DNA from: Fibrobacter sp.
GTDB taxonomy: Bacteria > Fibrobacterota > Fibrobacteria > Fibrobacterales > Fibrobacteraceae
NCBI GenBank assembly: GCA_017503015.1
Contig: JAFVTX010000017.1
Location: forward strand, 1-35,820
Reading direction: 5' to 3'
Length of the DNA stretch: 35,820 nucleotides
This document shows positions 1 to 35,820 of the stretch, piece by piece. How positions within the stretch are numbered: the first letter of the stretch is position 1; each line of letters opens with the position of its first letter. A program made the translations under genes and the position numbers. The notes under the pieces are model-generated. The model had not been told where the DNA came from. It was given only the letters and a program-made list of their open reading frames with translations, and did not search any database.

Positions 1-21
1 ATAGCCCCGGAAGGTGGATAC

Positions 22-53
22 AAAAAAATACCCCGGAGGTTAGTCCGAGGTAT
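22..53 (-). terminator. Intrinsic terminator of the tRNA-Ser/omega unit
   Basis: Read on the minus strand, ATACCTCGG pairs with CCGGGGTAT (nine pairs, one G-U) around an eight-base loop and is followed by seven T. It lies about 20 bp after the stop codon of the omega-like gene and ends the tRNA-omega transcript. Confidence 0.8.
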
Positions 54-73
54 CATTTCAAAAAGTTTCGGAA

Positions 74-394
74 TTACACACCGAAAGCGGCGTCGGCTGC
101 TTCGGCATTGGCGGCAGCGTTTTCCGCCACGTTTTCGGATTCAGCGGCAGCAGAAGCGGCAATGGCTTCTTCGGTCACGTCGTTGCTTCCCTTTTCAATC
201 ATGGAAAGCTTGCCTTCCTTGAACTTGTACATAGCGATGGTGGTGGGCTTCTTGGTGAGCTGGATGTAACCCTGACCGGCCTGGCTGTTGAGGAAACGGG
301 CCTCATGGGCCATCATCACCACGGCACGGAAAACGGAACCTTGGCATTCCTTGCTAGCGTAAATATCGTCGAGATAAACTCTCTGGTCGGACAT
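74..394 (-). CDS. rpoZ: Probable RNA polymerase omega subunit
   Basis: 106 residues. The core (about residues 5-65) has the omega layout: a short N-terminal segment, a helix with an R-A-(V/A)..A..AR pattern (here VFRAVVMMAHEAR), then KPTTIAMYKFKEGK, which matches the K-TT-IAL-E---G motif of omega. Omega helps fold and assemble the beta-prime subunit in RNA polymerase. The last 35 or so residues are an Ala/Glu-rich tail of low complexity, as in many omega proteins. A strong ribosome site (GGAGGT, six bases before ATG) fixes the start. The gene lies only 24 bp after the tRNA-Ser 3' end on the same strand, with no promoter evident between them, and a terminator follows. Similarity to omega is by motif only, so this is probable rather than certain. 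Confidence 0.68.
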   Translation of the reverse strand: MSDQRVYLDDIYASKECQGSVFRAVVMMAHEARFLNSQAGQGYIQLTKKPTTIAMYKFKEGKLSMIEKGSNDVTEEAIAASAAAESENVAENAAANAEAADAAFGV

Positions 395-418
395 CGGGGT
401 ACCTCCGAAATTTTTTAG

Positions 419-503
419 AAGAGGGAGAGGGATTCGAACCCTCGTTACCGTAAAGTAAACACGCTTTCCAAGCGTGCGCCTTCAACCACTCGGCCATCCC
501 TCC
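419..503 (-). tRNA. tRNA-Ser (anticodon GGA)
   Basis: A full class II cloverleaf reads on the minus strand: acceptor GGAGGGA/TCCCTCT, D stem GCC/GGC, anticodon stem CACGC/GCGTG with loop TTGGAAA (anticodon GGA, decoding UCC and UCU), a long variable arm with stem TTAC/GTAA, and T arm GAGGG-TTCGAAT-CCCTC. CCA is not encoded. Two details are odd: the first acceptor pair is G-U, and the discriminator reads U where bacterial tRNA-Ser usually has G. The transcript probably continues into the omega-like gene. Confidence 0.95.
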
Positions 504-519
504 TTAGGATGTGAGGCCA

Positions 520-548
520 AATATAGATGTTTTTTTTGCCCTTGTCAA
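520..548 (-). promoter_or_regulatory. Promoter of tRNA-Ser/omega unit
   Basis: On the minus strand TTGACA (548-543), a 17-bp spacer containing eight A, and TATATT (525-520) stand about 16 bp before the mature tRNA 5' end. This is a near-consensus primary-sigma promoter and serves as a model for others in the window. Confidence 0.8.
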
Positions 549-660
549 CCGATTTTAGGCCATTTTTGCATAAAAAAGTGTTTTTTTCTAAAAAAAGCTA
601 TTTGTTGCTATGACGGATTCGAATCCTAGTAACTAGTAACTCTTAACTACTAACTGCGCC

Positions 661-2361
661 TCAGGCGCCAAGCTCATCCCACACGACCTGCATGAGCGGT
701 TCGAGCGTCTTGGGGGTGAAGTCGAACTTGATGTTTGCGGCGGCAAAAAGCTCCGGCAGGGGGCGGCTGCTCCCCAGACTTTCGGCTCGGAAAAGGTCGT
801 CGATGGCTTTTTTCGGGTCTTTCTTGAAGTTCGCCCATACCTGCAGGGCTCCAATCTGGGCTATTCCGTACTCGATGTAGTAGAACGGGCACTCAAAAAT
901 GTGGAGCTGCTTTTGCCAGAGGTTTCCGCGGACCGCTTCCAGGCCCGAATAGTCGATGCCTGCGTCGTAGCGGTCCATGATTTCGTTCCAGATGTCGGTG
1001 CGGTCGCTGGCCGTGTGCTCCGGGAAACTGTAGATGCGGTGCTGAAAACTGTCCACGCTGGCCACCCATGGGAACAGCCAGATGACATCTGTCAGTTCGC
1101 CCAGGATACTCCGGGAAATGGCCTCGTGGTTGTCTCCGTAGAAGGGTTTCAGGTTGGACATGCCGATAAGCTCCATGCTCATGCTGGCCACTTCTGCAAA
1201 TTCCGCAGGAACGTCCCTGTAGGCCACAATAGGCTGGTTCGCCAGGGCGAACTGGTGGAATGAATGACCCGATTCGTGCAGGAGCGTGTAGATGTCCCGG
1301 TCCGTGCAGGCGGAATTCATGAAGATGAAGGGGAGGCGGCTCTCGTCAAAGCCGATCTGGTAGCCGCCGGGGGCCTTGCCGAGCCTGGAATCCGGGTCGA
1401 TAAGGTTCTGGGCCTGCATCTCCCTGGCCCACTTGCCTGCCTGGGGGTGGATGCTTTCGAAAATCCGATCCACCTTTTCGATGAGTTCCGCTCCGCTAGA
1501 ATATGGCTTGAGGGCAGGCCTGTTCAGCGGGTCGACGTCCAGGTCCCAAGGCCTGAGCTTTTCAAGACCCATTTTCTGGGCGCGCTTCTTGTAGATTTCT
1601 TTCAGCAGGGGGAGCACCAGCTTCTCGATGCTTTCGTGGAAAGCTTCGCAGTCGGCGGGGGAGTAGTCGAACCGGTGCTTCGCGAGGAAAATGTAGTCGA
1701 TAAAGTCCTTGCAGTGGGCGTTCTTGGCCACATCCTTACGAATTTTGAACAACTTATCAAAAGCACTGTCCAGGGCGTCCTTGTCCTTGAGGCGGCGTTC
1801 CCACATGGCCCGCCAGGCCCGTTCCCGCAAGCCCCGGTCTGTATTTTCCATGTAGGTCGCCATCTGCTGCATGGTCTGAGTCTTGCCTTCGAACTCCACG
1901 CTCATGCCGCCGGTAATCTTCTGGTAGGCCTGAATTTCCTTGTTTTCTTCGGTCTCCAGGGGAATATTGTCGGGGGAGAACAGGTCCAGGGAAACCTGGA
2001 CGCCCTTGAACCATTCGCCGAACTCGCCCTTGAGAGCGTCCTTGGAGGGGTGGGCCATCAGTTTCTTGTTCAGCTTGTCATCGTATTCGTTGATGACAGG
2101 CTGGATGTTTTCTACAAAGTCGGCATAGGCCTTGGCAGCCTTTTCGTCCTTGGTGTCGCAGGTCATGGCCACGTAGCGGCGGCAGCTGACTTCGCCCAGC
2201 ACAGAGTTCAGCTCGCTCCAGTCCAGAATCCAGTCCCGTAGGGGAGTGGCGGCCGCGGGAATGTCCCGCAATAGCAGGCTCCGGTAAAGCTCGCTGATTT
2301 TCTTTTCGTCATCGGGATTCAGGTTTTCGGGGACAAAACGACGGGGGAGTTTCATAATCAT
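661..2361 (-). CDS. M3-family metallopeptidase (oligoendopeptidase F-like)
   Basis: 566 residues, the usual size for M3 oligoendopeptidases. The zinc site HExxH is present as HESGH in LLHESGHSFHQFAL (about residue 365), followed about 25 residues later by the helix that carries the third zinc ligand (VPAEFAEVASMSMEL). The N-terminal two thirds is helical, as expected for the lid of this fold. No signal peptide is visible, so it should be a cytoplasmic enzyme trimming short peptides. The start codon overlaps the stop of the upstream lipoprotein gene by four bases (ATGA), so the two are translationally coupled. A GCGCC-TGA-GGCGC hairpin sits on the stop codon. Family assignment is firm; substrate preference and the name pepF are not decided by sequence. 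Confidence 0.9.
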   Translation of the reverse strand: MIMKLPRRFVPENLNPDDEKKISELYRSLLLRDIPAAATPLRDWILDWSELNSVLGEVSCRRYVAMTCDTKDEKAAKAYADFVENIQPVINEYDDKLNKKLMAHPSKDALKGEFGEWFKGVQVSLDLFSPDNIPLETEENKEIQAYQKITGGMSVEFEGKTQTMQQMATYMENTDRGLRERAWRAMWERRLKDKDALDSAFDKLFKIRKDVAKNAHCKDFIDYIFLAKHRFDYSPADCEAFHESIEKLVLPLLKEIYKKRAQKMGLEKLRPWDLDVDPLNRPALKPYSSGAELIEKVDRIFESIHPQAGKWAREMQAQNLIDPDSRLGKAPGGYQIGFDESRLPFIFMNSACTDRDIYTLLHESGHSFHQFALANQPIVAYRDVPAEFAEVASMSMELIGMSNLKPFYGDNHEAISRSILGELTDVIWLFPWVASVDSFQHRIYSFPEHTASDRTDIWNEIMDRYDAGIDYSGLEAVRGNLWQKQLHIFECPFYYIEYGIAQIGALQVWANFKKDPKKAIDDLFRAESLGSSRPLPELFAAANIKFDFTPKTLEPLMQVVWDELGA

Positions 2362-3038
2362 TCCTTCGGGAAAATGGAATAGACCCAGTCACTGACAAGG
2401 CCGTCCAAAAGGGATTTCCGGGCCCTGTCTTCCAGGGCGCGCATTTCTTCGGGAGAAATGGGATGTTCTATGTCAAAATCAAAGGAAACTAGCGGGCCTT
2501 CGGCTTCCAGGGATACGGAAATTTCGCCCTTGGCGCGGTACTTGGTGATTCCGGTCAGGGAGAGAAGCCTTTTGTCCAGCGGAAAGTCCGTCGTAAGCGT
2601 GATGTCGCTTGCGCCGGGCAAAAGCACCGTAGAATCCTTCAACTGCAATGGCAGTTCTATCAAGGTATCCAGGAATAGGTTCGCCTTCAGATTCCGGACC
2701 CACAGGGTGTCCGGGCTCTGGTTGTTTGCCGTCATGACGGCCGTCAGGTGCGCCTTGCCAAGTTCCTTCTCGATAATCCCTCTGGCCAAGTTCTGCACGA
2801 TAAGCACCACCTGGGGGTTCGGCAGCAGCGTAGATTTAAGGTTATTGACCTGCTCGAACAGCTCCGGATTGATGGTCACGGAATCCAGCGCGAGTTCCTT
2901 GAATTCTAGCTTGGTCTTGCTCAGGATGCTGGCCGCGTCGATCTTTCGGGTGGCCGCACAGCTCTGCAGCAGGACGGCGGAAAAAAGGCAGACCACCGCA
3001 AACAGGATAAATTTATATTTGGAGGGCATTTTGCTCAT
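2358..3038 (-). CDS. Lipoprotein, possibly LEA14/WHy-like
   Basis: 226 residues. A hydrophobic N-terminus ends in a lipobox (LLQSC, Cys 27), so the product is an outer- or inner-membrane lipoprotein. The body has alternating beta-type segments (PLQLKDSTVLLPG, then KGEISVSLEAEGPLVSFDFD) that recall LEA14/WHy domains, but this is only a resemblance. A second possible start lies three codons in (MPSKYKF). A TATATT box (3053-3048) is only nine bases before the ATG, so the leader would be almost absent. The gene is translationally coupled to the downstream M3 peptidase and diverges from grpE. The pairing with a peptidase gives no clear functional hint. Confidence 0.75.
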   Translation of the reverse strand: MSKMPSKYKFILFAVVCLFSAVLLQSCAATRKIDAASILSKTKLEFKELALDSVTINPELFEQVNNLKSTLLPNPQVVLIVQNLARGIIEKELGKAHLTAVMTANNQSPDTLWVRNLKANLFLDTLIELPLQLKDSTVLLPGASDITLTTDFPLDKRLLSLTGITKYRAKGEISVSLEAEGPLVSFDFDIEHPISPEEMRALEDRARKSLLDGLVSDWVYSIFPKE

Positions 3039-3156
3039 TTCGTTTACAATATATAAAGATAGGAAATGCGGGATTGGCCAAATTTGACAAATTGAGGCAA
3101 AAATTGCTATATTTTGTTGCCGATAATGCGGGTTATGTAAACTAAAATATAAAAAA

Positions 3157-3177
3157 CGAAAGGGGGCCGTGTTTCAC
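3157..3177. promoter_or_regulatory. Possible activator site upstream of grpE
   Basis: CGAAA and GTTTC half-sites face each other about 60 bp upstream of the grpE -24 box. A tighter GTTTC-N5-GAAAC palindrome occupies 6615-6629 upstream of the dnaK -24 box. A sigma-54 activator would be expected to bind in such a position. The resemblance is weak, so the call is tentative. Confidence 0.25.
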
Positions 3178-3226
3178 AATAAAACCTCTTTCCTTAATTT
3201 TTTGCCCAATATCCCCTTATTTCCTT

Positions 3227-3241
3227 TGGCACATAATTTGC
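3227..3241 (+). promoter_or_regulatory. Sigma-54 (-24/-12) promoter of grpE
   Basis: TGGCAC-N5-TTGC with spacer ATAAT matches the sigma-54 core exactly, including GG at -24 and GC at -12 with the required 12-bp register. The core begins exactly 90 bp before the grpE start codon, the same distance as the equivalent site of dnaK, and both share GGGCGT at the expected transcription start. Confidence 0.75.
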
Positions 3242-3316
3242 TATCTTTGGGCGTGATTTTGGCTAGAAAATGTAAAACTGTAGCCCGTCAGGATAATTTT
3301 TAAAGGATTTATTGAA

Positions 3317-4012
3317 ATGGCAGAAGATTTGAACGAACAGGAACCGACCGCAGAAGAAAAAGCAAAATTCGAAGCAGACGTGCTCAAGGCCGCCGAAGAC
3401 GCGATGAAGATGGATGGTTCGGCAAGCTCACCAACCGAGAATAAGGTCGACGCAGAACATCATCCTGAGAAGCAAAGCGACGAAGGATCCAGTCCGGATG
3501 CTGCCGCCGAGCAGCCCGCAGACGCAGCCGCTGAACAGCCTGCGGAACCCGCTACCGAAGACCCGACTGCTGCCCTCAAGGCAGCCCTTGCCGATGCAAA
3601 CGACCGGAACCTCCGCCTGATGGCCGAATTCGACAACTACCGCCGCCGTACCGCCAAGGAACAGCTGGAACTCATCGAGACCGCCAACGGCAAGCTCCTG
3701 GAAAAGCTCTCCGAAGTCCAGGACAACTTCGAGCGTGCCTTCGCCAGCGAAAACAAGGCCCAGGACCTGGAAGCCTTCGAGAAAGGCATGCAGATGATTT
3801 ACAACCAGTTCGCAAAGATTCTCACCGACGCGGGCCTCGAGCAAATCGACCCCACCGGCGCGGAATTCGACCCGAACATGCACGAAGCCCTGATGCAGCA
3901 GCCCAGCGAGACTGTGCCCGAAGGCCATGTGGTCACCGTGTTCCAGAAGGGCTACAAGCTCAAAAACAAGATCTTGAAAACCGCGAAAGTCATCGTCTCC
4001 TCCGGAAAATAG
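3317..4012 (+). CDS. grpE: Nucleotide exchange factor GrpE
   Basis: 231 residues. GrpE releases ADP from DnaK in the cytoplasmic DnaK-DnaJ-GrpE cycle. Residues 1-85 form an acidic Ala/Pro/Glu-rich extension of low complexity. A long helix follows (about 85-170) with the family motif MAEFDNYRRRTAKE, and then the C-terminal beta domain with PNMHEALMQQPSE and a VVTVFQKGYKLK segment. The start is supported by AAGGA eight bases upstream. thiS begins 25 bp downstream and probably shares the transcript. No hrcA gene and no CIRCE palindrome are nearby; the visible promoter is of the sigma-54 type. Confidence 0.96.
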   Translation: MAEDLNEQEPTAEEKAKFEADVLKAAEDAMKMDGSASSPTENKVDAEHHPEKQSDEGSSPDAAAEQPADAAAEQPAEPATEDPTAALKAALADANDRNLRLMAEFDNYRRRTAKEQLELIETANGKLLEKLSEVQDNFERAFASENKAQDLEAFEKGMQMIYNQFAKILTDAGLEQIDPTGAEFDPNMHEALMQQPSETVPEGHVVTVFQKGYKLKNKILKTAKVIVSSGK

Positions 4013-4037
4013 GCCCGCACTAAACTATATTTGACCC

Positions 4038-4232
4038 ATGCTGAAGATTAACGGACAGGACGTAGATGCCGCAGGCAAAACGCTGGAAAGCTACATTGCC
4101 GAAGCCGGATTCAATAAGGTGCGTATAGCCGTAGAACGGAACGGAGAAATCGTCCCCAAGTCCAAATACGGCGAGACCGTCCTTGCCGACGGCGACTGCG
4201 TCGAAGTCGTGAACTTTGTAGGTGGCGGCTGA
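4038..4232 (+). CDS. thiS: Sulfur carrier protein ThiS
   Basis: 64 residues of ubiquitin-like fold. It begins MLKINGQ and ends in GGG, so the C-terminal Gly-Gly needed for adenylation and thiocarboxylate formation is present. It delivers sulfur for the thiazole ring of thiamine. The stop codon shares one base with the start of thiF, its activating enzyme. A TATATT box stands six bases before the ATG, but no -35 is evident, so transcription from grpE is more likely. Confidence 0.9.
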   Translation: MLKINGQDVDAAGKTLESYIAEAGFNKVRIAVERNGEIVPKSKYGETVLADGDCVEVVNFVGGG

Positions 4233-4879
4233 TGTCGGCTGGCGATACACCCCTCCCCTCCCGAGAGCAAATCCTGGCCGCCCTGGTCCAAAAGCAGGGA
4301 GCCGATGCCGTCGAGAAACTGCAAAAAGCAACTATCGCCGTGTGCGGCCTGGGAGGCCTCGGCTCGAACATCGCCATTTCCCTCGCCCGTGCAGGCGTCG
4401 GCAGGCTAATTTTGATAGATTTCGACACGGTGGACATCACCAATCTGCACCGCCAGCAATACAAAATGAACCAGGTGGGAATCCCCAAGGCCGAAGCCCT
4501 CCTCGAGAACCTGAAAGAGATCGCCCCCTATGTTCATTACGAGGTCCATCGGGTCAAGGTCACCGCCGAAAACGCAGTTTCCCTTTTGCAGGAGGCCGAC
4601 GTCATCTGCGAAGCTTTTGACAAGGCCGACGCCAAGGCCATGCTGGTGGATACGGTCCTGGAGCAACTTCCTCAAAAATATCTGGTCGCCGCCAGCGGGA
4701 TGGCCAGCTACGACAGCGGAAACGCCATCCTCACCCGCCGCATTACGGACAAGTTCTACCTCTGCGGCGACGGCAAGAACGACGTGGACGAAGTCGCCGG
4801 GCTTGTTGCCCCCCGCGTCATGCTCTGCGCCGCCCACCAGGCCCTGACCGCCATCCGTCTTGTGCTCGGTCTGGATTAA
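4232..4879 (+). CDS. thiF: ThiS adenylyltransferase ThiF (short type)
   Basis: 215 residues of the E1/ThiF/MoeB fold. The nucleotide-binding motif GLGGLGSN is at about residues 39-46, followed by the acidic strand LILIDFDTVDITNLHRQQY that binds ATP-Mg and contains the catalytic Arg. The protein activates the C-terminal glycine of ThiS. It is shorter than E. coli ThiF and lacks the paired CxxC zinc motifs, as seen in the short ThiF type of anaerobes. It overlaps thiS by one base. No thiG, thiH or thiC is present in the window, so the rest of the pathway must be encoded elsewhere. Confidence 0.88.
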   Translation: MSAGDTPLPSREQILAALVQKQGADAVEKLQKATIAVCGLGGLGSNIAISLARAGVGRLILIDFDTVDITNLHRQQYKMNQVGIPKAEALLENLKEIAPYVHYEVHRVKVTAENAVSLLQEADVICEAFDKADAKAMLVDTVLEQLPQKYLVAASGMASYDSGNAILTRRITDKFYLCGDGKNDVDEVAGLVAPRVMLCAAHQALTAIRLVLGLD

Positions 4880-4891
4880 GTTTTTTGAAGA

Positions 4892-5194
4892 CTACTTTGC
4901 TTCTTGTCTGTAATAAAGGACGCGCAATATAACGACTTTCTGCTTGTCGTGATTGACATGATAAAACAAGCGGTAATTCTCGACAGACATTGAGCGTACT
5001 TCACGCAAAATCCAAGGTTCTTCTTGACATAAGGCAAATGCTTCTGGAAAATCGGATAACGTGTTTACCGATTCCTGAAATTTTGCCATTAGATTTTTGG
5101 CAGCGATTGGCGAACAAAGCGTTATGCTGATATAGTCAAAGATTTGATCGATGTCAGCCTCTGCAGCAGAAGAAAAGTGGACTTCAAAATTCAT
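4892..5194 (-). CDS. RelE/ParE-family toxin
   Basis: 100 residues with the RelE/ParE fold pattern: MNFEVHFSSAAEADIDQIFDYI at the N-terminus, a two-helix hairpin, then the strands EVRSMSVENYRLFYHV and VVILRVLYYRQE. Members are either ribosome-dependent mRNA nucleases (RelE) or gyrase poisons (ParE); sequence alone does not decide. The start overlaps the antitoxin stop by four bases (ATGA), the standard antitoxin-first arrangement. It is convergent with thiF, 12 bp away. Confidence 0.87.
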   Translation of the reverse strand: MNFEVHFSSAAEADIDQIFDYISITLCSPIAAKNLMAKFQESVNTLSDFPEAFALCQEEPWILREVRSMSVENYRLFYHVNHDKQKVVILRVLYYRQEAK

Positions 5195-5493
5195 ACCTTA
5201 TATTTCTTCTTGACATCGGAAAGGACCATCGCGGCAGGGCGGGTGCGACCTTTCAGCATATCGTCGTAGCCTTTCTCGAGTTCCGCATCGAGGCGTTCTT
5301 TCGACCATTTGGCAGCGTTTTCTGGAGCCTTGGGCAACTTCACGTCGAAGGGAATACCCTGTTGCAGAATTATCTGCTTATAGAACATGTTGATGGCGCT
5401 AGAAACGGATATGCCGAGGGTTTCCAGGACGCTTTCGGCCTGTTCCTTGACGTCGGGTTCAATACGGGCGTATAAATTTGCGGTCTTATTCAT
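5191..5493 (-). CDS. RelB/DinJ-family antitoxin
   Basis: Starting at the ATG at 5493 the product is 100 residues. Residues 1-45 form a ribbon-helix-helix domain (TANLYARIEPDVKEQAESVL, then LGISVSSAINMFYKQII), typical of RelB/DinJ; the C-terminal half wraps the toxin. A longer frame with 12 extra N-terminal codons exists, but the promoter (TTGCTT-N17-TATATT, 5529-5501) would start transcription at about the internal ATG, so the shorter form is preferred. The domain normally binds the operon promoter and represses it together with the toxin. Confidence 0.88.
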   Translation of the reverse strand: MNKTANLYARIEPDVKEQAESVLETLGISVSSAINMFYKQIILQQGIPFDVKLPKAPENAAKWSKERLDAELEKGYDDMLKGRTRPAAMVLSDVKKKYKV

Positions 5494-5500
5494 GTCTATT

Positions 5501-5529
5501 AATATACGTTTTTGTCCGCACAAAAGCAA
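5501..5529 (-). promoter_or_regulatory. Promoter of the toxin-antitoxin pair
   Basis: On the minus strand TTGCTT, 17 bp and TATATT. The -10 box ends only eight bases before the antitoxin ATG, so the mRNA would start at or within one or two bases of the ATG (leaderless). Confidence 0.6.
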
Positions 5530-5549
5530 TACATTTTTGGATTTTTATG

Positions 5550-5580
5550 ATGAGATAATCTCTTGACAATGAGATAATCT
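5550..5580. repeat. Two 12-bp direct repeats, each a palindrome
   Basis: ATGAGATAATCT occurs at 5550-5561 and 5569-5580, a 19-bp period. The first copy is part of the perfect palindrome GAGAT-A-ATCTC and the second keeps most of it. The position, between the antitoxin promoter and the next gene, suits an operator, but this is inference. Confidence 0.5.
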
Positions 5581-5599
5581 GGAAAAACTCGTCATGACA

Positions 5600-6298
5600 C
5601 TAATTATTTTTGAGACAGCGGACAGACTTTAGATTACCTCTATATTCACCGTCGTAGTAAAGAACGGAATCTGTAGAGAACGAAAAACTCCAATAATAAG
5701 CGCTCGTTGTACCATGGCTTTTATTGGACCAAAACTCCGCAAAAAAAGTTCCCAAGCAAACATTGTCAAAAGCACAATTACCAGAAGGTTTCACTGAAAA
5801 ACCGTAAGAGTCAAGTCCGTTACAACGGTCTCCTTTCAAATCATTTTCCCATCCACTGGCGCTTTTCAACTTTCTTCCAGCAACCTCCTTGCCACCAACG
5901 AAATCCAGCATCAGATTCCACTCTTCATCTGTTGGCAAATGCCACCCCTCTGGGCATACTTCCTGCGCTTCGTACCAACTGTACAAACGCCCGAACTCAG
6001 TGCAGTTTTCATCAAGCCCGTCATAACAATAACTTCCAGCTATCGCATAATTCAGATTTTCTGCCATCCATTCCTGATCACCCAAGAAAACAGTCTTATA
6101 TGATTTTCCATCACGTGAATCTACGAAACTCCCTTGTTTTACATCAACTTTTTCATTGGATTTGTCGTCGGCACTAGATTTTACATCAACTTTTTCATTG
6201 GATTTGTCGTCGGCACTAGAGCCTTTGTCGCTACCACAAGCAGAAAAAAACATTGTCAAAGCAGTGAATACAATAACTAACAGGGGTATTTTATTCAT
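5600..6298 (-). CDS. FISUMP-domain lipoprotein (small)
   Basis: 232 residues. The signal sequence ends in a lipobox (FFSAC, Cys 21). A short linker holds two identical 14-residue units (SSADDKSNEKVDVK), encoded by an exact 42-bp tandem duplication. The FISUMP domain fills residues 59-231: DSRDGKSYKTVFLG, then WMAENLNY, CPEGWHLPTDEEW, and the closing VRCLKNN. The domain belongs to the C-type-lectin-like formylglycine-enzyme/FISUMP type of fold by family knowledge; its role in Fibrobacter is not established. A promoter (TATATT at 6352-6347) and ribosome site AAGGA lie upstream. It is a stand-alone gene. Confidence 0.88.
   Translation of the reverse strand: MNKIPLLVIVFTALTMFFSACGSDKGSSADDKSNEKVDVKSSADDKSNEKVDVKQGSFVDSRDGKSYKTVFLGDQEWMAENLNYAIAGSYCYDGLDENCTEFGRLYSWYEAQEVCPEGWHLPTDEEWNLMLDFVGGKEVAGRKLKSASGWENDLKGDRCNGLDSYGFSVKPSGNCAFDNVCLGTFFAEFWSNKSHGTTSAYYWSFSFSTDSVLYYDGEYRGNLKSVRCLKNN
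6137..6220 (-). repeat. 42-bp exact tandem duplication inside the FISUMP gene
   Basis: Copies occupy 6137-6178 and 6179-6220 with no mismatch. Each encodes the 14-residue linker unit SSADDKSNEKVDVK. Perfect identity points to a recent, possibly unstable, duplication that lengthens the spacer between lipid anchor and domain. Confidence 0.9.
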
Positions 6299-6346
6299 GA
6301 AAGAATCCTTATTTTAAATCAATTTAAAGAAAAAATTTTTTTGGCA

Positions 6347-6374
6347 ATATAACTTATTTTATGTTGGTTTACAA
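6347..6374 (-). promoter_or_regulatory. Promoter of the small FISUMP gene
   Basis: On the minus strand TTGTAA, 16 bp and TATATT, about 50 bp before the start codon. Confidence 0.5.
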
Positions 6375-6379
6375 GCAAC

Positions 6380-6550
6380 GTTCACTGGAAGGGGTGTTAG
6401 GGGGTGGAGCCACCTAGGCGAGGGGGTGGAGAGCAACGGAGTGCGAACCAGGGGGATGCCTCCCCCACCCCTTTTCTATGGACCCTATCCCCTATCGCTG
6501 CGCTCCAGGGTCCAGGGTGACAGGGAGATCCCCGCCTTCGCGGGGATGAC
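6380..6550. repeat. GC-rich intergenic repeat block with hairpin element
   Basis: The 452-bp gap between the FISUMP gene and dnaK holds no convincing gene. Bases 6390-6480 are G-rich, with AGGGGGTGG and AGGGGGATGCCTCCCCC foldbacks. A 26-bp element at 6525-6550 with stem CCCCGC-CTTC-GCGGGG recurs identically at 22492-22517 and 26849-26874. Short open frames across it read as IPAFAGMT, a common translation of this dispersed repeat type, and are not genes. Confidence 0.7.
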
Positions 6551-6660
6551 ATCCCGCGGCTACCGTTCCATTATGAAACATGGCGTTTTCAGCCTTTTCC
6601 AAGCCGTTTTCTTGTTTCAGAACGAAACGAAATGGCCGTTTTTTGCCAGTTATTAGCATT

Positions 6661-6675
6661 TGGCACGGGTTTTGC
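6661..6675 (+). promoter_or_regulatory. Sigma-54 (-24/-12) promoter of dnaK
   Basis: TGGCAC-N5-TTGC with spacer GGGTT; the full stretch TGGCACGGGTTTTGCTT equals the best sigma-54 consensus. It starts 90 bp before the dnaK ATG, as at grpE, and GGGCGT follows at the predicted start of transcription. A GTTTC-N5-GAAAC palindrome lies upstream at 6615-6629. Confidence 0.8.
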
Positions 6676-6750
6676 TTATGTATGGGCGTAAAAAATCGCC
6701 CCGTTCAGATTGATTCGCGGGCGGCAAGAATTTAAAATAGGAGACTCATT

Positions 6751-8652
6751 ATGAGCAAGATTATCGGTATTGACTTGGGAACGACCAACAGCTGCGTGTC
6801 CGTGATGGAAGGCGGCAAGCCGGTCGTGATCGCTAACGCGGAAGGTTTCCGCACCACCCCGTCCATTGTCGCTTTCGGCAAGAACGGCGAACGTCTGGTG
6901 GGCCACGTGGCAAAGCGTCAGGCCATCACCAACCCCGAAAAGACCATTTACTCCATCAAGCGTTTCATGGGCCGTACGGCCGGCGAATGCTCCGCTGCCG
7001 AAAAGAACATGCCCTACAAGCTGGTGGGCACGGGTTCTGACCCGGTGCGCGTGCAGGTGGACGACAAGCAGTTCGCCCCTCCCGAAATTTCGGCCATGGT
7101 TCTCCAGACCATGAAGAAGATCGCCGAAGACTACCTCGGCCAGCCGGTGACGCAGGCCGTGATTACGGTCCCCGCCTACTTTAACGACTCCCAGCGTCAG
7201 GCTACGAAGGATGCCGGCAAGATCGCTGGCCTCGAAGTGCTCCGTATCGTGAACGAACCGACTGCAGCCGCCCTTGCCTACGGTCTTGATTCCAAGAAGA
7301 GCGAAAAGGTCGCCGTGTATGACCTCGGTGGCGGTACGTTCGATATCTCCATCCTGGAAATCGACGACGGCATGTTCAGCGTGAAGGCCACCAACGGCGA
7401 TACGATGCTCGGCGGTGACAACTTCGACGAAGTGATTATCGACTGGATCAACGACGAATTCAAGAAGGACAATCCGGGCATCGACCTGAAGAAGGACAAG
7501 ATGGCCCTGCAGCGTTTGAAGGACGCCGCGGAAAAGGCGAAGATCGACCTTTCTGCCACGACTTCCACGAACATCAACCTCCCCTTCATCACTGCCGACG
7601 CTTCGGGCCCGAAACATTTGGACCTCACGCTCAGCCGTGCAAAGTTTGACCAGCTGACCGCCCACCTGGTGGAACGCTCCATGGAACCCTGCCGCAAGGC
7701 TATCGCCGACTCCGGCCTCTCCCTGAGCGAAATCGACGAAGTGATCCTGGTCGGTGGTTCTACCCGTATCCCGGCCGTGCAGGAAGCCGTGAAGAAGTTC
7801 TTCGGCAAGGAACCGAACAAGACTGTGAACCCGGACGAAGTGGTGGCTATCGGTGCTGCCGTCCAGGGTGCCGTGCTTAGCGGCGACTCCTCCGTGAAGG
7901 ACGTGTTGCTCCTCGACGTGACCCCGCTTTCTCTGGGTATCGAAACTCTCGGTGGCGTGATGACCAAGCTCATCGACCGTAACACCACGATTCCGACCAA
8001 GAAGAGCCAGGTGTTCTCTACCGCCGAAGACAACCAGCCGGCCGTGACGATTCACGTGCTGCAGGGCGAACGCGAATTTGCCCGCGACAACCGTACGCTC
8101 GGCAAGTTCGACTTGACCGACCTTCCGAAGAAGCCGCGTGGCGTGCCGCAGATCGAAGTGACCTTCGATATCGACGCGAACGGCATTGTGCACGTGTCTG
8201 CCAAGGACAAGGAAACCGGCAAGGAACAGTCCATCAAGATTACTTCTTCCAGCGGCCTTTCCGAAGACGAAATCAACAAGATGGTGAAGGATGCCGAAGC
8301 CAACGCTGCCAAGGACAAGGAACAGCGCGAACTGGTGGACATCAGGAACCAGGCCGAACAGATGGCTTACCAGGCCGAAGGCCAGCTCAAGGAATTTGGC
8401 GACAAGCTGCCGGCCGACACCAAGAGCCAGCTGCAGGCTGCTATCGACGACATCAAGGCCAAGAAGGACAACGGCACCAAGGAAGAGATCAAGGCCGCTA
8501 TGGACAAGCTCCAAGGCATGATCAGCTCCATGGCTCAGGCCGCCGGTGCAAACCAGGCTCAGCCGGGTCCGCAGCCGGGTGCTTCTGAACAGCCGAAGAA
8601 CGACAAGAAGGGCGACGGTCCGGAAGTCGTCGACGCGGAAGTGGTTGACTAA
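6751..8652 (+). CDS. dnaK: Chaperone DnaK (Hsp70)
   Basis: 633 residues, full length. The ATPase domain opens with [15 protein letters not shown] and contains the phosphate-2 motif [13 protein letters not shown] and the adenosine motif [15 protein letters not shown]. The linker [15 protein letters not shown] leads into the substrate-binding domain, then a helical lid with a Gln/Gly/Ala-rich stretch and the conserved acidic end EVVDAEVVD, which contacts co-chaperones. A ribosome site TAGGAG lies eight bases before ATG. dnaJ follows after a 231-bp spacer that contains a terminator, so dnaJ may be partly uncoupled. It works with the DnaJ and GrpE encoded nearby. Confidence 0.98.
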
Positions 8653-8657
8653 TAGGC

Positions 8658-8880
8658 GTGAGGTCGCTCGCAAGCTCGCTTTGAGGACGCTGCGCTCTGA
8701 GGAGTGAGCCTTGAAAGCGATCTCTTAAATGGTGTTTCCCCGTTTTTTGACCGGGAACACCTTTTTGCTATAGAATTTAACCTCAAAGGGGCTTTAGCCC
8801 CGACCTCAAAGTGCCTTTAGGCACGACCTCATTGCTCAAAGGGAGCCGTTAGGCGACCGACCTGCGAGCAAAGCGAGCGA
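8658..8880 (+). repeat. Hairpin-rich spacer between dnaK and dnaJ
   Basis: Two adjacent 23-bp units (8780-8802 and 8803-8825) share ACCTCAAA and TTTA but carry different stems, GGGGCT/AGCCCC and GTGCCT/AGGCAC; the changes are compensatory, so the hairpin rather than the sequence is kept. A third degenerate unit follows. GCTCGCTTTG near 8677 is the reverse complement of CAAAGCGAGC near 8870, so the outer ends can pair and enclose the spacer. No Shine-Dalgarno sequence is evident before dnaJ. Confidence 0.65.
8731..8766 (+). terminator. Intrinsic terminator after dnaK
   Basis: GGTGTT-t-CCC pairs with GGG-AACACC around a T-rich loop and is followed by TTTTT. It ends the dnaK message about 80 bp after the stop, yet dnaJ has no clear promoter of its own apart from possible boxes inside 8762-8780. 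Confidence 0.75.
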
Positions 8881-8883
8881 AAA

Positions 8884-10029
8884 ATGGCTGAAAAAAGAGA
8901 TTATTACGAAGTTCTAGGCGTCGGCAAGGACGCGAGTGCTGACGAGATCAAGCACGCCTACAAGAAGCTTGCCATCAAGTACCACCCGGACAAGAACCCG
9001 GGCGACAAGGAAGCCGAAGAGAAGTTCAAGGAGGCTGCCGAGGCCTACGATGTGCTCAGCAACCCCGAGAAGCGTAAACAGTACGACCAGTTCGGCTTTA
9101 ACGCCCCCGGTGGCGGTTTTGGTGGCGGCGGATTCGGCGGCCAGGGATTCAGTTTCGAGGATATCTTCGCGAACTTTGGCGATATTTTCGGTGGCGGATT
9201 CGGTGGCTTTGGCGGCGGTGGCCGCAGGAGCTCGCGTAAGGCCGGGCCTCCGCGCGGGAACGACTTGCAGATCAAGGTGGCGCTCAGCTACAAGGAAATC
9301 TTCGAGGGCTGCACCAAGAAGGTTCGCCTGAAACGCTACACTCCGTGTACGGAATGTAACGGCAAGGGCGGTCAGGACATCAAGGAATGCAGCACCTGTC
9401 ATGGAACGGGTCGTGTGCGCCGTTCTACAGGCGGATTTTTCCAGATGATTACCGAGAGCGCCTGCCCCACCTGTAACGGCATGGGCGAAGTCATCGCGAA
9501 ACCGTGCCCGCATTGCCACGGCGAGGGCCGCGTACAGGAAACCGAAGAGATTTCCATCAAGATTCCGGCGGGCGTTGCTGAGGGCCAGTACCTGAACCTG
9601 CGTGGCGAAGGCAACTGCGGGCCTCGCGGCGGTGCTTGCGGCGACTTGCTGGCGGTCATTGCCGAAAAGCCCGACGACTTCTACACCCGCGAAGGCGACG
9701 ATTTGCACTGCGAAATCAAGGTGCCGGTCCACAAGCTGGTGCTTGGCGGAACGCAGCGAATCCCGACGCTGGACGGTAGCGAAGTGCAGATCAAGATTGC
9801 GGCCGGCACTCAGGCCGGGAGCATCTTGCGCCTGCGCGAACAGGGCCTGTACCCGCTGAACAAGCGCGGCGACCGTGGAAGCCTCTACGTGAACATCGGC
9901 GTGGAAATCCCGAAGGACTTGAGCCGCGAAGAGAAGGAACTCTACCAGAAACTCGCGGAACTTAGGCACGACAAGGAAACCGCGCAGGAAGAATCCTTCC
10001 TTGAGAAAATGAAGAATCTGTTCAAATAG
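8884..10029 (+). CDS. dnaJ: Chaperone DnaJ (Hsp40, type I)
   Basis: 381 residues. The J domain (1-70) has HPD at residues 34-36, needed to stimulate the DnaK ATPase. A Gly/Phe-rich region follows (about 75-115). The zinc domain (about 153-215) has four CxxCxGxG repeats: [24 protein letters not shown] and CPHCHGEG. The C-terminal substrate-binding barrels are complete. All features of a housekeeping type I DnaJ are present. The start codon is set by the J-domain onset; the upstream bases (GCGAGCGAAAA) contain only a weak ribosome site. A terminator follows directly. Confidence 0.97.
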
Positions 10030-10046
10030 ACGAAAGACGAAAGATT

Positions 10047-10080
10047 CCCCCGGCATTGACGTGTCGGGGGTGTTTTGTTT
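10047..10080 (+). terminator. Intrinsic terminator after dnaJ
   Basis: CCCCCGGCA pairs with TGTCGGGGG (one G-T pair) around TTGACG and is followed by a T-rich run, TGTTTTGTTTTG. It lies 17 bp after the dnaJ stop. Confidence 0.85.
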
Positions 10081-10086
10081 TGCCCA

Positions 10087-10125
10087 TTGACAAACACTTT
10101 TTTATTATATATATTAAAAAGTGTT
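10087..10125 (+). promoter_or_regulatory. Promoter with overlapping operator palindrome of AbiEi-like gene
   Basis: TTGACA (10087-10092), 17 bp and TATATT (10110-10115) form a consensus promoter. AACACTTTTT (10093-10102) and AAAAAGTGTT (10116-10125) are perfect inverted arms that begin immediately after each box. A dimeric repressor bound here would cover the promoter, which fits autoregulation by the antitoxin. Confidence 0.75.
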
Positions 10126-10139
10126 AATGAGGATGCAAA

Positions 10140-10760
10140 ATGCTTTTGGAATTCTTGAAATCAAAATTCGGGCCGGGAAAACCGATTTTCACCGAAGACG
10201 CCGAGCCGCTTGGGCTTTCGGCTGGTAATCTGCGCCAGCAATTCAAGAAACTGGTCGATGCGGGCGAACTTTCGCGGTTTGAACCGGGGGTCTATTTTTT
10301 GCCGGACCCCAACCACGAATACTACCCCTTATCATCGAACATGGTCGCCGAGTACAAGTACATCACTGATGGCGATGAAATTTACGGTTATTATTCGGGT
10401 TACACCTTCGCTAACCAGTTGGGATTGTGTCTGCAGGTGCCGTATAAAGAAGAAATCGTCACGAATAACACCACAGCCATCGCGCGCGAAGTGAAGGTCG
10501 GAAAAATTCCATTTTACATCCGTCGGGCCAAGGTCGCCGTCACCAAGGAAAACCGCAACGTCCTTCAACTTCTAGATTTGCTGAAGGATGTCGAGGAATA
10601 TACCGACTACTGCTGCGAGGAAGAATCGCCCGACATTATCCGCAGGCATATCTTGCGAAACAAGATTCTCCGCGCCGACGTAGATAAATACATCGAAAAC
10701 TTCCCACTAAAAACATACAAGTATATCTACGACCTGAGGCTTTACGATGTACTTGCATGA
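10140..10760 (+). CDS. AbiEi-like antitoxin (DUF6088-type)
   Basis: 206 residues. The N-terminal winged-helix region includes KLVDAGELSRFEPGVYFLPD, the pattern of AbiEi/DUF6088 type IV antitoxins, which repress their own promoter and offset a nucleotidyltransferase toxin (AbiEii). The rest (YYSGYTFANQLGLCLQVP..EIVTNNTTAIAREVKVG) fits the same family. GAGG eight bases before ATG supports the start. A second reading frame starts inside the last codons with MYLHEN, as expected for AbiEii, but stops after 23 codons. The antitoxin therefore seems to have lost its toxin. Family assignment is from motifs. Confidence 0.75.
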   Translation: MLLEFLKSKFGPGKPIFTEDAEPLGLSAGNLRQQFKKLVDAGELSRFEPGVYFLPDPNHEYYPLSSNMVAEYKYITDGDEIYGYYSGYTFANQLGLCLQVPYKEEIVTNNTTAIAREVKVGKIPFYIRRAKVAVTKENRNVLQLLDLLKDVEEYTDYCCEEESPDIIRRHILRNKILRADVDKYIENFPLKTYKYIYDLRLYDVLA

Positions 10761-10818
10761 AAACAAGGGCACCATAGCCTCCCTGCAGAAAATCATCGAC
10801 CTGGGCGTTTTTGCGTAA
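10747..10818 (+). pseudogene. Truncated AbiEii-like toxin start
   Basis: An ATG overlapping the antitoxin gene by 14 bases opens a 23-codon frame, MYLHENK..SLQKIIDLGVFA, then stop. Overlapping start and MYLHEN are typical of AbiEii nucleotidyltransferases next to AbiEi, which run to more than 200 residues. No continuation is seen in any frame downstream, so only the first codons survive. Confidence 0.45.
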
Positions 10819-10828
10819 AAATGTCACT

Positions 10829-10868
10829 TATTTAATATTTTTGTTGAAAATAGCAAAAATATTAAATA
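10829..10868. repeat. 15-bp perfect inverted repeat (AT-rich operator or hairpin)
   Basis: TATTTAATATTTTTG (10829-10843) and CAAAAATATTAAATA (10854-10868) are perfect inverted arms with a 10-bp loop. A third, nearly identical copy (AGCAATAATATTAAATATG, 10925-10943) runs into the start codon of the ATPase relic. The set looks like binding sites for one regulator. Confidence 0.65.
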
Positions 10869-10940
10869 GGATTTGCGATTTTATGAAAAAATAGGTATAT
10901 ATTTTTCCAAAAACAAATAAAAGTAGCAATAATATTAAAT

Positions 10941-11053
10941 ATGATAATCAAGCGTCCGAAATACTGAAGGATATTGTCAAGCCGCATTACGACGACGGAA
11001 TTTTAGTTGTCGGTTTACTGGATTTTTTGATGCAAACGGAATGGAGCGCCTGA
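10941..11053 (+). pseudogene. Relic of an AAA/DUF4143-type ATPase gene (5' and 3' ends only)
   Basis: The ATG at 10941 opens MIIKRPKY then a stop, which resembles the usual start of this ATPase family. From 10952 another frame reads ASEILKDIVKPHYDDGIL and VVGLLDFLMQTEW before a stop at 11051-11053, and this resembles the family's C-terminal end (DGI...GL.DFLL). The roughly 400 codons between are missing. Internal deletion of a once complete gene explains both pieces. The recognition is from memory of the family, so confidence is moderate. Confidence 0.45.
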
Positions 11054-11180
11054 GTGACGTTTGGGCGTTCCCCGCTGACGCGGGTCGGGCTGTCGCGTTA
11101 TCGGCTCGCCCTGCTTCGCCGTCCGTTCAGCCTCGCTTCGCGAGTCCGAATGGCTTCGCCACTTCCATCCCTAACGCAAC
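11054..11180. repeat. GC-rich hairpin block
   Basis: A stretch of about 125 bp is strikingly GC-rich within an AT-rich gap and holds small foldbacks (CCCGC-TGAC-GCGGG; CTCGC-TTC-GCGAG), ending ATCCCTAACGC. It looks like an inserted dispersed repeat. The open frame across it (11041-11343, plus) mixes this block with AT-rich DNA and is not a believable gene. Confidence 0.5.
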
Positions 11181-11238
11181 AAAAGTAAATAAAAGTATTT
11201 TTAGCAAATTAAATTTCTATTTTTTTCAAGTTCGTCAG

Positions 11239-11545
11239 CTAAAGTATATTAAGTATTTTGTCAATTTTCGGGAAGATATTTTTGAAAAATTTCATGTAAT
11301 CAAGCATTGCTTCGCCAAGAATTTCCATATTGACATACGTTAAATCTATGTCAGGAACAAAACTAATACGAAAAGAAGCTTTTTCATTTTTTACTCCATA
11401 TCAACGATTTTCCAAAATCTTTTGAACTTTGGAGCACATGGTGTTAAACAAAGATTTATCAGCTACAATGACAAAATCAAATCGACAGAGGGCTTTTTTA
11501 CCAGTTTCCCCGTTCCAAACCCAACATTTAGCTTTGTATATCAGT
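11239..11545 (-). pseudogene. Decayed ORF with in-frame TGA, family not recognised
   Basis: Directly after the last FISUMP gene one minus-strand frame reads KAKCWVWNGETGKKALCRFD, FVIVADKSLF and KVQKILENR, meets TGA (11403-11401), then goes on in the same frame with VKNEKASFRISFVPDIDLTY, MEILGEAMLDYMKFFK and FPKIDKILNIL to TAG (11241-11239). Both halves have protein-like composition and no start codon is usable. It is the 3' part of a lost gene, about 100 codons, cut at its 5' side by the FISUMP gene. I do not recognise the family. Confidence 0.5.
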
Positions 11546-13238
11546 TTGTGTCCTTGACGCAACGAACTGAGAACCCATTGCCCTTGCCGTTGTCATTCAG
11601 GAACGCATTGCCGAGGCCGTAGAGCAGGTACATGTTATAGGCGAAGCCATTACTGTACTCAGTAGCACTCCAGAAGAAGGCGTCGTAGCCATCGTCGTAG
11701 AAGAGGCCGTAGTACCTCCTGCCAGCGGGCAGCGCGGAAAAACCGTAGGTGTTTTTTCCTCTATTATATTCAGACCACCAGCCGCGCTGGGATGCAAGAA
11801 CCGTACCCGCCCCTGATTCACCCCTCACCGCATTGAACAGGTTTCTCCATTCGGTAGTATCCGGCAAGTGCCAGCCCGGCGGACAAATCCCATAAACAGT
11901 GTCGGGTAAGACGCATGTTTTCCCCTCGCCACAATCAACAGACTTGTCTGTATATAGTTTGACTGAATCAATAGCCGCCGACCACGTGTATAGGCGACCC
12001 GCCAAGTCACAATTCTTGGATTCATCATTGTAACACCAGTTGCGATTCAACAAACTCGGTGTGGTTACGCTGTCGGAGTAGTTCAAGTTCTCAGCCATCC
12101 AAGTCTGTGTTCCAATTTCTACTGTCTTGTAAACATTGCCATCGCGAGAGTCTATCATGGTGCCGTAGGTAATGTCAGGATTCAGATAGGCTTCCTTAGG
12201 AACATCCCAACTCCAACCAGCCATCAACATCGCCCAACCATTCGCTGTGCAATAGTATATGTTGTCTTTCAGAACATTACCTCTTATAAGTCCGCCTATA
12301 TTTACCGATGTGCATTCCTCACCGTAAGTATCATATTCCAAGGCCGACATCGTTTCCCAAGTATTCGATTTGCATATGTAATAACCTCCCCAAGGATATC
12401 TTGCAAACTCTCCTTCCCTGCTTGCCACGCATGCTCCCAGATTGTCTTCTATTCCATTGGCTGAGGCCCGCCACACCCCATTTTCATAAACATAATATTT
12501 GTCCTTGTTCTCGTTTCCCACTCGAACTTCGCCCTCGGTGCCGGAATCCCAACCGTATGTATCGTATTCCAAAGCAGCCACAATTTCCCAGGTATTCGAC
12601 CTGCAGATGTAATGTTCGGCATTCAGAGACTTCTTTTCACCCTCCCTGCTTGCCATGCACGCGCCAAAGATGATTTCCAGTTCATTGGTCGTGACTCTCC
12701 ATGTTCCGTTTTCATAGACATAATATTTGTCCTTGTTCATTACACCCGTCTTCACATCTCCATCTGAACCCAAAAAGCCATATGTGTCAAGTTCCAACGT
12801 AGTTGCATGCTCCCAGACACTATCCCTACAGATGTAGAAGTTTTTTTTGTATTCGATTATCACGCCATTATTCTTTGAACCGCATGGGTCAAAGGCATCC
12901 TTCTTTTCGGGAACTACGATCGCATCGGATGAACTTTGATATTCGCTGCACGAAGACAAGGCGGGCGAATCTGTGAAGGGAATTTCGCCCAAGTCCACCC
13001 AGGTGCCGTTCTTGCAAAGGTAAACGGCAAATACTTCATCAAGCCTCACAGTATCGCCCTCTCTGTCGCCAGTACAGGAGCCAAAATCAGTTAAGTCATA
13101 CTCTTCAACAGAGCCGCAATCATAACAATCGTTATCCAGACCCGATGAACTGTTGCTGTCGTTCCCGCAGGCGGCAAGGAGAATAGCGAAAACGAATGCG
13201 GTGATATACTTTGTTATTGCGTTTATGTTTTGGGCCAT
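11541..13238 (-). CDS. FISUMP-domain lipoprotein (565 residues)
   Basis: A signal sequence ends in a lipobox (ILLAAC, Cys 24), then a Ser/Asn linker. A segment with GSCTGDREGDTVRLDEVFAV and YLCKNGTWVDL is followed by two and a half tandem units of about 60-65 residues (EYDTYGW.....GEVR.G...KDKYYVYENG.WR, then GACVASREGE and YYIC.SNTWE). The C-terminal 200 residues form the FISUMP domain (DSRDGNVYKTVEIGTQTWMA, CPPGWHLPDTTEW, SVRCVKDTN). It lacks the larger N-terminal module of its two upstream paralogs. Ribosome site GGGAGG. It is the last gene of a three-gene set, 36 bp from the upstream member. The product should sit on the cell surface or in the periplasm, anchored by lipid. Confidence 0.88.
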   Translation of the reverse strand: MAQNINAITKYITAFVFAILLAACGNDSNSSSGLDNDCYDCGSVEEYDLTDFGSCTGDREGDTVRLDEVFAVYLCKNGTWVDLGEIPFTDSPALSSCSEYQSSSDAIVVPEKKDAFDPCGSKNNGVIIEYKKNFYICRDSVWEHATTLELDTYGFLGSDGDVKTGVMNKDKYYVYENGTWRVTTNELEIIFGACMASREGEKKSLNAEHYICRSNTWEIVAALEYDTYGWDSGTEGEVRVGNENKDKYYVYENGVWRASANGIEDNLGACVASREGEFARYPWGGYYICKSNTWETMSALEYDTYGEECTSVNIGGLIRGNVLKDNIYYCTANGWAMLMAGWSWDVPKEAYLNPDITYGTMIDSRDGNVYKTVEIGTQTWMAENLNYSDSVTTPSLLNRNWCYNDESKNCDLAGRLYTWSAAIDSVKLYTDKSVDCGEGKTCVLPDTVYGICPPGWHLPDTTEWRNLFNAVRGESGAGTVLASQRGWWSEYNRGKNTYGFSALPAGRRYYGLFYDDGYDAFFWSATEYSNGFAYNMYLLYGLGNAFLNDNGKGNGFSVRCVKDTN

Positions 13239-13274
13239 AATAGCCTCCCTAATTTCAAAACGTCCTATAGTTAA

Positions 13275-16200
13275 TTATTGATTTTTGATGCAACGGATCG
13301 AATACCCATCGTTAGTAGATAAACTCGATACACCAGGTGATTGGGTACGTAAGGCCAATCCGTAAGAGGAAGTCAGATAGCTTCTCGTTGAACTCCAGAA
13401 AAACGTTCCTGCGCCTTCCTGATAGAAGGCACCCTTGCTATCGAAATATCCAGCAGGCAATGCCGTAAAGTGAACCGCATCCGAACCATTACTGCTATCC
13501 CAACCATTTTCAGATTTGAGTATTTTAGTTGCATTTGCCTTTCCTCCAACGGCATTAATTAAGAGGCTCCATTCCGTTGTATCCGGCAAGTGCCAGCCTT
13601 CGGGGCATATACCGCGCACAGGGTATATCGGTGTACAAGACTTGTTGTATCCACAACCTTTCCCGTTTGTGCTCCATTTTCCGATACTATCCATGGCGGA
13701 AGCCCATGTGTAAAGACGTCCATATTTTGCACAGTTGTCTGTCATATTGTCATAACACCATGAAAGTCGTACGTTTCTTGCGCTGTCAAGATAATTCAGG
13801 TTTTCCGCCATCCAGGTCTGTGTTCCGATAGTTACAGTCTTGTAAATCTTCCCATCTCTTGAATCCGTCAATACCCCCAACTTTCCGAAAAAGTCAATCG
13901 ATGCGTTCCATAAACCATTACTGCACAGGTACACGGAATCATGGGTTACTGCCAGGGGTTTTCTTATAATGTCACCTTCATTATATATTGTGCAGCCTTT
14001 ATTCAAGGATTTTTCTTGCGGGCTGGCACTTCTGAATCCATTCGCATCGCAAACATATTTACTATAAGAAGCAATCATTCCATTGACAATCGAGCCATCT
14101 TTCAGGCATGTCAAGCCCAAAGTATCACGGTCCACTTTTGTCCACATTTCCAGCCTGCAGATATAATATCCCGCATACCGACCATCTACACAAAAACTGT
14201 CATCTGTGTCACAATATGAACCATTACTACAATATCCTATTTCGCCTTCCCGACTCGAGACACATGCTCCAAGTTCATCTTCAACCACATTGGCCGAAGT
14301 TCTCCAGGCTCCGTTTTCGTACACGTAGTAGTTGCGTATATTCACGCTACCTGTGCGCACTTCTCCATCATTGCTTGCACTCCAGCCGTAGGTGTCGTAT
14401 TCCAAGGGAGTGGCGATATCCCAATAGTTAGATGGTGTACAGATGTAATAGTATCTTTCGTTTGAACCGATTATCTCCCCTAGTCTCTCTGCAACGCACG
14501 CCCCAAATTTTAATTCTAACGAACTGGCATACTGCCATTCATCATTTATGTAGATGTAATGATGTGATGTATCGTAACTGGCAGTTCTTATTTCACCCGT
14601 AGTGCCTGCACCCCAGTCTTGGGTATCATACTGCAATATCTCAGCGCTTTTCCATTCCTTGTTCTTGCAGATGTAATAGTCAACCCGATCATAGCCGCCT
14701 TCCAAATAAGAACCAGAGATTATATGTTTGGCCACCTCGCCCTCCCGGCTTGCTACGCATGCCCCCAGACTATTTTCGAGATATCCATCTGAAATTCGCC
14801 ACGCTCCATTTTCATACACGTAATACTTGTCCCTGTTCTCCTTTCCCGCCCGAACTTCACCATCACGGCCTTTTCCAAAGCCGTAGGTGTCATATTCCAA
14901 TTCTGTCGCCTCTACCCAGCTTCTTGACTTGCAGATGGAATAGTAATATTTCCATTTATTTTCCAATTGTCCTTCATCATTGTAATCTGTGTATAAGGAA
15001 GAATCAGCTTTGACAATTACACCCTCGCGGTCCCATGTACACCCGCCAAACACAACATCAATCCTAGAATCGTCCCATTGCCACTCGCCATTTCTATATA
15101 CATAGTAATTGGTAGAATCTACGCTGCCTTTTCGAATTTCTCCTTCGGAGCCTGCGGTCCAACCATATGTATCATACTCTTGTGCGGTTGCATACTCCCA
15201 AAAATTATTTCTGCATATATAATACCCTCCATCATATTTGCTAATCACGCCTGCTTTTTTCTCTTCGCAAGGTCCAATCACCTTTTCCCGTTCCGACTCA
15301 ACCCAGCCTGCCTTGAAATCAATCTCCTGACAGACAAAGTATTTTTTGTAATGCTTGCTGAATTTGTTTGTGTTCTGGCGGACCATCCTATTATCGTAAA
15401 GGCCACACTCACCCAGTCCAAAGACATTGGCCCAAAAATCATCCAAAATTTCTTCATAATTGTCTATCCATCCCTCTATCTGTAAAGAAGCTCCCCTTTT
15501 CTTTAAATTTTTCTGAATTTTACTATAGTCCAATTCGTATGCCCAGTCAGCCATGTCGGCCTTTGTTTGCAAGTCATCCCATACACCGTCTGTCCTGATA
15601 TCGGCAATGAAATTGTCAAGGGTCTTTTGAATTTCGGTATCGCTACGGTCGCCTAGGAACAATGTCCAAATGGCCTGAAGATAAGCATCATCATTGTATC
15701 GGAATATTGCCTCGTTCAAAAGTAAAGAACGAAAAGACTCCACATCACGTATTTCAACGTATTTTCCTTTGTTTTCTACCATCCCTGTATCTATATCCAT
15801 TCTCTTGACTTCGTCTATATAGTTCATCGTAGCCTCGTCCAAAAAACCGAAGGCAAACATTATTTCTTGGGCCGCTTGCCACCACGCGATATTGAAACCG
15901 TAGCCTTTTTCCTGAAACAAGTAGATGCCACGGTCATACATCAAATGGCCAAGCAGGTCTATGTTTCTTTTGTAGTAGCTATTATCATATTCTTTTGACT
16001 GTTCATCCATAAAACTTGTCAAGGTTCGAAGCGTCAAGGAATCCTTGGACCATTCGCCTTTAACATCGTTCCAATAAAGCCCCCGAACTTCAAGTTTTGC
16101 ATATGGATAATCAAGATTGACTTCGTAGAATTCATAATTTCCTTCATCAACGCCTGTTGTGGAGTAGTGTATGCGGCCAGAAGGTGTCAGATCACTTTTT

Positions 16201-16460
16201 AGTTCATGCAAATTCACGGGCGAAATGTCCTGAAAAGGAAAAGCACCTGTTTTCGCACTGCCCTCTATATTGACATATTCCCTGAAGTAGACCTGTCCCA
16301 ACCCCTCTTCAGAGTCTTCGGTAGTAGCACTCGATTCATTGTTCTGTGCTGTGTTGCCGGAGTCGCCACCGCAGGCACAAAGCAAGCCCGCAACGGCAAG
16401 GAATACCGCCAACAATATTATGTTATAAAAAATAATCCTATTGCTTTCACAGACTGTCAT
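13275..16460 (-). CDS. FISUMP-domain lipoprotein (1061 residues)
   Basis: The largest FISUMP protein here. A lipobox ends the signal sequence (LLCAC, Cys 30). Residues from about 50 to 350 form a module shared with the 778-residue paralog: NIEGSAKTGAFPFQDISPVN, KLEVRGLYWNDVKGEWSKDS, and a helical part with DGVWDDLQTKADMADWAYEL. Four to five units of the DTYGW/GACVASREGE/YYIC type follow, some with insertions such as a Cys-rich CSNGSYCDTDDSFCVDG. The FISUMP domain ends the protein (DSRDGKIYKTVTIGTQTWMA .. SIRCIKNQ). Ribosome site AGGAGG. It lies 21 bp after the upstream FISUMP gene. The repeated units resemble beta-strand modules that extend the domain from the membrane; function unknown. Confidence 0.88.
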   Translation of the reverse strand: MTVCESNRIIFYNIILLAVFLAVAGLLCACGGDSGNTAQNNESSATTEDSEEGLGQVYFREYVNIEGSAKTGAFPFQDISPVNLHELKSDLTPSGRIHYSTTGVDEGNYEFYEVNLDYPYAKLEVRGLYWNDVKGEWSKDSLTLRTLTSFMDEQSKEYDNSYYKRNIDLLGHLMYDRGIYLFQEKGYGFNIAWWQAAQEIMFAFGFLDEATMNYIDEVKRMDIDTGMVENKGKYVEIRDVESFRSLLLNEAIFRYNDDAYLQAIWTLFLGDRSDTEIQKTLDNFIADIRTDGVWDDLQTKADMADWAYELDYSKIQKNLKKRGASLQIEGWIDNYEEILDDFWANVFGLGECGLYDNRMVRQNTNKFSKHYKKYFVCQEIDFKAGWVESEREKVIGPCEEKKAGVISKYDGGYYICRNNFWEYATAQEYDTYGWTAGSEGEIRKGSVDSTNYYVYRNGEWQWDDSRIDVVFGGCTWDREGVIVKADSSLYTDYNDEGQLENKWKYYYSICKSRSWVEATELEYDTYGFGKGRDGEVRAGKENRDKYYVYENGAWRISDGYLENSLGACVASREGEVAKHIISGSYLEGGYDRVDYYICKNKEWKSAEILQYDTQDWGAGTTGEIRTASYDTSHHYIYINDEWQYASSLELKFGACVAERLGEIIGSNERYYYICTPSNYWDIATPLEYDTYGWSASNDGEVRTGSVNIRNYYVYENGAWRTSANVVEDELGACVSSREGEIGYCSNGSYCDTDDSFCVDGRYAGYYICRLEMWTKVDRDTLGLTCLKDGSIVNGMIASYSKYVCDANGFRSASPQEKSLNKGCTIYNEGDIIRKPLAVTHDSVYLCSNGLWNASIDFFGKLGVLTDSRDGKIYKTVTIGTQTWMAENLNYLDSARNVRLSWCYDNMTDNCAKYGRLYTWASAMDSIGKWSTNGKGCGYNKSCTPIYPVRGICPEGWHLPDTTEWSLLINAVGGKANATKILKSENGWDSSNGSDAVHFTALPAGYFDSKGAFYQEGAGTFFWSSTRSYLTSSYGLALRTQSPGVSSLSTNDGYSIRCIKNQ

Positions 16461-16481
16461 AACAGCCTCCTTGAAAAAAAA

Positions 16482-18806
16482 TTATTGTTCATCCTTGAGG
16501 CAGCGGATATAAGCCCCGTAGTACTTGTCGTCGTAACCCAAAGGTGCAGCGTTGTCGTCGCTTCTAAACAGTATGTAATAAGAATCAATGTCGCTGTATG
16601 CCGTGGCGCTCCAAAACAAAGTCATTTGCCCTACTCTAGAGAAGTAACCATAATACACGCCACCAGGCAATGCCGAAAAGCCAAATTCATCTGTGCCGTT
16701 CCAGCCACTAGCGGACTTGAGTACCTTACCCGCAGATGATTGCCCTTTGACTTCCGTAAACAGCGTTTGAAACTCCGATTTGCTCGGAATGTGCCAGCCT
16801 TCGGGGCAAATTCCACGCACAGGGTATGTCGGAGTACAGGACTTATTATATCCGCAATTCTTTCCATGCGTACTCCATTTGCCAGCACTATCCATCGCGG
16901 CAGCCCAAGTGTACAATCGACCATATTTAGCACAGCTATCCAGGCTATTGTTGTAACACCAATTTCGGCTCTTATAATTTGTGGTGTCTGCATAATTTAG
17001 GTTTTCTGCCATCCATGTCTGGCTTCCGATGACGACAGTTCTATAAAGCTTCTGGTCTCTTTCATCCAACATAAAACCATCACGAATCTTGAGCTCGCCC
17101 ACCCACAAATTATTCGTACATGTGTAGATAGAGTCTAATCCGTTTGATATGGGTTTGCGAATTTCATTTTCATCCGTATAACTGACGCAACCTTTGTTCA
17201 GGGACAATTCCTGCTCATTTGCAACTCTAAAGGTTCCTGCATCGCACACGTATTTATTTGAAGCTACAACTTTGCCAGCGACAATTGAGCCGTCTTTCAG
17301 GCAAGTTTTACCATAGGTGTCATACTCCAGTATAGTCGCTGTTCCCCAGGCGTTGTTCTTACAGACGTAATAAGTGCCGTCATACTTGCTTACCACACCT
17401 GCGTTACTATTTTGGCAAAGGCCTATGGCGGTTTCCCTTTCAGAAACTTCCCATTTGGAGCCGTTGCAAATATATATGGTGTCTGTTACGTCTCCTTTCT
17501 TGAACTCGCCCGTTTTACCTGTGGCCCATCCATAGGTGTCCTTCTGGAAAGTGGTCGCGGGATTCCACTGGCTACCGTTACAGATAAAATACTTGTTGTA
17601 ATTCTCGCTCAACTTGTTGCTGTTCGGAGCAACGACATCCTTACGGTTGACAGAGCATCCACCCAGCCCATATACGTTGTTCCAATAGATGTCCAGGTAG
17701 GTCTCGTAAGCGGGGATATCCAGGATATTCCAGCTTTTCACGGAAGCCTTAATGGTGCTGTAGTTAAAGTCATAAGCCCAGTCCGCCATGGATGCCTTTG
17801 TCTGCAAGTCATTCCATTCGCCGTCGGTCTTGATGTCAGCAATGAACTTGTCTATGGTGTTTTGAATTTCGGCATCGCTACGGTTGCCCATGACCAGCGC
17901 CGAAATCGCAAGGAGGGATGCATTGCCCGCGCTGGTGGTCGCGCTCACTCCCTCGTTCTGGAAGATGGCGAAGTCCTCGGAATAGGTCACGGCGGTCGCA
18001 AACTCAAATGCCGTCATGATTTCTTGCGCAGCCTGCTTTTTCGCGGCATAGACGCTGTAGCCCTTCTCCTGCACCAGATAAAGGGCTCTGTCGTATTCCA
18101 GGTGGGTCAACAGGTTGATGTTTACATCTGTCCGTTCTTCAGAAAAGTCGGTCAAGGCACGGAGCGTCATGGAATCGGCGGACCATTCGCCCGTTACCTC
18201 GTTCCTATAAAGGCCGCGGACTTCAAGTTTTGCGTAGGGGTATGCGAGGCTCACCTTGGGAATCACGAAATCCCCCTTGTTGCTGGAGATTTCGTCCTTG
18301 TAAACGGTTCCAGAAGGGGTCAGGTTCTTCTTTAATTCATACAGGTTCAGCGGTGAGCCGAACTTGAAAGGCCCTTTCTGTGCAACCCCCGTCACGGAAA
18401 TGTTCTCCCGGACAAAGCCTTCGGGTACATCCGTATCGCTGTTATTACTGCTGCTGGATTTAGTGTCGTAATCCGTTTTGCCAGAGGACATATCCGATGA
18501 GACTTCGCTCAGGTCCACCCAAGAGTTATTTTTGCAAAGGTAGTCCGTCAACTTTTCGGCGACATAGACCGTATCGCCCTCGCGTTCGCTGGTGCAGCGG
18601 CCCATATCGACAAGGGTCGCCACTTCACGGCCATCATCGACTCCTTCGGCTGGTTCAGAGCCCTTGACCCCCGAACCGCTGTCTCCCCCGCAGGCGGCAA
18701 AGAGAAGAGAGAAGGAAAGAACAGCAATGGATTGCTTCACCCCTACGGGGTGCGCAATGACGTTCTTGCTAGAGACGTGAGTATTTATCTTTCTGTTCCA
18801 AGCCAT
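16482..18806 (-). CDS. FISUMP-domain lipoprotein (774 residues)
   Basis: The best start is the ATG at 18806 (MAWNRKINTH), which has GGAGG five bases upstream; a frame four codons longer exists. An unusually long N-terminus precedes the lipobox (LLFAAC, Cys 39). After a Ser-rich linker comes the shared module (SVTGVAQKGPFKFGSPLNLY, KLEVRGLYRNEVTGEWSADS, NDLQTKASMADWAYDF), then two short repeat units, then the FISUMP domain (DERDQKLYRTVVIGSQTWMA .. IRCLKDEQ). First gene of the FISUMP set; the structured RNA at 18883-19108 lies directly upstream on the same strand and may control it. Confidence 0.87.
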   Translation of the reverse strand: MAWNRKINTHVSSKNVIAHPVGVKQSIAVLSFSLLFAACGGDSGSGVKGSEPAEGVDDGREVATLVDMGRCTSEREGDTVYVAEKLTDYLCKNNSWVDLSEVSSDMSSGKTDYDTKSSSSNNSDTDVPEGFVRENISVTGVAQKGPFKFGSPLNLYELKKNLTPSGTVYKDEISSNKGDFVIPKVSLAYPYAKLEVRGLYRNEVTGEWSADSMTLRALTDFSEERTDVNINLLTHLEYDRALYLVQEKGYSVYAAKKQAAQEIMTAFEFATAVTYSEDFAIFQNEGVSATTSAGNASLLAISALVMGNRSDAEIQNTIDKFIADIKTDGEWNDLQTKASMADWAYDFNYSTIKASVKSWNILDIPAYETYLDIYWNNVYGLGGCSVNRKDVVAPNSNKLSENYNKYFICNGSQWNPATTFQKDTYGWATGKTGEFKKGDVTDTIYICNGSKWEVSERETAIGLCQNSNAGVVSKYDGTYYVCKNNAWGTATILEYDTYGKTCLKDGSIVAGKVVASNKYVCDAGTFRVANEQELSLNKGCVSYTDENEIRKPISNGLDSIYTCTNNLWVGELKIRDGFMLDERDQKLYRTVVIGSQTWMAENLNYADTTNYKSRNWCYNNSLDSCAKYGRLYTWAAAMDSAGKWSTHGKNCGYNKSCTPTYPVRGICPEGWHIPSKSEFQTLFTEVKGQSSAGKVLKSASGWNGTDEFGFSALPGGVYYGYFSRVGQMTLFWSATAYSDIDSYYILFRSDDNAAPLGYDDKYYGAYIRCLKDEQ

Positions 18807-18882
18807 GACGGCCTCCATCGGTTAAAACCTGTGGAGTTTCGCCTTGTCCCTGGAAAACACGACCCCAATTTTGTATAAAAAA
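18807..18882 (-). other. Leader between the RNA terminator and the first FISUMP gene
   Basis: These 76 bases carry only the second copy of the GGACAAGGCGAA repeat (minus strand) and the GGAGG ribosome site. No separate promoter box is evident here, so the FISUMP genes may depend on readthrough of the terminator. Confidence 0.4.
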
Positions 18883-19063
18883 GGGGTGCGGGTTCGTTGC
18901 GTTTACCTAAACGGGGCTCTAGACTTGCCTCAAACCGATAAACGCAAACGTCCCGCGCCCCAAAAGGGCGACAGAACCGCAAAAAGCGGTTTGTCGAAAC
19001 ACGCCAAAAGAACCATACAGGTATGGCTCCAAAAACGCGTTCACGCGAGCGTTCGCCTTGTCC
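18838..19063. repeat. 12-bp direct repeats TTCGCCTTGTCC
   Basis: Exact copies at 18838-18849 and 19052-19063 lie 214 bp apart, one in the leader next to the FISUMP gene and one inside the structured RNA. They could mark an insertion or a shared pairing site. Confidence 0.6.
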
Positions 19064-19108
19064 TCGGTTTTAGAAACTGTCTAGATTTCGTTTAGAGGGC
19101 AAGAGCAA
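18883..19108 (-). ncRNA. Candidate structured noncoding RNA or attenuating leader
   Basis: Read on the minus strand, a TATATA box (19120-19115) would start an RNA near 19108. The 3' end is a strong terminator: arms 18952-18961/18883-18892 (10 pairs) and 18939-18947/18897-18905 (TTTGCGTTTA type, 9 pairs), followed by TTTTTT. Its 33-base loop is almost wholly complementary, in nested order, to the 5' part of the RNA: 19089-19095 with 18907-18913, 19079-19085 with 18918-18924, and 19065-19070 with 18932-18937 (7+7+6 pairs). That is a long-range pseudoknot or a switch. Between lie hairpins AACCGC-AAAAA-GCGGTT and CCATAC-AG-GTATGG. It may be a free small RNA or a regulated 5' leader of the FISUMP genes. 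It does not match tmRNA, RNase P, SRP or 6S motifs I know. Confidence 0.55.
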
Positions 19109-19154
19109 AAACTCTATATATCCAAAATAAATATAACTTTAATTTAGGCAAAAT

Positions 19155-19178
19155 GCACCAAAAATTTACAAAAGGTGC
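19155..19178. promoter_or_regulatory. GCACC-N14-GGTGC inverted repeat upstream of the RNA
   Basis: GCACC (19155-19159) and GGTGC (19174-19178) face each other about 40 bp upstream of the -10 box of the candidate RNA. It could be an operator; evidence is its symmetry and position only. Confidence 0.3.
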
Positions 19179-19311
19179 GAATTTGGGCTAAAAAAAGGAT
19201 ATTTCGTTCTTTTAAGTGACATTTTTTAGATTCTGGGGTGTTTAACAAGGGAAAGTTTTATAGAAGAACGTTTCTTTTGGATGGAGACACAAGTGCAAGA
19301 AAATTGCCTTG

Positions 19312-19420
19312 TCACTTGGTTCGCTTTAGAATTATCGGGAAGCCGACCCGGTATTCTTTGATGATATCTGGGTGCGTGTCGGGGGTGTTTCTTGTTAAAA
19401 TTCGCGATTTAACCTTTAAT
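19312..19420 (-). pseudogene. Relic of a ykgJ-like 3' end
   Basis: A minus-strand frame ending at 19314-19312 reads HPDIIKEYRVGFPIIL, close to the C-terminus of the intact YkgJ-family protein at 21969-22481 (HPYIIKEYRAGFPIIYL). The DNA is also similar (for example CGGGAAGCCGACCCGGTATT against CGGGAAACCGGCCCGGTATT). Upstream the frame soon loses similarity and has no start. It is a fragment of a duplicated gene. Confidence 0.65.
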
Positions 19421-19469
19421 TTTATGGATTGAATCCATATTTTTAAGGACAAAAACGTCAATTTTTAAT

Positions 19470-19528
19470 AATTGTGGGAATAAAAAATTAATAATCTTGG
19501 GAATTTATGTTCAACAATCTTGGGAATT
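19470..19528 (+). promoter_or_regulatory. Three 13-bp repeats at exact 23-bp spacing before the ATPase gene
   Basis: AATTGTGGGAATA (19470), AATCTTGGGAATT (19493) and AATCTTGGGAATT (19516) recur every 23 bp, about two helical turns, so a protein could bind all three on one face. A TATATT box (about 19532) overlaps the end of the array, with the third repeat between -35 and -10. TTTGAC/GTCAAA arms follow next to the start codon. Confidence 0.6.
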
Positions 19529-19558
19529 TTATATATTTGACTCAAAAAAGGGGTCAAA

Positions 19559-20818
19559 ATGGACAATTATCGCAAGCGATACATCGAAAGCCAAATTGAG
19601 CGACTACTCAAGTCTAGCAGCGCTGTTCTAGTCGCTGGGCCCAAATTTTGCGGCAAGACCACAACTTGCCTGCGCATGGCAAAAAGCAATATTCGCCTCG
19701 TCACACGCCGAAACATTGAACTTGCACGAATGGAACCCCACAACACACTCTTGGGCGAGCAGCCAAGGCTTATCGATGAGTGGCAGACTGTTCCCGAACT
19801 TTGGGATGAGATCCGGGCGTGGGCTGACGAGAAACCTGGTTTTGGGCAGTTTATTTTGACGGGAAGTTCCACCCCTGCAGACAAAAGCAAGATTCACCAT
19901 TCCGGCGCCGGGCGCATCGTGACCCTTCCCATGCGACCCATGTCGCTTTTTGAATCCGGCGATTCTACCGGGACTGTTTCACTTGCGGAACTTTTTTCTA
20001 GTGAATCTCCCAATGTTTATGATACAAATGAAAGGCATTCCCTGAAGGACATGGCTTTCTATACCTGCCGCGGAGGCTGGCCTCTTTCGATTCTTGACGA
20101 CCGTGATGTTGCGCTAGATGTCACTGCGAACTACTACAATGGACTTTTCAATTTCGACACAAGCGAAAATGAAAAATTTCGCAATAAGAAACCCGAAGTT
20201 CTTCGGATGATTCTGCGCAGTTATGCCAGAAACATTTCCACCGAAGCCGCCTACAAGACAATCATTCAGGACATTATCGAATCGAACAATCGTACCATGG
20301 ATACTAAAACATTCAACGATTACTGGGATGCGCTCAAGGATTTGTTCATCATCAGCGACATCGACGCATGGAACCCGAACCTCCGCAGCAAGGCGGTGGT
20401 GCGCACCACTCCTACAAGGCATTTCGTCGATACGTCCATCGCATGCCAGGCACTCAATATTTCTCCTGATGATTTGATGGCCGATTTAAAATCCTTCGGT
20501 TTTTTCTTTGAGGATTTGGCGGTGCGCGATTTGAACATCTATGCGAGTCTGCTTGGCGGAACTGTCAAACATTACCGAGATAGTCGTGGGCTTGAATGTG
20601 ATGCCGTTGTTCATACGCCTAAAGGGAAATGGGGCGCCATTGAAATCAAGCTTGGTGGCGACAAACTCATTGAAGAAGGTGCTGCAAATCTGAATAAACT
20701 AAAGGATGATGTCGATGACCCGAACATGGCCTTTATGGCGATAATCACAGCCACTGGTCCCGCGTATCGGCGCCTAGACGGAATATATGTCACTCCGCTG
20801 AACTGTTTGAGAGCGTAA
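19559..20818 (+). CDS. AAA-type ATPase with DUF4143 C-terminal domain
   Basis: 419 residues. Walker A is GPKFCGKTT (about residues 28-36); a Walker-B-like segment RLIDEWQTVPELWDEIR follows, then a sensor-like FILTGSSTP. The C-terminal third has the DUF4143 features, including HYRDSRGLECDAVV and WGAIEIKLGG, a pattern like the PD-(D/E)xK fold. The family is widespread in anaerobes, often in many copies per genome, and its role is not known; links to mobile elements and defence have been suggested only loosely. AAGGGG precedes the ATG. The gene is single, convergent with tgt (4 bp apart), and preceded by a repeat array. A broken relative lies at 10941-11053. Confidence 0.87.
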   Translation: MDNYRKRYIESQIERLLKSSSAVLVAGPKFCGKTTTCLRMAKSNIRLVTRRNIELARMEPHNTLLGEQPRLIDEWQTVPELWDEIRAWADEKPGFGQFILTGSSTPADKSKIHHSGAGRIVTLPMRPMSLFESGDSTGTVSLAELFSSESPNVYDTNERHSLKDMAFYTCRGGWPLSILDDRDVALDVTANYYNGLFNFDTSENEKFRNKKPEVLRMILRSYARNISTEAAYKTIIQDIIESNNRTMDTKTFNDYWDALKDLFIISDIDAWNPNLRSKAVVRTTPTRHFVDTSIACQALNISPDDLMADLKSFGFFFEDLAVRDLNIYASLLGGTVKHYRDSRGLECDAVVHTPKGKWGAIEIKLGGDKLIEEGAANLNKLKDDVDDPNMAFMAIITATGPAYRRLDGIYVTPLNCLRA

Positions 20819-20822
20819 AGCC

Positions 20823-21968
<1,146 letters not shown>

Positions 21969-22481
21969 CTAAAGATAAATAATCGGGAAACCGGCCCGGT
22001 ATTCCTTTATGATGTAAGGATGCTCTTTTGCGTATTCAAGAATCTTTTCGCCGAGACCAGATTTTACGAGTTCGGTAAGAGCTTGGCTTGGAACCGCACC
22101 GATGCTCGGGCATGTGGGCGTAAGCGCGATGACGAGTTCGCCGTCTTTATTCATAATGCGGAGTGGCCAGATGGAGCAGTCGAAGGGCTTGTCTTCGGGC
22201 TTCAGGATGCAGCCTTTTTGCGGGTTCAGGAAAGTGCAGGGAACTTCTTCTTCGGGGTCGGCGGTACGGTAATTGTTTTCAAGGACGAGGCGGCCCGCGC
22301 ATGATTTTTGCGGGTCGTCAACTGTGCGGAACACCCCCACCACGCCGTATTCGTTTGGTTTGCTGAGTTTTTCCACGACTTCGGGCGGGAAAAGCGGTGT
22401 TTCCCAAAGGCTCTGCCTGCGGAAGGAGCAGCAGAACTTGCAGGCGGCGCATTGTTTTTTGGAGAGGATGGAGGAAAGCAT
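21969..22481 (-). CDS. YkgJ-family cysteine cluster protein
   Basis: 170 residues. Eight or so cysteines are spaced as in the YkgJ (zinc/iron-chelating) family: CAACKFCC at the N-terminus, CAGR, PCTFL, KGCIL, FDCSIWP and TCPS. They probably bind a metal cluster. Function within the family is uncertain. No good ribosome site precedes the ATG; it starts one base after the stop of the DUF2156 gene, so translation is likely coupled. A fragment of a second copy lies at 19312-19420. Confidence 0.8.
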   Translation of the reverse strand: MLSSILSKKQCAACKFCCSFRRQSLWETPLFPPEVVEKLSKPNEYGVVGVFRTVDDPQKSCAGRLVLENNYRTADPEEEVPCTFLNPQKGCILKPEDKPFDCSIWPLRIMNKDGELVIALTPTCPSIGAVPSQALTELVKSGLGEKILEYAKEHPYIIKEYRAGFPIIYL

Positions 22482-22482
22482 A

Positions 22483-23616
22483 TTAGTCTAGGAGATCCCC
22501 GCCTTCGCGGGGATGACAAGTAAGGTCGCGGGGATGACAAGTAAGGTCGCGGGGATGACATTGTGAGTCGCGGGGATGACAATGAAGGTCGAGACGACAC
22601 GTAACATGGTTTTTGTCAAGAATCGTCTGCGGGTAGTACGAGAGTTTTGCCTTGCGGAGGCCCTCGAGGCCGATGTCCTCTTCGCGGTTGATGAATTTTG
22701 CACCGTCGGCCACCAGGCGTTCGGCAAACATCTTGTTGATGACGGCATACCCGCCATTGTCCGCGTATTCCCCGATGACCTTCTCGAAATGGATGTCCCA
22801 TGCGCCGGGAGCAATCTCGGAAGCCATCGTCATGCCGACAGCTTTGCCTTCTACGTACAGGACTGCGCCCCGCATCTGGAGAGCGTCGAAGTTTTCCAGC
22901 GCTTCCACGATGGCGCAATATTCCGCCATGCGGGACTTTTCGTCTTCGGAACATTCGGCACGGGCAGCCTCTTCGCATTCGCAGGTAGGCTCACAGGCGG
23001 AATCTCCGGCGACAGACTTAAGCCATGACTTTTCGATTTCCAGCGCGACGCCGGCATTTTCGGCCGTGATTTCTTGCAGTTCAAACTGCCCATAAGTGCG
23101 GTTGAATCGCGAAATGTGGTTGCGTTTTTTACGGTATTGGTTGCCCGCGAGCGTCGCGAGACCCTCGGCGGAATAAATGTAATCGCTGTCACCCCGATTG
23201 TTTTCGAAATGGAGTATGGGCCCGGCGCTGTTTGACCCGGCACTTTCCTTGCCAGAAAATCCATCCGTTTCGACGACGCATTTCGCATTGAAATATTCCC
23301 GTAAAATCTGTTCCCGGGGCTCGTCCACAAGGCAGAATTCCAGCGGACGACTCGATTCGCGGGCATCATCGACAATACGTGCTAGCGCCGCCGACACATC
23401 GCCCTCCCCTAGCGGAAACGCATAGCCCCGGCGACTCCGCTGTCCGTTGTAGTAGCGGAAAAGAAATCCGTCTTGCAGAGCAACCTGCGTGCCATACTTT
23501 TTGCGGAGTAGATAGACGTTTGTAAAGCAGGCGTCGCTCCCGATATAGCCGGAGGCGGCCACGGCTTTTGCCGCGGCCTCCCTGTCTTTTAATTCTGGAG
23601 ACTTGAACGGAATCAC
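22483..23616 (-). CDS. DUF2156 (phosphatidylglycerol lysyltransferase C-terminal-like) protein
   Basis: 377 residues with two GNAT-like halves. The family includes the soluble catalytic part of MprF-type aminoacyl-lipid synthases; stand-alone members such as this, with no membrane helices, have unknown substrates. Recognisable parts are YIGSDACFTNVYLLRKKYGT, GNQYRKKRNHISRFNR, AVGMTMASEIAPGAWDIHFE and INREEDIGLEGLRKAKLSY. Two oddities stand out. A Cys-rich insert (CEPTCECEEAARAEC) sits in the second half. The last 35 residues consist of CHPRD-type repeats produced by an invading hairpin repeat; the true fold probably ends near DKNHV. It overlaps the Phd-type gene by four bases and is followed one base later by ykgJ. 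Confidence 0.83.
   Translation of the reverse strand: MIPFKSPELKDREAAAKAVAASGYIGSDACFTNVYLLRKKYGTQVALQDGFLFRYYNGQRSRRGYAFPLGEGDVSAALARIVDDARESSRPLEFCLVDEPREQILREYFNAKCVVETDGFSGKESAGSNSAGPILHFENNRGDSDYIYSAEGLATLAGNQYRKKRNHISRFNRTYGQFELQEITAENAGVALEIEKSWLKSVAGDSACEPTCECEEAARAECSEDEKSRMAEYCAIVEALENFDALQMRGAVLYVEGKAVGMTMASEIAPGAWDIHFEKVIGEYADNGGYAVINKMFAERLVADGAKFINREEDIGLEGLRKAKLSYYPQTILDKNHVTCRLDLHCHPRDSQCHPRDLTCHPRDLTCHPREGGDLLD
22492..22588. repeat. Hairpin element with four 21-bp tandem units
   Basis: The 26-bp hairpin element at 22492-22517 merges into 21-bp units TCGCGGGGATGACA+7 at 22505, 22526, 22547 and 22568, with a degenerate fifth. Read on the minus strand they encode CHPRDLT-type heptads that form the end of the DUF2156 protein. 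Confidence 0.85.
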
Positions 23617-23813
23617 TTTTCCCAGATGGTGTTGGGCAGTTTACTGATATCCCTGAAATCCAGTTTCCCGGATACTCCGGATTCCACGTCCACGAGCTTG
23701 GCCAGGGGTTTCCCAGCCCGCTCGATAACGACTTCCTCTTTCTGCAAGGCCACCTGGTTCAGGAGCGAACCGAAGTTCTGCCTTGCTTCCATGGCGGATA
23801 CGGTCTTGGACAT
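23613..23813 (-). CDS. Phd/YefM-family antitoxin
   Basis: 66 residues. The N-terminal fold reads VSAMEARQNFGSLLNQVALQ then EEVVIERAGKPLAKLV, the standard Phd/YefM DNA-binding domain. The C-terminal tail (FRDISKLPNTIWEK) would be the toxin-binding part. No Doc, YoeB or PIN toxin gene is beside it: upstream, one base away, is an OmpA-family gene and downstream, overlapping by four bases, the DUF2156 gene. It is thus an orphan antitoxin, a transcription regulator of this operon, or the partner of an unusual toxin. Confidence 0.82.
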   Translation of the reverse strand: MSKTVSAMEARQNFGSLLNQVALQKEEVVIERAGKPLAKLVDVESGVSGKLDFRDISKLPNTIWEK

Positions 23814-23814
23814 G

Positions 23815-25017
23815 TTACTTCTGTTCCGGAGCTTTTTCGGGTTCGGCGGATTCCTGCAACACCTTGTCCTGAATCACCAAGTCCACGCGGCGGTTCTTCT
23901 GGCGGCCTTCCTTGGTGGAATTGTCCGCAATGGGCATGGTCATGCCGAGGCCCTTGGCTGTCAAGCGGCTGGCGTCGATTCCCTGTTCTACAAGGAAGTT
24001 CATCACGTTGTCGGCGCGCTGTTGGGAAAGCTTCATGTTGTGTTCAGCAGAGCCAGTGTTGTCGGTGTTTCCTTCAATGGACACGTTAAACTGCTGGTAA
24101 ACGGTAAGGATTCCCGCCACCTTGGCAAGGCTGGTCTTCAAGTCCTGTTTCAGGGTAGCCTTGTCCACGTCAAACAAGATGTCGCTCATGGAAAGAATAA
24201 TGCCGCGGGCATCCTGGGAGACCTGAATCAGCTTGGACTGGAGTTCGTTCAGCTTGTTCATGGCCTCCTTCTGGCGGGCTTCGGCCTTGGCCCGTTCTTC
24301 GGCAAGGGCCTTCTTTTCGGCTTCCAGGGCCAGGCGTTCTGCTTCCAGCTGTTTCTGCAGGTCGGCTTCACGTTCACTTGCTGCCTTCAAGGCGGCTTCG
24401 CGTTCGGCGGCTTCTGCCAGGAACTTGTCGCGGTTCTGCTGCATTTCGGCCTGGAGTTTTGCTTCCTGTTCCTTCATGGCGTCCTTGGTCTGGGCGAGCC
24501 TCTGCTTTTCGGCTTCTAGATCAGCAGCCAGGTTAGAGACCTTGCCACTGCGGGCGTTGGCAATCTGTTCCTGGATGGTTTCAATAGAACGGTTGGTGGC
24601 GTTACGCTTTTCCCAGTTTTCCGAAATGTGGGTGCGGCGTTCCTGAACCTCGATTTCTGTCTTGATGATTTCGGCATACAGAAGGCAGTTGTCACCCATG
24701 GCCTTCACATTTGCCTTGGGATTCTTCTTCAGTTCGTTCTGGATGTCAGACGCCTTCGCCTTGGCTTCCAACAGGGTAAGCTTTGTATTCCAGGCATTTG
24801 CAGGGATTTTCGCATCAAGGGCGTTCAGGGAATCCATGCAGACGTCATAGACGGTAGGTTCGGCTTTTTTGCTGGTGTCGGCAGGTGCAGCCTTTTCTGC
24901 TGCCGGCGCTTCGGCAGGCTCAGCGGCCTTTGTCACTTCGGCGGGGGCTGCTGCATCGGCGGCGTAGGCAAACGAGGCAACCAGGGAGGCGGCGGTCAAG
25001 AACTTAAGCGTCTTCAT
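23815..25017 (-). CDS. OmpA-family outer-membrane protein with coiled coil
   Basis: 400 residues. A signal peptide ends near AYA-ADAAA. An Ala/Glu/Pro-rich stretch is followed by about 190 residues of coiled coil (charged heptads, from about residue 115 to 265). The C-terminal OmpA domain has the peptidoglycan-binding pattern: GNTDNTGSAEHNMKLSQQRA, then SRLTAKGLGMTMPIADN and KNRRVDLVI. It would link the outer membrane to the wall. Its start shares one base with the stop of the DUF4398 lipoprotein gene, and the two likely act together; DUF4398 next to OmpA is a common pairing. Confidence 0.9.
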   Translation of the reverse strand: MKTLKFLTAASLVASFAYAADAAAPAEVTKAAEPAEAPAAEKAAPADTSKKAEPTVYDVCMDSLNALDAKIPANAWNTKLTLLEAKAKASDIQNELKKNPKANVKAMGDNCLLYAEIIKTEIEVQERRTHISENWEKRNATNRSIETIQEQIANARSGKVSNLAADLEAEKQRLAQTKDAMKEQEAKLQAEMQQNRDKFLAEAAEREAALKAASEREADLQKQLEAERLALEAEKKALAEERAKAEARQKEAMNKLNELQSKLIQVSQDARGIILSMSDILFDVDKATLKQDLKTSLAKVAGILTVYQQFNVSIEGNTDNTGSAEHNMKLSQQRADNVMNFLVEQGIDASRLTAKGLGMTMPIADNSTKEGRQKNRRVDLVIQDKVLQESAEPEKAPEQK

Positions 25018-25400
25018 TACTTGGCCTCCTTATTTTCGTTGTCCAGAATGTTCTGGTAAAGGAGCTTGCGTTCCACATCGGCGCGGAGTTCGGCTTCGAC
25101 GCGTTCGTCTTCGGCTTTCAGGGAATCACGCTCGGCACGGAGCATGGCCAAGCGGTATTCCAGGCGGCTAGCCTCGAAGGCGGCCAGGGCTTCCTGGGCC
25201 TTTTTCTGTTCCATGTAGGCCTTTGCAGAATCCAGATGGGCATTGGCGCTTTCGACGGTGGCGGAATCCGCCTTGATTTCGGTAGCTACGGCACGGGTGC
25301 CTTCGGTCTGTTCCATGGAACGGCTCAAAGCATGCTGGTTGGCGGCGCAGCCCACCAGGGCAAGCGCCACCAGGCCAGAGACAAAAAACAAAGATTTCAT
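25017..25400 (-). CDS. DUF4398 lipoprotein
   Basis: 127 residues. The lipobox is ALVGC (Cys 18). The rest is helical: HLDSAKAYMEQKKAQEALAA matches the DUF4398 helical hairpin, then a charged coiled coil. It is probably an outer-membrane lipoprotein that partners the OmpA-family protein downstream. AGGAG six bases before ATG supports the start. First gene of the six-gene operon that runs to tgt; it diverges from xseA across an 83-bp gap with AT-rich promoter DNA. Confidence 0.82.
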   Translation of the reverse strand: MKSLFFVSGLVALALVGCAANQHALSRSMEQTEGTRAVATEIKADSATVESANAHLDSAKAYMEQKKAQEALAAFEASRLEYRLAMLRAERDSLKAEDERVEAELRADVERKLLYQNILDNENKEAK

Positions 25401-25483
25401 TGTTTCTCCTAGGACATTTAAATCTATCTACTTTGATAAAATAAAAAAAATTATCTTTTGGGGTGTAACAAATTGAAAAAAAT

Positions 25484-26782
25484 ATGGACCAGCCCATAAA
25501 ATCCTTTTCTGTCGGCAAATACCTGCAATCTGTCAAGCGGAAATTGACGGAAACTCCTGCGGTATGGGTCCACGGCGTCATTACGCAAATGACCGTCAAG
25601 GAGCGCGTGGTTTACCTGAGCATCGCCGAATACGAAGAAGGCAACGTGAAGCCCGTGGCTACCCTCCCCCTGACCTGCTTTATCCCCAAATACGCGGCCA
25701 TCTGCCAAAAGGCCGAAAATGCGGCCAAGCCTTTTACCTTGCGGGAACAGATTAAGGTCTGTTTCCTGGTCCAGGCGGATTTGTACATTACCCTGGGCAA
25801 ATTCCAGGCCCAGATTCTGGACATCGACCCGGTCTATACCATCGGGGAACTTGCCATTACCAGGCAGGCCATCTTGAAAAAATTGACCGAAGAGGGCCTG
25901 CTCCACAAGAATGCCGAACTGGAACTGCCCCCTACCCCGCTCCATGTGGGGCTCATTACCGGCGAATCTACGGCGGCCTACAAGGATTTTACTACCCGGC
26001 TTGATGCCTCTCCCTTTGCCTTCAAGGTCCGGACCGAATACGCCAAGATGCAGGGGAATGAGACGGAATCCACCGTCCTTGCATCTCTTGAGCGATTGCT
26101 ACAGGATCCTGAAATCGATGTGGTGTGTATTGTCCGTGGTGGCGGTTCCAAGACGGACCTGAACTATTTTGACAGCGAAGCCCTGTGCCGTGCCGTGGCG
26201 AACTACCCTGTTCCGGTCTTTACGGGCATCGGGCACGAAATCGACAAGAGCCTGCTGGACGAAGTGGCCTACCTTTCGTGTATCACGCCTACGGACTGTG
26301 CAAAGCGCCTGGCGGAGCGGATGACTGAAAGCTGGCAGGCCATGCTGACTATGGTGAGTGGCATCCAGGACAGCGCCAAGACGCTCCTTTCTGAAACCAG
26401 GGAAGAACTTTCGGGTCTCGCCCATTCCCTGCAGCAGGCCGTCTTTGGCCGAATCCAGCAGGAAAAATCCGGACTGGCCATCAAGGGAACATCTTTGGCC
26501 AAAGAGGTCCATTTTATTTTGCGGAACGAATCCCAGCGGGTCTCCCGAAACGAAGAAGGTCTAAAGCAGGGTTCCCGCAAGATTCTGGATTTGGAAAAGG
26601 CCAAGTTCGAAATTACGGAGCTGAAAGTCAAGAGCGCAAGCCCGGAAACCGCCCTTGCCAGAGGGTATTCCTTCACCCTGGATGCAAAGGGCAAGTTCAT
26701 CCGGAGCAAGGCTCAGGTCCAGGCAGGCGACCTCATAACCACCCGCCTCTCCGATGGAACGGTCCAGTCCGTAGTGCAGTAA
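25484..26782 (+). CDS. xseA: Exodeoxyribonuclease VII large subunit
   Basis: 432 residues. The N-terminal OB fold (about 10-110) starts with SVGKYLQSVKRKLTE and WVHGVITQM. The catalytic domain carries LPPTPLHVGLITGESTAAYK, VVCIVRGGGSKTDLNYFDSE and VPVFTGIGHEIDKSLLDEVA, all family signatures, followed by a long coiled-coil region and a C-terminal LARGYSFTLDAKGKFIRS. It forms exonuclease VII with XseB, degrading single-stranded DNA from both ends. No xseB gene is next to it. No clear ribosome site precedes the ATG. A bidirectional-looking terminator follows. Confidence 0.94.
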   Translation: MDQPIKSFSVGKYLQSVKRKLTETPAVWVHGVITQMTVKERVVYLSIAEYEEGNVKPVATLPLTCFIPKYAAICQKAENAAKPFTLREQIKVCFLVQADLYITLGKFQAQILDIDPVYTIGELAITRQAILKKLTEEGLLHKNAELELPPTPLHVGLITGESTAAYKDFTTRLDASPFAFKVRTEYAKMQGNETESTVLASLERLLQDPEIDVVCIVRGGGSKTDLNYFDSEALCRAVANYPVPVFTGIGHEIDKSLLDEVAYLSCITPTDCAKRLAERMTESWQAMLTMVSGIQDSAKTLLSETREELSGLAHSLQQAVFGRIQQEKSGLAIKGTSLAKEVHFILRNESQRVSRNEEGLKQGSRKILDLEKAKFEITELKVKSASPETALARGYSFTLDAKGKFIRSKAQVQAGDLITTRLSDGTVQSVVQ

Positions 26783-26813
26783 AACGCACGTCAACCACGC
26801 CATGACGGCATAC

Positions 26814-26843
26814 AAAAAATCCCGCATTTCTGCGGGATTTTTT
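26814..26843 (+). terminator. Intrinsic terminator after xseA
   Basis: AAAAAATCCCGCA pairs with TGCGGGATTTTTT around TTTC. The A-run on one side and T-run on the other let it act on both strands, serving xseA and the convergent giant gene. Confidence 0.88.
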
Positions 26844-26848
26844 CATAG

Positions 26849-26874
26849 GAGATCCCCGCCTTCGCGGGGATGAC
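26849..26874. repeat. Dispersed 26-bp hairpin element
   Basis: GAGATCCCCGCC-TTCGCGGGGATGAC, identical to copies at 6525-6550 and 22492-22517 and in the same orientation. It lies between the xseA terminator and the 3' end of the giant gene. Confidence 0.85.
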
Positions 26875-26889
26875 AAAGGGTGTCAGCGA

Positions 26890-29800
26890 CTAGCGCTTCT
26901 TGCCCTTCTTGCCTTTCTTCTTATCCTTCTTCTTGTCCTTCTTGTTGGACTTCTTGTCTTCGTCGTCCTTGGGCTCATCCTTCTTTACTGCCGGTTCGGC
27001 GCCACCACGCAAATCCTTCATCTTGAAGGTCACGTTGATTTCTGCCGTTTCGGGCTTGGAGTAAAGTCCACCCGGATCCTTCACCTTGTAGGTGAATTCG
27101 TCGAGACCGGAGAATCCCTTGTTCGGAATGTAGGTGAAAGAACCGTCGCGTTCGTTCAGGTCAATCTTTCCGTTATGGGGCTTCTGGACCAACTGGGCAG
27201 AAACCGGCTTCTCGTTATCCGGGTCGGTCACGCCAGACAGGAGACCGTCAGAAGCAGAAACCTTCAAGGTCTCCCCTTCCCTGGTCACGTAGGTCTGAGA
27301 ACGGGCCTTCGGCGGATCGTTCACGGCAATCACGGTGAAGGTGGCCGTCTTAGAAGCCTTGGCACCGTCGGGATCAACCACGGCGAAGGTAATGCGTTCC
27401 GGCTTGCCGGACCAGTCTTCGTGAGGCTGAGAAACGGTAACGGTCTTCTTGAACTTGTCGTACTTCACATCGAGGTACTTGTTACCCGTGAAGGTCCACT
27501 TCAGTTCGTCGAAGCGGTGATCCGGGTCGCGGGCATACTGGTCGAGCTTGATGGTGGCCACAACGCCCTTGTTGTCGTCTTCCTTGATGGTGAAATCAGG
27601 AATGTCACGCATAATCGGGGCCTTGTTCACATGCTTCACCACGAACTTGGCCATAGCCTTGTCAGAGGCACCTGCCGGGTCAGTGGCGGTGAAGATAAGG
27701 GTTTCGTCACCGGACCAATCCTGCTTCTTGGGCTTGATCACGGCTTCGCGGCCGCCAGAAATCTTCACATCAAGGTTCTTGGCACCGGCAACCTTCCACT
27801 TAATCTCGTGGGGCTTGTTATCCGGGTCTTCCACATACTGGTCGAGCTTGATAGCCTTGAAGGGCTTGCCTTCTTCGATTTCCTGGCCAGGAATTTCCTT
27901 GACCATAGGAGCATCGTTGACGGGCTTCACGGTGAACTTTACGTTCACTGTGGCCTTTTCGCCGGAGGGGTCGAAGGCGTTCACGGCCACCGTTTCGGTA
28001 CCGTTCCAGTACTTGTTGGGCACTTCGACAGTAAGCACGCCCTTGTCGTCGATGTTGAAAATCAAGTCGTGCTTGACCGTAGAGGCCTTGGCCTTGCCGC
28101 CCTTGGCGGCCTTGCCCTTCTTGCCCTTGCCCTTAGCGGGAGCGGCCTTGGATGCGGGCTCGGCGTCGTCCAGAGTCCAGGTCAGTTCTTCCAGCTTGTT
28201 GTCCGGGTCGCTCACGAACTTGGAGAAGTCCACAGGAGCGAAGCTCTTCTTTTCGTCGATGACGAAGGGCTGCACGGGCTTGAGCACCGGAGGATCGTTC
28301 ACCGGAGTCACCTCAAAGGTAGCCTCGGCAGAAGCCTTGGCTCCGGCCGGGTCAGACACGGTGAACTTCAGGGTTTCCTTGCCGTTCCAGTTGGGGTTCG
28401 GCGTCACAACCATGGCGCGGGAGCCCTTCACTTCCACCTTCAGGTCCTTGTTTCCGGAAACGCTCCACTTGAGTTCGGCGGGCTTGTTGTCCGGGTCGGT
28501 CGCCACCTTGGACAGGTCAACCGGTTCGAACTTTTCGCGTTCCTTGATCTTCTGGCCTGGAATCTTGGTCACCACAGGTGCGTCGTTCACCGGAGACACC
28601 TCGAAAAGAATCTGCTGAGAAGCCTTGGCTCCTTCGGGGTCAATGACGTTCAGGGTAACCTTTTCGTTGCCGTTCCAGAACTTGTCGGGCGTGGTCACCA
28701 CCAGCTGGTGCTTGGCGTTGACAGATGCCTTCAAGAAACGGGTATTGCCGATTTCGAACTTGAGCTGTTCGATCTTGTGGTCAGGATCAGACACATACTG
28801 GGCAAGGTCGATGGGCTTGAAGGTTTCCTTTTCCTTGATGGACTGAGTGGGAATCTGCTTGATTACAGGAGCATCGTTGACCGATTCCACCTTGAAGTTC
28901 ACCGTCTTGGAGGCCTCGGCACCTTCGGGGTCCTTGGCAATAAAGGTCACGTTGCGTTCGCCGTTCCAGTACTTGTTGGGAAGCTTGATGTGGGCGATTG
29001 CCTTCTTGTCCACTTCCACAACGAATTCGTCTTGCGGGGCGGCCTTTTCCTCGGCAGCGGGTTCTTCCTTGGCACCCTTGCCCTTCTTGCCCTTGGACTT
29101 CTTGGCTTTTTTCGGAGCGGGCTTGGCTGCGGCTCCGCCAACCTTTTCCACCTTAACCGTCCAGCTGAGCTGTTCAATCTTGTGGTCAGGATCGGAAACG
29201 AACTTGGAGAGTTCGATATCCTTGAATTCACCCTTCTCCTTGATTTTCTGGCCAGGAATGTCCTTCATGACCGGAGCGTCGTTGACGGAGGTGATTTCGA
29301 AGGTCACTGTCTGGGAGGCAGAAGCGCCGTCGGGGTCCTTCACCGTAAGGGTCATGGTTTCGGGAGCGCACCAGAAATACTTGTCCGGAGCAGACACCGT
29401 GAGGATACGGCTCGGGGAAATGTCGGCCTTCAGCTTCTTGTTGCCGGTGATGGTCCAGGTCAACTCATTAGGCTTGTTGTCCGGATCCTTCACGAATTCG
29501 TCCAACTTGATCAACTGGAAGGATTCCTTCTCCTTGATCTTCTGGTTGGGAATCTGCTTGGCAATAACCGGAGCGTCGTTCACGCGGGTCGCCTCGAAGT
29601 CCATCTTGTGGCTGGCGGAAGCGCCTTCGGGGTCGGTAACCGTGAAGGTCAGAGTTTCCTTGCCGTGCCACTGGGCATCGGGTGTCAGGATTTCTACAGT
29701 GTTGTCCTTCTTCTGGTTCACCTTCAGCTGTTTGTTGCCAGAAACGGTCCACTTGAGGCTAGAGGCCGGATGATCCGGGTCAGATGCCATGGTAGAAAGG

Positions 29801-32800
29801 TCGATGGGCTTGAACTTGCCGCCTTCGCGGATGGTTTCACCCTTCGGGGCCTTGTCAGAAATCTTGGGCACGTCGTTGATGGACTTGACTTCGAAGGTAG
29901 CGGTCTTGCTGGCCTTTGCGCCATCGGGGTCGGTAACCGTGAAGGTGATGTTGGCAGAACCGTTCCAGAGTTTGTCGGGAATGGCGATGGTAGCCACACG
30001 GTTGTTGTCCACCTTCACTTCAAGGCCTGCACCCTGCGGAGCGGATTCTTCCTTGGCGGCTTTACCTTTCTTCCCCTTCTTCGGAGCGGCCTTAGCACTG
30101 GCGGCCTTCACATCGAAGGACCAGGCCAGTTCAGACTTCTTGTGGTCGGGGTCATTCACCAGGTCATCCAACTTGATGGTGGCAAACTGCTTCTTTTCGT
30201 CGATGGACTGGCTCTTCAGTTCCTTTACGAACACAGGAGCGTCGTTGACGGATTCCACCGCAAACTTGACGCTACGGCTGTCAGAAACGCCTTCGGGGTC
30301 GGTCACCGTGAACTTGACGGTTTCTTCACCGTGCCAGTTGGGGTTCGGAGTGGTAACGGTTACCTTGTGAGAACCGTCCATAGCCACCTTCAGTTCCTTG
30401 GCACCTTCAATCTTCCATTTCAGCTTGTTCTTCGGGTGGTCCAAATCTTCTACGAAGTTATCCAGCTCGATAGCCTTGAACTGACCCTTTTCCTTGATGG
30501 ACTGGTCAGCGATATCCTTCATGACCGGAGGATCGTTCACGGAATTCACCGTGAAGGCTGCGGTAGTAGAAGCCTTGGCACCTTCGGGGTCGGTCACCGT
30601 AAAGGTGAGCTTTTCAGAACCGTTCCACAGCGGGTTCGGGGTATTGATGGTCACCTCCCCTGCCTTGGAAATGTTCACCTTCAGGTCCTTGTTGCCAGAA
30701 ACGTCAATCTTGAGCTTTTCAAACGGATGGTCGGGATCCTTCACCAGTTCAGCCAAATTGATAGAGGCAAAGGCTGCCTTTTCGGCGATGGTCTGGTCCT
30801 TGATCTTGCCGATGGTCGGGGCGTCGTTCACGGAGCTTACCGTAAAGGTTGCCGTGCAGCTGGCCTTGCCGCCTTCGGGGTCGGTGACCGTAAAGGTGAT
30901 GACTTCTTCGCCATGCCAGTTCTTTTCAGGAATGACAATCTTTGCCATGCGCTTGTCATCGACAGTCACGGCGAGCTGCGGGGCGTAACCCTTCGGAGAG
31001 CCCTTGCCGGGTTTCACGTCGAAGGACCAGCTGAGCTGTTCGGGCTTGTGGTCCGGATCGTTTACGATGTCGTTCAGGCTGATGATGGCAAATTCACGCT
31101 TTTCCTGGATAGTCTGGTCCTTGATGGGCTTGGTGAACACCGGCAGGTCGTTTACAGATTCGGCGGTGAAAGTCACCACGCGGTTATCTGTAGCCCCTTC
31201 GGGGTCGGTCACCGTGAACTTAATGGATTCAGAACCGTTCCAGAACTTGGACGGAGCCTTGACGGTGGCCACATGCTTGTTGTCGATGTTGACCTTCAAG
31301 TCCTTCTGGCCACTGAAGGTCCACTTGAGGTTGGCCTTGTCGTGGTCCTTGTCTTCTACAAAGTTGTTCAGCTCGATAGGCTTGAATTCAGCCTTTTCCT
31401 TGATGGTCTGGCTTGCGATATCCTTCATGACCGGAGGATCGTTGATGGACTTGACCGTGAATACGGCGTCGGACTTGGCAGAAGCGCCTTCGGGGTCGGT
31501 CACCGTGAAGGTCACCTTCTCCGAACCGTTCCACAGCGGGTTCGGGGTCTTGATAGTCACCACGCCGGCCTTGTCGATAGAAATCTTCAGGTCCTTGTTG
31601 CCGGTAACGGCCCATTTGAGCTGGGAGAACTCGTGGTCGGCATCGCTTGCCAGTTCGGCAAGGTTGATGGCGACAAATTCGCCCTTTTCGTCAATCATCT
31701 GATCAGGAATCTTCTTGAGCACAGGCACGTCGTTGACGGAGTTCACCGTGAACACGGCCTTGGAGGTTGCGGTTGCACCTTCGGGGTCGGCTACCGTGAA
31801 GGTAATCTCGTCGGAGCCGTTCCAGAGCTTGTTAGGAATAATAATCTTGGCCACCATCTGGGCGTCCACTTCGACCGTGAGGCCGGATTCCTTCTTCTTG
31901 GAGCCGGGAGCGGGCTTCACGTCGGTGGTGATGGTAAGTTCGCTCATCTTGTGGTCGGCGTCCTTGATCATTTCGCCAAGCTTGATGGGCTGGAACTGTT
32001 CCTTTTCCTTGATGGTCTGAGCAACGACCTGCTTGGTAAATTCGGGCACGTCGTTCACAGATTCTACAGTGTATGCCACGGAGCGTTCATCCGTTGCGCC
32101 TTCGGGGTCGGTCACCTTGATGGTCAAGGTTTCAGAGCCGTTCCAGTGCTTGGAAGGAGGAGTAATGGTCATCACCTGCTTCGGGTCCACATTGACCTTC
32201 AGTTCGCGGTTTCCGCTGACGGTCCACTTGAGCTTGTCGGCGGGGTGATCCAGGTCTTCGACGAACTTGCTCAGTTCGACAGGCTTGAAATCCTGCTTTT
32301 CCTTGATGGTCTGTTCCGGAATATCCTTCATGACCGGAGGATCGTTGATAGACTTGACAGTGAGCTTCATGGTAGAAGAAGCCTTGCCGCCTTCGGGGTC
32401 GGTAGCCGTGAAGGTCAGAGTTTCAGAACCGTTCCAGAGTTCGTTCGGAGTCTTGAAGGAAACTTCGCGAGTCTTGGCGTTGATGTTCACCTTGATGTCC
32501 TTGTTGCCTGTCACTTCGAACTTGAGCTTGGACAGGTCGTGGTCGGCATCGCTGACAAATTCGTCGAGAACGATAGAAGAGAGTTCGCTCTTTTCTTCGA
32601 TGGTCTGGTCAGGAATCTTCTTGAACACGGGCACGTCGTTGATGGACTTCACCGTGAACTTGGCGTCCTTCTTGATAGAAGCGCCTTCAGGGTCAGTACA
32701 AATGAACGTGATGGTTGCAGAACCGTTCCAGTACTTGTCCGGAATTTCCACAGAGGCCACGTGGTTTTCATCGATGTTCACCTGCAGGGTTCCCGTTTCC

Positions 32801-34251
32801 GGTTCCTTGCCGTCGTGCTTCACGTTTGCTTCCCAGGAGAGTTCGGAATTCTTGTGGTCGGCATCCTTCACGAATTCGTCCAGCTTGATCTTGCCGAAGG
32901 TCTTCTTCTCTTCGATGGTCTGGCCTTCGATGTCCTTGACGAACTCGGGCTTGTCATTGACGGAGTTTACCGTAAAGGAAGCTTCGGATTCTGCGCATGC
33001 CTTCTCGGGGTCGCAGACCTTGAACTTGGCGGTTTCAGAGCCGTTCCAGTACTTGTTGGGAATGGCGATAGTCGCCTGCTTGCCGTTGACCGTTACCTTC
33101 AGGTCCTTAGTGCCAGAAACTGTCCACTTCAGTTCCTCGAACTTGTGGTCCAGGTCCTTGACCAAAACGCTCAGGTCAATAGGCTTGAATTCCTGCTTTT
33201 CTTCGATAGTCTGTTCGGGAACGTCCTTCACGAACTCCGGAGGATCGTTGATGGACTTTACGGTGTACTTGGCAGAAGTGTTGACGGACGCACCAGCGGG
33301 GTCGGTCGCCGTCCAGGTGATGGTCTCGGCACCGTTCCACAATTCGTTGGGAGTAGAAATTGTGGCAGAGCCGGACTTGTCGATCTTCACCTTCAGGTCC
33401 TTGTTGCCAGAAGCGGACCACTTGATGGTAGAAACGTCGTTATCCACATCGGTAACGAAGTCGGTCAGGGAAATCTGTTCGAATTCATTCTTTTCTTCGA
33501 TGGTCTGGTCGGGAATCTTCTGGAGCACCGGAGCGTCGTTGATGGCCTTCACCGTAAAGGTGGCCGTCTTAGAATCGCTGGCATATTCGCCGTCGGTGGC
33601 CGTAAACTTGATTTTGGCGGCACCGTACCAGTTGGTATCGGGAATCAAGATGGTGGCGATTCGGTTGTTGTCGATCTCCACGTTCAGGTCGCCTTCAGCC
33701 TGATCCTTGCCCACCGGTTGGATGTCCGTTTCCCAAAGAATCTGGTTCTTCGGGTGGTCCGGATCTTCGACAAAATCGTCGAGCTTGATCTTGGTGAACT
33801 GCTTACCTTCGTCGATGGTCTGATCGGCAATGGCCTTCACTACGGGCGGGTTGTTTACGGACTCGACGGAGAAGTTCACCGTCTCGGAACCGACCGCTCC
33901 TTTGGTGTCGGTTGCCGCGAAAGTAATGTCTTCGGAACCATTCCAGTACTGGTCCGGAACCGCGATTGTGGCTACACGGTCGCCGGAAATAGTCACCTTC
34001 AAGCTCTTGTTGCCAGATACAGCCCACTTGATCTGTGCAGGCTTGTCCATGTCGTCGGACACGTACTGGTCAAGTTTAATCGTTGCGAACTTTCCGCCTT
34101 CTTGAATGGATTCACCCGGAATCCCGTTCACGGACGGAGCGTTGTTCTCTACAGCTGCCGCATCAGCTCCGGCTTCTTGTGCAATAACCACAGAGGCAAG
34201 AATGCCCGCAGAAGCAAACAAAGCTGTAATAGGCCAATTTTTACGTTTCAT
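26890..34251 (-). CDS. Giant exported protein with about 23 Ig/cadherin-like repeats
   Basis: 2453 residues. A signal peptide (cleavage near VIA-QE, residue 24) leads into about 23 domains of about 100 residues. Each starts S(V/I)ND.PV...IPDQTI.EK..F..I.L..FV.D.DH, then a beta core, LWNGSE.LTFTVTDPEGA, as in bacterial Ig-like/cadherin-type adhesion modules that often bind calcium at the D.D/DPD sites. Every third domain from the second on has an insertion, the later ones Lys/Ala-rich. The last full domain differs (REGETLKVSASDG .. NGKIDLNERDGSFTY). The end is a very basic tail of Lys-Lys-Asp-Lys type. No LPxTG, type IX or autotransporter end is seen, so the export route is open. GGGAG ribosome site. 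Confidence 0.9.
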   Translation of the reverse strand: MKRKNWPITALFASAGILASVVIAQEAGADAAAVENNAPSVNGIPGESIQEGGKFATIKLDQYVSDDMDKPAQIKWAVSGNKSLKVTISGDRVATIAVPDQYWNGSEDITFAATDTKGAVGSETVNFSVESVNNPPVVKAIADQTIDEGKQFTKIKLDDFVEDPDHPKNQILWETDIQPVGKDQAEGDLNVEIDNNRIATILIPDTNWYGAAKIKFTATDGEYASDSKTATFTVKAINDAPVLQKIPDQTIEEKNEFEQISLTDFVTDVDNDVSTIKWSASGNKDLKVKIDKSGSATISTPNELWNGAETITWTATDPAGASVNTSAKYTVKSINDPPEFVKDVPEQTIEEKQEFKPIDLSVLVKDLDHKFEELKWTVSGTKDLKVTVNGKQATIAIPNKYWNGSETAKFKVCDPEKACAESEASFTVNSVNDKPEFVKDIEGQTIEEKKTFGKIKLDEFVKDADHKNSELSWEANVKHDGKEPETGTLQVNIDENHVASVEIPDKYWNGSATITFICTDPEGASIKKDAKFTVKSINDVPVFKKIPDQTIEEKSELSSIVLDEFVSDADHDLSKLKFEVTGNKDIKVNINAKTREVSFKTPNELWNGSETLTFTATDPEGGKASSTMKLTVKSINDPPVMKDIPEQTIKEKQDFKPVELSKFVEDLDHPADKLKWTVSGNRELKVNVDPKQVMTITPPSKHWNGSETLTIKVTDPEGATDERSVAYTVESVNDVPEFTKQVVAQTIKEKEQFQPIKLGEMIKDADHKMSELTITTDVKPAPGSKKKESGLTVEVDAQMVAKIIIPNKLWNGSDEITFTVADPEGATATSKAVFTVNSVNDVPVLKKIPDQMIDEKGEFVAINLAELASDADHEFSQLKWAVTGNKDLKISIDKAGVVTIKTPNPLWNGSEKVTFTVTDPEGASAKSDAVFTVKSINDPPVMKDIASQTIKEKAEFKPIELNNFVEDKDHDKANLKWTFSGQKDLKVNIDNKHVATVKAPSKFWNGSESIKFTVTDPEGATDNRVVTFTAESVNDLPVFTKPIKDQTIQEKREFAIISLNDIVNDPDHKPEQLSWSFDVKPGKGSPKGYAPQLAVTVDDKRMAKIVIPEKNWHGEEVITFTVTDPEGGKASCTATFTVSSVNDAPTIGKIKDQTIAEKAAFASINLAELVKDPDHPFEKLKIDVSGNKDLKVNISKAGEVTINTPNPLWNGSEKLTFTVTDPEGAKASTTAAFTVNSVNDPPVMKDIADQSIKEKGQFKAIELDNFVEDLDHPKNKLKWKIEGAKELKVAMDGSHKVTVTTPNPNWHGEETVKFTVTDPEGVSDSRSVKFAVESVNDAPVFVKELKSQSIDEKKQFATIKLDDLVNDPDHKKSELAWSFDVKAASAKAAPKKGKKGKAAKEESAPQGAGLEVKVDNNRVATIAIPDKLWNGSANITFTVTDPDGAKASKTATFEVKSINDVPKISDKAPKGETIREGGKFKPIDLSTMASDPDHPASSLKWTVSGNKQLKVNQKKDNTVEILTPDAQWHGKETLTFTVTDPEGASASHKMDFEATRVNDAPVIAKQIPNQKIKEKESFQLIKLDEFVKDPDNKPNELTWTITGNKKLKADISPSRILTVSAPDKYFWCAPETMTLTVKDPDGASASQTVTFEITSVNDAPVMKDIPGQKIKEKGEFKDIELSKFVSDPDHKIEQLSWTVKVEKVGGAAAKPAPKKAKKSKGKKGKGAKEEPAAEEKAAPQDEFVVEVDKKAIAHIKLPNKYWNGERNVTFIAKDPEGAEASKTVNFKVESVNDAPVIKQIPTQSIKEKETFKPIDLAQYVSDPDHKIEQLKFEIGNTRFLKASVNAKHQLVVTTPDKFWNGNEKVTLNVIDPEGAKASQQILFEVSPVNDAPVVTKIPGQKIKEREKFEPVDLSKVATDPDNKPAELKWSVSGNKDLKVEVKGSRAMVVTPNPNWNGKETLKFTVSDPAGAKASAEATFEVTPVNDPPVLKPVQPFVIDEKKSFAPVDFSKFVSDPDNKLEELTWTLDDAEPASKAAPAKGKGKKGKAAKGGKAKASTVKHDLIFNIDDKGVLTVEVPNKYWNGTETVAVNAFDPSGEKATVNVKFTVKPVNDAPMVKEIPGQEIEEGKPFKAIKLDQYVEDPDNKPHEIKWKVAGAKNLDVKISGGREAVIKPKKQDWSGDETLIFTATDPAGASDKAMAKFVVKHVNKAPIMRDIPDFTIKEDDNKGVVATIKLDQYARDPDHRFDELKWTFTGNKYLDVKYDKFKKTVTVSQPHEDWSGKPERITFAVVDPDGAKASKTATFTVIAVNDPPKARSQTYVTREGETLKVSASDGLLSGVTDPDNEKPVSAQLVQKPHNGKIDLNERDGSFTYIPNKGFSGLDEFTYKVKDPGGLYSKPETAEINVTFKMKDLRGGAEPAVKKDEPKDDEDKKSNKKDKKKDKKKGKKGKKR

Positions 34252-34275
34252 CGATGTTCTCCCATAATTCCATCT

Positions 34276-34302
34276 GCAGGATGTTTCCCATGAAAATCCT
34301 GC
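34276..34302 (-). promoter_or_regulatory. Leader hairpin upstream of the giant gene
   Basis: GCAGGAT and ATCCTGC form a seven-pair stem with a 13-base loop in the 5' leader, about 25 bp before the start codon. A TATATT box lies further upstream near 34330. It may protect the mRNA or affect translation. Confidence 0.4.
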
Positions 34303-34510
34303 TTTCCAATGTGATAACAGTCACCAAATATAAAGTTTTTTGGGCTTTTTTTTCTCAAAAACCGCTTTTTTTTGCAAAAAAATAGCGTTTTGGGCGTTGC
34401 TCAGGGAGTGTAAAATCGTAACTCGTTGATAATCAACAAGTTAGAGAATCTTCCCTTATAAATCGATTTTTGGCATATTTGATGTTAGGGGGCGCAACGG
34501 CGCAAAAACA

Positions 34511-34539
34511 ATGACAAATAGTGATTAATTTGCTAAATT
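34511..34539 (+). promoter_or_regulatory. Promoter of the 34585 gene
   Basis: ATGACA, 17 bp and TAAATT, about 45 bp before the ATG. It is a moderate match to the primary-sigma pattern of the window. Confidence 0.45.
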
Positions 34540-34584
34540 CCACCTAAATTTTGGAAAAAAACACCATCACAACTGGTAAGGTCT

Positions 34585-34995
34585 ATGAAATTCGTATTTC
34601 TTTGCGATGCCAACTATCTGAAGGGCGACTACGCCAATTTCGTCAATAACTTCCCTTCCGGTCACGAACTCCTGACCATCACTTCTGACGATTTGCTACA
34701 GTCCAAGACCATTCTTGAAGGTGCTTTCGCCCTCTTGGCCGAAAAATCCACCTGGCAGAAGAACTTCAGCCTCTTCCGCTATTTTGGACTCCTCCCCTCC
34801 CTCGAGGTTTTGCCCACGGCCTTTGTCGCCCGCGGCCGTCGCAACGAATCCCTGAAGGGCCGTAACGCCAACCGCAATCAGGAGATTTTCTTCAACCCTG
34901 CATCTACTTCCGAAGAGCTGCACATCCAGATCGACAAGTTCATTGCCGCTCCCCCCGCAGGCTTCTCTTACCCCAGGGGCACTGCCAAGGCATAG
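34585..34995 (+). CDS. Hypothetical protein, unrecognised
   Basis: 136 residues, soluble, without signal peptide or membrane helix. It begins MKFVFLCDANYLKGDYANFV, a hydrophobic strand followed by Asp-Asn, which recalls the start of a Rossmann-type fold, and has a basic patch RGRRNESLKGRNANRN. I do not recognise a family. The next gene starts seven bases after its stop, so the two probably form an operon and may work together. Confidence 0.6.
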   Translation: MKFVFLCDANYLKGDYANFVNNFPSGHELLTITSDDLLQSKTILEGAFALLAEKSTWQKNFSLFRYFGLLPSLEVLPTAFVARGRRNESLKGRNANRNQEIFFNPASTSEELHIQIDKFIAAPPAGFSYPRGTAKA

Positions 34996-35001
34996 TTCCC
35001 C

Positions 35002-35820
35002 ATGCAGAGGAAAGTCCTGGACTACCTGTGCAAACAAGGCGGGCTGGGCTTATTTGCCTTCCCTGGTGACCAGGTAGATTTTGAATCCATTGACAAAGTA
35101 GCGCTAGCCCTGAACGCTGGCGCTCCTTTCGTTATTATGGACTTTTCCCACAAGTCCCTTTTTCCGGGTAACCATCTAAGAACATTCTTCAAGAGAAAAC
35201 TTACTGGCGAAGAAATCGAATTCATCCGCGATTCTAAAGAAGGCCTGGTATTTCGGCTCAGCAAGGAAATGGGACTGGATGCGGAGCTCAACTTCAGGAT
35301 TTTTTACCGCAACCTGGAAGCGGTTCGCTCCGTTGTTCCCTACATTTTTGCCATCTTGCCCGACGAACTTTCCGACGCGCAATTCAAGCGGATTGCAGAA
35401 ATCGCGAAGGTGGTCATTATCGCCGGCGATAACCGGGAAGCGGCCTCCGCCTATTTGCAGGACTACTCTTTTTTGCGAAAACGCTCTTTGGTCTGGCTCG
35501 TCAAGGGAATGCCGGACAGGCGTAAGTACAGGGATGCCAACGAGGCCGTCAAGAAATCCTATTCGAACTGTCGCGAAATTCGAAAAATAGACTGGACAAA
35601 GAAACCTGAGCGTTTTGCCAAGGCCCTGACGCTGCTGTTCAAGGCGGAGATCCTGAAAAAAAATCCTCTCGATGGGTTCTTCAGGATTTTCAGGAATTTT
35701 TTCTTGCTCTTTGTGCTTGCCGTTGTGGCAATTCCCTTCTTGATTCCCTCCACCGTCGATGTTGGCATTTCCCATGTGCGGGAACGGAATTCGGAACGTG
35801 ACCGGCTTTCGCTTGCACCG
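35002..35820 (+). CDS. Hypothetical membrane protein, unrecognised (runs off window)
   Basis: The frame is open from ATG at 35002 to the window end (273 codons, no stop). Residues 1-225 look soluble (KVLDYLCKQGGLGLFAFPGD, then VVIIAGDNREAASAYL, a layout reminiscent of ATPase-like Rossmann folds but without a Walker A). A strong membrane segment, FFLLFVLAVVAIPFLIP, follows at about 236-252, with a polar part beyond. The domain order suggests cytoplasmic N-terminus, one helix and periplasmic C-terminus. No family recognised. It follows the 136-residue gene after a gap of six bases. Confidence 0.65.
   Translation, partial: MQRKVLDYLCKQGGLGLFAFPGDQVDFESIDKVALALNAGAPFVIMDFSHKSLFPGNHLRTFFKRKLTGEEIEFIRDSKEGLVFRLSKEMGLDAELNFRIFYRNLEAVRSVVPYIFAILPDELSDAQFKRIAEIAKVVIIAGDNREAASAYLQDYSFLRKRSLVWLVKGMPDRRKYRDANEAVKKSYSNCREIRKIDWTKKPERFAKALTLLFKAEILKKNPLDGFFRIFRNFFLLFVLAVVAIPFLIPSTVDVGISHVRERNSERDRLSLAP

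Follow-up and report, generated by a model that had tools for sequence, protein, structure and literature searches.

A candidate transcription-attenuation leader RNA family before defence and surface-protein operons of Fibrobacteraceae

Layout of the element before the FISUMP genes

The window, a 35,820-nt stretch of a Fibrobacter sp. genome (contig JAFVTX010000017.1), carries two consecutive FISUMP (Fib_succ_major) genes on its minus strand, preceded by a structured element. The initial annotation of this element had noted a terminator whose loop is matched by three separate blocks near the 5′ end of the RNA. All three blocks, both terminator arms and the run of six T were found in the sequence, in nested and collinear order. 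We also identified a fourth block, GCGAACGCTCGCG (19056-19044), absent from that annotation, which is complementary to the 5′ arm of the terminator (18957-18944). The features of the window copy are as follows, with pairing frequencies and compensatory changes taken from an alignment of 56 copies.

19116..19170, minus strand: conserved promoter-like block TTTTGTAAA..TTTTTG .. TTTTTAAGTTATTTTTAA.. (consensus of 79 anchored copies)
~19116-18877, minus strand: whole element
19102..19115, minus strand: P1, small 5′ hairpin AGAG(UUUUUG)CUCU (sequence and fold)
19095..19103, minus strand: P2 5′ strand CUUGCCCUC (P2 paired in 98.7% of cells)
19095-19089, minus strand: block a, CTAAACG, partner a′ (99.7% paired, compensatory change at 5/7 pairs)
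19085-19079, minus strand: block b, TCTAGAC, partner b′ (98.5% paired, compensatory change at 5/6 pairs)
19070-19065, minus strand: block c, AAACCG, partner c′ (91.7% paired, compensatory change at 6/6 pairs)
19057..19065, minus strand: P2 3′ strand GAGGACAAG (alignment)
19044..19056, minus strand: d, antiterminator 5′ strand GCGAACGCUCGCG (d/d′ 98.9% paired)
18962..19043, minus strand: variable middle domain with hairpins, missing from minimal copies
18937..18961, minus strand: terminator 5′ arm (terminator helix 94.8% paired across copies)
18944..18957, minus strand: d′, antiterminator 3′ strand, within the terminator 5′ arm (alignment and fold)
18937-18932, minus strand: c′, CGGTTT (swap test and alignment)
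18924-18918, minus strand: b′, GTCTAGA, in the loop of a small hairpin P5 (AGGC..GCC) (swap test and alignment)
18913-18907, minus strand: a′, CGTTTAG (swap test and alignment)
18883..18907, minus strand: terminator 3′ arm, t (sequence and alignment)
18877..18882, minus strand: U-run of six T, conserved among copies
18833..18851, minus strand: post-terminator segment AGGGACAAGGCGAAACUCC, a partial repeat of P2′-d
16482..18806, minus strand: first FISUMP (Fib_succ_major) gene
16460-13275, minus strand: second FISUMP gene

The AT-rich block lying 5′ of the RNA is conserved and resembles a promoter, and block b sits in the loop of a hairpin, P3 (GAAA..UUUC). A simple terminator scan missed the window terminator because its 33-nt loop exceeds the loop limit of the scan. 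The collinear matches, which had been thought hard to obtain by chance, indeed exceed it: when Watson-Crick blocks of at least 6 pairs each are sought between the RNA's 5′ region and its 33-nt terminator loop, the native sequence gives a nested chain of 21 pairs, a chain of 14 was reached by 45 of 5000 dinucleotide shuffles and one of 20 by none. The 246-nt minus strand folds with a z-score of -6.67 relative to shuffled sequences. REP-like palindromes (GTCATTGCGAG ... AAGCAATC) are present at 18773-18730, inside the FISUMP gene, and again in the variable middle of L038, L042, L050, L059, L063, L068 and L075.

Distribution of the family in Fibrobacteraceae

Homologues of the element were sought first by DNA similarity, and a 291-bp query matched 36 of 37 genomes of the genus, its own included. 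We then used a covariance model (R1) built on the 3′ half of the element; the E-values of such home-made models are rough. R1 detected the element in 78 of 80 genus genomes, at 1-19 copies each, and in all 40 of those of good quality. Across the phylum it was positive in 88 of 168 genomes, all belonging to four genera of one family (Fibrobacter and three sisters). The window genome alone has ten R1 matches on the sense strand and eleven matches to the 5′ half. The element is thus a family, of which at least 130 distinct copies were gathered; copies were de-duplicated by sequence, several loci from different collections being from the same genomes.

The exact core pattern was found in 103 stretches among 84,980 species; among the matches listed, all are from Fibrobacter, Fibrobacteraceae or Fibrobacterales bar two contigs. 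These two (L133, L139) are short, carry the leader and come from rumen MAGs labelled Bacteroidales; we took them for contamination, transfer being also possible. A phage origin was considered and dropped, no match being found among phage records or in IMG/VR.

That the RNA fits no known structured class agrees with a covariance-model search against Rfam 15, in which only a tRNA in the window exceeded the gathering threshold and a permissive scan gave chance-level matches. Nor did the T-box covariance model match the element. By comparison with Rfam the family is therefore previously uncatalogued; a 2017 survey of 224 candidate RNAs may hold the motif outside Rfam.

Two conserved uses of the same blocks

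To examine the loop pairings copy by copy, the longest helix that each block forms with its own partner was compared with helices formed after partners were swapped among copies. In 58 distinct copies the own-partner means were 6.78 (a), 6.95 (b) and 6.90 (c), against 3.4-3.9 for swapped partners, and 0 of 2000 permutations came near the own-partner values. The blocks occur in 24 to 46 different sequences per side, so the pairing anticipated in the initial annotation is retained through compensatory change. On this comparative evidence the a, b and c matches are true helices: own partners pair and swapped ones fail. One clear exception is L065:3060-3309 (G001:C43), where a, b and c all lack their long-range pairing at once; it looks like a chimera in which recombination or misassembly joined the 5′ half of one copy to the 3′ half of another. 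Within genomes (G000, G001, G016, G020, G033) block a was shared in 0 of 77 copy pairs, against 4.9% between genomes, and blocks b and c gave no difference between the two. We do not claim orthogonality of a, b and c within a genome, as orthologous copies between genomes may explain the figures for block a.

The 56-copy alignment (A4) excludes L065, and its pair columns were set from L090. The OFF structure, comprising P2, P3, a/b/c, the middle hairpins, the terminator and P5 (83 pairs), has 93.3% of its cells paired and both-side changes in 48 of the 83 pairs. Such changes fill 468 cells, against 131 in shuffles, and the covariation score is 0.383 compared with 0.196 when shuffled and at most 0.096 when slid. 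P2 itself shows compensatory change at 4 pairs. The ON structure is paired in 93.9% of cells with a covariation score of 0.445, against at most 0.091 when slid.

Comparison of the copies shows that the apical part of P2, a-P3(b)-c, is complementary to the terminator loop c′-P5(b′)-a′, and that d is complementary to the terminator 5′ arm, with a gene on the same strand about 70 nt further on. Since the partner of d is the 5′ arm of the terminator itself, terminator and antiterminator are mutually exclusive. With d/d′ formed, a, b and c pair in ordinary nested fashion within a single rod, and this rod is the computed minimum free energy (MFE) fold of the window copy. The pseudoknot proposed earlier therefore stands as far as its loop pairings are conserved, but it is one of two conserved uses of the same blocks, the antiterminator fold having been overlooked.

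Across its 13 pairs, d/d′ varies little in full-length copies, with compensatory change in only two. At one position A-U was exchanged in step for G-C three times, and at another G-C for A-U, also three times. An own-versus-swapped test on d/d′ had no discriminating power, d and d′ being almost constant. Most of the comparative support for this helix is the near-absence of breaks together with its form in minimal copies. The middle domain is missing from diverged copies, found in the window genome and especially in the sister genera, and d/d′ is a short-loop hairpin there. RNAalifold recovered the rod unaided from 19 such minimal copies, with both-side changes at 15 of 33 consensus pairs. In minimal copies the 3′ strand of P2 has two possible partners, its own 5′ strand (mean longest run 9.4) and the linker after d′ (6.9), and therefore P2 and the full rod compete; in principle, P2 may coexist with both folds.

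Five copies were folded with pseudoknots left unscored, so the energies do not indicate the default state. The window copy gave -95.2 kcal/mol for the rod and -87.8 kcal/mol for the terminator, and in two copies the corresponding values are close (-90.3/-91.9 and -79.4/-80.1 kcal/mol). The rod remains the MFE in three of the five copies; in the other two the terminator beats it, only late in transcription.

Downstream genes and the regulatory reading

A device of the FISUMP operon had been one suggestion for the element, which the wider set of copies does not support. FISUMP genes make up only 36 of 126 first genes (20/63 and 16/63 in two samples), and many copies precede restriction-modification or other defence genes. 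The leader is not a general FISUMP element either, because the window genome has 80 Fib_succ_major matches and only ten leaders, most of its FISUMP genes being without one. Behind the leaders, mainly of the diverged short and tandem forms, lie restriction-modification systems of types I, II, IIG and III, DISARM-like helicases (DrmD/SNF2) and candidate defence genes. Other first genes encode cytosine-5 and N6/N4 DNA methylases, MmeI, SPFH, zinc-ribbon/TM2, collagen and transglutaminase-like proteins, and second and third genes include type II restriction enzymes and PADLOC candidate systems. In a set of 42 first genes, mostly of diverged copies, Pfam matches included C5-methylases (8), N6_Mtase (5), N6_N4_Mtase (5), EcoRI-type methylases (4) and D12 methylases (4), one protein possibly falling in several families. 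Again mostly behind diverged copies, Pfam found HsdM domains, and PADLOC named systems of types IIG and III as well as an HKD+Snf2 helicase and a type II restriction enzyme. By our own count from coordinates, with fragments merged, a leader stands directly before about 10 of the 34 C5-methylase genes and 9 of the 17 N6_N4_Mtase genes in six genomes.

The window element probably serves the FISUMP operon as its 5′ leader and belongs, as one copy among many, to a new Fibrobacteraceae family of cis-acting transcription-attenuation RNAs. Its unusually large intrinsic terminator stands 5′ of a same-strand gene and is opposed by a conserved, mutually exclusive antiterminator; the best reading of the comparative data is that of an attenuation leader common to defence and surface operons. 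The nascent RNA would adopt one of two folds. In the OFF state P2 and the terminator would form, and a, b and c would hold their loops together in a kissing contact. In the ON state a single long rod, a-b-c-d/d′-c′-b′-a′, would take up the terminator 5′ arm and RNA polymerase would read on.

The long accessory operons in the cargo, the conserved 5′ box and the start of the element near a promoter would also suit a processive-antitermination RNA, similar to phage HK022 put or the Bacillus EAR / LoaP leader, that modifies RNA polymerase, the terminator being a checkpoint within the element. Many methylase operons are moreover preceded by two tandem copies, a second, 3′-incomplete 5′-half copy often lying about 270 nt past the first. 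We consider this account unlikely: no similar box was found in the rRNA leaders of relatives, and local rather than processive control is suggested because the terminator's own arm joins the alternative fold. Second 5′-half copies were seen at L089:3420-3505, where there is no obvious U-run, and at L245-L249, L263, L265, L271, L273, L275 and L276. Nus/boxA antitermination through the 5′ box GCUCUUGUUCUC was rejected as a separate candidate, as no such box precedes the 16S genes of relatives; CTCTT was absent from the 16S leaders of G159 and from the short G081 leader.

A riboswitch class with a small-molecule ligand, such as a sensor of a methyl donor or a nucleotide in view of the DNA methyltransferase cargo, is similarly improbable. 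The terminator/antiterminator platform, the many copies per genome, the tandem copies and the conserved core are all compatible with it, but conserved positions lie nearly all in helices with no obvious pocket left, the cargo does not form a single metabolic pathway and no Rfam riboswitch matched.

It is still less probable that the pseudoknotted terminator alone matters, as a fixed and very stable stop, with d/d′ a by-product of duplicated terminator sequence. EndoU-type nuclease genes lie behind leaders L252, L267 and L280, and L252 and L267 would fit such a stop, as they retain a, b, c and the terminator, have a shortened d/d′ helix and fold with the terminator as MFE. The 98.9% pairing of d/d′ in 56 copies, its A-U to G-C exchanges in step and its uninterrupted hairpin in minimal copies speak against a by-product.

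The initial annotation had allowed for either a small RNA or a leader controlling readthrough; a leader is probable. With gene calls made as simple ORFs, the downstream ORF that spans +500 shares the element's strand in 113 of 113 testable copies, and the first ORF starts a median of 71 nt after the U-run, which argues for a cis leader rather than a free sRNA. Upstream ORFs are of mixed orientation (36 same, 63 opposite). Trans-acting small RNAs merely located before genes, their U-run marking the RNA end, are thus very doubtful, compact and highly structured as the element is, with a promoter-like block in front and a strong terminator behind, since this uniform orientation and narrow gap, the conserved antiterminator pairing and the conservation past the terminator all count against them. 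The conserved sequence runs up to the ribosome-binding site and includes the partial P2′-d repeat. CUCC..GGAG occurs in 59 of 114 copies and in none after shuffling, and the post-terminator CUCC could pair with, and cover, the Shine-Dalgarno GGAG. In 63% of copies the post-terminator segment can form at least 8 pairs with the CUCUUGUUC strand at the 5′ end, compared with 10% after shuffling.

As an attenuator, the element resembles classical attenuators and terminator-type riboswitches in being a 5′ leader in which an intrinsic terminator just before the first gene gives up its 5′ arm to a mutually exclusive antiterminator. It differs from them in its 33-nt terminator loop complementary to an upstream hairpin, in having no leader peptide or known aptamer, and in a cargo of defence and surface genes instead of one pathway. 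EAR / LoaP leader and put RNAs are also structured and act in cis, favouring transcription through long accessory operons; the element has no Rfam match and its terminator arm belongs to its own switch. The RNA of type III toxin-antitoxin systems (ToxI) is pseudoknotted and set in the order promoter - RNA - terminator - gene. The element shares the pseudoknot and this layout, without the short RNA repeats, and no ToxN-like gene, as a type III toxin-antitoxin system would have, was among the commonest Pfam and PADLOC families listed behind the leaders.

The regulators that we found described for keeping defence operons quiet and for activating them are proteins or antisense RNAs. BrxR/CapW WYL-domain regulators, which are DNA-binding proteins, adjoin many different phage-defence systems (PMC9122601, PMC9122588). 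Here too one type of regulator accompanies many defence systems, as RNA and by analogy only. For restriction-modification, control by C proteins, methylase feedback and antisense RNAs is known (PMC3874152). The present element would likewise keep gene expression in check, with one RNA family serving types I, II, IIG and III. A text search of that review found no riboswitch, and one of a 2025 review (PMC12707154) neither riboswitch nor attenuation. Our literature searches found no paper on FISUMP and none joining phage defence with riboswitch, leader RNA and antitermination.

Given that so many unrelated accessory operons have the element in common, a pathway metabolite is less plausible than a shared factor or state. 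A shared trans-acting signal (a protein, a ligand or a physiological state such as infection) would make the choice for all copies at once, so that operons for restriction-modification, for other defence and for surface proteins would answer to a single input. We tentatively suggest that one RNA switch family could be the common on/off control of the immune repertoire of the whole bacterial family, standing before every type of restriction-modification system as well as before other defence operons and genes of variable surface proteins. It would respond to one shared cue, for example infection, and so be in RNA form what the WYL-domain defence regulators are as proteins. Immune control would gain a new layer if one RNA attenuator were in use ahead of many restriction-modification and defence operons that are otherwise unrelated. 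Such an attenuator would also be a small and convenient model of competition between a kissing-loop terminator and an antiterminator, and searching behind the leader would allow unknown defence genes to be discovered in Fibrobacteraceae. At L209:396-2210 a gene resembling by eye GIY-YIG + DUF2075 helicase follows the leader and a TPR protein, possibly an unrecognised defence operon. In L070, L079, L087 and L089 the leader is preceded, at a distance of about 200 nt, by divergently oriented genes that by eye resemble RhuM or ORF6N.
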